Positions 1 to 64,000 of a stretch of 64,000 nt of DNA are shown piece after piece. The DNA is from Erysipelotrichaceae bacterium (GTDB taxonomy: Bacteria > Bacillota_I > Bacilli_A > ML615J-28 > CAG-313): NCBI GenBank assembly GCA_015059015.1, contig SVBG01000001.1:136026-200025 (forward strand), given 5' to 3'. Within the stretch, counting starts at the first letter, position 1, and every line of letters begins with the position of its first letter. The notes under the pieces were generated by a model. The model was given only the letters and a program-made list of their open reading frames with translations. It was not told where the DNA came from and ran no database searches. Made by a program: the position numbers and the translations under genes.

Positions 1-1311
1 GAAAAAGAAAATAAAAAAATTAAATTAAAAATTAATAAAGTAAAATCAAAAGACGTAAAAAAAGACCCAATTATCATTGGGGTAACAGGTTCTAGAGGAA
101 AGTCAACTGTATGTTATATTATTCACCAATATCTTAAAAGCTTAGGTTATAAGTCTATCCTTTTTTCAAGTATAGAAATAGATAGTGAATTATCATATGT
201 GAAAAAACATAGTGCTGTAGATAATCCTTTAAAATCAAAAAAATCTTTATTTAGTGCTGTAGTACAATGCATTAATAGTAATGCTGATTATTTAATACTT
301 GAAGTGAATGAAAGAGCAATTGATTTAGGATTAATTGATGATGTTGAATTTGATATAAAAGTATTAACAAATATAGTTGAAAAACAAAATGAAGTATTTT
401 ATCCTGATTATGTAAATATTAAGAAAAAATTTTTAAGAGATTCAAGTGGAGATGAAAAACTAATCTTAGTAGTGAAAGATAATCATTGTAGCGATTTAAT
501 TAATGAGTTAAAAGCAGAAAATTTAAGATTAATTACAAGTCCTTACTTAAAGCAAAGATATAATGTAAATACTAATTATTTGGATTATATCATTAATAGT
601 ACTAAAGAACCTTTTGATTCTTTAAATGGAGTAAATTTCTGTATTGAAAATAAAAAAGAAATTGAATTTTTTAATTCTAAATTATTATTTCCATATAGTA
701 CATTTAATATAGCGTGTGTATATGCAGTAATAAAAGAACTTAATTTATATGATTATGTAAAATTTAAAGAATTGCTTCAAAAAATTAATATTCCAGGTAG
801 AGATGAAGTAATTAAGTTAAATGATAGAACAATAATCATAAGTGTTAATTTAGTTCCTCAACTAGAATACTTAAAAAAATATATCCCAAATAATAAATTA
901 ATTGTAGTAACAGGTGCTACTGGAATTGGTTTTAAAGGCTGGTTAAATGAATTTGATGAAGAAAAAGTTTTAAAAGATAAAGAGTTATCCATAAATTTTG
1001 CATATAATTACATTATAAATAATGCAGATGAACTTTACATAACACTTAGTGATTCAGGTAGTTCTAACAAAATTGAACTTTTAAATAAACAACAAAAAAT
1101 AGTTAATAATAAAATTAAATGTTTTGTAGACTTAAATAGAAAAAATGCAATTAAATCAGCAATCCTTAATTCACAACCTAGTGATATTATCTTTATTTCA
1201 GGAAGAGGTAATAGAGAAATTCTATGTGATTCTAAAGATAATATTACCTTGTCTAAAGATATTGATTTATTAAATCAAATTTTCGCAGAGTTAAATGGAG
1301 GTGAATTATAA
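1..1311 (+). CDS. Mur ligase family protein, MurE-like (5' end outside window)
   Basis: The reading frame is open from base 1, so the true start lies upstream; the GTG at 199 is internal. Positions 79-108 encode a Mur-ligase P-loop (GVTGSRGKST). Further on are a PGRDE segment near 793-807, matching the PGRxE turn of MurE-type ligases, a TGATGxGFKGW segment and a C-terminal SGRGNRE segment at the place of the GKGHE-like motif of MurE. Family members join an amino acid or peptide to a carboxylate, usually a UDP-muramyl precursor, using ATP. The last base of the stop overlaps the ATG of the Rhs gene (TAATG), which implies translational coupling. A ligase coupled to a giant Rhs toxin is unusual and suggests it serves the toxin system rather than bulk wall synthesis, but that is inference. 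CapB/PgsB-type ligases share the RGKS loop and are an alternative. Confidence 0.75.
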   Translation, partial: EKENKKIKLKINKVKSKDVKKDPIIIGVTGSRGKSTVCYIIHQYLKSLGYKSILFSSIEIDSELSYVKKHSAVDNPLKSKKSLFSAVVQCINSNADYLILEVNERAIDLGLIDDVEFDIKVLTNIVEKQNEVFYPDYVNIKKKFLRDSSGDEKLILVVKDNHCSDLINELKAENLRLITSPYLKQRYNVNTNYLDYIINSTKEPFDSLNGVNFCIENKKEIEFFNSKLLFPYSTFNIACVYAVIKELNLYDYVKFKELLQKINIPGRDEVIKLNDRTIIISVNLVPQLEYLKKYIPNNKLIVVTGATGIGFKGWLNEFDEEKVLKDKELSINFAYNYIINNADELYITLSDSGSSNKIELLNKQQKIVNNKIKCFVDLNRKNAIKSAILNSQPSDIIFISGRGNREILCDSKDNITLSKDIDLLNQIFAELNGGEL

Positions 1312-4300
1312 TGGTAATACCTTTTCAATTATATAATGGCGAAGAAACATTAAAAAAAGTTGAAGCAACAATTGAATATTCAATTCCTTTAATGGAACTT
1401 ACAGAAGGTCGTAATATAAAAATGCCTTATTTTCATAAAGATAAAAAGGGTAGAGAAATACTTAATAATCCTTTTATTGATTTTAAAATTAGTAATTTTG
1501 ATTTTGGTACAGATGAAAGTATTAATTATATAGATTTTTATTTATTAATGGAATATCCAGATAATATAGATGATTATTATTTAAAACAAGAAAAAGAAAA
1601 TAGAATATCATTTGGTGAACAATTTAATAGTAATCATTATTTAATATTGAAAGAAATAGATGAAAGAGAATATGGTGAATTTACAGATTTAACAAGTGAT
1701 TTAAAAATTGATGAGTATACATTTGTTACTAGTGTTAATGAAATGAATTGTTCATCAAATATAAAATTCAATATTACTGAACTTGTAAAAAAGAAAGTAA
1801 AAAACAATTATAAAAGAATTTGTTTTAGAATTTTTAGGGTGGATGATGAAAATCGCACATCAAGGCCATCACCTAATTTGATCTATAATGTAGAGACACC
1901 ATTTAATCTAGATACTAAGTTATTAAATCATTATAATGATAGTAGAAAGGTATATTTTAATGTACTTGAAGGTGAATTAGTAATAGATGAATATGATGTA
2001 TCTAAAAACATTTTGGAAAAATATGAGAGTGACTTTTTAAATGTCTATCATAATATTCCAAAACTTGATACTTTTATTGAATTTCCTATTTGTAGAAATA
2101 AAAGTAATAATTTAAATTTAAATGTAAGTTATGTTATAAAGAATAAAGAAATATTTAGCAACCTAAATATTTATATATATAATACAGGTGATAAAATACA
2201 AATAAAAGATATTTATGATAGAATAAATGATTACATAAAAATTGATGCTAAAATGGTTAATTCGAAATATAATACAAATATTCCAGCAGGGGAACAGTAT
2301 ATTAATTTAAATGATTTATCATATATAAAAAAATATGGTGATATTTATTCTTTGTGTATTAATAATAATATATTTTATGAATTTGCTCCTTTAGAAGAGA
2401 ATTTATATAGTTTAAAAAACGTTTATTTTGGGAATGTTCATGTTTTTTCTATATTGTGGCAAAATAATTTTATCATTGACGTAAAAGATTTAACTTTGAA
2501 TAGTAATCAAAATTTGTTATGTGGTTTATTCGATAATAATTTATCAGATTTAGAAAATAATAAAATATTTACTATGAAATTCAAAAATTCTACTATAAAT
2601 GTAAAATTTTATTTAGATTCGAATAATGTTTTAACAAAAATAATTTATGAAAGAGAGAAAATAACCAAAGTTCAAGAATCTAGCACTATTAATGAGTTGA
2701 TTCTTGAATATAATGATTTATTATTATCAAAAGTGTATGATAATAAAACGAAAAAAGGAATTTGCATTACAAAGACTATTTCTTCAGTAGAACTGTATAC
2801 ATATACTAATAACGATATAAATAATTGTTTGAATAAGGTAATTTATGAAAAATATGATGATAATATTAAAATGATTTATTCAGATGATTCAATTAAAACT
2901 ATTTATTTTGATGATTTAGGTGTTCCATTTTTAGTTTTTAATAGTGACAAAAATAATTATAATAAAAATCCTGATGAAAGAAGTAATGAAAATACATATT
3001 TATTAAATAATAATTATTTCTTGTTTAATGAAAATAAATTAGTTAAAACATTTATAAAAAGTTTTAAAAATATTGATTCAATTATGTATTCGATTTTTGA
3101 TGGTGGTGAAGATGAGTGGAAAAAAACAGGTATAAGTTATAAAACGAATTGCATTGTTGAAGATAATTATCTAGATAAAATTTTAGGGGAACATGCTTAT
3201 GTTCTTTGTAATAATACATATGATCTTGAAAAAGAAATAGATCATGAATTTAAACGAGGAGATATTTGTAGATTAGAATTTTGGATAAAAAAAGATGAAT
3301 TTGAAGTAGAAAAAATTGATGATTTACAGTTTACTTTAAAAATAGAAAATAATTCTACAAAAATTTTAAATAAAACATTTATTCTAAGTAATTCAAATTA
3401 TGTTCCATTTGTATTTTATTTTGAAAATAAAGATGATAGTGATAAATTGTTCTTTAATATTTCATATAATTCATATAATTCAAAATTTTTTATAAAGAAA
3501 TTAAAATTACATATTGTAGGAAAAAAGGATTATAATTGTAAAAATGAATTTACAAAATTAGCAAAATATGATAGGGAAAATAGATTATATTTTAATAAAG
3601 ATGGTTTAAATATATTAGAATATACATATAATGAGAAAAATTTAATTACTAAAATAAAGAATCATTTTTATGGAAATGAAGTATTATATGAGTATGATAT
3701 AAATAATAATATAATTCAAGAAACAAAGTTGCATAATTCAGAGCTTGTTTGTGTAACAAAATTTAATTTTTATCCAAATGGATTATTAAAAAAAATAATA
3801 GATAACAATAATCTAGAAACAATATATAATTATGATATTAATAATAATATAATAGATATTGTAAATAGCGACGGAACTTCATATAAGTATGAATATAATG
3901 GACAAAATAAAAATACTTCAATTAAATCGGCATTGAGTGACGATGATAGTTTTATTACATATGATTATACTAATGAAATTTTAACTTTAATGAGTATAAA
4001 TAATAAAGAAACATATCAATATTTATATAATGATTATTTGCTTTATGCAGGTTATAATTATTGCACCTCAAATAAAGAAGTACCAATGAAGATGATAGAA
4101 TATGTAACAACAATTGATAAACAGATTTCTAAAATCACCAATAATGAAACTCCGAATACTATTATTGAAGATAATATTGAAAATCATTGCGAGACATCTA
4201 TTGAATATGAATATGATAATACTAAAAGATTAGAGAAAATTAATATAAATAATGATTATAAAATTATATATAATTATTTTAATAATGAAATTAGTGAAAT

Positions 4301-7300
4301 AGCATATACATATTGTAACGATTATAATAGTAAAGAAATTGAGTATGATAATTATCACAATTTAAAATCAATATCACAATGTTATAGTGAAAATGATGAG
4401 AAACTAGAAATAACTTATTATATGAATAATAATAAGAGTATTAATTTAGATAAAAGTAATTTCAAACAAATGTATTTATATAATAATTTAAATGAATCAT
4501 CAATACTATATGAAATTGAAAAATATAATACTGTTAATATAAATGATTATATGATAGGGTCAATGCCTCAACCATTATTTTGTGATTACTCTACTAGTTA
4601 CAATGTTTTGAGCGAATTTGATCCAATATTGCATAGTAATGTATTATTGTTTAATAACAAAAAGCATTATTCAGAAATTAATTTATCAAAAATTAATAAT
4701 TATAGAATAGATGGTAAACTTTATGGAAATATAAACTACTCGTCATCTAATAATAGTGTTAAAAATAAATTAGATATAATTATGCTCTTTAAACCATGTG
4801 GAGACAATGTTGAATTGTTTACTCTTAAAACAAATAATGAAATTAATTTTAGATTTAAAATTTATAATGGCCTAAATATTGAATTATTTGATGAGAATAA
4901 TTCTAATTATAGTGAAAAAATTACTAATATTGAATTGAGTAAGTGGCATTTGTTAAGAGTAGCGTTAATATATGATGATATAATTCAATTATTAGTTAAT
5001 TTAGATGGGCAAGAAGTATACAATAATTTAAATGATGTAACAGATGAACAGACAAATAATATCATATTTAATAAAATTATTTTAGGTAATTATAATCATG
5101 AAGAAGATCTAACTCATTCAAATCTAAATGTGGGCTATTTTTCAGTTAATTCAAAAATTGAATATTCTAATACTGATAGAACAGCTACAGATAACTTAAT
5201 AAGTAAAATTATTAATTATTTAAAAAATCCTAGTTATGTTTCTAATATTGATATTATTTCATTTAATAAGAATTATGATGTAATAGATTTTAATAATAAT
5301 TTATTTTCAGTTAATGGTATAGGCCCTGATATAGTAAAGTACGATGAAAATTATATAGATGGTATATTTGAATATGATTATGAACTAAAAAAGAATGTTT
5401 TGAATATGACAAAGAATAAGTTATATAATAATCAAACTTCTCAAAATATTATTTGTTATCAATTGTCATCAAATAATCTTAAAAATCTAAAAATTAAATT
5501 TAAGTGCACAAAATGTGGGTCAAATAATAGCTTGTTGTATTATGAAAAAAATGATTTTGAATTATATTTAGATGAATACAATAATATAAATTTGAAATAT
5601 ACAACTAATGAAGATAGTGTAATTGTATTACAATTATGTAATATTACACTAAACACTTGGCATGAATTTTCTTATCGTTTTAATAATGGAGTATTGTATT
5701 ATTGTTTAGATGGAGTGGAGTATTCTCAAAATATTATAGAACCTTATTTAGAAGATAGTGGACATTTGTACGTTGGAAATTATGATATTAATAATTGTTT
5801 AAATGGTTATATTGAATATATTAAATTTAGTAGTGATAGTGAAGTTGACTTAGATAATAATAAAATTATTTATTATCAGAAAAAATATTCTAATCAAAAT
5901 TTTGTTTCTAGTGAGAGTATTAAATATGGGAATAAAACGTTAACAAAGACTTATGAAAAATTGCAATCTAATTTCAAAAATAATGTACCTAATGTAGAAA
6001 CTAACTTTGATAATACTAAAACTCATTATCATTATAATAAAGATGGAATGTTGGTAGGAGTAATTGTTTATGATAATTTTAATAATATGATTATTGAAAA
6101 ACATTATTTTTATGATTCATATAATCAAATCATAAAAGAAGAATGTTATAATAGTGTTGATAGTAATAATAACTATATTATTCGTTACGAATATGATTTT
6201 AAAGGAAATATTGTTAAAAAACAAGAGTATTCGACCGAATATGATCTTATTTGTGAGTATGAGTATGTTTATGATACTTATATTCCTAATAATTTATTGA
6301 GCGTAGTTAAAAGATTACCTGATGGAACTGAGACTACTGAATATAATGTTACTTATTTTGAGAATTTTATTAAAGCGATTCAGACTATTAGCAAAAAAGG
6401 TACAAATTATAAAATTAAGTATTTAAATAATTGGATCACTAGTATTGGAAATAATAAGTATTATTATGATAATCAAGGATTAAGGATAAAGAAAATAACA
6501 GAAAATAATGAAGAATTTACTTACTATTATGAAGATAATAGATTAGTTCATATGACATTTAATATAAATGACATTTCAGAACATTCTATAACATATTTGT
6601 ATAATGATACAAATCAATTAATAGGATTAAATTTTAATGATAAACCTTATTTTTATAATCGAGATTTAACTGGAAATATTAACTCTATTGTTGACATTAA
6701 TGGTAAAGTTATGGTAAAATATTATTATGATGCTTATGGTAAACCAACTATTCAATGTTTAGATGAAGAAGACGGCGATTATTCTGTATCTTATGCATTA
6801 AGTAAGTGTAATGTGTTTATGTATAAAGGATATATTTATGATGTTGAAACCAATCTTGCGTTGGTATCCTCAAGATACTATTCTCCAGAACTTGGAAGAT
6901 TTATCCAACCTGCAGATGTTTCTAGTCTTAATCCACAATCTATTAATGGACTAAATCTTTATACTTATGCTGTTAATAATCCAATTAGTTTTGCTTATAA
7001 TAGTTCAGTTGGTAACATTGAAACTGCTATTGGATCAGTTCACTCAGTTGCAAATTCTGGAGTCTCTAATAACAAACAAGGTAATTTATATTCTAATAGT
7101 ATAAATATAATGGGTGGTTTACATGCTTTGTCTAGTGCTTTTGCTTTTTTTGATCAATGGTCAGGATTCTTAAGTGGTGGACTTGATGGCGGATTAGGTT
7201 ATTGGGGTACAAAAGGATTTGGTATTAAATCGCTTGGCCCATATTCTGATATGGTAAATAAATTTGGAAAAGGAATGATTATTGCAGGCTCTATTCTTTC

Positions 7301-7631
7301 TTGGGGAAGTAGTGTCTATAATAATTTTACAAATCCAAACTACACAACGGGTGAAGCGTTAGGTGCTAGTGCGATGGATGCAGGATATTATACATTAAAA
7401 GGTCTAGGTACATACTACGCAGGTGTTGGAGTCGGAAAAGCTGCTGTTGGATTAGGATTTGCTGCAGCAGGATTAGCAATTACATATTTAGAAGTAGGGT
7501 TTGTTGGTGCACTTGCAATTGGTGGTGGAGTAGCGGTAGTTGTAGGTATAGCTGGGGCAGTAGCAATTTATTATTTAGGAGAATTATTTGATTATGGATG
7601 GTCAGAACTTAAAAAAGCATTGTTTGAATAG
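1311..7631 (+). CDS. Giant Rhs/YD-repeat polymorphic toxin with membrane-type C-terminal tip
   Basis: A 2106-residue protein. The N-terminal ~740 residues are not recognised and have no signal peptide or lipobox. YD-type repeats run at about 745-1010 and 1560-1815, separated by two stretches that look like LamG/concanavalin-type modules (about 1085-1285 and 1355-1510). The Rhs core with the SSRYYSPELGRF motif ends near residue 1892. The variable tip (about 1892-2106) is glycine-rich and strongly hydrophobic, with several possible membrane helices; no nuclease motif is seen, so a pore-forming or membrane-disrupting action is inferred. The next gene starts inside its 3' end, as expected for toxin and immunity. 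The core DNA (6837-6985) is repeated almost identically at 12402-12550. Secretion route is unknown. Very rich in Asn, Ile, Tyr and Lys. Confidence 0.85.
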   Translation: MVIPFQLYNGEETLKKVEATIEYSIPLMELTEGRNIKMPYFHKDKKGREILNNPFIDFKISNFDFGTDESINYIDFYLLMEYPDNIDDYYLKQEKENRISFGEQFNSNHYLILKEIDEREYGEFTDLTSDLKIDEYTFVTSVNEMNCSSNIKFNITELVKKKVKNNYKRICFRIFRVDDENRTSRPSPNLIYNVETPFNLDTKLLNHYNDSRKVYFNVLEGELVIDEYDVSKNILEKYESDFLNVYHNIPKLDTFIEFPICRNKSNNLNLNVSYVIKNKEIFSNLNIYIYNTGDKIQIKDIYDRINDYIKIDAKMVNSKYNTNIPAGEQYINLNDLSYIKKYGDIYSLCINNNIFYEFAPLEENLYSLKNVYFGNVHVFSILWQNNFIIDVKDLTLNSNQNLLCGLFDNNLSDLENNKIFTMKFKNSTINVKFYLDSNNVLTKIIYEREKITKVQESSTINELILEYNDLLLSKVYDNKTKKGICITKTISSVELYTYTNNDINNCLNKVIYEKYDDNIKMIYSDDSIKTIYFDDLGVPFLVFNSDKNNYNKNPDERSNENTYLLNNNYFLFNENKLVKTFIKSFKNIDSIMYSIFDGGEDEWKKTGISYKTNCIVEDNYLDKILGEHAYVLCNNTYDLEKEIDHEFKRGDICRLEFWIKKDEFEVEKIDDLQFTLKIENNSTKILNKTFILSNSNYVPFVFYFENKDDSDKLFFNISYNSYNSKFFIKKLKLHIVGKKDYNCKNEFTKLAKYDRENRLYFNKDGLNILEYTYNEKNLITKIKNHFYGNEVLYEYDINNNIIQETKLHNSELVCVTKFNFYPNGLLKKIIDNNNLETIYNYDINNNIIDIVNSDGTSYKYEYNGQNKNTSIKSALSDDDSFITYDYTNEILTLMSINNKETYQYLYNDYLLYAGYNYCTSNKEVPMKMIEYVTTIDKQISKITNNETPNTIIEDNIENHCETSIEYEYDNTKRLEKININNDYKIIYNYFNNEISEIAYTYCNDYNSKEIEYDNYHNLKSISQCYSENDEKLEITYYMNNNKSINLDKSNFKQMYLYNNLNESSILYEIEKYNTVNINDYMIGSMPQPLFCDYSTSYNVLSEFDPILHSNVLLFNNKKHYSEINLSKINNYRIDGKLYGNINYSSSNNSVKNKLDIIMLFKPCGDNVELFTLKTNNEINFRFKIYNGLNIELFDENNSNYSEKITNIELSKWHLLRVALIYDDIIQLLVNLDGQEVYNNLNDVTDEQTNNIIFNKIILGNYNHEEDLTHSNLNVGYFSVNSKIEYSNTDRTATDNLISKIINYLKNPSYVSNIDIISFNKNYDVIDFNNNLFSVNGIGPDIVKYDENYIDGIFEYDYELKKNVLNMTKNKLYNNQTSQNIICYQLSSNNLKNLKIKFKCTKCGSNNSLLYYEKNDFELYLDEYNNINLKYTTNEDSVIVLQLCNITLNTWHEFSYRFNNGVLYYCLDGVEYSQNIIEPYLEDSGHLYVGNYDINNCLNGYIEYIKFSSDSEVDLDNNKIIYYQKKYSNQNFVSSESIKYGNKTLTKTYEKLQSNFKNNVPNVETNFDNTKTHYHYNKDGMLVGVIVYDNFNNMIIEKHYFYDSYNQIIKEECYNSVDSNNNYIIRYEYDFKGNIVKKQEYSTEYDLICEYEYVYDTYIPNNLLSVVKRLPDGTETTEYNVTYFENFIKAIQTISKKGTNYKIKYLNNWITSIGNNKYYYDNQGLRIKKITENNEEFTYYYEDNRLVHMTFNINDISEHSITYLYNDTNQLIGLNFNDKPYFYNRDLTGNINSIVDINGKVMVKYYYDAYGKPTIQCLDEEDGDYSVSYALSKCNVFMYKGYIYDVETNLALVSSRYYSPELGRFIQPADVSSLNPQSINGLNLYTYAVNNPISFAYNSSVGNIETAIGSVHSVANSGVSNNKQGNLYSNSINIMGGLHALSSAFAFFDQWSGFLSGGLDGGLGYWGTKGFGIKSLGPYSDMVNKFGKGMIIAGSILSWGSSVYNNFTNPNYTTGEALGASAMDAGYYTLKGLGTYYAGVGVGKAAVGLGFAAAGLAITYLEVGFVGALAIGGGVAVVVGIAGAVAIYYLGELFDYGWSELKKALFE
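6837..6985 (+). repeat. Rhs core direct repeat, copy 1
   Basis: About 149 bp within the Rhs core, from the YDVETN codons to the NNP codons. It matches 12402-12550 with about seven mismatches (roughly 95% identity) in the same reading frame. Homologous recombination between the copies would swap the tip of the full-length Rhs protein for the orphan tip and delete the 5.5 kb between. Confidence 0.9.
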
Positions 7632-8103
7632 AAAAGTAATAATTTATCAAATGCCTTTGTTTGAAAGAATAATGGGAATATTTTCAGCGATTGGATTGAC
7701 ATTAATACCAATAGTTTGTTTATTTATTGGTGTTGAAAAAATATTTGAAATGGTTATTCTTTTATTAGTTATGTTAATGTATTCTGTTTTTATGTTTTTT
7801 TGTGCATTTAAGACATATATTTGCTTGGATGTAGATAATAAAAAAATAATAATTAGAGAATTTCCGGGTATAAAAAAACAAGAATTACCATTAGATAATT
7901 TAAAAGAAATTAAAATATCCGACGACACGCAATATAAAAATTTATTTACATTAGATATAAATTATGTTGGATATTCTAAAAAAATAAATTCTTGGTCTAC
8001 ACATCCATCATGTAGGTTAGCAATGTTCAATGTTTATGGAAGACAAACAAAGCGATTAAAAAAATTTATTCTAAAATGCGAAAAATATTTAAAAAACTGC
8101 TAA
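7594..8103 (+). CDS. Probable immunity protein, two membrane helices plus PH-like domain
   Basis: A 169-residue protein starting at ATG 7594, behind an AGGAGA site at 7577-7582 that lies inside the Rhs gene. The start overlaps the end of the Rhs gene by 38 bases in another frame, so toxin and immunity are coupled. Residues ~22-75 form two hydrophobic helices. The rest is a soluble, beta-rich region (CLDVDNKKIIIRE..., ELPLDNLKEIKI) of the kind seen in bacterial PH-like membrane proteins. Position and topology suggest it protects the inner membrane against the hydrophobic Rhs tip. The protein at 13187-13678 has the same architecture behind a similar tip. The family is not named here; function is from context. 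Confidence 0.65.
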   Translation: MDGQNLKKHCLNRKVIIYQMPLFERIMGIFSAIGLTLIPIVCLFIGVEKIFEMVILLLVMLMYSVFMFFCAFKTYICLDVDNKKIIIREFPGIKKQELPLDNLKEIKISDDTQYKNLFTLDINYVGYSKKINSWSTHPSCRLAMFNVYGRQTKRLKKFILKCEKYLKNC

Positions 8104-8122
8104 ACTTTATCTAGCAACAATA

Positions 8123-8156
8123 ACAGGTATATCCTAATGGGTATATCTGTTTTTTT
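8123..8156 (+). terminator. Rho-independent terminator after first immunity gene
   Basis: A 12-bp stem (8123-8134 with 8139-8150, two G-T wobbles), TAAT loop, then a T run. It ends the Mur ligase-Rhs-immunity transcript. Confidence 0.85.
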
Positions 8157-8189
8157 ATATTGCCATAAAAAATTATATTATATTTGTGT

Positions 8190-8222
8190 AATTGTATTAA
8201 TTTTGCTCATAGTGTGTTATAA
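8190..8222 (+). promoter_or_regulatory. Candidate promoter with extended -10
   Basis: TGTTATAAT at 8214-8222 is an extended -10 (TG-N-TATAAT); the -35 is weak (TTGTAT-like near 8190). It lies upstream of the frameshifted gene with the AGGAGG site at 8272. Confidence 0.45.
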
Positions 8223-8283
8223 TGATAAGTGTTAAACTATAAACTCTATTTTAATGATGTATGTTATTTGTAGGAGGTACAAA

Positions 8284-8621
8284 GTGAATAAAAAAGTATT
8301 TGATGTTGTCTTGAATGGATACCAAGAAAAAAAGGAGGAAGAGCTGAACCCATTCCTATTGAAGAAATGAGATATGCTCCACATATTGGTATAAATGGTG
8401 AAAGAGTTATTAATGGTTGTGGGTGGTCTATATTATGTTACGTTTATGATTATTTAGATTTTGAACCTCTAAAAACAAAAGCATACATTAGATTTTTAAA
8501 TACTGATTCTGCACCAGATATTTTAACTATAGGTACGAATATTGAATTGTATGAAGGAGTCAAGAAAGTAGCAATGGGAACAATTGTAGATAATTCAAAT
8601 TTTGAATTTATTTTAAATTAA
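8284..8621 (+). pseudogene. Frameshifted small gene, orphan immunity-like protein
   Basis: An excellent Shine-Dalgarno site (AGGAGG, 8272-8277) precedes GTG 8284, which opens a frame MNKKVFDVVLNGYQEKK that runs into a stop after 28 codons. The downstream frame reads on continuously through KGGRAEPIPIEEMRYAPHIGING to the TAA at 8619-8621. The two join if the A7 tract at 8327-8333 had one more A, giving a protein of about 112 residues. The ATG at 8367 is therefore probably internal. The downstream part is beta-rich (RFLNTDSAPDILTIGT, ELYEGVKKVAMGTIV), weakly reminiscent of an EF-Tu-like beta-barrel domain; I do not recognise it firmly. It sits where orphan immunity genes occur in Rhs loci. It could be decayed, expressed by slippage on the A tract, or affected by a sequencing error. 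Confidence 0.55.
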
Positions 8622-8663
8622 ATCTTTATGAATAAACATCATTTTTGTATGGAAATTGACAAT

Positions 8664-8739
8664 AAGCAAAAGCTGGGTATCCCAGTTGCGCAAGTATTTC
8701 AAAAATGCAAATGAATGTTGTATTTTTCTTATCCTGCAT
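8664..8739 (+). repeat. Structured cassette repeat R1
   Basis: Begins with a hairpin (AGCTGGG, TAT, CCCAGT) and ends with TTATCCTGCAT. Its sequence matches R3 (10726-10825) over its length and R4 (13731-13822) in its second half; R2 (9168-9282) is an inverted relative. Confidence 0.8.
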
Positions 8740-8783
8740 TAATATTTAGTCAGGATACAACAATTAAATATTAAATTAACGAT

Positions 8784-8816
8784 AGATATGTCATGTAAGG
8801 TGGCATATCTTTTTTT
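8784..8816 (+). terminator. Rho-independent terminator
   Basis: AGATATGTCA (8784-8793) pairs with TGGCATATCT (8801-8810), one wobble, followed by T7. It lies just after repeat R1. Confidence 0.75.
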
Positions 8817-9167
8817 GTAATATTTTGACTTTCGTTCGACAAATCATATAAAAACGTAAAACTTTTTACTCCTAACTTTCCATATATAGTGTAGGGAGTA
8901 TTTTTATTTTCCTTTAATAATGATTGTGGAAGAAAAAAATTTTAATAAATTTTTCTAAAAACAACCCTACAAAATATAATAAACTTTCCATATATAGTGT
9001 GGGGATATTTTTCACCCACAAGAAATTAAATATTAGAAGTTAGAAAAAAGGAGTTGATGCTAATGATTTAAATTCTTAATTTATTTAATTAAAACGAAGT
9101 AATACACAAAGCAAATATATTTCAGCCACAAGCAAACATACAAAGAAAAGAGATTAAAATTAATAAA
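8817..9167. other. Non-coding stretch with a 24-bp direct repeat
   Basis: No supported gene. The sequence AACTTTCCATATATAGTGT followed by A/G and GGGA occurs at 8874-8897 and 8982-9005 (23 of 24 bases identical, 108 bp apart). The rest is AT-rich and without visible coding or terminator structure. Confidence 0.6.
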
Positions 9168-9282
9168 GAAAGTGTTACAAATTTGCTTATTTTATAGGCA
9201 GGATAAGGAGTTGCCACAACTGATGTTACCAGTTATGACAACTCGACTGTTGCGAGAACTGGGATGCCCAGCTTTCGCTTTT
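9168..9282 (-). repeat. Structured cassette repeat R2 (inverted relative to R3)
   Basis: The reverse complement matches R3 along its whole length, starting with GCGAAAGCTGGG and ending with AAATAAGCAAATTTG. It therefore forms a ~110-bp inverted repeat with R3 that encloses the 9.3-10.7 kb tip cassette. Its hairpin (GCGAAAGCTGGG, CAT, CCCAGTTCTCGC) has a 12-bp stem. Confidence 0.8.
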
Positions 9283-9513
9283 AACCAATGAAAGAAAGAG
9301 AGGATAAGATTATAGGTAAAAAAGAAGTTAAAACTGAATATTATTCAGAAAGTAAAGAAATAACATATTTTGTTATTGAAGAAGTGGAAGTTGAAAATAA
9401 GTTAAATTATAGAAAAAATGTTAGTTAATATTATTTTAACTGGTTGTAATGGTGGACTATGTTAATAAATTATAGTATAATGAAGTTACTAAAATAAAAA
9501 AGAACTAAGATAA

Positions 9514-10347
9514 TTGTTTGAGGATACTCGTGAGAGACCCGTTGAGACTTCGTTATTTTGGTTATCCTCAAGGTATTATTCACCCGAATTATGTAGATTT
9601 ATAAGTCCTGATGATGTAGAATATCTAGATCCTGAAAGTGTAAATGGATTAAATTTATACTGCTACTGCAAAAATAATCCGATCATGTATGCCGATCCAA
9701 GTGGGCATATTGCAATAAGTACTTTCTTAATAGGTTTAGCTGCTTCATGGGTAATATCTTCAATAGCAAGTTATTATTTAGGAGAGCATTTGGTAAGTGG
9801 AGCATCATCAATATATGGTGGAGCTCAAACAATTGCTACAGGTGTTTCATTGCTAGCATATGGTCCAGTTGGTTGGGTTCTTGGTGGAGCTGCTATTGTT
9901 TTAGGTGCTGTAAATATAGCATTTGGTACTGCTGAAATTCATCAACATTTTACGGGAAATAACTGGATAAATGATATTGGTATAACTGGTGGATTATATA
10001 CAGGATTATATGTAGGTTCAAGTATAGCCTCCGCAGCAGTTAGCATTGGTGGTAATTACTATAAAACAACAACACATGGACAAATAGCATATAATGCTAA
10101 ACACTGGGATAAAGGAACGTTTAAAAATTCAAGAGCTTCATTGAAATATCATTATGGTAAACATGGAAATGGAATGTCTGTTTCACAATACACAAATGAA
10201 GCTTTAAATTTTATGAATAGTAATTCATCAATGTTACAGTATACTTACAATTACAACTATAATAATACTTCGTGGTATTATAATTATCCAAATGGTCGCG
10301 GTGGCTATTTTACAGGAGATGGACACATAATTACTTTCTGGTGGTAA
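9514..10347 (+). CDS. Orphan Rhs core with BECR-like toxin tip (displaced cassette 1)
   Basis: The frame opens right after a stop at 9511-9513 and has only a TTG without a Shine-Dalgarno site, so it is probably silent until recombined onto a full Rhs gene. It begins with an Rhs core ending (RERPVETSLFWLSSRYYSPEL, then NGLNLYCYCKNNPIMYADPSGH), followed by a hydrophobic glycine-rich linker (about residues 68-185). The tip has the pattern SLKYHYGKHGNGMSVSQY ... ALNFM ... GRGGYFTGDGHIITF. That resembles short nuclease domains of the BECR (barnase-EndoU-colicin E5/D-RelE) type at the ends of polymorphic toxins. The likely action is RNA cleavage in the target cell, inferred from the motif only. The cognate immunity gene follows after 14 bases. 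Confidence 0.7.
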   Translation: MFEDTRERPVETSLFWLSSRYYSPELCRFISPDDVEYLDPESVNGLNLYCYCKNNPIMYADPSGHIAISTFLIGLAASWVISSIASYYLGEHLVSGASSIYGGAQTIATGVSLLAYGPVGWVLGGAAIVLGAVNIAFGTAEIHQHFTGNNWINDIGITGGLYTGLYVGSSIASAAVSIGGNYYKTTTHGQIAYNAKHWDKGTFKNSRASLKYHYGKHGNGMSVSQYTNEALNFMNSNSSMLQYTYNYNYNNTSWYYNYPNGRGGYFTGDGHIITFWW

Positions 10348-10361
10348 AGGAGTGAGATTTA

Positions 10362-10652
10362 ATGATTAAAAAATATGAAAAGAAAATCTTAGAAGAATAT
10401 TTGGAATTGCCTTCTAGAAAATTATTGAATCATAGATTTGAATTAGAGGAAGATTATTTAGCTGGATACGTAACAAGATTTCTTCATGGAGAAAGGTTTA
10501 ATAAAGAATTTATACCTTTTTCTGAATATGAGTTAGAAGTTATTCACCCCTTATTAGAAAGTAATTTGAATAATTCTGATGGTCAAGATTTACAAATTGC
10601 AGTTTTATTAACAAATGCAGTTTGTGTGATAATGAACAAATATAAAAAATAA
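10362..10652 (+). CDS. Small immunity protein for the orphan nuclease tip
   Basis: A 96-residue, acidic, mostly helical protein with no membrane segment, starting at ATG 10362 behind AAGGAG (10347-10352). Immediate position after a toxin tip, small size and cytosolic character fit an immunity protein that binds a nuclease domain. I do not recognise a named family. It has its own ribosome site, so it can be made even if the orphan tip is not, provided a promoter in the cassette drives it. Confidence 0.6.
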   Translation: MIKKYEKKILEEYLELPSRKLLNHRFELEEDYLAGYVTRFLHGERFNKEFIPFSEYELEVIHPLLESNLNNSDGQDLQIAVLLTNAVCVIMNKYKK

Positions 10653-10673
10653 AACAAACATCACTTTAACATT

Positions 10674-10710
10674 AAGGGTGGAGCTGTATTACGCAGTTTC
10701 ATCCTTTCTT
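10674..10710 (+). terminator. Hairpin after immunity gene 2
   Basis: AAGGGTGGAGCTG (10674-10686) pairs with CAGTTTCATCCTT (10694-10706) with G-T wobbles. The T tract that follows is short, so termination may be weak. Confidence 0.6.
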
Positions 10711-10725
10711 ACATTTAGTGGACAA

Positions 10726-10825
10726 GAGCGAAAGCTGGGTATCACAGTTGTCGCAAGAGTCGAAAATGCAACTTGTTGCTTTTTCCTTATCCTGCATATA
10801 AAATAAGCAAATTTGCAACACTTTT
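10726..10825 (+). repeat. Structured cassette repeat R3
   Basis: Contains GCGAAAGCTG pairing with CAGTTGTCGC, a second stem CAAG/CTTG and the conserved TTATCCTGCAT end. Inverted partner of R2 and direct relative of R1 and R4. The rest of 10826-11050 is AT-rich with nothing recognisable. Confidence 0.8.
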
Positions 10826-11050
10826 TAAGTTCAGTGGTTGAGTGTAATCTATTGAATTGTTTAATTAATTTTGATATTATATAGTTGTTAATATGGAAAA
10901 AGTACTAATTTGTCATATACAAATCTGTATAGAAAACTAATAATTTAACAATTCAGTTTGTCAAATCTATTAAAATTACAAAATATTACATATTTTACCT
11001 TAAACTTTTACTAAAAACGTAAAAAGATTTAGGCAAAATTGTGTTTTTAA

Positions 11051-11079
11051 TTGACATTTTTATTTTGAAATGATAAAAT
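11051..11079 (+). promoter_or_regulatory. Sigma-A promoter of the AAA ATPase gene
   Basis: TTGACA (11051-11056), 17-bp spacer, TAAAAT (11074-11079). The ATG follows at 11112 behind GGGAGTGA. Confidence 0.8.
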
Positions 11080-11111
11080 AAAGTATCTTTAAAATATTTG
11101 GGAGTGATAAT

Positions 11112-12386
11112 ATGATAAAAAGAGATTATTATTTAAATCAAATTATAAAAAGAGAATGGGATGGAAATATCAAAGTAATAACTGGAATTAGAAGATGTGG
11201 TAAATCTGTTTTATTATTTGAATTATTTAAAGATTATTTAATATCTAAAGGAATTGAACAAGCTCAAATTATTGAAATTAAATTAGACAAAATTGATTAT
11301 ATTAAATATCGTAATCCTTTTTATCTTTATAAACAAATAAATAAAACTATAACTTTAAATAAATATGATAAATATTATTTATTTATAGATGAAATTCAAA
11401 TGGCCATTAAGAAAAAAGATAGACAAACTGGTGTTATAGCCACAATATATGATATTTTAAATGGATTTAGAGATAATAAACTACTTGATGTTTATGTTAC
11501 TGGAAGTAACTCTAAAATGTTATCAACTGATATTGCAACAGAATTTAGGGGTAGATCTAGTAGAATAAATGTCCATCCACTTTCATTTAAAGAATATTTT
11601 GAATATGTGGATGGGAATGAACAAAAAGCACTTAATGAATATATGATATTAGGTGGTATGCCTGGATTAATCCATGAGCAAACAGATGAAGATAAAAAAA
11701 TTTATTTAAAAAACTTATATGATGAAATTTATATTAAAGATATCGTTGAAAGAAATAAAATAAAAAGAGAGGATATTTTAAATGATGTTCTTAATTATTT
11801 AGCTTCTCAGGTTTCATCACTTACAAATATTACGAGAATTGCTAATGCCATATCTACTTTAAAAAAAGAAAATATAACGCATGAAATGATTGATAACTAT
11901 GTAAAACATATTAAAAATGCTATGTTAATTAGTGAATCTCAAAGATATGATATCAAGGGCAAATCATTTTTTAGCTATCCGAGTAAATTTTATTATGAAG
12001 ATACGGGGCTTAGAAATGCAAGATTAAATTATAGACAAACAGAACCGGGTCATTTAATAGAAAATATCATATACAACGAATTAATTAGAAGGGGGTTTTC
12101 AGTTGATGTAGGAGCTGTTCCTATTAGAGAAACAAATAATATTGAATATGTGGAAATTGATTTTATAGTAAATAAATTAGACACAAAAATTTATATTCAA
12201 TCTGCTTTTCAAATGTTAGATGATGATAAAGTAAAGCAAGAAGTTAGACCATTTACGTTGACAAATGATTTCTTTAAAAAAGTTATTATTAGAAATGATA
12301 TAATAAATAGTTTTTATGATGAGCAAGGTGTTTATCATTGTAGATTAATAGATTTTCTATTAGATAAAGTAGATTTTTTAAATTAA
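11112..12386 (+). CDS. AAA ATPase with DUF4143-type C-terminal domain
   Basis: A 424-residue protein. Walker A is GIRRCGKSVL near residue 25, Walker B is YLFIDEIQM near residue 90, and VTGSN follows as a sensor-like motif. The C-terminal half (about 200-424) has the DUF4143 pattern with a PD-(D/E)XK-like stretch (VEIDFIVN ... IYIQSAF). Such proteins (AAA_14 plus DUF4143) are common in gut bacteria, often in several copies; their role is not established. It sits between repeat R3 and orphan tip 2, so it travels inside the Rhs cassette array, but has its own promoter. A second, more distant member is at 24371-25666. Confidence 0.85.
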   Translation: MIKRDYYLNQIIKREWDGNIKVITGIRRCGKSVLLFELFKDYLISKGIEQAQIIEIKLDKIDYIKYRNPFYLYKQINKTITLNKYDKYYLFIDEIQMAIKKKDRQTGVIATIYDILNGFRDNKLLDVYVTGSNSKMLSTDIATEFRGRSSRINVHPLSFKEYFEYVDGNEQKALNEYMILGGMPGLIHEQTDEDKKIYLKNLYDEIYIKDIVERNKIKREDILNDVLNYLASQVSSLTNITRIANAISTLKKENITHEMIDNYVKHIKNAMLISESQRYDIKGKSFFSYPSKFYYEDTGLRNARLNYRQTEPGHLIENIIYNELIRRGFSVDVGAVPIRETNNIEYVEIDFIVNKLDTKIYIQSAFQMLDDDKVKQEVRPFTLTNDFFKKVIIRNDIINSFYDEQGVYHCRLIDFLLDKVDFLN

Positions 12387-12401
12387 AAGGATAATAAAGA
12401 T

Positions 12402-12550
12402 TATGACGTCGAAACCAATTTTGCGTTGGTATCCTCAAGATACTATTCTCCAGAACTTGGAAGATTTATCCAACCCGCAGGTGTTTCTAGTCTTAATCCA
12501 CAATCTATTAATGGACTAAATCTTTATACGTATGCTGTTAATAATCCTAT
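12402..12550 (+). repeat. Rhs core direct repeat, copy 2
   Basis: Near-identical partner of 6837-6985, in the same coding frame. The match starts 15 bases after the ATPase stop, so this is a core fragment pasted in without its start. Confidence 0.9.
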
Positions 12551-13172
12551 TGCTATTAAATATGATATTTCTGATTCCAGTATGGGTAGTGTTATGGATA
12601 ACTCTTTTATTGGAAATGGTGTAGTTAGTGATGGAGATTATACATCTGATCCAAATACTTCTGTAAAATTTCCGAAACCAAAATTATATACAACCTTGGC
12701 TGATTTTATATCTAGTATGAGTGGAGCAATAAGTGTAATTAACTGGACTTCTAAAAATCCACAATTTTTTGAATTTTTTAATTATAATTATGGAATTTCA
12801 AAATATCAAATGTTGAATAATCTAAAATCTCCATTAGTTAAAGCTGCAAAATGGCTTAGTTACGGAATAGTTGCATATGAAACGTATGATGACATAAAAG
12901 GACATATTAATGTAGGTGATTCTTGGCAAACTACTATTTCTAGTGGAATTGTAACAGCTGGAGTTGGTGTACTTAATGTATGGGCATCTGGTGAACTGGG
13001 TGCGGCAATTGGAGGTTTTTTTGGAGGTGTGCCAGGGTTTATTATTGGTACTCTTGCAGGTGTTGGTATGGGTATTATAATTAATGGAATATTTTATACA
13101 GAAATTAATGGTAAATCAATTGCTGGCCATATCGAAGATGGTATTGAAGGATTATTAGAGTGGTTATTTTAA
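12402..13172 (+). CDS. Orphan Rhs core with membrane-type tip (displaced cassette 2)
   Basis: The frame begins just after the ATPase stop codon with YDVETN and the Rhs core; the only early start codon is a TTG at 12426 with no ribosome site, so independent expression is doubtful. After the core (to ~12550) comes a tip of about 205 residues with hydrophobic, glycine-rich helices at the end (AAIGGFFGGVPGFIIG, TLAGVGMGIIING) and an amphipathic-looking C-terminus. It is similar in kind, not closely in sequence, to the tip of the full-length Rhs protein. It ends 14 bases before the immunity gene. The core repeat would allow it to replace the active tip by recombination. Confidence 0.75.
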   Translation, partial: YDVETNFALVSSRYYSPELGRFIQPAGVSSLNPQSINGLNLYTYAVNNPIAIKYDISDSSMGSVMDNSFIGNGVVSDGDYTSDPNTSVKFPKPKLYTTLADFISSMSGAISVINWTSKNPQFFEFFNYNYGISKYQMLNNLKSPLVKAAKWLSYGIVAYETYDDIKGHINVGDSWQTTISSGIVTAGVGVLNVWASGELGAAIGGFFGGVPGFIIGTLAGVGMGIIINGIFYTEINGKSIAGHIEDGIEGLLEWLF

Positions 13173-13186
13173 AGTTTGGAGGAAAT

Positions 13187-13678
13187 ATGAAGAGGATTTA
13201 TTCGTTTAAAATTATTATTTTATGTTTGTGCATAATGATAATTTGTTTATTAACAGCATTACACTTTTTTATTAATTATAATACTAATGGGTTTATGATA
13301 TTTATTGCATATTTTTTTCTTACATTTGCAATTGCGATGTTACTCAAAATTTTTGGATTGCCTGATTATATTGAATTAACAAAAGATAAGATTAAAGTTT
13401 TTAATAATCCACTATTTGCTACTAATAAATTTTACGATAAAAAAGCAAATTTAATTTTATGGAATAATGAAATTAATTTAAAAGAAGTAGAAAAAATTGA
13501 ATTAGTCAAATTAACAAAAAAAGAGAAAAAGAAATATATTGGATTCAATCATTTATTTAGTAGGTATATAAGAATATATATAAAAAATTCAAATCCAAAC
13601 AAGCATATTTATATTTCAATATATACTAAAAAACAAATAATGAATCTTTTAAAATTTTTAAATAAACAATGTAATTAA
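13187..13678 (+). CDS. Probable immunity protein, two membrane helices plus PH-like domain
   Basis: A 163-residue protein; ATG 13187 is chosen because GGAGG (13178-13182) lies just before it. Two hydrophobic helices (about residues 8-60) are followed by a beta-rich cytosolic part (YIELTKDKIKVFNN, INLKEVEKIELVKL). The architecture is the same as at 7594-8103, and both follow a hydrophobic Rhs tip. This supports a toxin-immunity family in which the immunity protein sits in the membrane. Function is inferred from context. Confidence 0.65.
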   Translation: MKRIYSFKIIILCLCIMIICLLTALHFFINYNTNGFMIFIAYFFLTFAIAMLLKIFGLPDYIELTKDKIKVFNNPLFATNKFYDKKANLILWNNEINLKEVEKIELVKLTKKEKKKYIGFNHLFSRYIRIYIKNSNPNKHIYISIYTKKQIMNLLKFLNKQCN

Positions 13679-13696
13679 ACTTTATCAACCAATAAA

Positions 13697-13730
13697 AGTA
13701 GATGTACTTTAATCTGTACATCTGCTTTTT
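13697..13730 (+). terminator. Rho-independent terminator after immunity gene 3
   Basis: AGTAGATGTAC (13697-13707) pairs with GTACATCTGCT (13716-13726), one wobble, then a T run. Confidence 0.85.
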
Positions 13731-13822
13731 CCAGTTGCTACAAATATTTCAAAAATACTAGCATAATTGTTGTATTTTTCTTATCTTTCTTAATATTAAG
13801 GCAGGAGATTACAATTAAATAA
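13731..13822 (+). repeat. Structured cassette repeat R4
   Basis: Matches R1 from CAGTTGC through TATTTCAAAAAT, TGTTGTATTTTTCTTAT and the CAATTAAATA end. It follows the third immunity gene, as R1 and R3 follow theirs. Confidence 0.75.
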
Positions 13823-14126
13823 TATAAAAGAATTTCCTGCGTATAATCAAAATTAATGATAAAACAATCCTGCGTATAGTACTGAATTTAGAAGTTATCT
13901 TTAAATAATGGTATGATTATATGATAATTTAATAGCTTAATGTTGAGTTGTAAATAATTGGGATTATCTTCTATGTTAATTATATTGTTTTAAAAATAGA
14001 CTAATTTAAAAGATTTTTGTATTTAGTAACTAAGCATATCTTTCTTTTTTAAAATATTTATTGTTTTTACACTTTTCTAGTTTTTAAAGTGATATAATAA
14101 TACAAGAAAGAAAAGAGGTAAATTAT
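13823..14126. other. Non-coding stretch between the Rhs locus and pepF
   Basis: No gene seen. TCCTGCGTATA occurs twice, at 13835-13845 and 13868-13878 (33 bp apart). The end carries a TATAAT-like box (14094-14099) and the ribosome site of pepF. Confidence 0.5.
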
Positions 14127-15887
14127 ATGAAATGGGATTTAACTTATTTATTTGAAACTGAAGAAGAGTTTTTAGCATCAGTTGAAAAGATGAAAGGATA
14201 TGTTGAAAAACTTGCAAGTTATAAAGGAAAATTATGTGATGAAGAATCATTTGTTGAGTATTTAATTATTTCAAGAGATTTCGAAGAAGCACTAGGCAGA
14301 ACTTATTTATATGCTCATTTAAAGAGTGATTTAAATAAAAAAGATATTAATGCTTTAACTAATTTAAATAATTGTCATATGCTTTTATATACATATAGTG
14401 AAGCATGTTCATTTCAAGATCCTGAAATTCTTGCGATGGGAAAAGAAAAAGTAATAGATATTATTGATCGTCACCCAGAAATTGAAGAATTTAGATTTAT
14501 GTGTGTAAAATTATTTGATTTAAATGCTCATGTTTTAGATGCTAAAAGTGAACAATTATTATCATATTATTCTCCACTAACAAGTGCAGGAAGTGAACTT
14601 TATTCAAGTTTAGCTGTTGCAGATGGTAAGGGAGAAAAAATCACTTTATCAAATGGTGAAGAAGTAGTTGTTACTACCGGTAATTTTAGAGCATTAATTC
14701 AAAATGCAGATAATGCAGAAGATAGAAAAGCTATTTTTGAAGCAGTATATAAAGTATTTGATACACATAAAAATACATTTGCTAATATATATAAAACAGT
14801 TCTTGATGCTGATAAAGCTACAGCTAAAGCAAGAAATTATGCATCTAGTTTAGAAGCACACTTAGATCATAATAACATTCCAACAAGTGTTTATCATACT
14901 TTAGTAGAAGTTGCAGGTACTTGTAATGAATCGCTAAAGAAATATTTAAAATTAAGAAAAGAAGTTTTAGGACTAGAAGAATATCATACATATGATAGAT
15001 TCCTAGAACTTGCAAAATCAGATAAGAAATATTCTTATGAAGAATCTTGTGAATTATTCTTTGAATCAATTAAATGGTTACCAGCTGACTTTAATGAAAA
15101 AGCACATGAAGTACTACGTGAAGGTTTTGTAGATGTTTATGAATCAGAAGGTAAAAGAAGTGGAACTTATTCATCAAGTATGGCAAATCTTCATCCATTT
15201 ATTCTTCTTAATCATGACGATACGCTTGAATCTGCATTTACAGTAGCTCATGAAGCTGGTCACTCAATTCATTCTATGTATTCAGCAGATCATCAACCTA
15301 CAATGCTACAAAATTATACAATCTTTGTTGCAGAAATAGCATCGACATTTAATGAACATGTCCTACTTGATTATTTCTTAAAGAGTGATAATGCATCTAA
15401 AGATGAAAAAATTATGGTTATTGAAAAAGCAATTGACTCTATTATGTCAACATTCTACCGTCAAACTTTATTTGCAGAGTATGAACTTATAGCTCATGAT
15501 ATGAATGAAAAAGGTATGCCTATTAATCATGAAGTCTTATCTAAAATTATGATTGATTTATATAAAAAGTATTATGATTTAGATATTGATAAAGAAGTAG
15601 TTAAAAAGTATGTATGGGCATATATTCCACATTTATTCTATACACCATTCTATGTTTATCAATACGCAACAAGTTTTGCTGCAAGTTTCAAACTATATAA
15701 AGATGTAAAAGGAAACGTTCCAGGTGCATTTGAACGTTATATTGGACTTCTTTCATCAGGCGGTTCTAAATATCCAATGGAACAAGCGCGTGAGGCTGGT
15801 GTTGACTTTACACAAAAAGAAACATTTATGGCAGTTGTAGAAAGAATGGATTATTTATTAAAGGAATTAGAAGAATTATTAAAATAG
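14127..15887 (+). CDS. pepF: Oligoendopeptidase F (M3 metallopeptidase)
   Basis: A 586-residue protein, close to the usual ~600 of the family. It has the zinc motif HEAGH (in AHEAGHSIHS, coded near 15249-15280) with a downstream glutamate in the FVAEIASTFNEH segment, and the PepF C-terminal pattern (YQYATSFAAS, SGGSKYPMEQAREAGVD). It cleaves short peptides of roughly 7-17 residues in the cytosol. The start has AAGAGGTAAATT before ATG. Only 9 bases separate it from the next gene's start, so they may share a transcript. Gene use is housekeeping and not linked to the Rhs locus upstream. Confidence 0.95.
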   Translation: MKWDLTYLFETEEEFLASVEKMKGYVEKLASYKGKLCDEESFVEYLIISRDFEEALGRTYLYAHLKSDLNKKDINALTNLNNCHMLLYTYSEACSFQDPEILAMGKEKVIDIIDRHPEIEEFRFMCVKLFDLNAHVLDAKSEQLLSYYSPLTSAGSELYSSLAVADGKGEKITLSNGEEVVVTTGNFRALIQNADNAEDRKAIFEAVYKVFDTHKNTFANIYKTVLDADKATAKARNYASSLEAHLDHNNIPTSVYHTLVEVAGTCNESLKKYLKLRKEVLGLEEYHTYDRFLELAKSDKKYSYEESCELFFESIKWLPADFNEKAHEVLREGFVDVYESEGKRSGTYSSSMANLHPFILLNHDDTLESAFTVAHEAGHSIHSMYSADHQPTMLQNYTIFVAEIASTFNEHVLLDYFLKSDNASKDEKIMVIEKAIDSIMSTFYRQTLFAEYELIAHDMNEKGMPINHEVLSKIMIDLYKKYYDLDIDKEVVKKYVWAYIPHLFYTPFYVYQYATSFAASFKLYKDVKGNVPGAFERYIGLLSSGGSKYPMEQAREAGVDFTQKETFMAVVERMDYLLKELEELLK

Positions 15888-15896
15888 GAAATGTTT

Positions 15897-18329
15897 ATGA
15901 AAAAGAATTTCTTTAGAATTTCAATAATACTTATTATCATTTTTGTTTGCTTTTTATCATCTTGTAAAAGTTGTAATAATAAAAACTATACAAATAATGA
16001 TGATGAACAACATGAAAATAACGAAAATAATAATAATCAACAAAATAATCCAACAAAAAATCCAAAATTAAATGTTGATAAATTAAATATTGAATTGCTA
16101 CCTAATGAAACTTATGAATTAAATATTACACTAGAAGATGCTGATGTTGAAAATATTGAATATAATTTTGAAGTGTCTGATGTGTGTATTGTTAAGATAG
16201 AAAATAAGGTTATAACAGCTTTAAATGTAGGAACTGCTACTATTAAAATTTCTGTATTAAACTCGAATGCAGCACCTGTTTTAGTTAATGTTCAAGTAAA
16301 CGAACCACCAGTTCCACCGGTAATTGTTACAGAAGAAACGATTGATTTAATTATTGGTTCATCACATAAAATAGAATATCATGTTGAACCACTTGATGTA
16401 GATCAAAGTGTAACCTTTACATCTTTAGATGAAACAATTGCAGCAGTTGATGAATTTGGTAATATAAATGCTCTTACAGCTGGTACAACTAAAATTGTTA
16501 TAACGTTAACTTTTGATCCAAGTATTTATTATGAAATAAATATTACTGTTAGTGAACCGCCTATTCCATCAAAGATAGTATCTGAAACATCTTTAGAATT
16601 AATAATCGGTACAACATATCAATTAGAATACTATGTTGAACCACTAACATCATCACAAGAAGTTACTTTCTCTTCTTCTGATAAAGCGGTTATTACAGTA
16701 GATGAAAACGGATTAATCACTTGTCATGATTTAGGTGATGCATTTATTACAATTAAATCAAAAGAAAAAAGTAGTGTAAAATTAAGAGTAAATATAGAAG
16801 TAGTTTTACCTGAAGTAGAAAGTATTGACTCTATAGATGAGTTAAATCTTGGATATTATGAAACTAAAGAGTTAACTTGCAGTGTTATTCCTTCTAATGC
16901 AGTTCAAGATGTTACTTACAAATCATTAGATGAAAATATTGTAATAGTTGATGAATTCGGTAATATAACCTCTATTAAACCTGGTACTACTAAAGTAGTT
17001 ATAAGATCAGTTTATGATGAAACTGTTTTTAAAGAAGTTATAGTTTCAGTAAGTGGTACACTTGCAACTTCTCTTACATCAGTTAATAATATTGATTTAA
17101 ACATTGGTGCTACGTCATATATTAATTATGAGCTTCTACCAAGTGGTGCATTTAAAACAATTGAATATGTAGTATCAGATAGTAGTGCTTTAGAAGTTAA
17201 TGATGGAATCCTTGTCGCAAAGAAAAATGGAACATATAAAGTGACTCTTAAAACTATTGATGGATCTAATTTAGAAACTGTTATAAATGTTAATATTACA
17301 GGAGATTCTATCCCTGTATTATCGCTTTCTGAAAGTTTTGAAAAAGATACAAATATTGGTTTATATGAATCATTTGATCCACTTGAAGGTATAAGAATAT
17401 TTGATGCTGAAGATGGAGAATTAACAAATATTACTAAAGTTACAAGTAATGTAAACGTATGTGAATATGGAAAATATATAGTAACATATGAGGTTAGTGA
17501 TTCTGATGGAAATGAATTATACTATGAAAGAGACATTGAAGTAGTGTGGGATTATAGTGTTACTTTTATAGGCCATGCAGGAAGTTTGTATGGTGGAATG
17601 AATTCAGAAGAAGCTATTTTATATGCCGCAACAGTATTAAAATATACTGCAATTGAAATTGATGTAAAACAAACAAAAGATGGTGTATTTGTACTTTCTC
17701 ATGATGATACATTTGCTGGATATAATTTAACAGACTATGATTGGGATTTCTTAAAAGATGTTGAAAGAACTGGTACTAGAGGTGCTGGTGTAACGGGTTT
17801 AAAAGATACTTCATATACCGCAAAACTATGCACATTAAAAAGATATCTAGAAATATGTAAAGAATATAATATAACAGCTGTTATTGAACTAAAAACATCT
17901 CCTGGTATTAGTAATTGGACAGAAATTAATGCGCCACAGACATCTAGAATGCCAGCTTTAATAAAGGTAATTGAAGACACTGGTATGATTAACAATGTTA
18001 TATTCCTAGGAAGTCAATACGAATGTTTAGCATGGACTAGAAGAAACGGATATGACTTTATTCCTTGTCAATATTTAGTAAGTTCATGTGAAAGTGAAAC
18101 TTATTTAAATAGATGTATTGAATATAATTTTGATATAAGTATTAATGTTTCATCTGGTTCTAATTCAATAGAATGGATCAAAAAATATAAAGATGCTGGA
18201 CTTAAAGTATCTACTTATACATTTGATCAATATACAAGTTATAAAGAAATTCAAAAATGGATTGATAAAGGTGTTGATTTTGTAACAACCGATTGGCATG
18301 ATCCTAAAGAATTAAATTTACCAAAATAA
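15897..18329 (+). CDS. Lipoprotein with Ig-like repeats and a GDPD-type domain
   Basis: ATG 15897 is preferred over ATG 15891 because AGGA (15886-15889) is correctly spaced only for it. Residues 1-24 are a signal peptide with lipobox LSSC. An Asn-rich linker and four to five Big_2-like Ig repeats (to about residue 480) follow, then a DUF5011-like module. The C-terminal ~255 residues form a glycerophosphodiester phosphodiesterase-like barrel: FIGHAGS, the EIDVKQTKDGVFVLSHDD signature, VIELKT, and a final VTTDW. Family enzymes hydrolyse glycerophosphodiesters; the usual HRG is HAG here, so activity on standard substrates is less sure. It is anchored outside the cell; the Ig repeats probably span the wall. 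Confidence 0.85.
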   Translation: MKKNFFRISIILIIIFVCFLSSCKSCNNKNYTNNDDEQHENNENNNNQQNNPTKNPKLNVDKLNIELLPNETYELNITLEDADVENIEYNFEVSDVCIVKIENKVITALNVGTATIKISVLNSNAAPVLVNVQVNEPPVPPVIVTEETIDLIIGSSHKIEYHVEPLDVDQSVTFTSLDETIAAVDEFGNINALTAGTTKIVITLTFDPSIYYEINITVSEPPIPSKIVSETSLELIIGTTYQLEYYVEPLTSSQEVTFSSSDKAVITVDENGLITCHDLGDAFITIKSKEKSSVKLRVNIEVVLPEVESIDSIDELNLGYYETKELTCSVIPSNAVQDVTYKSLDENIVIVDEFGNITSIKPGTTKVVIRSVYDETVFKEVIVSVSGTLATSLTSVNNIDLNIGATSYINYELLPSGAFKTIEYVVSDSSALEVNDGILVAKKNGTYKVTLKTIDGSNLETVINVNITGDSIPVLSLSESFEKDTNIGLYESFDPLEGIRIFDAEDGELTNITKVTSNVNVCEYGKYIVTYEVSDSDGNELYYERDIEVVWDYSVTFIGHAGSLYGGMNSEEAILYAATVLKYTAIEIDVKQTKDGVFVLSHDDTFAGYNLTDYDWDFLKDVERTGTRGAGVTGLKDTSYTAKLCTLKRYLEICKEYNITAVIELKTSPGISNWTEINAPQTSRMPALIKVIEDTGMINNVIFLGSQYECLAWTRRNGYDFIPCQYLVSSCESETYLNRCIEYNFDISINVSSGSNSIEWIKKYKDAGLKVSTYTFDQYTSYKEIQKWIDKGVDFVTTDWHDPKELNLPK

Positions 18330-18336
18330 AAACTTA

Positions 18337-18370
18337 AATTGTGTTACCAGTGGTGACACAATTGTTTTTT
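18337..18370 (+). terminator. Rho-independent terminator
   Basis: AATTGTGTTACC (18337-18348) pairs with GGTGACACAATT (18352-18363) around AGT, then a T run. A related inverted copy lies at 18379-18401. Confidence 0.85.
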
Positions 18371-18518
18371 ACGAATTTGTATCACCACTACTGACACAAT
18401 TAAATGGTGACATTTTATTAATGAAAATAATAGATATATTTAATTTTTATATATCTTTAATATATATAAATTTTTTTAATTATGATATAATAAACATAGC
18501 TAAAAAAGGAGTTGTATT

Positions 18519-19667
18519 ATGAAATTTTTACATATTGCGGATTTACATATTGGTAAAAGTTTAAATCAAAAATCATTACTTGAAGATCAAAAAGTGGTAT
18601 TAGATCAAATTATTAAACAAATGGAAGATAATGATATTAGTACGTTGTTACTTGCAGGCGATATATATGATAAACAGATTCCATCTAAAGAAGCAGTTAG
18701 TTTATTTAATGAATTTTTATGTGATTTAATTTTAAAACATCATTATAAAGTTTATATTATTTCAGGTAATCATGATAGTGTTGAAAGACTTAATTTTGCT
18801 TCTTCAATTCTTAAGAGTGAAGGATTATTTATTGAGACTTACGCAACTTCTCCTATTACAAAATATGAACTTACTGATGAATTTGGAAAAGTAACTTTAT
18901 ATATGTTGCCATTTTCTACACCACTATATACAAGAACTAAGTTTAATACAACTTGTAAAACATATAGTGATATGATTAAGTATTATGTAGAATCTTCTAA
19001 TATTGATTTTAATGAAAGAAATGTTTTAATGACTCACCATACATTACTACATGAAAATGAAGCAAAATTTTCAGATTCAGAAATAAGATTTAATATTGGT
19101 GGTACTGAAGGAATTGATGCTGCTTATTTTAATAATTTTGATTATGTAGCACTTGGACATTTACACTGCCCTCAATATTTAAGTAAAGAGTATATTAGAT
19201 ATAGTGGCTCTATTTTAAAATATTCTGAATCGGAAATAAATACACCAAAAAGTTCAGTTATGGTAGAAATAAATGAAAAAGGTAATGTAATTATTAATTT
19301 ATTACCACTTGTTCCTTTAAGAGATTTAAAAGTATTAAAAGGAACAATTGAAGAACTACTTATAGACCCATCAATTATAATTGATGACTTTGTATATGTC
19401 ATTTTAACTAATGATAAAACAGTTCCTTACGCAATGAAAAGAATTAAAGTAAAATATCCTAATGCGGTAAGTCTTACTTATGATAATATTTTAAAAACAA
19501 TTGAAAAGAAAGTAATTGTGAAATCAGTTGATTTTTCAGAAAAAAATTATTTAGAACAATTTAATGAGTTTTATAATAATGTTACTGAAGACTCACTTAA
19601 TGATAATCAAATAAACATATTAACAAAACTTATAAACAAGGCGGTGGAAGATAATGAAACCAATTAA
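18519..19667 (+). CDS. sbcD: Exonuclease SbcCD subunit D
   Basis: A 382-residue Mre11-type nuclease. The phosphoesterase motifs appear in order: DLHIGK near the N-terminus, GDIYDK, GNHDS, THH and GHLH. With SbcC it forms the complex that opens hairpins and trims protein-blocked DNA ends. The start follows AAAAGGAG. Its 3' end overlaps the sbcC start by 14 bases, so the two subunits are translationally coupled. Confidence 0.95.
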   Translation: MKFLHIADLHIGKSLNQKSLLEDQKVVLDQIIKQMEDNDISTLLLAGDIYDKQIPSKEAVSLFNEFLCDLILKHHYKVYIISGNHDSVERLNFASSILKSEGLFIETYATSPITKYELTDEFGKVTLYMLPFSTPLYTRTKFNTTCKTYSDMIKYYVESSNIDFNERNVLMTHHTLLHENEAKFSDSEIRFNIGGTEGIDAAYFNNFDYVALGHLHCPQYLSKEYIRYSGSILKYSESEINTPKSSVMVEINEKGNVIINLLPLVPLRDLKVLKGTIEELLIDPSIIIDDFVYVILTNDKTVPYAMKRIKVKYPNAVSLTYDNILKTIEKKVIVKSVDFSEKNYLEQFNEFYNNVTEDSLNDNQINILTKLINKAVEDNETN

Positions 19668-22600
19668 ATTAGTAATGAATGCCTTTGGCTCTTTTTTAGA
19701 AACAACTGAAATTGATTTTACAATTTTAAACAATTCAGGTTTTTATTTAATAACAGGTGCAACAGGTAGTGGTAAAACAACAATATTTGATGCGATTATG
19801 TTTGCGTTATATGGTGAAGCAAGTGGTGATGTTAGAAGTAGTGAAGGTTTTAGAAGTGATTTTGCGGAAGATAAAAACCCTACTTATGTTGAGTTTACTT
19901 TCGAAAAAGATAATATAATTTATAAAATTACTAGAAGTCCTAGATATAGTGTAGAATATCGTACAACTCCAATTGAATCTAAAGTATCACTTGTTTATGA
20001 ACAACATATAATTGAAAAAACAACTAATGTTGCAGAAGCTATCAATGAGATTCTTGGCTTAACTGCTGATCAATTTAAACAAGTTATTATGCTTGCACAA
20101 GGTGAATTTATGAAACTAATTCACGCTAAAAGCATAGAACGTGATGAAATATTTAGAAAGATTTTTGGAACTGAAATATTTGAAAAAGTATCTAAACTTT
20201 TAAAACAAGAAACAAAAGATATCAAAGATGAACTAAAATTAAATGAAGAATTAATTAAACGCTTAATTATTAGTATTCCAAATTATGAAAGTTATCAAAA
20301 CTATTTACCTGTGGTAACAGATTTATATAATACAAGTTTCTTAATAGAAGAAATAGATTCTAATATAAATTTATCTAAAAATTTAATTGTTGAAAATGAA
20401 GAAAAACTTAGTGTTTTATCAAATGAATTAATTAATTTAAATACTGAAAGAGAAACTGCAAAGCTTATTAATGAAGATTTTAATACTTTAAAATTAGAAA
20501 CTGATAAACTACAAAAACTTGAAGATCAAAAAGATACTATAAAATTAAAAACTAAACAAATAGATATATTAAATGAAGTATCAAAAGTTAAACCTCTTTA
20601 TGATAAATTAATTAATATTAATCTTCAAGTTAATACGCTTGTTAAAACATATGAAACGAATGTTGCGATATTAGAAGAAAAACAAGAAACACTTAATTTC
20701 TTTATTGACCAAACAAATATGATTGAAATAGATCGTTTAAGTTTAAAGAATCTTTTAAAAGCCAAAGAAGAAATTGAAAATAATATAAAATTAAAACAAG
20801 AAATAGAAACACATTTAACTAAAATTACTACAATTCGTCAAGAGCTAATTAAATTAAAAGATGAATTAGATAATTTAATTAATGAGAAAAAAATCGTTAT
20901 TCAAAATATTGAAGATATAAACTTAACAATTAAAGAACTATCAAAATATCAGTTAGAACATGACATAACATTAAATAAAATTAAGATTCAAGAAGAGATT
21001 ATTAAAGAGTTTGATAAAAATCAATTATTATTTGAAGATGCAAACGCTCTAAATCACAAACTTAAAGAGTCAATAGAAAAATATCAACAATATGTTAAAA
21101 CTTATGAAAATGCTCACACAAAATATTTAAGTCTAGAAAACAGTTATTTTAAAAATATTGCAGGAGTTTTAGCAAAAGAATTATGCGATGGAACTCCTTG
21201 TCCTGTATGTGGTTCAAAGACACATCCTAATCCTACAAGTATATCAGGAGAAACTATATCTAAAGAAGAACTTGATAAAATGTTTGCAGATGTAGAAGGA
21301 TATAGAATTATTAAAGATGAGCAGCTTATTAAAATTGAAACATTAAAAGCTAAATATAATTCTATTATTAAACAATTACTTGATAATCTGAAAATAAATG
21401 ATGAAACTATAATATCTGATACAATTAGTAAAAGATCTAATGAATATAATGAAACTTTAACTAATTTTAATAATTATCTAAATGAATGTTTAAATAAGTT
21501 AAAAGAACTAGTTGATTTAGAACAAACTAAACAAACATATGAGCAAAAATTAATTGATATTGAAAATGAGAATATTAAACTTACTAAATCAGTTGATGAA
21601 TTAAATAATAAAATATCTTTAACTGAAGGATCTGTTGCTGCATTAGAAGCACAACTTACATTTAGCAATCCAATTGATGAATTGATTATAGCAAAAGAAG
21701 AAAGAGCTGAAGCAATTTTAATGTTAGAAGAAGCAATTAGTGGTTTTGATAAAGAACATACTCTTGCTAAAGAAGAACATCAATTAATTAAAGGTAAAGT
21801 AGAAGAAAATCTAAATCAATTAACTATCTTAAAAGCTGAGCAAGATAAAATTATTAAAGAATATAACGAGTTTATTGAAAAAGAATCTATTAGTAAAGAA
21901 ATATTAGATAATATAGAAATCTATATAGCTGATTTAGTTAATTTATCTACTTATGTAAAAGAAGTAACTGAGTATGAATCTATATATAAAACTTGTAAGA
22001 AACAAGTTAACGATCTTTTGAAGAAATTAAAAGATAAACAACAACAAAATATTGAAGAATTTGATGAATTAATTATAGTTAAAGAACAAGCAATTAACTC
22101 TTTAAAAGAATCTCTAACTAACTTAAATAATATATATAATAAACAAATTCAAGTATCAAGCGAACTAACTATTGCGTATACTGAATATAAAGAATTATGT
22201 AAGTTACACGATGATTTAAGTTCAATGTCACTTGTTGCGAGTGGGCAAAATAAAAAATACTTATCATTTGAACGTTATGTTTTAGTTGAATACTTTGATA
22301 ACATATTAAATCACGCTAATATTAGATTAAAGAAAATGACTAATGGTAGATTTATGTTATATCGTAAAGTAGATAAGACTAAAGGACGTGCTCAACAAGG
22401 TTTAGATATGGAAATATTTGATTTTGAAACAGGAAAACGTCGTGATGTTAAAACACTATCTGGTGGTGAAACATTTAAAGCAGCACTTAGTTTAGCACTA
22501 GGACTTGCAGATGCTATCGAAAATAAAGTTGGTAATATTACAATTGATACATTATTTATTGATGAAGGATTTGGTACTTTAGATGAAGAATCACTTCATC

Positions 22601-22746
22601 AAGCAATAGAGATTTTACTTGAATTAAATAGTGACAATAAATCAATTGGTATTATTTCTCATGTTCAAGAATTAAAAGATATTATTCCAACAAAACTTAT
22701 TGTTACTAAAAGTGATAATGGATCTAGTGTAAAAATAGTAGAGTAA
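19654..22746 (+). CDS. sbcC: Exonuclease SbcCD subunit C
   Basis: A 1030-residue Rad50-like ATPase. Walker A GATGSGKTT is near residue 35. Two long Lys/Glu/Leu-rich coiled coils flank a zinc hook CPVCGS near residue 516. The ABC signature LSGGE is near 936 and Walker B LFIDEGFGTLD near 967. ATP-driven opening of the dimer controls the SbcD nuclease. The length and domain order are normal for the family. Confidence 0.95.
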   Translation: MKPIKLVMNAFGSFLETTEIDFTILNNSGFYLITGATGSGKTTIFDAIMFALYGEASGDVRSSEGFRSDFAEDKNPTYVEFTFEKDNIIYKITRSPRYSVEYRTTPIESKVSLVYEQHIIEKTTNVAEAINEILGLTADQFKQVIMLAQGEFMKLIHAKSIERDEIFRKIFGTEIFEKVSKLLKQETKDIKDELKLNEELIKRLIISIPNYESYQNYLPVVTDLYNTSFLIEEIDSNINLSKNLIVENEEKLSVLSNELINLNTERETAKLINEDFNTLKLETDKLQKLEDQKDTIKLKTKQIDILNEVSKVKPLYDKLININLQVNTLVKTYETNVAILEEKQETLNFFIDQTNMIEIDRLSLKNLLKAKEEIENNIKLKQEIETHLTKITTIRQELIKLKDELDNLINEKKIVIQNIEDINLTIKELSKYQLEHDITLNKIKIQEEIIKEFDKNQLLFEDANALNHKLKESIEKYQQYVKTYENAHTKYLSLENSYFKNIAGVLAKELCDGTPCPVCGSKTHPNPTSISGETISKEELDKMFADVEGYRIIKDEQLIKIETLKAKYNSIIKQLLDNLKINDETIISDTISKRSNEYNETLTNFNNYLNECLNKLKELVDLEQTKQTYEQKLIDIENENIKLTKSVDELNNKISLTEGSVAALEAQLTFSNPIDELIIAKEERAEAILMLEEAISGFDKEHTLAKEEHQLIKGKVEENLNQLTILKAEQDKIIKEYNEFIEKESISKEILDNIEIYIADLVNLSTYVKEVTEYESIYKTCKKQVNDLLKKLKDKQQQNIEEFDELIIVKEQAINSLKESLTNLNNIYNKQIQVSSELTIAYTEYKELCKLHDDLSSMSLVASGQNKKYLSFERYVLVEYFDNILNHANIRLKKMTNGRFMLYRKVDKTKGRAQQGLDMEIFDFETGKRRDVKTLSGGETFKAALSLALGLADAIENKVGNITIDTLFIDEGFGTLDEESLHQAIEILLELNSDNKSIGIISHVQELKDIIPTKLIVTKSDNGSSVKIVE

Positions 22747-22817
22747 ATACGAATAATTTGAATATTTAATAATAATATGTTATAATGAATATATAAAAAT
22801 TTTTAAAAGGAGTACAT

Positions 22818-22883
22818 ATGGAAGACGGTTGTAGGCTCAATAAAAAAAATATATTGAAATTCTTTTGTAAATTTAAAAGATAA
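22818..22883 (+). CDS. 21-codon leader-like peptide upstream of corC-like gene
   Basis: ATG 22818 follows a strong AAAAGGAG site (22806-22813) and a TATAAT box near 22790. It encodes a basic peptide starting MEDGCRLNKK and ending FCKFKR, with TAA at 22881-22883. The next gene starts 50 bases later. Strong translation signals on so short a frame suggest a leader peptide or small regulatory peptide. The peptide is not recognised. Confidence 0.45.
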   Translation: MEDGCRLNKKNILKFFCKFKR

Positions 22884-22933
22884 TTTAAAGATTTTTTTAA
22901 TTATTATAATGTAAACAAAAGAAAGGAAAATAT

Positions 22934-24178
22934 ATGAGCGAAACATTATCTATTATAATTATTTTAATATGCTTAATTCTGTCAGCTTATTTTTCAGCTT
23001 CGGAAACAGCATTTTCAACGTTTAATAAAATTAAAATAAAGAATTTAGCAGAAAAAGGAAATAGAAAAGCTAAACTTGTTTTAAACATTTCTGAAAACTA
23101 TGATACAATGTTATCAACGATTTTAATTGGGAATAATATTGTTAATATCTTAAGTGCATCACTTTCAACAATTCTTTTTATAAGTTGGATAAATGAAACA
23201 TCAGGTCCAACAGTGTCTACTGCAGTAATGACAGTAATAGTATTAATATTTGGTGAAATTACACCTAAGACACTTGCTAAAAAACGTCCAGAAGCATTCG
23301 CAATGTTTGCTGCACCATTTTTAAAATTCTTAATGATTATCTTATTTGCCTTTACATTTATTTTTAAAAAATGGCAAGATTTTATTTCTAAGCTTGTTAA
23401 AGATAAAGAAGAAGATCAAGTAACAGAAGAAGAAATCTTAACACTAGTAGAAGAAGCTACAGAAGATGGTGTCTTAGATGAAGATGAAAGTGAATTAATA
23501 AAAAGTGCTATTGAATTTGGTGATTTAGAAGTTATTGATATTTTTACACCTCGTGTAGATGTTAAAGCATTACCACTTGACGCAACATATGAAGAAATAG
23601 ATCAAGCATTTATAGGAAATGCATTCTCGCGACTTCCTATTTATGATGAAGATATTGACCATATTGTTGGTATCATTTATTATAAAGATTTCTATCAAGC
23701 AGAAGAAGAAAATTTTAAACTATCAGATATTATAAAAGAGCCTATGTTTGTAATGAAACATAAACTAGTAAATGAACTATTAAAAGAATTCCAAACAAAG
23801 AAACAACATTTTGCGGTTGTTTCAGATGAATTTGGTAGTGTTGCAGGTATTGTGACAATGGAAGATATCTTAGAAGAAATCGTTGGTGAAATCTGGGATG
23901 AATATGATGAAATTCATGAAGATGTAAAAAAAGTATCAGAAAATGTTTATATTGTTTCAGGTAAAGCAAATATCGATAAAGTATTAGAAATTTTTGATAT
24001 TGAAAAAGATATTGAACCTGTAACAGTAAACGGTTGGATTGCAGAAGAGTTAAAAACTCTACCTTCACGTGGTGCAAAACTACAATATGAAAACTTAAAA
24101 ATTGAAGTTATTAAAATGAAAGGTAGACGTATTGAATCTGTTAAAATCACAGTAATACCTAAAGAAATAGAAGAATAA
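22934..24178 (+). CDS. CNNM/CorC-type membrane protein (hemolysin family)
   Basis: A 414-residue protein with three to four N-terminal membrane helices of the CNNM (DUF21) type, including FGEITPKTLAKKRP. A pair of CBS domains follows (about 190-330, with FGSVAGIVTMEDILEEIVGEI), then a CorC_HlyC domain at the end. Members are linked to magnesium or other divalent cation efflux. The ribosome site is AAAGGAAAA. It stands alone between the leader-like peptide and a strong terminator. The older name hemolysin is historical and not supported by anything here. Confidence 0.9.
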   Translation: MSETLSIIIILICLILSAYFSASETAFSTFNKIKIKNLAEKGNRKAKLVLNISENYDTMLSTILIGNNIVNILSASLSTILFISWINETSGPTVSTAVMTVIVLIFGEITPKTLAKKRPEAFAMFAAPFLKFLMIILFAFTFIFKKWQDFISKLVKDKEEDQVTEEEILTLVEEATEDGVLDEDESELIKSAIEFGDLEVIDIFTPRVDVKALPLDATYEEIDQAFIGNAFSRLPIYDEDIDHIVGIIYYKDFYQAEEENFKLSDIIKEPMFVMKHKLVNELLKEFQTKKQHFAVVSDEFGSVAGIVTMEDILEEIVGEIWDEYDEIHEDVKKVSENVYIVSGKANIDKVLEIFDIEKDIEPVTVNGWIAEELKTLPSRGAKLQYENLKIEVIKMKGRRIESVKITVIPKEIEE

Positions 24179-24183
24179 AAATA

Positions 24184-24217
24184 ACTCTACAACTAAAATA
24201 AATAGTTGTAGAGTTTT
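24184..24217 (+). terminator. Rho-independent terminator
   Basis: ACTCTACAACT (24184-24194) pairs perfectly with AGTTGTAGAGT (24204-24214), then T residues. Confidence 0.9.
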
Positions 24218-24222
24218 AATTT

Positions 24223-24334
24223 TCGGAAAAACGTGTAAATTTATACTCTAAAAAGTCGGAAAAACGTGTGAAATTACATTTAAAAAGTCGGAAAAACGTG
24301 TAACGTTATGCTTGAAAATATTAAAAAAACGTGC
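24223..24334 (+). repeat. Four phased repeats of TCGGAAAAACGTGT
   Basis: Exact copies at 24223-24236, 24256-24269 and 24288-24301. A degenerate fourth, AAAAAAACGTGC, ends at 24334. The ACGTG cores start at 24231, 24264, 24296 and 24329, so spacing is 33, 32 and 33 bp, about three helical turns. The last copy lies in the promoter spacer of the ATPase gene. Confidence 0.85.
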
Positions 24335-24340
24335 TATACT
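24312..24340 (+). promoter_or_regulatory. Sigma-A promoter of the second AAA ATPase
   Basis: TTGAAA (24312-24317), 17-bp spacer, TATACT (24335-24340). The fourth ACGTG repeat occupies the spacer, so a bound regulator would meet RNA polymerase directly. Confidence 0.75.
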
Positions 24341-24370
24341 ATTTATGTAAAGTAGAAAAGGGTGATTATT

Positions 24371-25666
24371 ATGTATAGAAATTCAATGAAAGATTTAATA
24401 AAATGGAAAGATAATATAAATAGAAAACCTATGATTCTTCGTGGTGCAAGACAAGTTGGTAAAACTTGGTTGATGAAAGAATTTGGTGAAAAGTATTATA
24501 AGTCATATGTGTATTTTAACTTTGATGAAGAAACACAATTAAAAAGTATTTTTGCACAAAATAAAGTACCAGTTAGAATTATTGAAATATTGTCAATAAT
24601 ATCAGGAGTTAAAATATTGCCAAATGAAACATTAATAATTTTTGATGAAGTACAAGAATGTGCTGATGCTTTAAATTCTTTAAAGTATTTTTATGAAAAT
24701 GCAAATGAGTATCATATTATTTGCGCTGGAAGTCTTTTAGGAACATTATTATCAACACCTAAGTCATATCCTGTTGGAATGGTAGATTTATTAGATATCA
24801 ATCCATTATCATTCGATGAATTTTTAAATGCGGTAGATGAGAATTTATTTAGTTATTATAATAACTTAAATAAAGATAGTATAGTAGAAGACATCTTTCA
24901 TAATAAATTGTTAGAAATGTACGATATTTATTTAATTATTGGTGGAATGCCAGAATGTGTTTATTCTTGGATTAACAATAAGGATCCATTTGAAATTCAA
25001 AAAATTCAACATAATTTAATTCAAATTTATGAAAATGATTTTTCGAAACATAATGGAAGAATAAATAGCGGAAGATTATTAATTGTATTTAGGAGTATTG
25101 TATCTCAACTTGCAAAATCTAATGAGAAATTTATATATAATACATTAAGAGAAGGAGCAAGAGCTAGAGATTTTGAAGAAGCAATTGAATGGTTAGCTTC
25201 AGCTGGTATGATAAATAGATTATATGGATTATCTAAAGTCGAACACCCTCTTAATGCATTTAAAAAACTTGACGCATTTAAATTGTTTTTGTTTGATACA
25301 GGTTTGTTAAAACAAATGGCTGGATTGGATAACTCTGTCATTTTATTACAAGAAAACTATCAATTTAAAGGTCCTTTAACTGAGAATTATGTTTTACAAC
25401 AATTAATTTCTTCATTCAGTGTTAATCCCCATTATTATTCAAATAAACATTCTGAATTAGATTTTATTGTAGAGTTAAAAGGTGAAACAATACCTATTGA
25501 AGTAAAAGGTGGTATAGATAAATCTTCAATTTCTTTTAAGAAATTTATTACTGAAAATAATCCGAAAATTGCAATTAGATATTCTAGAAGACCATTAAAA
25601 AAAGATGGTAGAATAACAAATATTCCGTTATATCTAGTCAATAAAACATTTGATTTAATTGGTTAA
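24371..25666 (+). CDS. AAA ATPase with DUF4143-type C-terminal domain
   Basis: ATG 24371 is chosen over GTG 24362 because AAAAGGGTG fits it. A 431-residue protein with Walker A GARQVGKTW, Walker B LIIFDEVQEC and a CAGSLLG sensor-like segment. The C-terminal domain has the DUF4143 and PD-(D/E)XK-like pattern SELDFIVE ... PIEVKGG. The nuclease-like residues D, E and K are all present here, unlike in the copy at 11112-12386. Its stop overlaps by four bases the stop of the convergent serine recombinase. The role of this family is not established. Confidence 0.85.
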   Translation: MYRNSMKDLIKWKDNINRKPMILRGARQVGKTWLMKEFGEKYYKSYVYFNFDEETQLKSIFAQNKVPVRIIEILSIISGVKILPNETLIIFDEVQECADALNSLKYFYENANEYHIICAGSLLGTLLSTPKSYPVGMVDLLDINPLSFDEFLNAVDENLFSYYNNLNKDSIVEDIFHNKLLEMYDIYLIIGGMPECVYSWINNKDPFEIQKIQHNLIQIYENDFSKHNGRINSGRLLIVFRSIVSQLAKSNEKFIYNTLREGARARDFEEAIEWLASAGMINRLYGLSKVEHPLNAFKKLDAFKLFLFDTGLLKQMAGLDNSVILLQENYQFKGPLTENYVLQQLISSFSVNPHYYSNKHSELDFIVELKGETIPIEVKGGIDKSSISFKKFITENNPKIAIRYSRRPLKKDGRITNIPLYLVNKTFDLIG

Positions 25667-26283
25667 ACATCAAGATTTTTCTTGATGTTTTTTTCTTTAT
25701 ATTCTTTTGCATATTTTAAAAACGTGGTTCTTGCCATATTAAGTTTTTTTGCTGCAACAACATTAGTTATTTCTTTATTATAATATTTTACTACAATATC
25801 ATTAAAGTTCTTAGGTAATACCATTCTAGGACGTCCCATATGAATACCTTTTTCTTTTGCAATCCTAATTCCTTCTGCCTGACGTTGTCTAATATTTTCT
25901 CTTTCGTTTTGAGCAACAAAACTTAATACTTGTAAAACAATATCACTAATAAATTTACCTACAAGATTTTCTGCATCTATTCTTGTATCTAAAAGAGGAA
26001 AATCAATTACGACAATATCACAATTAATTTCTTTAGTTAATTCTTGCCATTCTTTGATAATCATTTCATAATTTCTACCAAGCCTATCAATTGATTTAAT
26101 AATTAGCAAATCATTTTCTTTAAGTTTTTTTTTCATAATTTGATAATTTGGTCTTTCGAAATCCTTTCCACTTTGTTTATCTACATAGATATATTTATCA
26201 TTTAATCCCCATTTATGCATTTCCTCCATTTGTCTATCAATATTTTGAGTCATTGATGAAACTCTTACATAACCATAGTTCAT
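25663..26283 (-). CDS. Serine recombinase, resolvase/invertase type
   Basis: A 206-residue protein with the resolvase catalytic domain: YVRVSS with the nucleophilic serine near residue 9, SIDRLGRNY and ERENIRQRQAEGI. A short C-terminal helix-turn-helix (VVAAKKLNMARTTFLKYAKE) follows. This is the size of a small invertase or resolvase, not a large phage integrase. The start follows AAAGGAGGTAAATT on the minus strand. No transposase or terminal repeats are seen nearby, so it is not shown to belong to a transposon here. It may act on invertible or cassette DNA elsewhere. Confidence 0.9.
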   Translation of the reverse strand: MNYGYVRVSSMTQNIDRQMEEMHKWGLNDKYIYVDKQSGKDFERPNYQIMKKKLKENDLLIIKSIDRLGRNYEMIIKEWQELTKEINCDIVVIDFPLLDTRIDAENLVGKFISDIVLQVLSFVAQNERENIRQRQAEGIRIAKEKGIHMGRPRMVLPKNFNDIVVKYYNKEITNVVAAKKLNMARTTFLKYAKEYKEKNIKKNLDV

Positions 26284-26408
26284 ATAATTTACCTCCTTTT
26301 TTGGTTATATATAAATTATAACAAAAAATTTTAATAAAAAATTTAATCAAATAAAGTTTAAAAAATATTATATTTTGTTATAATAAAAGTAAAGAAAGAG
26401 GTGATATA

Positions 26409-27725
26409 ATGAATTTAACAATATTTTCTGTACAACAACTATGGCCATTAACAATTTTAGTTGGAGTGGCGGTTATAATTCCTATTTTATTATCAGTTTT
26501 CAAAATTAAATTTATTCCATCTTTAGTAATAGAAATCATCATGGGTATTATCCTTTCAATTATTCCTCTTACAAGAAATATCTTTTCTACATCAGAAGGA
26601 AGTGTAACAACACTTTCAACATTACCTGAAGGTTTATATATATTAGGTATGTCGATACTACTTTTTATGAGTGGTTTTGATACAGACTTTTCAGTATTTA
26701 AAAGAAGAAAAAAAGATGAACCAAAGTATTTAAATGTTCTTTTATGTTCATTAATTATATATATATTAGTTGTAGGACTTAGTATAGGTGGAGCATACTT
26801 ATTAAAAGATTATGTAAAAGGAAATCAAATAATTGGTATAGCAATTATAGCTGTATTTTTCAGTTCAACGTTTGCATCACTTGTAATTCCTTTAGTGCAT
26901 AATTATGATTTAAAAGATACATCACTTGGTAAAATTATATCTACATATTCAACAATTTCAGAATTTTGTTCCATTATTGCGTTAAGTGTCATTATGTTGC
27001 TTCTTGGTGTATCTAAAGATCCATCTTATATCGCGGTTATTGCAATAGTATGTGTATATATATTAATATTTATCGTTAAGAAGTTTATTAAAGTAGATAA
27101 AATTTTTGGTAAAAGATTAGAAGGTATCGTTCATTTATCAACAAGAATTACAGTTTTTGTTTTATTACTTGCAATACTTTTATCTGATTTAGGTGGAGTT
27201 GAATATATATTAGGTGCATTCTTATCTGGTATGATTATTAGGCTATTATGGGAGGATCATCACGCTAATAAATTAGAATCCATTGGTTATGGATTGTTTG
27301 TTCCTTTATTTTATATTCTTGTTGGATTTAAAGTAGGGTTGCTTGTTATGCATACAGGAACTGCTAATTTCTTTAGTTTAAATACATTGCTATTATTTAT
27401 AGTGATACTTTTAGTGATGTTTATTGTTAGAATACCATTCTTATATCTTTTAAGGTACTATAAAGTGAAAACAGTAGTTTCTTCTTTATTAGTTACAACT
27501 GCTACGATTATTGTAAGTCTTGCAATAGAACACATTTCAGCTGAAACATCATTACTTGATGAAAGAATTGTTACAATCTTTATTATAGCAAGTATTATTT
27601 CTTGTGTTATTCCACCAATTTTATTTGGTAATAGTGATGATTTTTCGGAAGCAAGACTAAAACATAAGGATTATATAATTGAACTTTCTGATTTTGAATT
27701 ACAATCTAATGAAAACGAAAAATAG
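26409..27725 (+). CDS. Cation:proton antiporter (CPA2/KefB-like)
   Basis: A 438-residue membrane protein with about twelve hydrophobic segments and the fold of sodium/hydrogen exchangers (LLFMSGFDTDF, LGKIISTYSTISEF, LGAFLSGMIIRLL). It lacks the RCK/TrkA-N nucleotide domain of full-length KefB/C. It probably exchanges Na+ or K+ for protons across the cell membrane. The start follows AAAGAGGTGATATA. The stop codon lies in a bidirectional terminator. Confidence 0.85.
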   Translation: MNLTIFSVQQLWPLTILVGVAVIIPILLSVFKIKFIPSLVIEIIMGIILSIIPLTRNIFSTSEGSVTTLSTLPEGLYILGMSILLFMSGFDTDFSVFKRRKKDEPKYLNVLLCSLIIYILVVGLSIGGAYLLKDYVKGNQIIGIAIIAVFFSSTFASLVIPLVHNYDLKDTSLGKIISTYSTISEFCSIIALSVIMLLLGVSKDPSYIAVIAIVCVYILIFIVKKFIKVDKIFGKRLEGIVHLSTRITVFVLLLAILLSDLGGVEYILGAFLSGMIIRLLWEDHHANKLESIGYGLFVPLFYILVGFKVGLLVMHTGTANFFSLNTLLLFIVILLVMFIVRIPFLYLLRYYKVKTVVSSLLVTTATIIVSLAIEHISAETSLLDERIVTIFIIASIISCVIPPILFGNSDDFSEARLKHKDYIIELSDFELQSNENEK

Positions 27726-27752
27726 TCAACCCGAAGGTTGACTATTATTTTT
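27721..27752. terminator. Bidirectional terminator between antiporter and thiT
   Basis: AATAGTCAACC (27721-27731), loop CGAA, GGTTGACTATT (27736-27746), with T runs on both strands. The stop codons of both convergent genes lie within the stem. Confidence 0.9.
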
Positions 27753-28287
27753 TCTCATAAAGTAGTTTATTTAATGATTGTACTACTAAACATGTAATTA
27801 TCATACATAAAACCATTGAAGGTAGTAAGTATGTTCCGTTATATGAAACTGAAGCCCAAAATGGAGTTTCAAAGAATAAACAACCTGATAGAGTTGCGAA
27901 AGCAAGTCTAAACACACAGCCTATTAAAATACCTAAACATATATATAAATGGCGCATAAATCCTTTATTATTTTTAACTTGATTAAAGAATAAACTAGCC
28001 ATTCCACAAGATACATAAGCAAGTGGATAATCAAGCATTACTTGTACAGGATGATAAATATATCCCCAAAATATTTGAATTGTACCTGTTAGTAGAGCTG
28101 TTAAGAATCCTCCTTTAGGTCCCCATCTATAACAAATAATAAAGATTGGTACCATAGCGATTGAAATGCTTCCACCATTTAACCATGCGAAACTAAGATA
28201 TAGTCCACATACAAAGTCAAGTGCAAGAGCAAGTGCAGAAAATATTGCTACTTCTGCAATAAATAAAATTAATTTCTTTCCTTTCAT
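27745..28287 (-). CDS. thiT: Energy-coupled thiamine transporter ThiT
   Basis: A 180-residue membrane protein with six hydrophobic helices and the ThiT signature near LNGGSISIAMVPIF and the following CYRWGPK. ThiT is the substrate-binding S component of an ECF transporter and works with the shared EcfAA'T module, which is not in this window. ATG 28287 is chosen because GAGGTG (28295-28300, minus strand) lies seven bases before it. A TPP riboswitch lies directly upstream, confirming thiamine as the ligand. Confidence 0.95.
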   Translation of the reverse strand: MKGKKLILFIAEVAIFSALALALDFVCGLYLSFAWLNGGSISIAMVPIFIICYRWGPKGGFLTALLTGTIQIFWGYIYHPVQVMLDYPLAYVSCGMASLFFNQVKNNKGFMRHLYICLGILIGCVFRLAFATLSGCLFFETPFWASVSYNGTYLLPSMVLCMIITCLVVQSLNKLLYEKK

Positions 28288-28296
28288 AAAAAAACA

Positions 28297-28321
28297 CCTC
28301 AAAAAATAAAATTTTTCAAGG
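28297..28321 (-). promoter_or_regulatory. Hairpin that can mask the thiT ribosome binding site
   Basis: On the minus strand CCTTGAAAAA pairs with TTTTTTGAGG (10 bp, two wobbles, 5-base loop). The second arm includes most of the Shine-Dalgarno site. It suggests that the upstream TPP riboswitch acts on translation. Confidence 0.55.
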
Positions 28322-28362
28322 TAAGCTAATAGTATTTAAAATATATAAAAAAGTGTATATTT

Positions 28363-28442
28363 TTCCTACGCTAGCATTACCTAGATCAGGTTATCGGGTC
28401 GTTAATATCATTAACCTCTCAGCCCATAAACTTGAGCTCCCC
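28363..28442 (-). ncRNA. TPP riboswitch (THI element)
   Basis: On the minus strand the conserved elements occur in order: GGGGAGCTC, GGGCTGAGAGG, GACCCGATAACCTGATCT, GGTAATGCTAGCGTAGG. This is the standard thiamine pyrophosphate aptamer. It controls the adjacent thiT gene; no classic terminator is seen between aptamer and gene. Confidence 0.95.
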
Positions 28443-28509
28443 GTAATATGACACTATTATTATATCAAAAAATTATCTTTTCTGCAATCTATAAACTTTA
28501 TAAATAGTT

Positions 28510-29283
28510 TTATATTGTCGAATCTCCACTTGTAACATGAGTCCATAGATATTTTCCGTTTTGTTGTTTTTCTTTTATCCAAGAAAAATCTTCTAAAGTA
28601 GATGAAGCTGGATAATTTGGAACTGCATAACCAGTGATAGTTTTATTATTAAGTTTAATACGCCATACCCCGACTTTATTACTTCTATTTCCTTCTATTG
28701 TATATATATATGTTCCATCACAATATGCAACTATTCCTGTATGAGATGCACCACTGTTTAAGAAGAAGACTATATCACCAGTAATTGGAGTATAGTTTTT
28801 CTTATATTTAAAGATTCCTTTTTTCTCGCACCATTCTTTGCCAGTATAACAACCTTGATATTTTAAAAGCAAATCATGACTTAGTCCTGCATGATGCCAG
28901 TTCCAAGATACAAACATTGCACACCAAGGTTGACCATTATTGCCATACCATGCACCATATTTTTGAATATTATTATAATTACCTTTTGCATCTTTTCCTT
29001 CATATATCCCTACTTGAGAATAAGCTAATTGAACTAGTTTTGCACGATAATCAATATCATATACTTTATTTGTATTATCTTCTTCAATATTATCATCAGT
29101 AATAATTTCATCGTTAATATTATCATCTATAACCCCATCTATTATGATATCATCTTCAATACTATCATCAATTATAATTTCATTGTTATTATCTTCATTA
29201 TTAGTATTGTTGTTTATATTAGTACAACTACTAATAAGTAATAAGCATAAAAGCGATATTAAAAATAGTAATTTATTTTTCAT
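28510..29283 (-). CDS. CHAP-domain lipoprotein (wall hydrolase), short paralogue
   Basis: A 257-residue protein. The signal peptide ends in lipobox LISSC with Cys20. An Asp/Ile/Asn-rich linker follows (about 21-72), then a CHAP domain with the catalytic cysteine in QPWCAMFVSW and histidine in GASHTGIV. CHAP enzymes cut peptidoglycan peptides or amide bonds. The domain and the final SWIKEKQQNGKYLW segment are clearly paralogous to the 29411-31078 protein. Expressed from its own promoter at 29318-29346. Confidence 0.9.
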   Translation of the reverse strand: MKNKLLFLISLLCLLLISSCTNINNNTNNEDNNNEIIIDDSIEDDIIIDGVIDDNINDEIITDDNIEEDNTNKVYDIDYRAKLVQLAYSQVGIYEGKDAKGNYNNIQKYGAWYGNNGQPWCAMFVSWNWHHAGLSHDLLLKYQGCYTGKEWCEKKGIFKYKKNYTPITGDIVFFLNSGASHTGIVAYCDGTYIYTIEGNRSNKVGVWRIKLNNKTITGYAVPNYPASSTLEDFSWIKEKQQNGKYLWTHVTSGDSTI

Positions 29284-29317
29284 TTAAGTCCCCCTATAAG
29301 TTCTAATTTACGATATA

Positions 29318-29346
29318 ATTATACAATATTAGATATCTATTTTCAA
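29318..29346 (-). promoter_or_regulatory. Promoter of the short CHAP lipoprotein
   Basis: Minus strand TTGAAA (29341-29346), 17-bp spacer, TATAAT (29318-29323). The box and the bases after it are nearly identical to the promoter at 31113-31141. Confidence 0.8.
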
Positions 29347-29377
29347 TAGATATTTAGATAATATTTTTGGTAAATTA

Positions 29378-29403
29378 TGAAAAAAAGGAGCAGTAAATGC
29401 TCC
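29378..29403 (-). terminator. Terminator of the long CHAP lipoprotein
   Basis: GGAGCA (29387-29392) and TGCTCC (29398-29403) with loop GTAAA, followed on the minus strand by a T6 run. Confidence 0.8.
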
Positions 29404-29410
29404 TATAATT

Positions 29411-31078
29411 TTATGTTGTTGAATCTCCAGCTGAAACGTTAGTCCAAAGGTATGATCCATCAGGTTGTTGATCTTTAATCCAACTACAGTTATCGTATTC
29501 AGTAAGTCCAGGATAGTTTGGAATACCATATCCAATAATTCTAGTATTATCTAATTTTATACGCCATACACCCACACAATTACTTCTATTTCCTTCTATT
29601 GTATAGATATATTCTCCATCACAGTGAGCTACTATACCAGTATGAGAAGAAACTCCATTGTATGTACTACCACTTTGGAAGAATATAATATCGCCTGTAG
29701 TTGGTATGTAATCTTCTTTATTTTTGAAGATTCCTTGTTCTTTACACCACTGCATTCCAGCTGTACATCCTTGGTATTTTAGTAGTAAATCATTACTTAG
29801 ACCAGCATGATACCAACACCAAGAAACAAATGTTGCACACCAAGGCTCACCATTATTTCCATACCATTTACCAAATTTAGTATCATTATCATAGTCACCA
29901 TTTGGTTTTAATCCTTCTTTAATGCCTACTTGTTCAAATGCAAGATCAACAATTCGTTTACGGTAGTCTACTAATACTTCACCTTTTACTGTAATCATAT
30001 ATTTAGTTCTAATTGAAGGATCACTTTCCTTATAACAAGTTATTGATGATCTACCTTCTTTAATACCAGATACTTCTAAAGCAGTATCATATTTAGTAGG
30101 GCGAGCAATTTCTGAATCATCACATAACCATACAAAATCACTAGGAATTTGGTTATTTGTTAAATTCATAGGTAAGATTTCACCAATTTTAATTTGACCT
30201 AATTCTTTAGTTGGTCTAATCATAAATTCAGTAGTAGGATCCCCAACTCTAATATTAATAGTTTGTTTTACATTAGGATTATGAATTGATGTTGCAGTAA
30301 CAATAACATCTCCAATTTTTTTTGCTGTTAAAACTCTGTTTTCAATTTCTGCAACACTATCATCATCAACAGTATATATAAAATCATCTTCAGTTGTTTC
30401 ATAAAGATCAGTAAAATCAAATACCCATATTTCAACTTTATCACCAACTGCAGTAATTGAAGTTGTAGAATCAAGTTGGAATGATGATTTATATACTGTA
30501 AATTCAAGTGATATTGTTTTAGATGCATCTTCTTTTAAGGTAAGAGTTGCAGTATATGTACCAACTCTTCTTGCGGTAATTGAACCATCAGTATTTATCT
30601 TTACACCATTTGTTGTATCAAATGTAATATTAAATAAATCAACGCTATCGTAGTTTTCTAAATTAAATCCAATTTTTTCTCCAACAACATAATAATCTTT
30701 ATCCATTTCTGCAATAGGATCTGGTAAAATAATATCATTATAGCTTGGATCAACTTCACCACATTCGCACTTGCCTTCTACAAAGTTATGTACATGAGGG
30801 GAAACATAATTTGGGTCTTCAGCACCACATTCACATTTGCCATCTACATATTCATGTACATGTGGAGGAACATAATTTGGATCTTCATCGCCACATTCAC
30901 ATTTGCCATCTACATATTCATGTGTGTGAGGAGGAACATAGTTAGGATCTGCTTCACCACATTCACAAATTCCTTCTATAAAACTATGCTCATGTGGTTC
31001 ATTATTATTTTTGTTTTTACATCCAGTAATGAATAAAAAAGCTAATAATAATATTAGAATTAGAAATTTATTTTTCAT
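29411..31078 (-). CDS. CHAP-domain lipoprotein with His/Cys repeats and Ig-like domains
   Basis: A 555-residue protein. Lipobox FITGC places the lipid on Cys20. Four 22-residue repeats follow (about 29-116) of the pattern H-x-H-x-[FY]-[IV]-x-G-x-C-x-C-G-x-x-D-P-x-Y; each has two His and two Cys, so metal binding is possible. Three Big_2-like Ig domains span about 118-365. The C-terminal CHAP domain has its cysteine in EPWCATFVSW and histidine in SSHTGIV. It likely trims peptidoglycan on the outer face of the membrane. It shares the C-terminal half with the shorter protein downstream and has a duplicated promoter. Confidence 0.9.
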   Translation of the reverse strand: MKNKFLILILLLAFLFITGCKNKNNNEPHEHSFIEGICECGEADPNYVPPHTHEYVDGKCECGDEDPNYVPPHVHEYVDGKCECGAEDPNYVSPHVHNFVEGKCECGEVDPSYNDIILPDPIAEMDKDYYVVGEKIGFNLENYDSVDLFNITFDTTNGVKINTDGSITARRVGTYTATLTLKEDASKTISLEFTVYKSSFQLDSTTSITAVGDKVEIWVFDFTDLYETTEDDFIYTVDDDSVAEIENRVLTAKKIGDVIVTATSIHNPNVKQTINIRVGDPTTEFMIRPTKELGQIKIGEILPMNLTNNQIPSDFVWLCDDSEIARPTKYDTALEVSGIKEGRSSITCYKESDPSIRTKYMITVKGEVLVDYRKRIVDLAFEQVGIKEGLKPNGDYDNDTKFGKWYGNNGEPWCATFVSWCWYHAGLSNDLLLKYQGCTAGMQWCKEQGIFKNKEDYIPTTGDIIFFQSGSTYNGVSSHTGIVAHCDGEYIYTIEGNRSNCVGVWRIKLDNTRIIGYGIPNYPGLTEYDNCSWIKDQQPDGSYLWTNVSAGDSTT

Positions 31079-31112
31079 ATCAATTCTCCAATTTCTTTAA
31101 ATTTACGATATA

Positions 31113-31141
31113 ATTATACAATATTAATTTATTATTTTCAA
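31113..31141 (-). promoter_or_regulatory. Promoter of the long CHAP lipoprotein
   Basis: Minus strand TTGAAA (31136-31141), 17-bp spacer, TATAAT (31113-31118), duplicated at 29318-29346. Confidence 0.8.
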
Positions 31142-31226
31142 TTAGATTAATCAAATTTAATTGACTATTTTAAATTATAGCAAATCTATCATAAATATGG
31201 TATACTAATACATAGAGGTAAAACAT

Positions 31227-32012
31227 ATGAAAAAATTTATATATATTTTATGTTTATTATTTATATTATTAATTAGTTCATGTACAAATGTAAATAACAA
31301 AAGAATTCTACCTGATTTAACAGGGAAAAGTAGAACTCAAATTGAAGAAATTATGGAAGATGCTGATATTGATTATATATTTAAGTTCTCTGATCAAATT
31401 ATTGAAAGTAGTTTAGATTTAGATATATTTGTTTCATATAATGGCGATTATAAAGCAGGCGATGAGATTGATGCTAATTATCAAATTTATGTGTATACTA
31501 CTGTCCTTCCAATTACATATGAAATTCATGATGAAGTTAAAATGGATTTTGAATATGTAGATAAAAGTTTTATAAATGATGGAATAGGTGAAGTAGAACT
31601 TGTATATTCAATTGATGGTGATACCGCAAGATTTAGAGATATTATAACTGGAGAGGTATTTTCTTTAAGATTTTTAGGTATTGATACACCTGAATCTACA
31701 ATTGACAAAGACCCATGGGGAAAGGCTGCATCTAACTACACTAAAAAGAAATTAGAAAGCGCTAAAACAATTGTCTTAGAAGCAGAAGGTGCTAGAACTG
31801 AAAATTATGGAAGATATTTGGGTTTTGTCTGGGTAGATGGAGTTTTATTAAATTTAGAACTTGTTGAACAAGCATATTCTAATTCAACACTAAATAATAG
31901 TAAATACGCAGAATATTTTAGTTTAGCATCTAGTCAAGCTAAAAAAACAGGTAGACGTTTCTTTGGTGAAACTGATCCAAATTATGATTATGATAGAAAA
32001 GAGTTCAAATAA
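31227..32012 (+). CDS. Thermonuclease-like lipoprotein (SNase domain)
   Basis: A 261-residue protein with signal peptide and lipobox LISSC. Residues about 28-98 look like a PASTA module (LPDLTGKSRTQIEEIM). A staphylococcal-nuclease domain follows (about 125-258): SIDGDTARFR, RFLGIDTPES, EGARTENYGRYLGFVW and LNLELVEQAYS, which carry the usual Arg, Glu and Arg active-site residues. It probably degrades DNA or RNA at the cell surface. The next gene starts one base after its stop, so they form an operon. Confidence 0.9.
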   Translation: MKKFIYILCLLFILLISSCTNVNNKRILPDLTGKSRTQIEEIMEDADIDYIFKFSDQIIESSLDLDIFVSYNGDYKAGDEIDANYQIYVYTTVLPITYEIHDEVKMDFEYVDKSFINDGIGEVELVYSIDGDTARFRDIITGEVFSLRFLGIDTPESTIDKDPWGKAASNYTKKKLESAKTIVLEAEGARTENYGRYLGFVWVDGVLLNLELVEQAYSNSTLNNSKYAEYFSLASSQAKKTGRRFFGETDPNYDYDRKEFK

Positions 32013-32013
32013 G

Positions 32014-32652
32014 ATGTATAAAGCAGTAATTTTTGATTTAGATGGAACAATACTTAATACACTTGATGATTTATATTATAGTACTAATTACGCATTAGTG
32101 AAATATAATTTAAATAAAAGAACTTATGAAGAAATAAGATGCTTTGTGGGAAATGGTGTAAAAGTTCTAATAGAAAAAGCTGTTGGAGAAAACCACCAAC
32201 ATTTAGTTGATAATGTTATATTAGAATTTAAAAACCATTATAAGGAACATTCCCTTGATCATATAAAAGAATATGATGGTATTAAAGAAGTATTAATAGA
32301 ATTAAAAAGAAAAGGATTAAAATTAGCTGTCGTAACGAATAAATTCAACCAAGCTGCACAAGATATAATTAATAAATACTTTAATGGTATATTTGATATT
32401 GTACTTGGAGAAACTAAAGAATTAAATAGAAAACCACATCCAGATATGTGTAATTATGTTTTACAAAAATTAAAAGTAAGTTCAACTGAAGCACTCTATG
32501 TTGGCGATAGTGATGTTGATATAATGACAGCAAAAAATGCTAATTTAAAATGTATATCTTGTTCTTGGGGCTTTAGAACTAAAGATGAATTATTCTCTTC
32601 TGGTGCAAATATTATTATTGATAACCCTTTTGATATTATAAAATATTTATAA
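32014..32652 (+). CDS. HAD-family phosphatase, phosphoglycolate phosphatase-like
   Basis: ATG 32014 is chosen as it begins the canonical MYKAVIFDLDGT motif; the frame extends upstream inside the nuclease gene. A 212-residue protein with HAD motif I DLDGT, motif II VVTN, a motif III lysine (KPHPDM) and motif IV YVGDSDVDI. The helical cap between motifs I and II is that of the Gph/PpaX group. It dephosphorylates small phosphorylated metabolites; the exact substrate cannot be read from sequence. No strong ribosome site is seen, which fits coupling to the upstream gene. Confidence 0.9.
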   Translation: MYKAVIFDLDGTILNTLDDLYYSTNYALVKYNLNKRTYEEIRCFVGNGVKVLIEKAVGENHQHLVDNVILEFKNHYKEHSLDHIKEYDGIKEVLIELKRKGLKLAVVTNKFNQAAQDIINKYFNGIFDIVLGETKELNRKPHPDMCNYVLQKLKVSSTEALYVGDSDVDIMTAKNANLKCISCSWGFRTKDELFSSGANIIIDNPFDIIKYL

Positions 32653-32685
32653 TAAAAAAAATTTTATTTATTTTCTTATAAAATC

Positions 32686-32714
32686 TTGACAACAATATTA
32701 TAATTTAGTAAAAT
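32686..32714 (+). promoter_or_regulatory. Promoter of the P-type ATPase gene
   Basis: TTGACA (32686-32691), 17-bp spacer, TAAAAT (32709-32714). A GGAGG site precedes the ATG at 32741. Confidence 0.8.
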
Positions 32715-32740
32715 AGTATAGTTAATAAAATGGAGGTACT

Positions 32741-35458
32741 ATGCAAAAAACATTTGAAGAACTTAAAAAAGAGTTCGGTATAGAAAATTTAGATGGTTTA
32801 AATGATGCTAAGGTATTAGAACAAAGAGAAAAATATGGTGAAAATGCCTTAAAAGAAAAAAAGAAACAAAGCTTATTTATTAAATTTTTATTAGAGTTTA
32901 AAGATGCATTAATAATTATTTTAATGATTGCAGCTGTTGTATCATTAATTGTAGATCCACATGAATGGGTTGAAAGTTTAATTATTTTTGTAGTTATTAT
33001 TGTTAATGCGATACTTGGTGTATATCAAGAAGGTAAAGCGGAAAAATCACTTGATGCTTTAAAGAAAATGTCTTCACCTACTTGTAAAGTATGGCGTAAT
33101 AATGTCCTTGTAACTATTCCTACAAAAGATTTAGTTGTAGGTGATGTAATTGTTGTAGAAGCTGGTGACTTTATTCCTGCTGATGCTAAAATCATTGAAT
33201 GTTCAAATCTTAAAGTTGATGAATCAGCACTTACAGGTGAAAGTGTTGCGGTAGATAAAGATGCAACAGAAATCCTAGATCATATTGTTGGTTTAGGTGA
33301 TATGAAAAACTGTTTATTCTCATCTACATTTGTTACAAATGGTAAAGCAAAAGCACTTGTTACAGGTACTGGTATGAATACAGAAATTGGTAAAATCGCA
33401 GGTGCACTTTTAGAATCAGAAGATACTGAAACACCACTTCAAAAGAAACTTACTCAAGTTGGTAAAGCAATCGGTATTATGGCACTTGGTATTTGTGCTG
33501 TTGTATTTGTGTTAAATGTTTTAAAACCAACTGAAGATGGTGTTGAACTTGGTGATAAATTACTTGATGCATTTAAGATTGCGGTATCCTTAGCTGTTGC
33601 TGCTATTCCTGAAGGACTTGCAACTGTTGTTACTATTGTTCTTGCTATTGGTGTTGAAAAGATGGCAAAACATAATGCTATTGTTAAAAAACTTCCTGCT
33701 GTTGAAACACTAGGTTCAACTAACGTTATTTGTAGTGATAAAACTGGTACTCTTACACAAAATAAGATGACAGTTGTTAATGTATATTTAACTGAACTAA
33801 AAGATTTAAAAGACTTAACTGAAAATGAAAAAACAATGTTATTATATTTTGCAACTTGTTGTGATGCATCAATCAGTTTTGAAGATGGTAAAGAAGTAAG
33901 AATTGGTGATCCTACAGAACTTGCTTTACTTGATGCAAATAATTTATATGGTAGAAAGAGTAATTTAACTAGAGTTCTTGATTTACCATTTGATTCAGAT
34001 CGTAAGCTTATGACAACTGTTGTTGAAATGAATGGTAAATATTTAGCTATTACAAAAGGTGCTCCTGATATTGTTATTTCAAGAAGTATTAATAATCAAG
34101 AATTATTAGATAAAGCACTTGATGCAAATAATACAATGGCTACAAATGCAATAAGAGTACTTGCTCTTGGTATTAAATGGTTTGACTCTCTCCCAGATGC
34201 AGATGTATTAGAACAAAATATGGAATTTATTGGTTTAATTGGTATGATTGACCCTGCTCGTGATGAAGTAAAAGATGCAATCGCTGTTGCTAGTAAAGCA
34301 GGTATTTCAACAGTTATGATTACTGGTGACCATGTAACTACAGCTAAAGCAATCGCATTACAACTAGGAATTCTTCATGAAGGTGAACTTGCAATTACGT
34401 CTTCAGAACTTGCTAAGATTTCTGATGAAGAACTTTATGAAGATATTGAAAAATATCGTGTTTATGCTCGTGTATCACCTAATGATAAGGTAAGAATTGT
34501 TTCTACTTGGAAGAAAAAAGGCTACATTGCTGCAATGACTGGTGATGGTGTAAATGATGCGCCTGCACTTAAAAAAGCAGATATCGGTTGTGCAATGGGT
34601 ATTACAGGAACAGACGTTTCTAAACAAGCTGCTGATATGATTTTAACTGATGATAACTTTACAACAATTGTTGAAGCAGTTAAACAAGGTAGAGGAATAT
34701 TTGCAAATATTCAAAAATGTGTTAAATACTTATTATCTTCAAATATTGGAGAAGTTATTACAATCTTTGTTGCATCATGCTTAGTATTAATTCCAATGTT
34801 TGCTGGACTTGGAACTCCACTTTCGCCAATTCATCTACTTTGGATTAATTTAATTACAGACTCACTTCCTGCATTTGGTCTTGGTATGGAAGAACCTGAA
34901 GACGATGTAATGGATAAAAAACCTCGTGGTGCTAAAGAAGGATTCTTTAGTAATGGATTAATGGGAAAAATTATCGTTGAAGGTATTATTATTGGATGTT
35001 TAACACTTGTTGCTTATCTAATTGGTCACTTTGTATTTAATCATGTAATTGGTCAAACTATGGCATTCTTAACACTTTCATCTACTCAATTATTCCATGC
35101 ATTTAATGTTAAGAGTGATCATACAATTTTCTCTAAACATACATTTGATAATAGATTCTTAAATATGGCATTCATTATTGGCTTTGTATTACAATTATTT
35201 GTAATTTATTGTCCAGGACTTAATACTGCTGTATTTAAATTTGAAGCACTAAGCGTTGTACAACTATTAATTTCTATTGGTTTAGCACTTGTAATGGTTG
35301 TTATTATGGAAATTTCAAAATGTTTCTCAAAGATATGGGACAAATTAAACATATTTGAAAAATTAGTGTTAATTTTAGTTTCTATAATTATACCTATTTT
35401 ATTAGTGTTTATAATTAAACCAGTTATAAAACATGTATCTAAAAGATATGATAATTGA
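32741..35458 (+). CDS. Calcium-translocating P-type ATPase
   Basis: A 905-residue P2-type ATPase. Visible motifs are LTGES in the actuator domain, PEGL in membrane helix 4 (typical of Ca2+ pumps), CSDKTGTLT with the phosphorylated Asp, and TGDGVNDAPALKKADIG in the hinge. The N-terminal cation-ATPase domain and C-terminal six-helix domain are complete. It exports Ca2+ (or a related ion) from the cytosol at the expense of ATP. It is a single-gene unit with its own promoter and terminator. The stop is TGA, evidence that TGA is not a tryptophan codon here. Confidence 0.95.
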   Translation: MQKTFEELKKEFGIENLDGLNDAKVLEQREKYGENALKEKKKQSLFIKFLLEFKDALIIILMIAAVVSLIVDPHEWVESLIIFVVIIVNAILGVYQEGKAEKSLDALKKMSSPTCKVWRNNVLVTIPTKDLVVGDVIVVEAGDFIPADAKIIECSNLKVDESALTGESVAVDKDATEILDHIVGLGDMKNCLFSSTFVTNGKAKALVTGTGMNTEIGKIAGALLESEDTETPLQKKLTQVGKAIGIMALGICAVVFVLNVLKPTEDGVELGDKLLDAFKIAVSLAVAAIPEGLATVVTIVLAIGVEKMAKHNAIVKKLPAVETLGSTNVICSDKTGTLTQNKMTVVNVYLTELKDLKDLTENEKTMLLYFATCCDASISFEDGKEVRIGDPTELALLDANNLYGRKSNLTRVLDLPFDSDRKLMTTVVEMNGKYLAITKGAPDIVISRSINNQELLDKALDANNTMATNAIRVLALGIKWFDSLPDADVLEQNMEFIGLIGMIDPARDEVKDAIAVASKAGISTVMITGDHVTTAKAIALQLGILHEGELAITSSELAKISDEELYEDIEKYRVYARVSPNDKVRIVSTWKKKGYIAAMTGDGVNDAPALKKADIGCAMGITGTDVSKQAADMILTDDNFTTIVEAVKQGRGIFANIQKCVKYLLSSNIGEVITIFVASCLVLIPMFAGLGTPLSPIHLLWINLITDSLPAFGLGMEEPEDDVMDKKPRGAKEGFFSNGLMGKIIVEGIIIGCLTLVAYLIGHFVFNHVIGQTMAFLTLSSTQLFHAFNVKSDHTIFSKHTFDNRFLNMAFIIGFVLQLFVIYCPGLNTAVFKFEALSVVQLLISIGLALVMVVIMEISKCFSKIWDKLNIFEKLVLILVSIIIPILLVFIIKPVIKHVSKRYDN

Positions 35459-35481
35459 TAAAATATTTATATAAATTAAAT

Positions 35482-35511
35482 GAGTAAATCTAAATGATTT
35501 ACTCTTTTGTT
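35482..35511 (+). terminator. Terminator of the P-type ATPase gene
   Basis: GAGTAAATC (35482-35490) and GATTTACTC (35496-35504), loop TAAAT, T run. Confidence 0.9.
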
Positions 35512-35520
35512 ATTAATTAG

Positions 35521-35574
35521 TTGACATTTATAAAATTATATGATAAAATACTATTGTTAGCAATTGCTAACAAT
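35521..35574 (+). promoter_or_regulatory. Consensus promoter with a palindromic operator at the start site
   Basis: TTGACA (35521-35526), 17-bp spacer, TAAAAT (35544-35549). A perfect 22-bp palindrome with centre TTAGCAATTGCTAA covers 35553-35574, over the expected transcription start near 35556. This is the layout of a repressor-controlled promoter; the regulator (MarR-, Fur- or DtxR-like would all fit) is unknown. Confidence 0.75.
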
Positions 35575-35709
35575 TTAGACAAGGTATTATATAATTTATT
35601 TTTGGATATATTTAACCTCCGATTTAATATAAAAAAATATAAATTATTTAATTATCAATAAATAACCTCCGTAAAATTAGGCGATGTAATATTTCATCGT
35701 CTTTTTTTT
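35556..35709 (+). ncRNA. Candidate regulatory small RNA with two anti-Shine-Dalgarno motifs
   Basis: About 154 nt between a consensus promoter and a Rho-independent terminator (GGCGATG 35680-35686, CATCGTC 35695-35701, then T8). No credible reading frame is present. TAACCTCCG occurs twice, at 35613-35621 and 35663-35671, 50 bases apart in AT-rich, probably unpaired sequence. ACCTCC is complementary to the Shine-Dalgarno GGAGGU, as in C-rich loops of Gram-positive regulatory RNAs. Ends were predicted by eye; expression is not shown. Confidence 0.6.
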
Positions 35710-35763
35710 GCATTTTTATAAAAATAGTGTATAATAATAAAAAAGAATATTTAAGGGGGCTTT

Positions 35764-36255
35764 ATGAAGTATTTAAAATATTTATTTTTGGTTTGTTATA
35801 TTTTTATAACATTTGTAATATTCATAAAAGCATTTGAAGATGGTGAGACATCTGCTGCTTCATCTGATCAAGTGACTGATATAGTTGTAGATATGATTGA
35901 TGGAATTACTCCAGGTGATGAATCAATAACTGATAAATTTGATATTGAAGATATAAAACTATTTATTAGAAAAGCAGTAGGACATTTTGGTTTATTCTTA
36001 GTGCTTGGTGTATTTGCGGTTGCGACATATTATTTGTTTATTAAAAATAGATTATTATCACTTATAATATCAATTATAGTGGGGTTTGTAACTGCAGGCT
36101 TATCTGAAATCGTCCAAGGAATACCTGCTGATAGGGCTCCAACATTTACTGATGTATTAATTGATTATGCGGGATATATGATTGCAGTATTACTATTTAG
36201 TTTAATTTTTTATTTACCATATTATATTAAAAGAAGAAAAGTAGGAAGTATGTAA
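35764..36255 (+). CDS. VanZ-like family membrane protein
   Basis: A 163-residue protein with one N-terminal helix, an acidic extracellular segment (about 22-68) and three more helices. The VanZ-type signature is seen in IRKAVGHFGLFLVLGVF and ...GFVTAGLSEIVQGIPADRAPTFTDVLIDYAG. VanZ-like proteins are small membrane proteins of uncertain function; glycopeptide resistance should not be assumed. The start follows AAGGGGGC. The gene stop lies within its terminator stem. Confidence 0.85.
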   Translation: MKYLKYLFLVCYIFITFVIFIKAFEDGETSAASSDQVTDIVVDMIDGITPGDESITDKFDIEDIKLFIRKAVGHFGLFLVLGVFAVATYYLFIKNRLLSLIISIIVGFVTAGLSEIVQGIPADRAPTFTDVLIDYAGYMIAVLLFSLIFYLPYYIKRRKVGSM

Positions 36256-36280
36256 AAATACTTGCTACTTTATTTTATTT
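36238..36280 (+). terminator. Terminator overlapping the VanZ-like stop codon
   Basis: AAAGTAGGAAGTAT (36238-36251) pairs with ATACTTGCTACTTT (36258-36271), one mismatch, followed by T-rich sequence. Confidence 0.8.
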
Positions 36281-36325
36281 TTATATAATTATTTGATATA
36301 ATATTTTTATGAAAGAAGGTATACT

Positions 36326-37453
36326 ATGAAAACAATGGATTTAGAACTTAAAAAAATATTAGATAAATATGAATATGCAGGAATATCAGTGCTTCATGCT
36401 ACAAAAGAAGGTGTTGATTTTCACATGTGTCTTGGCAAACAAGATATTGAAGAAGATATAGATACAAATGAAAATACGATTTATCGTATTGCATCTGTTT
36501 CAAAAATTATTGTAGCACTTTGTGCAATGAAACTTGTTGAAGAAGGTAAAATGGATATACATGAAGATGTATCTAAATATTTAGGATTCACATTAAGAAA
36601 TCCAAATCATCCGGATAAAAAAATTACACTTGAACATATCATGACACAATCATCTTCTATTACTGATGGATTTGATGATCCTAATAAAGGATATGATGCT
36701 GTTAATGGTCCAAGTATTTATGTTCCTTTAAAAGAGATTTTAACTAATCCTGATTATGAATATTATAATCCTAAAACATTCTTAGATGCAGCTCCAGGTG
36801 AAAAGTGGTTATACTCTAATTTTGGCTGTGGAATTTTAGGTTGTATTGTAGAATGTGTTAGTGGTAAATTATTTACTGATTATGTTAAAGAAGTTTTACT
36901 TGATCCACTAGAAATTGATGGTGGTTTTAGAGCGGGGCAAGTTGTTAAAAAAGATATGATTGCTTCACTTTATAATTATAATGATAATGGTTATAAAAAA
37001 TCTAGAAACAGTGAGCAATTTGTTAAATATATGTTCCCAGTTTATCCAATAGGTGACAACTTTAGAGGCCCAGCTGGTGGATTATTTATTAGTCCTAAAG
37101 ATTTATCAAAGATTATGATTATGATGATGAATAAAGGTGTTTATAATGGACTTAGACTTTTCAAAGAAGAAACAATTTCAGAAATGGAAAAAGTACATTA
37201 TGATGGTTATATTTATGATCGTCAGTATAAAGCAAAGGGGCTTCAACTTTGTCATTTACCATTCTATACAAAAGAACCTTTATTAGGTCACTTTGGTACA
37301 GCATATGGCTTAAAGAGCTTTATGTTCTATAACCGTGAAAATGGTTATATCTTTATGTGTAATGGTTCTAATTATAAGATTCTTCCTGATAAAAATATTT
37401 CTTCAATGCAAAATGATATATTTGAATATTTAACAAAGAAATACGAGAAATAA
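36326..37453 (+). CDS. Serine hydrolase, beta-lactamase/penicillin-binding family
   Basis: A 375-residue protein of the class C beta-lactamase superfamily. The nucleophile motif SxxK is SVSK (in RIASVSKII), the tyrosine motif is YSNFG, and GHFGTAYG resembles the third motif. There is no signal peptide, so it acts in the cytosol, probably as an esterase or peptidase and not as an antibiotic-resistance beta-lactamase. It lies seven bases before the LD-carboxypeptidase gene, which suggests a joint role in peptide or wall-fragment turnover. Confidence 0.85.
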   Translation: MKTMDLELKKILDKYEYAGISVLHATKEGVDFHMCLGKQDIEEDIDTNENTIYRIASVSKIIVALCAMKLVEEGKMDIHEDVSKYLGFTLRNPNHPDKKITLEHIMTQSSSITDGFDDPNKGYDAVNGPSIYVPLKEILTNPDYEYYNPKTFLDAAPGEKWLYSNFGCGILGCIVECVSGKLFTDYVKEVLLDPLEIDGGFRAGQVVKKDMIASLYNYNDNGYKKSRNSEQFVKYMFPVYPIGDNFRGPAGGLFISPKDLSKIMIMMMNKGVYNGLRLFKEETISEMEKVHYDGYIYDRQYKAKGLQLCHLPFYTKEPLLGHFGTAYGLKSFMFYNRENGYIFMCNGSNYKILPDKNISSMQNDIFEYLTKKYEK

Positions 37454-37460
37454 GATATAT

Positions 37461-38375
37461 ATGAATAAATGTAGAAAAATTAAACCAGGTTCAGTGCTTG
37501 GGATTATTTGCCCATCTGGACATCCTAAAACAATAGACGCAGTAAATAAGTTTTGTGAATTACTAACTAGTCATGGCTATAACTTTAAACTTGGAAAATC
37601 AGTTACAGCTGTTGAAGGCTATTTAGCTGGAAGTGATATGCTTCGTGCCGAAGACTTAATGGAAATGTTTAAAGATGATACTGTTGATGCAATCCTTTGT
37701 TTTAAAGGTGGATATGGAGCTCAAAGAATTTTACCATATCTTGATTTTGAAGAAATAAAACGTCATCCTAAACTTTTAATTGGCTTTTCTGATATTACAG
37801 TATTACTTAATACGCTTTATCAATTTTCTAGTATGCCTACGGTACATGGTGAAATGGGTGCTTGTATGCAACATTATGAAAAGTTTACTTTTGAACATTT
37901 CTTTGAAACTTTAGGAAGTGGGTTTAAAACTCCATTAAAAAATCCAACTAAAGAATTAAATGTTATAAATGAAGGTGTTGCAGAAGGAGTACTTGTTGGA
38001 GGAAATTTAACACTAGTATATGCTTTAATGGGTACACCATATGAAATTGATTTTAAAGATAAGATTTTATTTATTGAAGATGTCAATGAAGCTCCTTACT
38101 CAGTTGATAGAATGTTATCGGCGCTAAGTTTAAGTGGTAAGTTAAAAGAAGTAAAAGGTGTTATCTGTGGTTATTTCACAGGATGTGATTCAGAAGAAAA
38201 TCAAACTGTTGATGAACTTTTAGTTCATTATTTAAAACCATTAAATGTTCCTGTTGTAACTAATTTTCAATCAGGACATAATAAACCATTTATTAATGTT
38301 CCAGTTGGATTAAAAGTAAAACTTGATACTTATAATAAATGTGTAACCGTTTTAGAAAGTTTATATGAAGATTAA
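37461..38375 (+). CDS. LD-carboxypeptidase, peptidase family S66
   Basis: A 304-residue protein, normal length for S66. Motifs include GIICPSGHP at the N-terminus, AILCFKGGYGAQRILPYLDFE, GFSDITVLLN with the catalytic serine, EDVNEAPYSVDRML with the glutamate and SGHNKPFINVPVG with the histidine. LdcA-type members remove the terminal D-alanine from recycled muropeptides; MccF-type members cleave microcin-like compounds. Cytosolic. Shares an operon with the serine hydrolase upstream. Confidence 0.9.
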   Translation: MNKCRKIKPGSVLGIICPSGHPKTIDAVNKFCELLTSHGYNFKLGKSVTAVEGYLAGSDMLRAEDLMEMFKDDTVDAILCFKGGYGAQRILPYLDFEEIKRHPKLLIGFSDITVLLNTLYQFSSMPTVHGEMGACMQHYEKFTFEHFFETLGSGFKTPLKNPTKELNVINEGVAEGVLVGGNLTLVYALMGTPYEIDFKDKILFIEDVNEAPYSVDRMLSALSLSGKLKEVKGVICGYFTGCDSEENQTVDELLVHYLKPLNVPVVTNFQSGHNKPFINVPVGLKVKLDTYNKCVTVLESLYED

Positions 38376-38435
38376 TTTATTAAATAGGCGTATAATATAT
38401 ATAAATATTTATGTTAAGAAAAGAGACTTTTATAT

Positions 38436-40250
38436 ATGAAAATCAAAAATATCGCAATCATTGCACACGTTGACCATGGTAAAACATCTTTAGTAGATGC
38501 ACTTTTAAAAACAACTGAAACATTTAGAGATAATGAGGTTGTTGATACTTGTGTAATGGATTCAAATGACTTAGAAAAAGAACGTGGAATTACTATTTTA
38601 TCAAAACCTACTGGTGTATATTATAAGGACTATAAAATTAATATTCTAGATACTCCAGGCCACGCTGACTTCTCTGGTGAAGTAGAAAGAATTATGGGAA
38701 TGGTAGACGGAGTACTTCTTGTTGTTGATGCTTATGAAGGAACAATGCCTCAAACAAGATTTGTATTAAAAAGAGCTTTAGAACATCACCATAAAGTAGT
38801 AGTAGTAATTAATAAAATTGACAAACCTACTGCACGTCCTGCAGTAGTAATAGACCAAGTATTAGATTTATTTATTGATCTTGGTGCAGATGATGATCAA
38901 TTAGAATTTAAAGTTGTATATACATCAGCAGTAAACTTTACATCAAGTATATCTGATGATCCTGATGCACAAGAAGAGGGAATGGAAGCATTACTAGATA
39001 TGGTATTAAAAGAAATTCCTGATCCCGAAAACGATATAGAGTCTTCTCTTCAATTTCAACCAGCACTACTTGATTATAATGATTATGTAGGACGAATTGG
39101 AATAGGTAGAATTAAACGTGGTAAAATGGCTCTTAATCAAATGGTATCTTGTGTAAGAATTGATGGAAGTATTACAAACTTTAGAGTACAAAAATTATTT
39201 AACTTTGAAGGTATAAAAAGAAATGAAGTAGAAGTTGCATATGCTGGTGATATTATTGGTATTGCGGGACTTCCTGATATATATGTTGGTGAAACAGTTT
39301 GTGAACAAAATAAAATTGATCCCCTACCTTTAATTCATGTATCTGAACCTACTGTTCAAATGAACTTTGGGACTAATACTTCTCCGTTCGTTGGTCGTGA
39401 TGGTAAAATATTAACAGCTAGAAAAATAGAAGAACGTTTATTTAAAGAAACACAAAGTGATGTATCGTTAAAAGTAGAACGTGTTGAGAATAAAGAAGAA
39501 TGGGTAGTATCTGGACGTGGAGAACTTCACTTATCAATTCTAATAGAAAACTTAAGAAGAGAAGGCTTTGAATTTCAAGTATCTCGTCCAAAAGTTATCT
39601 TAAAAGAAATTGACGGAATTCTTTATGAGCCATATGAAGACGTAGTAATAGATGTACCTGATGAATATGTTGGACCTGCAATTGAAATGTTAGGAACAAG
39701 ACGTGGAAATTTAATTTCTATGGATTCAAAAGATTCTCAAACAAGACTTACATATGTTGTTCCATCAAAAGGATTAATTGGTTTTTCAACTGAATTTATG
39801 ACTGCAACTCATGGTTATGGAATCATGAACCACGTATTTAGTGAATTTAAACCTGTAACTCCAGATACTTATGTAGGTAGAAAACAACACGTGCTTGTTT
39901 CAATTAATTCAGGGTCTGCAACAGCATATGCCTGTGGTCAAATAGAAGATCGTGGTGAATTGTTTATAGCACCTGGTGAAGAAGTATATGAAGGAATGAT
40001 CATTGGTATTTGTAATAGAGAAGAAGATCTAGCAGTAAATATTACCCGTGCTAAACAAATGACAAATCAAAGAAGTTCAACAAAAGATTCAACAGTTGTT
40101 TTAAAAGCTCCTAGACAGTTATCATTAGAAAATTATTTAGAATTTATTGATGATGATGAACTTGTAGAAATTACTCCTCATCATATAAGACTTAGAAAAG
40201 TAATACTAGACACTGTTGAAAGAAAGAAATATGATTCTAGAAATAAATAA
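38436..40250 (+). CDS. typA: Ribosome-associated GTPase TypA/BipA
   Basis: A 604-residue translational GTPase of usual length. GTPase motifs are AHVDHGKTSL, RGITILSK, DTPGHADF and NKIDKP. The EF-G-like domains and the TypA-specific C-terminal domain (with KGLIGFSTEFMTATHGYGIMNH) follow. It binds 70S ribosomes and supports 50S assembly and growth under stress. The ribosome site is weak (AAGAAAAGAGAC). Confidence 0.95.
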   Translation: MKIKNIAIIAHVDHGKTSLVDALLKTTETFRDNEVVDTCVMDSNDLEKERGITILSKPTGVYYKDYKINILDTPGHADFSGEVERIMGMVDGVLLVVDAYEGTMPQTRFVLKRALEHHHKVVVVINKIDKPTARPAVVIDQVLDLFIDLGADDDQLEFKVVYTSAVNFTSSISDDPDAQEEGMEALLDMVLKEIPDPENDIESSLQFQPALLDYNDYVGRIGIGRIKRGKMALNQMVSCVRIDGSITNFRVQKLFNFEGIKRNEVEVAYAGDIIGIAGLPDIYVGETVCEQNKIDPLPLIHVSEPTVQMNFGTNTSPFVGRDGKILTARKIEERLFKETQSDVSLKVERVENKEEWVVSGRGELHLSILIENLRREGFEFQVSRPKVILKEIDGILYEPYEDVVIDVPDEYVGPAIEMLGTRRGNLISMDSKDSQTRLTYVVPSKGLIGFSTEFMTATHGYGIMNHVFSEFKPVTPDTYVGRKQHVLVSINSGSATAYACGQIEDRGELFIAPGEEVYEGMIIGICNREEDLAVNITRAKQMTNQRSSTKDSTVVLKAPRQLSLENYLEFIDDDELVEITPHHIRLRKVILDTVERKKYDSRNK

Positions 40251-40278
40251 AAATGTAGAAATTGTTTCTACATTTTTT
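40251..40278 (+). terminator. Terminator of typA
   Basis: AAATGTAGAAA (40251-40261) and TTTCTACATTT (40265-40275), then T residues. Confidence 0.85.
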
Positions 40279-40381
40279 GTTTTTATAATTTATTTGAAAA
40301 AAAAACTAAAATATGATAAAATATATTAAAGTTTGGGCAAATTTTTCCAAACAAAAAATATTTAGATATGGAGTAAAGAAA

Positions 40382-40507
40382 ATGAATAAAAATTATGAAA
40401 ATCCTATCATTGAAATTATTAATTATGAAACTGAAGTGCTTACTGCTGGTGGAAGTGTTGTAATCGAATTCCCTTGGGCAGAAGGTGAATCAGATTATTT
40501 TGAGTAG
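40382..40507 (+). CDS. 41-residue acidic peptide ahead of secreted wall protein
   Basis: ATG 40382 follows GGAG at 40371-40374; the longer frame from 40313 has no ribosome site. The peptide starts MNKNYENPIIEIINYETE, continues VLTAGG and ends in an acidic aromatic tail (FPWAEGESDYFE). It has no signal peptide and no cysteine. Small proteins with a similar KYExPxIEIIxxExExxxT(A/S)GG start occur in gut Bacillota, some beside peptide-modifying enzymes; none is seen here. It lies 8 bases before the secreted protein gene, so it is probably cotranscribed. Confidence 0.55.
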   Translation: MNKNYENPIIEIINYETEVLTAGGSVVIEFPWAEGESDYFE

Positions 40508-40515
40508 GAGTAAAA

Positions 40516-41481
40516 ATGAAAAGAATAATTTTAAGTTTAATTACAGTTTTTATGGTACTTTTTCTTACTGGAGTATTTGTAAAAGCTTCAACTGTTACAA
40601 CTATTAGTTTAGTTGATGGAGTACAAATAAGAACTGATGGAAAAAATGGTTTGAAATGGGTTGCGAATATAACAAATCATAATGATTCAAATCAATATGG
40701 CTTTTTATTTGCACAAGGCGATTTAAATGAAGTTACTATAAGTACAAGTGGTGTATATAATGTTGTAGTAGAAGGTGTAACAAGTGATGAACCTACTATG
40801 AAAGCTACAATGATTAACTTCCCTAAATCTGCAGTTGGAAATGACATTAGTGTTGTTGCATATGTGTTTGATGGTGCTAATTATACGTATTCAAATATTG
40901 TAGTTAGAAACCTTGCAGAGGTGGCTTTAAAAGTGAGAGGAACTGCTAATGCTGGTGAATTCTCTAATTCGGTTGCTGATTATGTTAGTAATAACTACAA
41001 AAAAATGTTTACTGATGTAAATGGTGTAATATGTATTGATGATGTATTATATGAATCTAATCATAAAGTTTTAGGAAAAGAATTTATTAATGACTGGAAT
41101 GCAATGTTTGGAACAACGCTTGATGCAGAAACTGCATTTGTATCTAGTGAAAGTCCTAATTATTCATCACCATTTAAATCTTCTGCAAAGAATAATTCTA
41201 CAACTGATCCTGAAGGAGCTAAAATTACATCATTTTTCCGTGATGAAACTATGAATGCTAAATGGGGTTGGATATTAACTTATATTGTTGAAGAATTAAA
41301 TTCTGAATATGCAGTTAATGGAACAAAAGATGCTGTTTCATATTCTCCTTGTGTTACGCAAATTAATTGTATTTTAAATAATACAACTGATGAATCTGGA
41401 AACTGGTATTATGGTTATACATTGGCATCTTATTTACAAAGTATTTTTAATGGTAAAGGAACAGGGTCTTCAACAGGCTAA
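40516..41481 (+). CDS. Secreted wall amidase, N-terminal fragment (before in-frame stop)
   Basis: A 321-residue product with a clear signal peptide (MKRIILSLITVFMVLFLTGVFVKA). The rest is a beta-rich module; no enzyme motif is seen. It ends at TAA 41479-41481 after GTGSSTG. The frame stays open directly after this stop up to 45672, so this is most likely the N-terminal part of one ~1718-residue protein. The fragment would still be secreted if made alone. Confidence 0.75.
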   Translation: MKRIILSLITVFMVLFLTGVFVKASTVTTISLVDGVQIRTDGKNGLKWVANITNHNDSNQYGFLFAQGDLNEVTISTSGVYNVVVEGVTSDEPTMKATMINFPKSAVGNDISVVAYVFDGANYTYSNIVVRNLAEVALKVRGTANAGEFSNSVADYVSNNYKKMFTDVNGVICIDDVLYESNHKVLGKEFINDWNAMFGTTLDAETAFVSSESPNYSSPFKSSAKNNSTTDPEGAKITSFFRDETMNAKWGWILTYIVEELNSEYAVNGTKDAVSYSPCVTQINCILNNTTDESGNWYYGYTLASYLQSIFNGKGTGSSTG

Positions 41482-44400
41482 GGAAGATATAAATTTGAAA
41501 ATAATTTAGATAAACTTGCATTAATAGCAAATTATAATAATACAATTAAAGCAAGTTATGATAATGTAACATTCGTTAAAAATAATGCTGAAATTACTTT
41601 GCCTTCACCTACAGAAAAAACTGGTTATAACGGAAACTGGTCATTAAATGGTGAATCAGTTGATGCTAATAGTGAAGTCCTAATAAATGGTAATGCTGCA
41701 TTTGTACCAACTTATTCTCCTAAAAAATATAGTGCTAAATTCTATGCAAATGATTTTGAAATAACTGAATTAGAACTTTCATATTATATTAATTCTAACG
41801 ATATTACACTTCCTGAATATGAACTTGATGGATACATTTTCAAAGGATGGTATACATCTTCAACATTTGAAGATAGTACTTTAGCAACTACTATTACAAG
41901 TGGTTCTTATGGAAATAAAGTTTATTATGCACTTTTAGAGGAATCTGATTATGCATCAGTTAATGTTACATTTGATTTAAATGATGGTTATTGGAATAAA
42001 GACACACTTCTTAATAATTCAACAATTTTAAAAGAAGCTAAAGCAACAAGATATTTAACAAGAAATACTGGCGGATATGAAGTTTCTATTATTACATCTT
42101 CAGTTCCTGCATGGTGGTATTATATTGGTTTAGAAAAAACTCCTGTTGAAAATGTATATGAAATTGCTGCATTAGGTTATGCAAGTAGTAATAGTAGCAT
42201 CACTCATACACATGATTATATTATTACATGGCATGATAGTTTAACTGATACAGCAAGTAAAACTGTGTTAGATTCAATTAGAACTACATCATCTTATAAT
42301 GGAAAATATGTTGTGTTAGAAAACGTTCCATCTGCATCATCAACTGCATGTTCAATTGATATTAAAGTTATTGATAAAACTACTCTTAATGAAACAATTT
42401 CTAAAAAATATACAACAGAAGAAGTTCTACCTACACCTTATAAAGAAGGTTATAACTTTGTAGGATGGAAATCAAGTATTGACAATAGAATCTATACTGT
42501 TTATCCAACATATACTAAAAATCCAGGGGCTATTACTTATACTGCTTTATGGACTACTGCAACTGTAGTATCTTTAACAGAAGCAGATAAAAACGCTTTA
42601 ACTTATATTGGTGCAACTAAATTTGTAAGTTCTAATTTTACTAGTGGTACATATTCTATAAATAATACAGAATATGAATATGGTGTTTCCGTATTTAGTT
42701 CAATAAGTGCAGCACTAGCTGCTTCAAGCGCAAATGATGTTATATATGTATTTGCAGGAACATATTCAGACGCATTAACAATTTCAACTCCTAATATTTC
42801 AATTTATGGTCCTAACTTTAACATTGATGGAACTGCAACAAGAAATACTGAAGCTGTTATTTCAAATGCAATTACAATTAATGCAAATAACGTAGTAATT
42901 AATGGTCTTAAATTAACAGGAACTTCTACTGCAGTAACATTTGGAAACGTATCTAATATTACAATAGCAAATATTTATAGTGATGCATCTAAGTCAATTA
43001 CATATGGTTCTTATACTTATCCTATTACATTCTTCTCTCAAAGTAATGTAACAGATTTAGTAATTAAAAATTCACTAATAAGAGCTGACCTTTCTAGTGA
43101 TGCTAATTATCGTCCATTCTATTTAAATGGTGGAGTAGTTACTAATCTTATTATTGCAAATAACTATGTAGATAATGTTGATGTAACAAATGGTGTTGCA
43201 GTAGGTGTTTATAACACTGCTGGTGTATTTAAAATTGTTAATAATACATTTAATTTCCAATCTGGTAATAACACATTCTATTTAGGTTATACATCTAATA
43301 ATTGTACTGAAATGTGGATTAAAGATAATTACTTTACATCTGACCAAGCGTCTAATGCTAAGGTTGCTACAATTTCTGTATTTAATTTTACTTCTACATC
43401 AGGTGATTGTTATTTAGTTGGTAACACATTTGAATATAGTACTGGTGGTAATACATTTACATTTACTGGTTCAACTAGTGCTATTCATGTTAAATATAAT
43501 TATTTTAAAGATTGTTCTTATAAATTAACAAATGCTGGTTCTAAGACAACATTTGCATATAACTATTATAATGTTGTACCAACTGTAACTCCTTTTTCAA
43601 CTGAATATAATAATAACTCATCTTATACAAACGAACAACGTATAATTGATTATAAGAATTTCTTAGATGGAAATTATACGGTTGATGAAGAAGAACTACC
43701 AGGTGATCCTAATATTGAGTTAAATGAATCTGCAAATGTAAAATTTAATTTAAATGGTGGTTTCACCGAAGAATTATTAGTTTCAAAAGGAACTTTAAAC
43801 GGTTCATTAATAGCAAATAATTACAATGGAACATATAATGATACAACAGCTGCAAATTCAATCTTTATCTTTGACCAAGCAACAGCACCTAGTGCTCCTT
43901 GGACATATCGAATCTTTATCACAAAAGATAATTCAATTGGAATGTACAAAATAGTAAAAACAGTTATGTATGGTGTTGAAAGTTCTTGGCCAGATGATGC
44001 TGATTTTGTAATTATGGTTTGGGTTGGTTATTCAGGAACAGATAGTGCAAATATGAATTTTGAAACTTTAGCTGCTGGTGATTATGTATTATTTGATAAA
44101 TCATTCTCTACAGCTGCTACTAGCCCTGTTACATTTAAGTTCTATGATGCTGTTTTACCTGAAATTACATTAGAAGAAGTAATTACACTTTCTTCTACTT
44201 TACCACAAATTGTCAAAACAGGATATAATTTTGGTGGTTGGGTTGATGGCGAAGGTAAAATCTATAATTCAATTACAGCCTTCTTGTTAAAAGGTGATGT
44301 TACTGTTACTGCAAAATGGGTATTTGATGGAATTATGGTAGGTTCATTTGAAACTGAATCATGGGTTATAATAGGTGAAAGCGTTAAACTAAAGGCTTCT

Positions 44401-45672
44401 ATTGTTGGAACAAGTGGAAGAAGTGTTAGTTATAAATCGAATACTCCAAGTATTGCGGAAGTAGATTCTAATGGCAATGTTACTGGTCTAAAAGAAGGTC
44501 TTGCAGAAATAATTGCATATGACACTCTAGTTCCAGAAGTTTCATTCACATTCTATGTGACAGTTGTTTCAAGCGATAGTGGTGTTGTTGGACTTTTAGT
44601 AAATAGTAATAATGAATCTTTATATACAAGAGATGAATTATTAATTGGTGATGCTGTTGGAAGTGATGGTGGATACTTATCTGATTTAATTATTTCAAGT
44701 GTATCTAAATTATTATTTGTAGAATATAAAGAAAACACTGGTTATTATGTTGCTTCACCAACTAATAAAACTACATTAACTGGTGCAGGTACTGGTGGTG
44801 TTGATTTCATTACATTCCATTATGCTGCTGATATGCCTTATTCTGCAACTTCATCACCAAAAGGTGGTAGTGTTCTTGCTTCAGTAAATAAATCTTACAA
44901 TTCTAATGGAACAAGTGCTTCATGGCATTATTCTGTAGGTAACGATGGAATTTGGTACTGTCAAAATACAGCTTATGGTGCATGGCATGCAGGTAGTACT
45001 CAAACAATGAGTTGGGTTGCAACTGGTGTTACTACGTCTGATGTAGGAACAGAAATTTATTCAACAGATGTAACACTAAAAAGCGATAACTATTTCTATA
45101 TCAAAGGTGTTAAGACAAGTGTTACTAATAAAACAGGTTATGCTTATACATATATGAATAAGATGGGATTAGGTGTTAAATTAGTTGGTAATGAATGGTA
45201 TATAACTGGTCATTACTTTAAATCAGGTTATAATAAAATTTGTTCTGTAGGTGGAAATCAAAACTCAATCGGTATTGAATCATCAGTTAGACAAGCTTCT
45301 GACCTTTGGTTAACATGGCAATACTCTGCTCAACTTTGTGCTCAATTATTAATTAGATTTAATTTACCACTTAATAGACTTGTGGGTCATCATTTCTTTA
45401 CAGGCAAAAACTGTCCTCAACCATTATTAGAAAATGACCTAGAAATTTGGTATGAATTTAGAGAAATGGTAGAACAACAATATAATTATTATAAAGATTA
45501 TTCAAGTTATTCATTTGCTCTTTCTTCTAATAGTAGTTATATTCAATCAAATGGTAGAGTAAGTGGTTTACCTGAATATTCTGAATGTGTAACTTATACA
45601 GTTACTTATGTTACTGGTTCTACAAGTAAGACTATTACATTATCATCTATCTTACCTGGTACTGTAGCTTAA
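41482..45672 (+). CDS. Secreted wall amidase, C-terminal part (Amidase_2, InlB-type and beta-helix domains)
   Basis: It is in the same frame as 40516-41481 and separated only by the TAA; it has no start with a ribosome site (TTG 41599 is the first start-like codon). Numbered from 41599, it holds InlB/Listeria-Bacteroides-type repeats (GYIFKGWYTSS, GYNFVGWKSS, GYNFGGWVDGEG), a right-handed beta-helix (about 360-700) and a Big_2 Ig domain (about 905-990). An Amidase_2 domain lies at about 1060-1280, with FITFHYAAD, WHAGS, SIGIES and GHHFFTGKNCPQPLL, including the zinc histidines. Amidase_2 enzymes cut the MurNAc-L-Ala bond of peptidoglycan. Without the N-terminal signal this part would stay inside, so either readthrough or loss of function applies. 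Confidence 0.75.
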   Translation, partial: GRYKFENNLDKLALIANYNNTIKASYDNVTFVKNNAEITLPSPTEKTGYNGNWSLNGESVDANSEVLINGNAAFVPTYSPKKYSAKFYANDFEITELELSYYINSNDITLPEYELDGYIFKGWYTSSTFEDSTLATTITSGSYGNKVYYALLEESDYASVNVTFDLNDGYWNKDTLLNNSTILKEAKATRYLTRNTGGYEVSIITSSVPAWWYYIGLEKTPVENVYEIAALGYASSNSSITHTHDYIITWHDSLTDTASKTVLDSIRTTSSYNGKYVVLENVPSASSTACSIDIKVIDKTTLNETISKKYTTEEVLPTPYKEGYNFVGWKSSIDNRIYTVYPTYTKNPGAITYTALWTTATVVSLTEADKNALTYIGATKFVSSNFTSGTYSINNTEYEYGVSVFSSISAALAASSANDVIYVFAGTYSDALTISTPNISIYGPNFNIDGTATRNTEAVISNAITINANNVVINGLKLTGTSTAVTFGNVSNITIANIYSDASKSITYGSYTYPITFFSQSNVTDLVIKNSLIRADLSSDANYRPFYLNGGVVTNLIIANNYVDNVDVTNGVAVGVYNTAGVFKIVNNTFNFQSGNNTFYLGYTSNNCTEMWIKDNYFTSDQASNAKVATISVFNFTSTSGDCYLVGNTFEYSTGGNTFTFTGSTSAIHVKYNYFKDCSYKLTNAGSKTTFAYNYYNVVPTVTPFSTEYNNNSSYTNEQRIIDYKNFLDGNYTVDEEELPGDPNIELNESANVKFNLNGGFTEELLVSKGTLNGSLIANNYNGTYNDTTAANSIFIFDQATAPSAPWTYRIFITKDNSIGMYKIVKTVMYGVESSWPDDADFVIMVWVGYSGTDSANMNFETLAAGDYVLFDKSFSTAATSPVTFKFYDAVLPEITLEEVITLSSTLPQIVKTGYNFGGWVDGEGKIYNSITAFLLKGDVTVTAKWVFDGIMVGSFETESWVIIGESVKLKASIVGTSGRSVSYKSNTPSIAEVDSNGNVTGLKEGLAEIIAYDTLVPEVSFTFYVTVVSSDSGVVGLLVNSNNESLYTRDELLIGDAVGSDGGYLSDLIISSVSKLLFVEYKENTGYYVASPTNKTTLTGAGTGGVDFITFHYAADMPYSATSSPKGGSVLASVNKSYNSNGTSASWHYSVGNDGIWYCQNTAYGAWHAGSTQTMSWVATGVTTSDVGTEIYSTDVTLKSDNYFYIKGVKTSVTNKTGYAYTYMNKMGLGVKLVGNEWYITGHYFKSGYNKICSVGGNQNSIGIESSVRQASDLWLTWQYSAQLCAQLLIRFNLPLNRLVGHHFFTGKNCPQPLLENDLEIWYEFREMVEQQYNYYKDYSSYSFALSSNSSYIQSNGRVSGLPEYSECVTYTVTYVTGSTSKTITLSSILPGTVA

Positions 45673-45680
45673 ATAGAAAT

Positions 45681-45712
45681 AAGATCTTCATAGTTTTATG
45701 AAGGTCTTTTCT
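45681..45712 (+). terminator. Terminator after the amidase gene
   Basis: AAGATCTTCAT (45681-45691) and ATGAAGGTCTT (45698-45708), one wobble, then T residues. Confidence 0.85.
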
Positions 45713-45776
45713 TTAGCTCCCTTTACTTGAAGAAAACTAATAAATTTGATATACTATATAATAAGGAAGTGATTAA

Positions 45777-46568
45777 ATGATACTACATGATCAACATATT
45801 CATTCAAGTTATTCAGAAGATTCCAATGAACCATTAATTAATTATTATAAACTTGCAGAAGAATTAGGTTGTAAATATTTTGTAACAACCGAACATATTG
45901 ATTATATGCCAAGTATGGATAATCATCATTGGTTATGCGATTTTGATAAATTACAAGAAGAATTAAATAGTATATATAAAGCAAATGGTCCAATTCCTTT
46001 ACTTGGTATTGAAATGGGATATAGAATTGATTATTTAAATGAAATAAATGAATTACTTAATAAATATGAATATGATATTATAAACTTAAGTATTCATGAT
46101 AGTGGAAAATATGAATATTATTATATATCTAATTTTGAAGAACTAGGGATTAAACAAACTATTAAAATGTATTATGAACAAATGCTTGATGCTGTTAAAC
46201 GAATTAATAAATTTAATGTTTTAAGTCACATTGATTATTGTTATAAAACAGTTCTTAAGATAGATAGTAATTATGATTTCTTAAGTGATTATCATTTAAT
46301 TAAGCCAATTTTAGAAGTGTTAATAAAAAAAGAAAAAGCATTAGAAATTAATGTAAAAGTACAAAAAGCATTACCAGAAAGACATTTATATACACTTCTT
46401 GATTTATATAAGAGTCTTGGTGGTACGCGTCTTACTTTATCAACTGATGCACATACAGTATCTAGATATAAAGAAGACTTTGATAAATATATAAAAATAA
46501 TTAAAGATTGTGGATTTAATTATTTATGTTATTATATTAAACAAAAAGAATATCATTATGATATTTAA
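45777..46568 (+). CDS. PHP-domain phosphatase, histidinol-phosphatase-like
   Basis: A 263-residue protein with the PHP metal-binding motifs: HDQHIHSSYSED at the N-terminus, TTEHID, LSHIDY and STDAHT. This is the HisJ/HisK type of phosphoesterase. No histidine-biosynthesis gene lies nearby, so another phosphate monoester may be the substrate. It precedes the nucleotidyltransferase-like gene by 14 bases, probably in one operon. Confidence 0.85.
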   Translation: MILHDQHIHSSYSEDSNEPLINYYKLAEELGCKYFVTTEHIDYMPSMDNHHWLCDFDKLQEELNSIYKANGPIPLLGIEMGYRIDYLNEINELLNKYEYDIINLSIHDSGKYEYYYISNFEELGIKQTIKMYYEQMLDAVKRINKFNVLSHIDYCYKTVLKIDSNYDFLSDYHLIKPILEVLIKKEKALEINVKVQKALPERHLYTLLDLYKSLGGTRLTLSTDAHTVSRYKEDFDKYIKIIKDCGFNYLCYYIKQKEYHYDI

Positions 46569-46582
46569 AAAGGAGTGTTATT

Positions 46583-47437
46583 TTGACTGAAAAAGATTTT
46601 AGAAAAGTAGTTACTAGTTTAGAACTTACAAAAACTGATAAAGAAGAAATTAATTCATTTATTATAGAATTAGAAAATAAAATTAAACAAAAACTAAATT
46701 ATTTAAATGTAGTTGAACTTAAAAAAGCAGGTGCTTTATATACTAATACTATGTATCATGGTTCAAAAAACTTAGAACTTATGTTAGTACTAGATATTCC
46801 AAAAATTAATTCATATCCACTTATGAATCAAGCAGCATTAAATGAGGTTTGGAATTTCTTTGTATTTGAATATAGTTTAGATAAAATTAATCAAATAGGT
46901 GTGAATACACAAATTAATAGTATAGATGTTGTTTTAGATAACTATAATCTAAATGTATTAATAAGATTTAAAGATATATTAAACTATCAAACTAGTAATT
47001 TTATTAAGACAGATGATTTAAGATGTGCATTTGTAAATCTTGCGGGAAGTGAGTTTAATTTATATAAAAATACAATTCAACTATTAACATATTATAAAGA
47101 TATAAACAATCTTAATTTAATAAGTGATTATGAAATTGAATTATTATTATATTATGGTCTTTCTGAAAACTTCACAAAACATACATATGAAGCATATTTA
47201 AAAGAATTTGTTCATGCAATTGATGATTTTACTAAAGGAATTAAAATTGATCAAGATGACGAGACTTATCGTAATTTAAATATTGAAAAAGTAAATGTCT
47301 CTAAACAACCTTATATGATTATAGATATTGCTAATCCTTCAGTTAATTTAACTAGTAAAATAGGTGAAGCATATTTAAATGAACTTAAGAAATTTAAGAA
47401 AATTATTCTAAAAACATTAGAAGCAAAAGTAGAATAA
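46583..47437 (+). CDS. Nucleotidyltransferase-like protein with altered active site
   Basis: A 284-residue protein starting at TTG 46583, which is supported by AAAAGGAG seven bases before it. The N-terminal part has the layout of a nucleotidyltransferase domain (KAGALYTNTMYHGSKNLELMLVLD), but the catalytic GS...DxD motif is not intact. The C-terminal part resembles the helical domain of OAS/CD-NTase-like enzymes (TIQLLTYYKD, MIIDIANPSVNLTSKIG). It may be an inactive or highly diverged member. No effector gene of a CBASS system is next to it, so a defence role is not supported. Confidence 0.5.
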   Translation: MTEKDFRKVVTSLELTKTDKEEINSFIIELENKIKQKLNYLNVVELKKAGALYTNTMYHGSKNLELMLVLDIPKINSYPLMNQAALNEVWNFFVFEYSLDKINQIGVNTQINSIDVVLDNYNLNVLIRFKDILNYQTSNFIKTDDLRCAFVNLAGSEFNLYKNTIQLLTYYKDINNLNLISDYEIELLLYYGLSENFTKHTYEAYLKEFVHAIDDFTKGIKIDQDDETYRNLNIEKVNVSKQPYMIIDIANPSVNLTSKIGEAYLNELKKFKKIILKTLEAKVE

Positions 47438-47521
47438 AAAACTAATAATGCTACTTACTTTTATAAAAGTATAAAAAGTGGTATAATAAATGAGGTAAAA
47501 ATTTATAAAGGAGAATTTATT

Positions 47522-48274
47522 ATGGGTAGAGCGCATGAAGTACGTGCAGCATCAATGGCAAAAACAGCTGCAGCAAAAGCTAAACTTAACAGTAAATGGA
47601 GTCGCCTAATTTATATGGCAGCAAAAGCTGGAGTTCCTGATCCAGATCTAAATCAAACATTAAAAAGAACAATTGAAAGAGCTAAAAGAGAACAAGTAAC
47701 AGCAGATGTTATTAAACGTGCAATTGATAAAGCAAAAGGTGCTGACCAAACATCATATGTTGATTTATTACTTGAAGGTTTTGGACCTGGTAATTCACAA
47801 GTTGTAGTTGAATGTTTAACAGATAACCATAACCGTACACAAACTGATGTAAAAGTTGCTTTCCAAAAAACTGGTGGTAAGATTGCATCAAGTGGAAGTG
47901 TTACATATCAATTCAAACATTTATCAGTATTTGTATTTAAAGGTTTAAGTGAAGAAGATGCAGTAATGGCATTATTAGATGCTGACTGTGATGTTCAAAA
48001 CACTTATACAGAAACAGATGAAGAAACTGGTGATGAACTTGTTACTGTTGAAGCTGATTATTCTGAATACAATAAAATTAGACAAGCTCTTGCAGATCTT
48101 GGTGATGGTATCGAATTCTTAGTTGATAAAATCAGTTGGGAAACAGATAACATGGTTGATTTAACAGATGAAAAGGAAATTGATCAATTCGAACGTTTAC
48201 TTGCAATGTTAGAAGATCTTGATGATGTACAAGATGTTTATCATAACGTAAACTGGGAAGTATCAGAAGAATAA
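47522..48274 (+). CDS. yebC: YebC/PmpR family regulator or translation factor
   Basis: A 250-residue protein beginning MGRAHEVRAASMAKT and continuing with the typical YebC pattern, including YVDLLLEGFGPGNSQVVVECLTDN and NRTQTDVK. Members have been described as transcription regulators and, for the YebC2/YeeI type of Bacillota, as factors that help ribosomes through proline stretches. Strong AAAGGAGAA ribosome site. Length is normal. Confidence 0.92.
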   Translation: MGRAHEVRAASMAKTAAAKAKLNSKWSRLIYMAAKAGVPDPDLNQTLKRTIERAKREQVTADVIKRAIDKAKGADQTSYVDLLLEGFGPGNSQVVVECLTDNHNRTQTDVKVAFQKTGGKIASSGSVTYQFKHLSVFVFKGLSEEDAVMALLDADCDVQNTYTETDEETGDELVTVEADYSEYNKIRQALADLGDGIEFLVDKISWETDNMVDLTDEKEIDQFERLLAMLEDLDDVQDVYHNVNWEVSEE

Positions 48275-48346
48275 TTAAAACATTTTAAAAGCAATATACT
48301 TGCTAATATCATAATAATTTGATATACTAATATTGCTTTTAATGAT

Positions 48347-48421
48347 GCGGGTATAGTATAAAGGCTATTATACCGCCTTGCCATGGCGAAGATGCCGGTT
48401 CGATTCCGGTTACCCGCTCCA
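48347..48421 (+). tRNA. tRNA-Gly (GCC)
   Basis: The acceptor stem GCGGGTA (48347-48353) pairs with TACCCGC (48411-48417), followed by discriminator T and an encoded CCA. The anticodon loop TTGCCAT gives GCC. The T-arm CCGGTTCGATTCCGG is standard. The anticodon stem has one C-A mismatch at its base. Confidence 0.95.
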
Positions 48422-48432
48422 AAAGAAATTAG

Positions 48433-48461
48433 AAAGTCACAGTAAAATGTGACTTTTTTTC
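48433..48461 (+). terminator. Terminator after tRNA-Gly
   Basis: AAAGTCACA (48433-48441) and TGTGACTTT (48448-48456), loop GTAAAA, T run. Confidence 0.88.
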
Positions 48462-48512
48462 TTTATCAGTCTTCCTCAACCTATGGTTGAATAGTAGTAG
48501 AAATTTAAGTTA

Positions 48513-48558
48513 TTGACCTATATAAAAATATGTATTATAATGTTAGTGTAACCGGTTA
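48513..48558 (+). promoter_or_regulatory. Promoter and palindrome upstream of XRE regulator
   Basis: TTGACC (48513-48518), 17-bp spacer, TATAAT (48536-48541). The palindrome TAACCGGTTA at 48549-48558 covers the likely start site and could be the operator of the regulator encoded next. Confidence 0.65.
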
Positions 48559-48584
48559 AAAATATATAAGAAAGGAATAGAAAA

Positions 48585-49634
48585 ATGACAATTGGAGAAA
48601 AGATTAAAGAGTTAAGAATTAAAAATGATTTAACTCAAGAGAAACTAGCAGACTATTTATTTGTATCATATCAAGCAGTGTCAAAATGGGAATGTGGCCT
48701 ATCTAATCCAGATTTAAGTTTAATTGGACCACTTACAAAATTATTTAATGTTACTGCTGATGAACTTTTATGTATTACTTCTAAAGATAAAGTTGATGAA
48801 AGATATAATGAATTAAAAAAATTATATAATGAGACATGGCGAACTGGATCATTAGAGGATAGATTTGAGATATGTAAAAAAGCAGTTATAGAATATCCTG
48901 GTGATATGTTTTTCTTGTGTGAGTTAGGGTATTGTGAAGCAATGTTATCATTTAGTTATGAAAGTGATGAGGATTATAATGCAGCTCAAGAAAGAGCAAT
49001 AAAATTATTTGCACGAGTAATCGAGGACTGTACAGATACTATTATTAGAAATTCAGCAATATCTGGAATAGTTCAATATCTTTCATATCAAAAAAGATAT
49101 GCTGAAGCAAGAAAATATTTAGAATTATATCCTGAAGATACGATAATATCTAAAGATGATTTACTAGAATATTGTCTAGTTGGAAAAGAAAAGGAAAAAC
49201 ATCATCAAAAACAATTATTTAATCAACTAAATAGTTTGTTAAGAGTGATGAATGAAAACGAAATGTATCAAATTGAAACAAAAGAAAAGATTATTGATTT
49301 AATAATTACTGATAAAAACTATTTGTGTTTTCATCAAGATTTAAATTACTTAAATATTAAAAAAGCATCTCTATTTGTTAAACAAAAAGAGTATCTTAAA
49401 GCAATTGAATGTTTAAAAACTGCAAAAGAACATGCAATTAAATATGATGAATTAATGAAACAAGACAAACATATTTTCACAACACCATTTCTAAATTTAT
49501 ATGATATTGATTTAAAAGAATTTGTTAGAACAGGTGAAAAAACTGAATTAGAAGAATTTATGAAAGATGTAAAAGATAAGAGGTTTGCTCCATTAAATAA
49601 TTTTGATGAGTATCAAAAATTAATTAGTGATTAA
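48585..49634 (+). CDS. XRE-family regulator with helical-repeat C-terminal domain
   Basis: A 349-residue protein. Residues 1-62 are a Cro/CI-type helix-turn-helix (IKELRIKNDLTQEKLADYLF, AVSKWECGLSNPD). The remainder is helical with TPR-like character (YEARKYLELYP, YLKAIECLKTAKEHA). Such regulators in Bacillota often sense peptides or are autoregulated; the palindrome just upstream suggests the latter. Target genes are not evident. Confidence 0.85.
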   Translation: MTIGEKIKELRIKNDLTQEKLADYLFVSYQAVSKWECGLSNPDLSLIGPLTKLFNVTADELLCITSKDKVDERYNELKKLYNETWRTGSLEDRFEICKKAVIEYPGDMFFLCELGYCEAMLSFSYESDEDYNAAQERAIKLFARVIEDCTDTIIRNSAISGIVQYLSYQKRYAEARKYLELYPEDTIISKDDLLEYCLVGKEKEKHHQKQLFNQLNSLLRVMNENEMYQIETKEKIIDLIITDKNYLCFHQDLNYLNIKKASLFVKQKEYLKAIECLKTAKEHAIKYDELMKQDKHIFTTPFLNLYDIDLKEFVRTGEKTELEEFMKDVKDKRFAPLNNFDEYQKLISD

Positions 49635-49807
49635 ATAAAATATGTTTTCAATAAAAAATAAGCCGAATGAAAATGTCAAAATGTATGAATAGGATTATAT
49701 AACTATTTTATTAGTAAATTAAATAAAATAGTTACTTATAAAATATTGATTTATACACAAATTTATTGTATAATATTCATATATATAATATAAGGAGTAT
49801 AAAACAA

Positions 49808-50251
49808 ATGGAAAAAAAGATACTTGCAACAAAAGGTCCTACTGGATTTGTAGTTGGTGAAATAATTGGTATGATTTCAACAGGAATAGTTGGAATTATG
49901 TGGTTATTTATGGGCCCTAGAATTCCTATAATGCCTTTATTTAGTTTAATTTTTATTGGCGCTTCAATTTTTTGTGGTTATCTTGCTTTTTCGAATATTA
50001 AAAATCCATATGAAATGTTATATTATGATGAAGAAGGAATTTATTTAAATTATAAAAATAATGAATTTATTGCATTTAAAGATATATTATATGTTAAACA
50101 AAAACATTCTCATTCTAGATATCATACTCATGAATATGGTCATATTGAAATTATGACAAAAGATACAAAATATAAGATTGGCGTAATCGATGATATTGAT
50201 AATGTTGCATATGTAATTAGAAGCAATATAGATAGAGTAGCTAAAGAATAA
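49808..50251 (+). CDS. Small membrane protein with PH-like domain
   Basis: ATG 49808 is chosen because TAAGGAGT lies eleven bases before it. A 147-residue protein with two membrane helices (about 14-60) followed by a beta-rich soluble domain (MLYYDEEGIYLNYKN, FKDILYVKQKHSHSRYHTHEYGHIEIM). The architecture resembles the two putative Rhs immunity proteins at 7594 and 13187, but no toxin lies next to it. Function is unknown. Confidence 0.7.
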   Translation: MEKKILATKGPTGFVVGEIIGMISTGIVGIMWLFMGPRIPIMPLFSLIFIGASIFCGYLAFSNIKNPYEMLYYDEEGIYLNYKNNEFIAFKDILYVKQKHSHSRYHTHEYGHIEIMTKDTKYKIGVIDDIDNVAYVIRSNIDRVAKE

Positions 50252-50259
50252 AAATATAA

Positions 50260-50290
50260 AATACCTTGTGATTACAAGGTATTATTTTTT
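50260..50290 (+). terminator. Terminator after the PH-like membrane protein gene
   Basis: AATACCTTGT (50260-50269) and ACAAGGTATT (50274-50283), loop GATT, T run. Confidence 0.88.
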
Positions 50291-50379
50291 TCAAAATTAA
50301 AAATTTATAATTACGAATATTTTAAATTAATCATATAATTAATAATTTGATTACAATATATGAATTAAATTATTATAAT

Positions 50380-50411
50380 AATATAAAAAGAAAAACACCA
50401 TATAGGTGTTT
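50380..50411 (-). terminator. Terminator of toxN
   Basis: AACACC/GGTGTT stem (50394-50399 with 50405-50410); on the minus strand a T-rich tract follows (50383-50395). Confidence 0.65.
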
Positions 50412-50422
50412 AATATATATAA

Positions 50423-50977
50423 TTACATTATATAATTTTGAGATTTATTAAATTCAATACATTTTATTTCTGCCTCTTTAAATGGTGTTATACTTTTATA
50501 AAATTTTTCATTATTTGAATTAATATTATTGGCTTCATTGATCTTAAGATTGTATAAAGTTTTTGCAGCTTTTCGAATTTTTCTTGTATTTCGTTGAATC
50601 CAATATAACTCATCAATAATTAAATTTTTATATTTGTTATTAGGTTCAATATTAAAATTATACTGAATAATTTCACTGTCAGGAATTGGAATCATATTGT
50701 TAAGTTTAATTGTACCGAGAAGTTGTGGTTTATTGTTATAATCTTTCACCATTCTAAGAACAATAGATGTAGATTTTTTAATTTCTCCATTTAAATCGTA
50801 ATCTGATTTTTTTGGAGATGATAACGGAGCAAAATAGTTAATACCATTAATGCTAATAATTATACCTAAATATTTTCTAGTATTCTTTCTATAGTTTTCT
50901 TTATTATCAAGCATTGTTTTATAGAAAAATTGTTTCATGTAGTTAATGTACCTATCGGTTACTTCGATTAATTTCAT
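50423..50977 (-). CDS. toxN: Type III toxin ToxN/AbiQ family endoribonuclease
   Basis: A 184-residue protein matching the ToxN/AbiQ pattern: MKLIEVTDRYINYMKQF, KYLGIIISINGINYFAPLSSPK, LGTIKLNNMIPIP and a C-terminal IIDELYWIQRNTRKIRKAAKTLYNL. ToxN is a sequence-specific RNase held inactive by RNA repeat units that it cuts from its own antitoxin transcript; many such systems abort phage infection. The ribosome site is AGGGGG (minus strand). The antitoxin repeats, an intervening terminator and the promoter all lie directly upstream, so the system is complete. Confidence 0.92.
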   Translation of the reverse strand: MKLIEVTDRYINYMKQFFYKTMLDNKENYRKNTRKYLGIIISINGINYFAPLSSPKKSDYDLNGEIKKSTSIVLRMVKDYNNKPQLLGTIKLNNMIPIPDSEIIQYNFNIEPNNKYKNLIIDELYWIQRNTRKIRKAAKTLYNLKINEANNINSNNEKFYKSITPFKEAEIKCIEFNKSQNYIM

Positions 50978-50996
50978 ATATACCCCCTAAAAATAA

Positions 50997-51020
50997 AGTG
51001 GTAAGATTACTCTTACCACT
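50997..51020 (-). terminator. Terminator between antitoxin repeats and toxN
   Basis: A perfect 10-bp inverted repeat (50997-51006 with 51011-51020), loop of four bases, followed on the minus strand by TTTATTTTT. In ToxIN loci this leaky terminator keeps antitoxin RNA in excess over toxin mRNA. Confidence 0.9.
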
Positions 51021-51121
51021 AGCTTCCTTATTTATGGCTAGGATTACCTGTTGTTATAACTTCCTCGCTTATGGTGGGGAATCACCTGTTGTTATAACTT
51101 CCTCGCTTATGGTGGGGAATC
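51015..51121 (-). ncRNA. toxI: ToxI antitoxin RNA repeats
   Basis: Two identical 38-bp tandem units (51046-51083 and 51084-51121) containing AACTTCCTCGCTTATGG on the plus strand, plus a degenerate third unit (about 51015-51045, CTTCCTTATTTATGGCTAGG). They are transcribed on the minus strand toward toxN. Each unit should fold into the pseudoknot that binds and inhibits ToxN. Two full repeats is at the low end of the known range. Confidence 0.9.
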
Positions 51122-51151
51122 ACCAAATGATAGGCTTACCTATACACTAAA

Positions 51152-51180
51152 ATTATAACATATTATACAATTAGTGTCAA
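51152..51180 (-). promoter_or_regulatory. Promoter of the toxIN operon
   Basis: On the minus strand TTGACA (51175-51180), 17-bp spacer and TATAAT (51152-51157): a full consensus, as expected for strong constant antitoxin supply. Confidence 0.92.
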
Positions 51181-51306
51181 CCATTTTAATAAAATAAGTG
51201 CCATTATTATTATATGGAAAAAGACAAATTTTAATAATTATTTTGATAGATAATTGTTGGAAATTATGATATAATTTATTATCATTCTGTAATTATGAGG
51301 TGTGGC

Positions 51307-52413
51307 ATGAGTAAAACAATTGATATTAAAAAAGTAGATAGTAATTTTATTAATGAAGAAGTTCAAGATGGTATTTTATATATAGATCCTAGAATTAATA
51401 ATTCTATTAAAATATATGGATTAAATTATTTTAAAAGTGATAAAAGATATCACCGCCTACCAAAAGAACTTGATGAAGTTTTACCTAAATTAGAAGGTAG
51501 TGTTGATGTGCTTGCGGGAAATAGTAGTGGTGGTATTGCAGCTTTTTATTCTAATACTAATGTAATAAAGATTAAAGTGAAACTTAGTTTTAAATTTCAT
51601 ATGGGACATATGCCTTATACTGGTCAAGCTGGGTTTGATTTATATATTGGTGAAAGTTATCAAAATATGTATTTTTATAGAACAAGTAATTTTGATTTTA
51701 ATAAAAATGAATATGAATTTACATATTTTAATCATGATAATTTAAGTGATAATAATAAACTATTTGTTCTTAATTTTCCTCTTTACGCAACAGTTGAAGA
51801 AGTGTTAATTGGTGTTAATCCAAATAGTAATATTATTCCTTGTAATGATTTATTTAAAAATAATGATAAAATAGTTTTTTATGGTACATCAATTACTCAA
51901 GGTGGATGTGCTAGTCGTCCTGGAATGAGTTATACTCAAATATTATCTAGAATGCTTGGGATTGAGTGTTTAAATTATGGTTTTTCTGGTAATGGAAAAG
52001 GTCATATTGAAATAGCACAAACTTTAAGCAAAATTAAAGATGTAAAAATGTTTGTGCTTGATTATGAAGCAAATGTTACTTTTGATAGGCTTAAGGCAAC
52101 TTTAGATAATTTTGTAAAAGCCTTAAGAAAAAACTACCCTAAAGTTCCTATTATTATAATGAGTAAAATACAAATGTATTTAGAATTTCATGATGAAAAC
52201 TATATTAAAAATGAAAAGAAAATTAGAAACTATCAAAAGAATTATGTGAAAAACTCTAATGATCTAAATATGTATTATATTGATGGTGCTAAAGTATTTG
52301 GAAAAAGAAATATCTCTGAAATGACTGTTGATGGGTGTCATCCTACTGATTATGGATTTATCTCAATGGCGGAATACTTATATCCTATTATAAATAAAAT
52401 ATTACTTAAATAA
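51307..52413 (+). CDS. SGNH/GDSL-family hydrolase
   Basis: ATG 51307 is chosen because GAGGTG (51297-51302) overlaps the alternative ATG at 51295. A 368-residue protein: an N-terminal beta-sandwich (about 1-185) and a C-terminal SGNH domain with block I FYGTSITQGG (catalytic Ser), block II GFSGNG, and block V DGCHPTDYG (Asp and His). No signal peptide is seen. SGNH enzymes are esterases, lipases or carbohydrate deacetylases; the substrate is not clear. Confidence 0.88.
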   Translation: MSKTIDIKKVDSNFINEEVQDGILYIDPRINNSIKIYGLNYFKSDKRYHRLPKELDEVLPKLEGSVDVLAGNSSGGIAAFYSNTNVIKIKVKLSFKFHMGHMPYTGQAGFDLYIGESYQNMYFYRTSNFDFNKNEYEFTYFNHDNLSDNNKLFVLNFPLYATVEEVLIGVNPNSNIIPCNDLFKNNDKIVFYGTSITQGGCASRPGMSYTQILSRMLGIECLNYGFSGNGKGHIEIAQTLSKIKDVKMFVLDYEANVTFDRLKATLDNFVKALRKNYPKVPIIIMSKIQMYLEFHDENYIKNEKKIRNYQKNYVKNSNDLNMYYIDGAKVFGKRNISEMTVDGCHPTDYGFISMAEYLYPIINKILLK

Positions 52414-52429
52414 ATGTGTGGATGATTAT

Positions 52430-53131
52430 ATGATAGGTGTTTTAATAAATAGTGTTGCTATAATTGTTGGTTCTTTAATTGGATTAATATTTAAAAATAA
52501 AATATCAGAACGTATTAATAAACCAGTAATGATAGGACTTGGTGTTTGTATTTTATATATAGGAATTAGGGGAAGTCTTGATGGAGAAAATGTTCTTATT
52601 GCAATTACTTCTATTGTACTTGGTGTAATAGTAGGAACAATTCTTAAAATAGATGATTCGTTAAATAAATTTACAAAAAAGATTGAGGAAAAGTTCAAAA
52701 AAGAGGTTGAAACAGAATCATTATCAGAAGGACTTGTTACTGCAACACTTTTATTTTGTGTTGGAGCAATGACAGTAACTGGTTCTATTCAAGCTGGGTT
52801 ATCAAATGATAACTCCATCTTAATAACTAAAGCAGCTATTGACTTAGTATCATCAATTATGCTTGCTGCAAGTTTAGGGAAAGGTGTTCTATTATCTTCA
52901 GTATCTGTTTTTATTGTAGAAGGACTACTAGTGTTACTTGCTAGTATTATTGCTCCTTATATGAATGATATTGTAATTAAAGAAATTACTTGTGTTGGGT
53001 CATTACTTATAATTCTAATTGGTACAAATTTAATAGGAATTACAAAGGTAAAAGTAGCTGACTTTTTACCTGCTATAATATTTACTCCAATAATATATTA
53101 TTTAAGTAGTTTTATAGTACGTTTACTTTAA
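52430..53131 (+). CDS. DUF554 family membrane protein (YdfK-like)
   Basis: ATG 52430 is preferred over GTG 52418 because the family normally begins MIGxxxN and GGATGA fits as ribosome site. A 233-residue protein with about seven hydrophobic helices, including GVLINSVAIIVGSLIGLIF and LLFCVGAMTVTGSIQAGL, which are characteristic of the family. Function is not established; transport is likely. It begins 16 bases after the hydrolase gene, so they may be cotranscribed. Confidence 0.85.
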   Translation: MIGVLINSVAIIVGSLIGLIFKNKISERINKPVMIGLGVCILYIGIRGSLDGENVLIAITSIVLGVIVGTILKIDDSLNKFTKKIEEKFKKEVETESLSEGLVTATLLFCVGAMTVTGSIQAGLSNDNSILITKAAIDLVSSIMLAASLGKGVLLSSVSVFIVEGLLVLLASIIAPYMNDIVIKEITCVGSLLIILIGTNLIGITKVKVADFLPAIIFTPIIYYLSSFIVRLL

Positions 53132-53137
53132 TAATTA

Positions 53138-53168
53138 AAAAGATTTTCTAAACAAGAAAATCTTTTTT
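53138..53168 (+). terminator. Terminator after the DUF554 gene
   Basis: AAAAGATTTTCT and AGAAAATCTTTT stem with loop AAACA, then T residues. Confidence 0.85.
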
Positions 53169-53236
53169 GTCACAAATATAGTTTTTTCTTTGTTTTATAT
53201 TTAAAAATAGATATATCTTTTTTGGAGAAAAAACTT

Positions 53237-53608
53237 ATGAAAAAAATAAAATTATTCTTTCTAATGATGATTTTTTTATTAGTACTTTCATCTTGTGCAG
53301 TAATTTATCCATCTTTACCAAATAAAAAAATAAATACTACTTGTGAAAATAGTGTAATAGTATATTGTTGTAAAGAAAGTAATATATATAAATGTAGTGC
53401 CACAATAAATGATAATTTAACGGATGAACAAGTGTTAAGTTTAGAGTATGTTTCTTTATTAGAAATGAAAAAGATTTTAAAAGTAAAAGGTTTTGAAAAT
53501 AGTTTTGAAGTAATCATTATAAAAATATCAGATAATAAAATAGAATATTTAACAGACAGTGAATATGACGAGGAAAGAAATTATCTTATTGAACAATTAA
53601 GTTATTAA
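53237..53608 (+). CDS. Small lipoprotein of unknown function
   Basis: ATG 53237 is chosen because TTGGAG (53222-53227) is its ribosome site, not a start. A 123-residue protein with signal peptide and lipobox VLSSC. Three further cysteines follow (CENS, YCCKE) and a mixed alpha/beta region. I do not recognise a family. It has no terminator before the next gene, which starts 40 bases later. Confidence 0.7.
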   Translation: MKKIKLFFLMMIFLLVLSSCAVIYPSLPNKKINTTCENSVIVYCCKESNIYKCSATINDNLTDEQVLSLEYVSLLEMKKILKVKGFENSFEVIIIKISDNKIEYLTDSEYDEERNYLIEQLSY

Positions 53609-53647
53609 ATTATGATAAAATATATTTAATTATTTGTAGGTGATTTT

Positions 53648-54550
53648 ATGTATAAAAAATTTAAAAAATTATTTGAAAAGTATAATATTATTAAGTGTGA
53701 ATGCCTTACAAAAGGTTTTTCAAAGGATGAAAAGTATATTATTGAAAGTAGTATAGGTAATAAATATATATTAAGGGTTTCAGATATTAGTTTAACCAAT
53801 AAAAGGAAAAATCAATTTGAAATATTAAAACAACTTAATGATTTAGATATATATTGTTCTAAACCAATAGAATTTGGAATATTAGATGAAAATAATTGCT
53901 ATACGTTATTATCATGGCTTGATGGTGTTGACGCAAGAATCGCAATAAAAGAATTAAGCAATGAAGAGGCTTATCAACTTGGTATACAGGCTGGTAAAAT
54001 ATTAAAAGAAATTCATAAAATTAAAATAGAAGAACCAATTGTATCATGGCGGGATAAATATTTACCAAAGATGGAAAGAAAAATTAAAGCATTGCTTGAG
54101 AGTTCAATGCAAATACCTCTTCAAGATGAGTTAATTAAGTATTATAGAGATAATGTTTATTTAATGAAAGATCGTATGGTTTGTTTTTGTCATGGTGATT
54201 ATCATTTAGGGAATATGATTGTTCATAATGGTAAAATTGGAATTATAGATTTTGATAAATGTGGAATAACTGATCCTATTGATGAGTTTAAGCCTTTTTG
54301 TTGGAACACAATGGAGAGTGAATATTTTGAAACAGGATTAATTGATGGATATTTTGATAATAATATCCCTGATGATTTCTTTAAAATATTAAAGTACTAT
54401 ACAATTGAATCAATGATATCTCATTTACCTTGGGCAGTAAATTTTGGAGAAGAAGAAGTTATTATTATGAAAAAGATTAATAATCTTCAAGTAAAGTGGT
54501 GGAATAATTTTAAATTAGATATTCCGACTTGGTATAAGAAAATTAAATAA
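53648..54550 (+). CDS. Aminoglycoside phosphotransferase (APH)-family kinase
   Basis: A 300-residue protein with the APH/choline-kinase fold: KYILRVSD near the N-terminus, the catalytic loop CHGDYHLGNMIV and metal motif IIDFDKCG. Family members phosphorylate small molecules such as aminoglycosides, macrolides, thiamine, homoserine or choline. Nothing here shows antibiotic resistance, and the sequence is not that of a well-known resistance enzyme. The ribosome site is GTAGGTGAT. Confidence 0.85.
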   Translation: MYKKFKKLFEKYNIIKCECLTKGFSKDEKYIIESSIGNKYILRVSDISLTNKRKNQFEILKQLNDLDIYCSKPIEFGILDENNCYTLLSWLDGVDARIAIKELSNEEAYQLGIQAGKILKEIHKIKIEEPIVSWRDKYLPKMERKIKALLESSMQIPLQDELIKYYRDNVYLMKDRMVCFCHGDYHLGNMIVHNGKIGIIDFDKCGITDPIDEFKPFCWNTMESEYFETGLIDGYFDNNIPDDFFKILKYYTIESMISHLPWAVNFGEEEVIIMKKINNLQVKWWNNFKLDIPTWYKKIK

Positions 54551-54564
54551 TTTTAAAATAGAAG

Positions 54565-54600
54565 ACTCTTACTGGTTATTTTGCTGGTAAGAGTTTTTTG
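54565..54600 (+). terminator. Terminator after the APH-family gene
   Basis: ACTCTTAC (54565-54572) and GTAAGAGT (54587-54594), followed by T6. Confidence 0.8.
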
Positions 54601-54657
54601 TTTTTAAAAACTCTACCATTGGTTTATATCTAAATTAAAATTAATGTCGAAAAATTA

Positions 54658-54666
54658 TGATATAAT
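54658..54666 (+). promoter_or_regulatory. Extended -10 promoter of the RiPP operon
   Basis: TGATATAAT at 54658-54666 (TG-N-TATAAT) with no good -35. An activator or the encoded XRE regulator may be needed. Confidence 0.5.
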
Positions 54667-54686
54667 AAAGTATAAAATTAAAAAAT

Positions 54687-54718
54687 AGGAGAATTTTAGA
54701 CAGTTTTTTGTCTATTTA
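54687..54718 (+). promoter_or_regulatory. Shine-Dalgarno site bridged to the start codon by a hairpin
   Basis: AGGAGA (54687-54692) is 26 bases from ATG 54719, too far for normal use. Between them TAGACA (54697-54702) and TGTCTA (54709-54714) form a perfect hairpin; folding it leaves eight bases, the normal distance. Translation of the regulator may therefore depend on this fold. Confidence 0.5.
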
Positions 54719-56188
54719 ATGAAGATAATGAATGATTTTAAATTTGGGAATTATTTAACTGAATTAAGAAAAGCAAAAGGTTATACTCAATATGAATTAG
54801 GCAAATTACTGGGTGTATCAGATAAAGCCGTAAGTAAATGGGAAAATGGTAAAGCAAAACCATCTACAAGTATTTTATTAAATTTAAGTAAAATATTAAA
54901 TGTTAGTTTAGAAGAACTATTACAATGTTCAACTGAAACTTCAAATAATATTTTTGAATTCAATACTTTTGTTTTTTTAAATGAAATTGAAATTAAATTA
55001 AAAAACAAATATGGTAATGAATTACCTATAGAAATTTGGAATTTATTTTTAGAAGAAAAAAGTGTTTTAAAAAATGAACCATATGTTTGTTATATGCTAA
55101 AAAATTTGTATGAAATTGGTAATGCTTTAAATAGTAATGATATACCATTTGCTTTAAATATAATGTTTAGCGGTTCATTAATTGTAAATATTCTAGGTTT
55201 ATGTGATGTTAATCCTTTAAAACCTCATTATTATTGTCCACACTGTAAAAAAATAGAATATGTAAAAGATGTTAAGGATGGCTGGGATTTAGAGGATAAG
55301 GTATGTTCTTGTAATAATATGTTTATTAAAGATGGACACGATATTCCATTTTTAACATATAAAGATAGTTTTAGTAATATAGCTAATTATTATATATTTA
55401 TTGCGAAACATCATATAGATAAGGCAAAACAAATTGTTGAAAAACAATTTAGTAATATAAATCATATAGCTTGTCTAAGTGGAATCAGTAATTTTAACTA
55501 TAAATTTATTGATATTAGATTAGGATGTTTTGGAGTGAAAAGTATTATTGATCATATAAAGTATCCAATGAATTATGATGAATTCAATAAAAAGGTTAGA
55601 AGTAAAGAAAAAGATAAGTATGTAGATTATCTTGAAGATTGTTTTTCAATAGTTTTACTTGAAAATCCATATTTTAATAAAATTTTAAATATGAATATCG
55701 ATACAAAAACTGCTAATTATCTAAGTAGCAGTAATATTAGTAAATTAGTTTCAAATATAAAAAAAATAACTAGAAATAAAATACTTTCACAGATTATTGA
55801 TGTTATAAATCCAATTACAATTAATGAATGTATAAAATGCGTAAATCTTATTTATAGTGATTTTGAAAAGAGTTATTATAGCGATTTATTGTTAAGTCTT
55901 AAAAATAATAAAATTGAATTATATGATGTTATTACTTGTAGAGAGGATTTATTTTCAATACTTATTAAAAAGTTTAATTATAATGATTTTAATGAGGTTG
56001 CAAATTTGATTACTAACGAAATTAGAAAAGGAAGAAAATTTTCAAAATATGGTAATCTTATTAATGAAAAATTATTTGAAATGGATGAAGTGTTTAAAGA
56101 AGTCAATAACTTTGATAAAGTGAAATATTTAACATCTAAAAGTTATTCAATAATATTATTTAAATTGATGTTATATATACTAAATTAA
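54719..56188 (+). CDS. XRE-family regulator of the RiPP operon
   Basis: A 489-residue protein. Residues ~5-68 are a Cro/CI-type helix-turn-helix (YLTELRKAKGYTQYELGKLLG, DKAVSKWENGKAKPS). The large C-terminal part is not recognised; it contains a possible zinc site with CPHCKK near residue 173 and CSC near residue 200. It ends 22 bases before the first precursor peptide gene without a terminator, so it is probably the first gene of the RiPP operon and its regulator. The C-terminal domain could sense the peptide or a metal; this is inference. Confidence 0.8.
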   Translation: MKIMNDFKFGNYLTELRKAKGYTQYELGKLLGVSDKAVSKWENGKAKPSTSILLNLSKILNVSLEELLQCSTETSNNIFEFNTFVFLNEIEIKLKNKYGNELPIEIWNLFLEEKSVLKNEPYVCYMLKNLYEIGNALNSNDIPFALNIMFSGSLIVNILGLCDVNPLKPHYYCPHCKKIEYVKDVKDGWDLEDKVCSCNNMFIKDGHDIPFLTYKDSFSNIANYYIFIAKHHIDKAKQIVEKQFSNINHIACLSGISNFNYKFIDIRLGCFGVKSIIDHIKYPMNYDEFNKKVRSKEKDKYVDYLEDCFSIVLLENPYFNKILNMNIDTKTANYLSSSNISKLVSNIKKITRNKILSQIIDVINPITINECIKCVNLIYSDFEKSYYSDLLLSLKNNKIELYDVITCREDLFSILIKKFNYNDFNEVANLITNEIRKGRKFSKYGNLINEKLFEMDEVFKEVNNFDKVKYLTSKSYSIILFKLMLYILN

Positions 56189-56210
56189 AAAAAAAATGAA
56201 GGGAGAAAAT

Positions 56211-56372
56211 ATGAACTTAGAATTTATTAATAAATTAAATTTTGAATTTGATAATTTATCAGGATTTACAAGTATCAGTTTTGGTAATCAATGCGGTGGA
56301 AGTGACTGTGATTGCTGGACTGGAAATAATTGCAATTGTGATTGTAATTGCGACTGTTCATCTGACGATTAG
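56211..56372 (+). CDS. Cys-rich RiPP precursor peptide A
   Basis: A 53-residue peptide starting at ATG 56211 behind AAGGGAGAA. The leader begins MNLEFINKLNFEFDNL. The core has eight cysteines (28, 33, 35, 41, 43, 45, 47, 49), mostly alternating with Asp or Asn (SDCDCWTGNNCNCDC), and a short SSDD end. The leader start and CxCDC core are shared with peptide B at 57445. It lies 21 bases before a radical SAM enzyme. Thioether crosslinks of the ranthipeptide or sactipeptide type are the likely modification; a metal-binding product is an alternative. Confidence 0.8.
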   Translation: MNLEFINKLNFEFDNLSGFTSISFGNQCGGSDCDCWTGNNCNCDCNCDCSSDD

Positions 56373-56393
56373 ATTTTTTGAGGTAATATTTAA

Positions 56394-57440
56394 ATGAATA
56401 AAAAATTTACTACTTGTTGGATTACAGTTAATCGAGCATGTAATTTAAGATGTACGTGGTGTTATGCTAAAGAAACTGGATTTAAACTTAATGACGAATT
56501 AAAAATTGAAGATGGTATTAAAATTGTTGATTTATGTGTAGAATTAGGTATTAAAACAATTATTTTAATTGGCGGGGAACCAACAATATATTCAAAGATA
56601 TTTGAATTAATTCAGTATATAAAAAGTTTTAATATTAGAGTAGTATTAGTAACTAATGGAGTGATTTTAAAAGATATTAATTTAGTAAGAAAATATATTG
56701 ATTGTGGAATCGATTCTTTTTCTATTTCATTAAAGGCATCTAATAGTCTACTTTATAAAAAGGTCACAGGATATGATCAATTTAATAATGTTATGAATAC
56801 TATAAATAATTTAGCTGTTTTAGGAGCCAAATTTAGCGTTACTAGCGTTTTAACTAATGAAAATATCAATAATTTTTTAGCCGGTTTAGTTGAAGCAAAG
56901 AATAATGGTGCAAAGTCTTTTGGATTATCTTTTTGTTATAATTTTGACATAAATAATGAAACGAAGCAAGAGTTTTTACGTAATAATAATCCATATATAT
57001 TAGCAAAAAATTTTAGTAATATTTATCCCGAAATATGTGAAAAATTAAAAGGATGCTCATTTTCATTAGAACAGTCGTTGCCACTTTGTGTTTGGGAAAA
57101 AAGCTTTATTGATGAAATGAATAATAACGGACATTTACGTTCAATTTGTCAACTTTTAAAAGGTAATGGATTATTATTTGATACTGATTTAAACTTAATC
57201 CCGTGTAATGCGATGTATAAGTTAAAGTATGGTAAATTTGGAATAGATTTTAATAATGCAGAAACATTATTTTCATATATAAATAGTGAAAAAATAGTTA
57301 AATTTTTCAATAAACTAAGGGGGGTTCCTGATGAAGAATGCCTAAAATGTTCTATTTGTAAATATTGTGGTGGAGGATGCGTTACTAATTGGACTAATTA
57401 TAGTTTTGACGAGTTAAAAACATTAAAAGAAAGGAGCTAA
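56394..57440 (+). CDS. Radical SAM/SPASM-like peptide maturase
   Basis: A 348-residue protein. CNLRCTWC near residue 16 is the CxxxCxxC site of the 4Fe-4S cluster that cleaves S-adenosylmethionine, followed by the IGGEPT motif. The C-terminal region has SPASM-like cysteines for auxiliary clusters: a Cys in SICQLL, one in LIPCNAM, and the tight group CLKCSICKYCGGGC. Such enzymes install carbon-sulfur or carbon-carbon links in precursor peptides. It is flanked on both sides by precursor genes, and no separate RRE protein is seen. No exporter or protease follows in the operon. Confidence 0.92.
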   Translation: MNKKFTTCWITVNRACNLRCTWCYAKETGFKLNDELKIEDGIKIVDLCVELGIKTIILIGGEPTIYSKIFELIQYIKSFNIRVVLVTNGVILKDINLVRKYIDCGIDSFSISLKASNSLLYKKVTGYDQFNNVMNTINNLAVLGAKFSVTSVLTNENINNFLAGLVEAKNNGAKSFGLSFCYNFDINNETKQEFLRNNNPYILAKNFSNIYPEICEKLKGCSFSLEQSLPLCVWEKSFIDEMNNNGHLRSICQLLKGNGLLFDTDLNLIPCNAMYKLKYGKFGIDFNNAETLFSYINSEKIVKFFNKLRGVPDEECLKCSICKYCGGGCVTNWTNYSFDELKTLKERS

Positions 57441-57444
57441 ACAT

Positions 57445-57612
57445 ATGGAATTAGATTTTTTAAATAAATTAGATATTAATCCAACATGTTCACTTCAAGG
57501 CTTTGGGGTTAATAAAAAGATGAGTGTTAATGATTGCTCGTGGCAATGTGTATGCGATTGCGATTGTCATGATGAAGGAATTTGTCAATGTGCTGATTGT
57601 TCTGGTGAGTGA
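57445..57612 (+). CDS. Cys-rich RiPP precursor peptide B
   Basis: A 55-residue peptide starting at ATG 57445 behind AAAGGAGC, four bases after the maturase stop. The leader MELDFLNKLDIN matches MNLEFINKLNFE of peptide A. It has nine cysteines (15, 31, 35, 37, 39, 41, 47, 49, 52) with CVCDCDC and CQCADC patterns. It ends with TGA at 57610-57612 followed by a strong terminator. The shared leader with a different core is typical of two substrates of one enzyme. Confidence 0.8.
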   Translation: MELDFLNKLDINPTCSLQGFGVNKKMSVNDCSWQCVCDCDCHDEGICQCADCSGE

Positions 57613-57625
57613 AACAATTTCAGTA

Positions 57626-57652
57626 AAAAACTCTATTAATTTAGAGTTTTTT
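57626..57652 (+). terminator. Terminator of the RiPP operon
   Basis: AAAAACTCTA (57626-57635) and TAGAGTTTTT, loop TTAATT, T6. Confidence 0.9.
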
Positions 57653-57714
57653 CTTTTATAATATTGCAAAAATTTTTAATATAGTATATATTGATCATAA
57701 GAGGAGGAATTAAA

Positions 57715-57939
57715 ATGTCTGGAAAAATATATATTTTGATTGGTGTTGTAATATTTATCCTTGTTTTTGCTCTTATAAAAGGATTAATTCTTTCAAAACA
57801 TAAATTTAGATGTTGTATGTGTAATAAAGAGTTTTATCCTAAATGGTATCAAGTAATGTATGAGTTACATTATTTTGAATATTTTAGAATTAGATGTCAT
57901 CATTGTGGTAAGAAAGAGTATCATCGCTGTATTGATTAA
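57715..57939 (+). CDS. Membrane-anchored zinc-ribbon small protein
   Basis: ATG 57715 is chosen because GAGGAGG (57701-57707) precedes it; the frame upstream covers that site. A 74-residue protein: one N-terminal helix (IYILIGVVIFILVFALIKGLI), then CCMCNKEF and CHHCGKKE, a four-cysteine zinc ribbon. It follows the RiPP operon terminator and has its own ribosome site. Function is unknown; it may be unrelated to the RiPP genes. Confidence 0.75.
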   Translation: MSGKIYILIGVVIFILVFALIKGLILSKHKFRCCMCNKEFYPKWYQVMYELHYFEYFRIRCHHCGKKEYHRCID

Positions 57940-57943
57940 AAAG

Positions 57944-57968
57944 TCAGTTTAAATAACTGATTTTTTTC
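57944..57968 (+). terminator. Terminator after the zinc-ribbon gene
   Basis: TCAGTT (57944-57949) and AACTGA (57955-57960), then T7. The stem is short. Confidence 0.65.
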
Positions 57969-58074
57969 TTTTTAAATTAAGTGTAATTAAAACTTAAAAA
58001 TAGTATAATATTTTTAGAAAATTTACCAATAAAAAAAATACTTTTGCAACTATATAAGTGAAGAGGTAATAGAT

Positions 58075-59679
58075 ATGAATAAAAATGAACTTAAAGAAAA
58101 AGTAATAGAATACGTAGATAGAGTATTTTTCTTTTGTATTAAACGCGTTAAGAATAGAATGGATGCAGAAGATTTAGCACAAACAATTATTCTTGAAATA
58201 TTAAAAAGTATTGAAAAAGGCTTGGTACCAGCTAATTTTGATTTCTATGTATGGGGTGTTTGTAGAAATCAATACAATATGTATTTAAGAAGAGTAATTA
58301 AAGATCGTGAAAATATTGAATATCTTGAAGAAATTACTACTAAAGATGATAGCATGTCAATTTTAGATGAATTAATCGAAGATGAAAAACTAAGAAATAT
58401 TAATTCAGCAATTAAACTTCTTAGTAAGGATTATGCAGAAATTTTATATGCATATTATGTAGAAGATAAAACTTTAAAATTCATTTCACAACAGTTAAAT
58501 TTACCTCTTGGAACTGTAACTTGGAAATTATCCAAGATAAGAGAAAAGCTTAAGGAGTATTTAAAAATGGAACAATTAAATGGAAAAAAAGCATATATAC
58601 CAACAAATTTTTCAACTATAGCAGGATATGATAAAAAGCTACCTTTTGATTTACATGAAACAGTAATGCATTTGTATGTTAAAAACTTATTATGGCATAC
58701 ATATGATAATCCTTGTACAATTGAGGACTTATCAATTGAGATGGGTATGGCAAGACCTTATGTTGAAGATGTTGTAAATACATTAGTTGTAAGAGGATTT
58801 CTTTTAGTAGAAGATAACAAATATAAATCAAATGTAGTATTTGTAACCAAAGACATTGTTGAAAAGGTAAAGAATTGTCTACAAAATTATGAATATACAT
58901 TTATTGATAAAGCAATTAGTTTTGCAGAAGAACATTTAGAATATTATAAAAGTATTGTAGAAAATAAAAATATCCCAGATAATTTATTAATGTGGTCATT
59001 ACTTATGAATATATTATCATATACTAATACGCCAAAAGATATACATACTAAACATTTTGGTGATTATAACTGGTCATTTTGTTTATTAGAAATGGAAGAC
59101 GATTATGATCATAATGATTTCTATATTTCTTGGAATGGTTTTGGTGATAAAGAAAAATATCATTTCTTTGGTAATTCCTATCCTGCAGCACCAAATAGTA
59201 ATAGATATTTACACGATGTTCATAAATGTATTTCATATAATAAAGCAACTAATGGTTCTAATTTAGATGCAACTGTTATTTCTAAGATTTTATTTGAAAA
59301 TTTAGAGTATAATAACTTAACAGGTGCTTGGAAAGAAGAAATCGATAAAGGGGTAGAGTTAAACATTTGCAGAATAGAAGATGGCATTGTAAAATTTGTC
59401 ATTCCAGTTATTAAAAGTGAAGATTTTAATGCATTAAAGAAGATGTGTTTAAATAATGATGATTTAAAAAATAGTTATTTTGAATTATTTAATAAAGTAT
59501 TAAAAGTAGTTGAAAATAACATTCCATTATACTTAAAAGATGATGCTGGATTTGTAGTAAATTCATTAATTAATCCACTTCGTAGTCATTTATTAGTTAG
59601 CGCATATAAAAAAGGTCTTTTAGGTCTAGATGAAGAGCATGATTTCTTTGTTTATAATACTGTAATTGTTAAGTGCTAA
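58075..59679 (+). CDS. ECF-type sigma factor with large C-terminal extension
   Basis: A 534-residue protein. Residues ~1-95 form sigma region 2 (VKNRMDAEDLAQTIILEILKS, YVWGVCRNQYNMYLR). Residues ~112-165 form region 4 (LLSKDYAEILYAYYVED ... ISQQLNLPLGTVTWKLSKIREKL). The following ~370 residues are an unusual extension: a winged-helix-like part (about 190-270, CTIEDLSIEMGMARPYVEDVV) and a C-terminal domain I do not recognise. Normal ECF factors have ~180 residues. No anti-sigma gene is adjacent, so the extension may act as the sensor and inhibitor. Start behind GAAGAGGTAATAG. Confidence 0.85.
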   Translation: MNKNELKEKVIEYVDRVFFFCIKRVKNRMDAEDLAQTIILEILKSIEKGLVPANFDFYVWGVCRNQYNMYLRRVIKDRENIEYLEEITTKDDSMSILDELIEDEKLRNINSAIKLLSKDYAEILYAYYVEDKTLKFISQQLNLPLGTVTWKLSKIREKLKEYLKMEQLNGKKAYIPTNFSTIAGYDKKLPFDLHETVMHLYVKNLLWHTYDNPCTIEDLSIEMGMARPYVEDVVNTLVVRGFLLVEDNKYKSNVVFVTKDIVEKVKNCLQNYEYTFIDKAISFAEEHLEYYKSIVENKNIPDNLLMWSLLMNILSYTNTPKDIHTKHFGDYNWSFCLLEMEDDYDHNDFYISWNGFGDKEKYHFFGNSYPAAPNSNRYLHDVHKCISYNKATNGSNLDATVISKILFENLEYNNLTGAWKEEIDKGVELNICRIEDGIVKFVIPVIKSEDFNALKKMCLNNDDLKNSYFELFNKVLKVVENNIPLYLKDDAGFVVNSLINPLRSHLLVSAYKKGLLGLDEEHDFFVYNTVIVKC

Positions 59680-59784
59680 CAAATTAAATATATATTATAT
59701 AAGTGTGATAATATAACATTATAAAAATTGATTGAAAATTATAGTATACTTTATATTTTTTAAATTGATATTTTAGGATATTTA

Positions 59785-59814
59785 GGCTAGGAATTAATGG
59801 TTCCTAGCTTTTTA
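59785..59814 (+). terminator. Terminator after the sigma-factor gene
   Basis: GCTAGGAA (59786-59793) and TTCCTAGC (59801-59808), loop TTAATGG, T-rich tail. It lies about 105 bases after the stop; nothing else is seen in the gap. Confidence 0.8.
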
Positions 59815-59906
59815 TTTTTCTTAATACATAATAAAAAAACATTAAATATGATATAATAAAACTATTAATAAAATATAAAAATTTAATTTTAATAGGAATA
59901 TGCTTT

Positions 59907-61070
59907 ATGAAAGAAATTAAAGGATTTAAGAATAGCTTAATTTTAACTGAAGAAGGAATAGTAAAAACTAATCTACTTATTAAAAATGGAATAATAACTA
60001 AAATTGGAGAATTTGAATGTGATGATTTAGTTATGTTAGAAGAAAATAAAATAGTAATACCTGGTTTTATTGATCAACATATTCATGGAGCAGCAGGAAG
60101 TGATGTAATAGATGGAACTATTGATGATTTGAAAAATATTGCTTGTAATATAGCTAAAGAAGGCACTACTGCTTTTCTTGCAACAACAACTACTGAGAGT
60201 AAAGAAGTACTAAAGAAATCTTTATTAAATGTTAAAGAATATATTGATAAAAATTATATTGATGGAGCTTTAGTTATAGGTGTTCATTTAGAGGGCCCGT
60301 TTATTTCAAAAGAATATTCAGGTGCTCAATTAGAAGAGTATATAGATAATCCATCCATAGAAACATTTATTCATTATAATAATGTAAGTGGAAATAATAT
60401 AAAAATAGTTACGCTTGCACCTGAGATGGATGGTGCTATAGAGTTAATTGAATATTTATCAAAAAATAAAATTGTTGCATCTATTGGTCATTCTGCCGCA
60501 ACATATAGCGATGTAATGCTTGCTGTAGATAGCGGACTTACATGTTCAACTCATACATATAATGCACAAAAACCAATTCATCATAGAGAAGTAGGAACTG
60601 TTGGTGCTGTACTGTTATGTAATAATTTGTATGCAGAAATTATATGTGATGGAGTGCATGTGTCGTATCCTGCAGTTAAGTTTCTACTTAAAAATAAAAA
60701 ACTTGATAAAGTTATTTTAGTTACGGATTCATTGCGTCCTAAATATTTAAAAGATGGAATTTATATTGAGCCAAGTGGACAAGAGATAATAGTGAAAAAC
60801 TCTGTTGCAAGACTAACTGACGGAACACTTGCAGGAAGTACCTTAAAGATGAATGTAGCAGTTAAAAATATGATAGATAATTTGGGATTATCATTTATAG
60901 ATGCTGTAAAATTAGCGAGTGAAAATCCTGCTAAAAATCTAAGTATTTTTGATAAGATGGGAAGTATAAAAGAAGGTAAATATGCTAATTTATTAATTGT
61001 TGATAATGATATAAATATATATAAAACAATTAGAAATGGTTATGTAATTTATGAAAAAAGTGAGGAATAA
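59907..61070 (+). CDS. nagA: N-acetylglucosamine-6-phosphate deacetylase
   Basis: A 387-residue amidohydrolase. Metal and catalytic motifs are DQHIHGAAGSD, HLEGPF, GHSAATY, THTYNA, and DSLRP with the catalytic Asp. It converts GlcNAc-6-phosphate to glucosamine-6-phosphate and acetate in the cytosol. It is followed directly by nagZ, so the pair recycles amino sugars released from peptidoglycan. Confidence 0.95.
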   Translation: MKEIKGFKNSLILTEEGIVKTNLLIKNGIITKIGEFECDDLVMLEENKIVIPGFIDQHIHGAAGSDVIDGTIDDLKNIACNIAKEGTTAFLATTTTESKEVLKKSLLNVKEYIDKNYIDGALVIGVHLEGPFISKEYSGAQLEEYIDNPSIETFIHYNNVSGNNIKIVTLAPEMDGAIELIEYLSKNKIVASIGHSAATYSDVMLAVDSGLTCSTHTYNAQKPIHHREVGTVGAVLLCNNLYAEIICDGVHVSYPAVKFLLKNKKLDKVILVTDSLRPKYLKDGIYIEPSGQEIIVKNSVARLTDGTLAGSTLKMNVAVKNMIDNLGLSFIDAVKLASENPAKNLSIFDKMGSIKEGKYANLLIVDNDINIYKTIRNGYVIYEKSEE

Positions 61071-61074
61071 GATT

Positions 61075-62628
61075 ATGATTAAATATAAAATTAAATCAGC
61101 AAAAGATATGACAATTGAAGAATTAATTGGTCAAGTTATTATGGTAGGTCTTCCATTTGATCATTTAGATGATGATTATAAAAAATTTATAAAAGAATAT
61201 AAAATAGGTAACTATATTTTATTTGCAAGAAACTATACTGATTCAGTGCAAATGAAAGTATTTATGAAAGAATTATATAACTATACGCTTTCTATTACTG
61301 GTTCTTTTCCGTTAGTTTCTATAGATCAAGAAGGTGGTATGGTTGTAAGACTTTTTAAAGATGTAACTTTTCCTGCAAGTCCTTTAACTACTTCTGCAAC
61401 TATTGTTCCCAATGCACCACGCGTAACTGGTAAAATCATTGGTACTGATATGTTAAAACATGGGTTAAGTATAAATCTAGCACCATGTCTTGAAATTAAT
61501 GATAAGTTGTCTAATCCATTAGTTAATGTAAGGGGGTATGGAGCAACAAAAGAAACAGTCTTAAAAAATGCAAGCCTATTTGTTGAAGGGCTTCAAGAAA
61601 GTGGTGTACTTAGCTGTATAAAACATTTTCCAGGAGCAGGATCAAGCACAAAAGATTCTCACTTAGAGCTTCCTATTATAGATGATTCTAAAGAAGATTT
61701 ATTAAATTATAATATATATCCTTTTGTTCATTTAACAAATAGTGATGCCCTTATGACAAGTCATTGTATTTATAAAGCATTTGATGAAATCCCATCTACA
61801 TTATCTAAAATAATGCTTTCAGATTTATTAAGAAAAGAAATAGGTTTTAATGGTCTAATTATCTCTGATGGAATGGAAATGAATGCAATTAAAGATTATT
61901 ATGGACTTGGAAACGGATCTATAATGGCACTTAATGCAGGATGTGATATATTACTTTTATGTCACGAATATGAACAACAAAAAGAAGTTTTTGATGCAGT
62001 AAAAGAAGCTGTTAAAAAAGGAATTATTTCAAGAACTATATTAGAAGAAAAAGTTGAAAGAATCAATAAAGCTAAAGAAAAAGTTCTTCCTTATTTAGAA
62101 CAATATTTTACAAGTGATGATTATATTGTTGTAGATGAAGAACATAAATTAATGGAAGAAATAGTTGATAATTCATATACTTTAATTAAAGGTAAAGCTC
62201 CTTATATAAGTGATAAAACTCTTATTATCTCAACTAACGCAAAAGTAGGTAGTATAGTTGAGGATGAATTTGATGATCGTAATTTAACTAATGAATTAAA
62301 ACATAATTTTTCAAATAATTTAGTTTTAAAATTTATATCTGATTCTTCTTTTAAAATAGAAGTATTAAACTTAATTAAAAATTATGATAATATAATCTTT
62401 TATTCATATGATGCATATAAAGATGAAATACAAAAAGATTTAATTAATAGTTTATTAAATACAGAAAAAGAAGTATTCGTTGTGTCTATTAAAGGACCTA
62501 TTGATATGAAGTATTTTAATAATTTAACTAATTACGCATGTCTATATGAATATACACCTAATTCTATTAAGACAATAATTAAACAGTTAAAAGGAAAGAT
62601 TAAATTAAATGGAAAACTACCATTTTAA
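61075..62628 (+). CDS. nagZ: Beta-N-acetylhexosaminidase, GH3 family (NagZ-like)
   Basis: ATG 61075 is chosen because TGAGGAAT inside the end of nagA is its ribosome site; the ATG at 61051 lies before that site. A 517-residue protein with the GH3 motifs DQEGGMVVRL, KHFPGAGSSTKDSHLELP (His/Asp loop of NagZ) and LIISDGMEM with the nucleophilic Asp, then a C-terminal domain. It removes GlcNAc from muropeptides. No signal peptide is seen, so it works in the cytosol. Overlapping translation signals couple it to nagA. Confidence 0.92.
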   Translation: MIKYKIKSAKDMTIEELIGQVIMVGLPFDHLDDDYKKFIKEYKIGNYILFARNYTDSVQMKVFMKELYNYTLSITGSFPLVSIDQEGGMVVRLFKDVTFPASPLTTSATIVPNAPRVTGKIIGTDMLKHGLSINLAPCLEINDKLSNPLVNVRGYGATKETVLKNASLFVEGLQESGVLSCIKHFPGAGSSTKDSHLELPIIDDSKEDLLNYNIYPFVHLTNSDALMTSHCIYKAFDEIPSTLSKIMLSDLLRKEIGFNGLIISDGMEMNAIKDYYGLGNGSIMALNAGCDILLLCHEYEQQKEVFDAVKEAVKKGIISRTILEEKVERINKAKEKVLPYLEQYFTSDDYIVVDEEHKLMEEIVDNSYTLIKGKAPYISDKTLIISTNAKVGSIVEDEFDDRNLTNELKHNFSNNLVLKFISDSSFKIEVLNLIKNYDNIIFYSYDAYKDEIQKDLINSLLNTEKEVFVVSIKGPIDMKYFNNLTNYACLYEYTPNSIKTIIKQLKGKIKLNGKLPF

Positions 62629-62642
62629 AAGAAAATATTAAA

Positions 62643-62698
62643 AGTAACTACCTAAAAGTTATGAGTAACTACCACATTTTCTATTCTTGTGATATAAT
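62643..62698 (+). promoter_or_regulatory. Promoter with two AGTAACTACC repeats
   Basis: AGTAACTACC at 62643-62652 and 62664-62673, 21 bp apart (two helical turns), directly upstream of TATAAT (62693-62698). A variant copy, AGTAACTACT, occurs at 63984-63993 after the gene. Likely operator of the encoded XRE regulator. Confidence 0.6.
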
Positions 62699-62723
62699 TT
62701 AAGTACTATCGGAGGTAATATTT

Positions 62724-63962
62724 ATGTTCAAAGACAAACTAAGAAAATTAAGAGAAGAAAACGGACTATCGCAATATGAACTAGCAGATAAAATATATGT
62801 ATCCCGTAGTGCTATTGCAAAATGGGAAAATGGTTTTGGAATGCCCGGTAAAGAATCTCTAGAAATACTATGTGAATTTTTTAATGTCACTAAAGAATAT
62901 TTATTAGAAGAAGATGAACCAATAAAGATTATTGAAAATGTTAATAGACGTTCTAGAAAGAAAATATTGTTACTATCTTTATTACTTATTCCACTTATAC
63001 TATATTTATTAGTTTCTACTGGATTTTTTATAAGTAATAGAATTAATCAACGAAATTTCCCACAACATGGCTCTTTTTATACTACAAAGTATTTGAAAAA
63101 GTTTGGTTTAAAAGATTTAGAAGTGATTGAATCAAATAATTATGGTACAAAAGGAACTGCATCACCATATTTTTTTGCAGAAATAGATTCTTATGAAGTA
63201 TTTGATAATTATGTAAATTATGTGTATAATAAGCTATTTTATTCACCTGATTATGCTTATGTTGGATATTCAGTAAAGATTTTACCTGATTCTCAAAATT
63301 ATATTTATAATAAAAATGTTTTTCTATTGCAAAGTTTTAATCTTTCTAATCATATTGTAAGTTGTGATAAAAATGATGGTAAACCTACTGAATATATATT
63401 TTATTTTATGACTAAAAATGATTATAGTAGGGATTCTAAAGATTCCACAAAAATAAATTACTTAAAATTAACATATCATATTACTCAAAATTTAAATAAT
63501 ACTGGGAACTATGAAAAATATTATGAATGTTCAATGGATTTAAGAAAATGTTCAACTGTTGATGGTTTTTCTCAACATTATTTGATAAATGAATATTACG
63601 ATATTCAAAAGATACCTGTAACAAAAAAGAATATTGATTTATATATTGATGTTAAGTTTAATTGGCTCTCAATTAGTTTTAGTTCTAAATATGATAATTT
63701 AGTATATAATGATAAGATTGCAAGTACCCCTTACGATATTTTTATTAAGGTAAACTATACTTTAACACCTAAAGGTGAATATGAAAAATTAGGAGTTAAA
63801 AATATTGTTAGATATTATAATTTACAAAATTTTGATCATTTTCAATTATCTGATATTGACGTAGGAATGGATAATCCTAATAGTTATGTAGAGTTAGAAA
63901 AATATAATATTGAAATTGAATATGAGGTATTAGAAAATTCATATTTTTATTCATTAATATAA
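62724..63962 (+). CDS. Membrane-anchored XRE-family regulator
   Basis: A 412-residue protein. Residues 1-65 are a Cro/CI-type helix-turn-helix (LRKLREENGLSQYELADKIY, AIAKWENGFGMPGKE). A single membrane helix follows (about 77-100, KKILLLSLLLIPLILYLLVS), then an extracytoplasmic domain of about 310 residues, rich in Tyr and Asn and not recognised. The layout suggests a one-component sensor that reads an outside signal. Start behind TCGGAGGTAA. The downstream 63963-64000 holds another AGTAACTACT motif. Confidence 0.85.
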   Translation: MFKDKLRKLREENGLSQYELADKIYVSRSAIAKWENGFGMPGKESLEILCEFFNVTKEYLLEEDEPIKIIENVNRRSRKKILLLSLLLIPLILYLLVSTGFFISNRINQRNFPQHGSFYTTKYLKKFGLKDLEVIESNNYGTKGTASPYFFAEIDSYEVFDNYVNYVYNKLFYSPDYAYVGYSVKILPDSQNYIYNKNVFLLQSFNLSNHIVSCDKNDGKPTEYIFYFMTKNDYSRDSKDSTKINYLKLTYHITQNLNNTGNYEKYYECSMDLRKCSTVDGFSQHYLINEYYDIQKIPVTKKNIDLYIDVKFNWLSISFSSKYDNLVYNDKIASTPYDIFIKVNYTLTPKGEYEKLGVKNIVRYYNLQNFDHFQLSDIDVGMDNPNSYVELEKYNIEIEYEVLENSYFYSLI

Positions 63963-64000
63963 GTAAGTAATTAAATTTAAAAAAGTAACTACTGTTATTC

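Follow-up and report, generated by a model that had tools for sequence, protein, structure and literature searches.

What does a bacterium make with a radical SAM enzyme whose gene lies between two small cysteine-rich peptides, and does the arrangement recur in other genomes? We examined such an operon in a 64,000-nucleotide stretch of an Erysipelotrichaceae genome (the window). The peptides are very probably modified precursors and the enzyme their maturase. The locus as a whole is best read as a minimal RiPP cassette, and its modification is likely to be centred on cysteine.

The operon and its two peptides

Four genes, all on the plus strand and read directly as open reading frames, are followed by a hairpin:

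54719-56188, plus strand: XRE-type regulator, 489 amino acids (open reading frame; HTH_3, E 1.6e-16)
56211-56372, plus strand: probable precursor peptide A, 53 amino acids, 8 cysteines, MNLEFINKLNFEFDNLSGFTSISFGNQCGGSDCDCWTGNNCNCDCNCDCSSDD (open reading frame; without an NCBIfam or Pfam match)
56394-57440, plus strand: radical SAM/SPASM enzyme, very probably the maturase, 348 amino acids (open reading frame; PF04055, E 2.8e-23; family alignment)
57445-57612, plus strand: probable precursor peptide B, 55 amino acids, 9 cysteines, MELDFLNKLDINPTCSLQGFGVNKKMSVNDCSWQCVCDCDCHDEGICQCADCSGE (open reading frame)
57622-57654, plus strand: AT-rich hairpin, then a T run (folding energy)

This layout agrees with the original prediction, which placed 53- and 55-residue peptides on either side of a radical SAM/SPASM enzyme, with an XRE gene upstream and a terminator at the end. 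The regulator and peptide A are probably co-transcribed, since they run in the same direction 22 nucleotides apart. The next gaps are 21 nucleotides (peptide A to enzyme) and 4 nucleotides (enzyme to peptide B), and a purine-rich ribosome site precedes both peptide genes. The hairpin (-11.2 kcal/mol, z -4.6) and its T run form a probable intrinsic terminator. A consensus terminator scan, which needs three GC pairs, does not list this AT-rich hairpin. Upstream, a phosphotransferase gene (53648-54550; PF01636) looks like a separate unit. As also predicted, the window operon contains no exporter or protease gene.

Peptide A consists of a leader (approximately residues 1-25) and a Cys-Asp/Asn core (residues 26-53). 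In peptide B one of the nine cysteines (C15) sits in the leader. Both peptides start with M-x-L-[ED]-F-[IL]-N-K-L (MNLEFINKL in A, MELDFLNKL in B), as the first reading had noticed, and the leader stretches of the two genes are related at the DNA level. The predicted cysteine counts of eight and nine hold, but the cores are not pure C-D-C-D runs: cysteine alternates with Asp, Asn and other residues. Neither peptide has a family match in Pfam or in NCBIfam (none at E <= 1). The original prediction could not place them in a named family, and every model tried (NCBIfam, Pfam, SCIFF, FibroRumin) leaves them unmatched. The nucleotide pattern TGYRAYTGY occurs 21 times where 8.6 occurrences are expected, and 7 of the 21 fall in the two peptide genes. 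This excess, together with a pairing of enzyme and cysteine-rich peptide that recurs across phyla, argues that the peptide pattern exceeds chance.

The regulator is a strange chimera. Its residues 150-214 match the zinc segment of PolC-type DNA polymerase III (TIGR01405, E 4.7e-24; NPLKPHYYCPHC...KDGHDIPF), and searches of the related loci and of 43 genomes of the order gave no relative for the rest of its C-terminal part. We rejected the regulator as a component of the maturase family because neither the related loci nor these 43 genomes share it. Its PADLOC match to RmrA/HTH covers the general HTH part alone, and we rejected it as a sign of defence.

Two further observations concern the same genome. 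A predicted lipoprotein with tandem HxHxYVDGKCECGDEDPNYVPP-type repeats is encoded at 29411-31096 of the window (minus strand). Outside the window (L002; G000:C3:309668-312042), a second SPASM-type radical SAM gene (463 amino acids) overlaps that of a membrane protein ending in SSCACACACACAGGGRAGCSMKDFYKHP, a possible CxC-run substrate.

The enzyme and its relatives

The radical SAM cluster motif CxxxCxxC corresponds to C16, C20 and C23 of the enzyme. Its SPASM-like cysteines are C232, C252, C271, C316, C319, C325 and C329, with a spacing (20-19-45-3-6-4) that is nearly constant in 51 aligned enzymes. All 51 have C16, C20, C23, C232, C252, C271, C316 and C325; C329 is kept in 50 and C319 in 49. 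Compared with the SPASM pattern CX9-15GX4C-gap-CX2CX5CX3C-gap-C, the first six cysteines are invariant or nearly so, the seventh and final one is absent in 39 of the 51, and C232 is an extra, invariant linker cysteine. In SuiB, the streptide maturase, a linker cysteine completes Aux I (PMC6231123). By this analogy C232 may play that part in the present enzyme, and a site of Aux II may be open or have a non-cysteine ligand.

TIGR04085 is matched by 43 of 48 family members. Many NCBIfam radical SAM models also match the enzyme, each with a score far under its cut-off, so that none of the curated cut-offs is passed. The lowest E-value among the 48 members is 5e-29 (one member, heme b synthase model); otherwise none is below 1e-27. 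A PADLOC pVip match, which covers the general radical SAM part alone, was rejected as evidence of defence. The structure model (pLDDT 93, pTM 0.91) aligns with SuiB, anSME and ChlB along most of the chain, with SkfB also near; all are peptide-modifying SPASM enzymes. SuiB and anSME are the closest, but their substrates are unrelated to the present ones. A fused leader-binding (RRE) domain is not apparent in the enzyme, which at 348 amino acids has no room for one.

The enzyme was not found in 42 other genomes of its order. Scans for close relatives with the enzyme alone gave no match in viral contigs, genome contigs or plasmids. A class-wide search returned a 39% relative adjoining a 94-residue peptide of CDC runs, and the order of that relative's genome gave two more. 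A search of genome contigs with a four-row alignment then yielded 72 loci, approximately 54 of them full or near-full relatives. One full relative (L083/L111) came from the viral contigs, on a contig classed as viral (IMGVR_UViG_3300047523_000011). The 52 other enzyme loci belong to Bacillota, Actinomycetota, Verrucomicrobiota, many candidate-phyla bacteria (among them Saccharibacteria, WWE3, Kaiserbacteria and Nomurabacteria) and two Pacearchaeota; metagenome bins are named here as their submitters titled them. The tree places the window enzyme next to L011 (support 100/99) within a Bacillota group. Searches of open-access papers on ranthipeptides, candidate phyla, Saccharibacteria, metallothionein, FibroRumin and ACGX turned up no description of the family. 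Hence, within the libraries and the open literature, the maturase family is apparently unnamed.

Probable substrates and partner genes across the family

A small cysteine-rich open reading frame, assigned by eye, adjoins the enzyme in 49 of 53 loci. For 48 of these 49 the gap is less than about 175 nucleotides, usually with a strong ribosome site; L019, L024, L054 and L061 have no assigned precursor. Because assignment by eye can mislead, we also ran a mechanical rule on all long open reading frames of the same loci (a length of 30-150 amino acids, a ribosome site, a cysteine content of at least 8% with xCxC in the core, at most 120 nucleotides away, same strand). By this rule 24 of 51 enzymes pass, compared with 6 of 369 control genes. 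All six control genes neighbour the same precursors, which leaves 0 independent passes among the 369.

Precursor length, cysteine number (1 to 26) and core repeats vary widely, while the leaders are alike. The original prediction expected the leader to be conserved in related genomes, and it does recur: MISLDFINK in L012 matches both window leaders. In the wider family the leader takes the form LLxxxKGTxIxAPIAxGV. These are the hallmarks of RiPPs: a short precursor gene adjoining the maturase, a conserved leader and a variable core. Two credible precursors were seen at the window locus only, among the family loci inspected; the two-precursor layout seems particular to the window genome.

Some precursors depart strongly from the window peptides. 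The cores of L037 and L040 hold a single cysteine (NYDCDP; the L040 peptide is MLKELLELSKSTDIVAEDTVEGAKGNVANYDCDP). The Asp/Asn partner is nearly absent from the cores of L029 and L018 (the latter with GPCSACGAC). In L011 (7055-8149) the CDC segment forms the N-terminal stretch of a 364-residue protein that otherwise consists of a BspA-type leucine-rich repeat (PF13306, E 1.4e-45); here the modified stretch may stay as a protein domain. MSCRAMM matches of the L017 core were dismissed as Asp-rich low complexity.

A gene for an HExxH peptidase-like protein lies within 400 nucleotides on the same strand in 20 of 53 loci, compared with 2 of 330 control genes. Loci with this gene are mostly from candidate phyla or archaea, and the proteins fall in a few related families (L020-L025, L028, L029, L032-L034, L048 and L055-L061). 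None of the seven HExxH proteins examined has a Pfam assignment above cut-off, and a single-sequence structure model reaches a pLDDT of 44. A natural guess is that the protein is a candidate leader peptidase. In L050-L052 the enzyme carries a fused GNAT domain; in L037, L040 and L045 such a domain is encoded upstream of it. An ABC-signature open reading frame within 3 kb was found by motif search in 1 of 53 loci, some of whose contigs end early. The window operon has none of these partners (HExxH, GNAT or ABC).

Chemistry, alternatives and meaning

Which modification the enzyme makes is best approached through the systems it resembles. The freyrasin/PapB ranthipeptides (NF047865) also combine a SPASM radical SAM maturase with a Cys/Asp-rich repeated core and a small adjoining precursor gene. 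However, the PapB relatives compared here have open frames of 368-690 amino acids, whereas the present family has about 350 and no RRE. The members checked fall far short of the NF047865 cut-off of 340 bits (L042 55.9 bits, L050 55.3 bits), and the best of 48 members reaches E 2.5e-21, whereas the PapB-like proteins from that class score between 1e-41 and 5e-86. SCIFF/thermocellin (CteA/CteB) shares a Clostridia-type SPASM maturase and a cysteine-rich precursor, but SCIFF precursors have approximately six cysteines in 45 residues, and CteB is a 453-residue protein with an RRE, unlike the present enzyme. No NCBIfam SCIFF precursor model matches the window peptides at E <= 1. FibroRumin (TIGR04135) is likewise a radical SAM-modified cysteine-rich RiPP. 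One of 36 precursors (L022) matches this model at E 0.041, in the cysteine core only (13.9 bits, cut-off 45); the window peptides do not match.

The cores themselves are CxC-rich and very acidic (328 acidic versus 69 basic residues). The middle residue of CxC is Asp in 46%, Asn in 15% and His in 10%. Asp precedes cysteine directly (position -1) in 40% of cases compared with 19% in shuffled cores, with a z of 9 that is an upper bound because the sequences are related. Asp is also weakly enriched at +1 and -3. At +4 there is no enrichment (19% observed, 19% expected). PapB and QhpD form Cys-Asp S-C(beta) links (PMC11002830, PMC8172795), and PapB requires Cys-x3-Asp (PMC8172795). Since this spacing is not enriched here, a freyrasin-like geometry is unsupported, and Asp at -1 as the acceptor would imply an unusually small ring. 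Furthermore, a Cys-Asp thioether, if obligatory, would leave part of the family unexplained, because some cores are nearly free of Asp/Asn (L029, L018) and others hold a single cysteine (L037, L040). The idea that the enzyme is a ranthipeptide synthase gains no support here: the family scores far below the PapB model, has no fused RRE and its cores lack the Cys-x3-Asp enrichment. Ranthipeptide chemistry in the broader sense is plausible.

From these comparisons we infer the following route for the minimal RiPP cassette. The enzyme would act on both flanking peptides. Because it has no RRE domain, the hydrophobic N-terminal leader ([DE]F[IL]NK...) would dock directly on the enzyme itself; a precedent is SuiB, whose leader is bound outside its RRE (PMC6231123). 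The radical enzyme would then modify the cysteine-rich acidic core repeatedly, most commonly at an [Asp/Asn]-Cys dipeptide. The likeliest chemistry would be S-C links from cysteine (ranthionine- or sactionine-like), aided by the auxiliary Fe-S clusters; thioether formation falls somewhat short of an even chance in our estimate. Because no exporter is encoded, the product would probably act, or bind metal, inside the cell.

An alternative is a metal-binding peptide system. The acidic CxC cores would then resemble metallothioneins or metallophores, the enzyme would tune or protect them, and the product would be kept in the cell to store or sense metal, controlled by the XRE protein. The composition of the cores and the near absence of ABC-signature genes fit this proposal. 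We consider it unlikely, as genes for metal transporters or metal regulators were not seen to recur beside the family and the XRE gene is not conserved; it also overlaps the RiPP cassette reading and does not exclude it. Formylglycine formation and epimerisation are both less likely than a thioether. An anSME-like enzyme could oxidize core cysteines to formylglycine or related carbonyl residues with no cross-link. Single-cysteine cores need no partner residue for this, the enrichment sits at the residue next to cysteine, and over the whole length anSME is one of the best structural matches. But identity to anSME is only 17-20%, a CxPxR-like motif is missing, and cores with 16-26 cysteines would be an odd density for aldehydes, which makes oxidation a rather improbable outcome.

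An epimerase would invert residues to the D form and give an alternating L/D ribbon. The i/i+2 alternation of cysteines would suit such a product, EpeE/YydG structures are among the fold matches, and 28 of the 51 enzymes have an additional cysteine, C181. However, TM-scores to EpeE are low (0.45-0.48), and as C181 is not conserved there is no universal cysteine hydrogen donor outside the likely cluster ligands; we regard this reading as very unlikely. Finally, the peptides could be unmodified and merely adjoin an unrelated radical enzyme. The same pairing, together with related leaders, appears in several phyla, and we give this view hardly any credence.

As a system, the RiPP cassette is of a type already known, and would be more only if its chemistry proves new. 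Tentatively, and with more doubt than confidence, we suggest that it represents a new RiPP class that occurs in gut Bacillota and extends to candidate-phyla bacteria and DPANN archaea. Its SPASM enzyme, free of an RRE and with an incompletely cysteine-ligated auxiliary cluster, would modify [Asp/Asn]-Cys dipeptides at up to about two dozen places in a chain; in one case the target would be the N-terminal segment of a leucine-rich-repeat protein.

One odd operon thus leads to a broad family of enzymes that share a clear sequence signature, and to approximately fifty matching substrates of very different length with one to 26 cysteines. This breadth makes the chemistry directly testable: the single-cysteine members (NYDCDP) are a simple substrate for finding the bond that is made. 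To our knowledge, few RiPP systems have been documented in candidate-phyla bacteria or DPANN archaea. A product in these cells would tell which peptides reduced cells keep.
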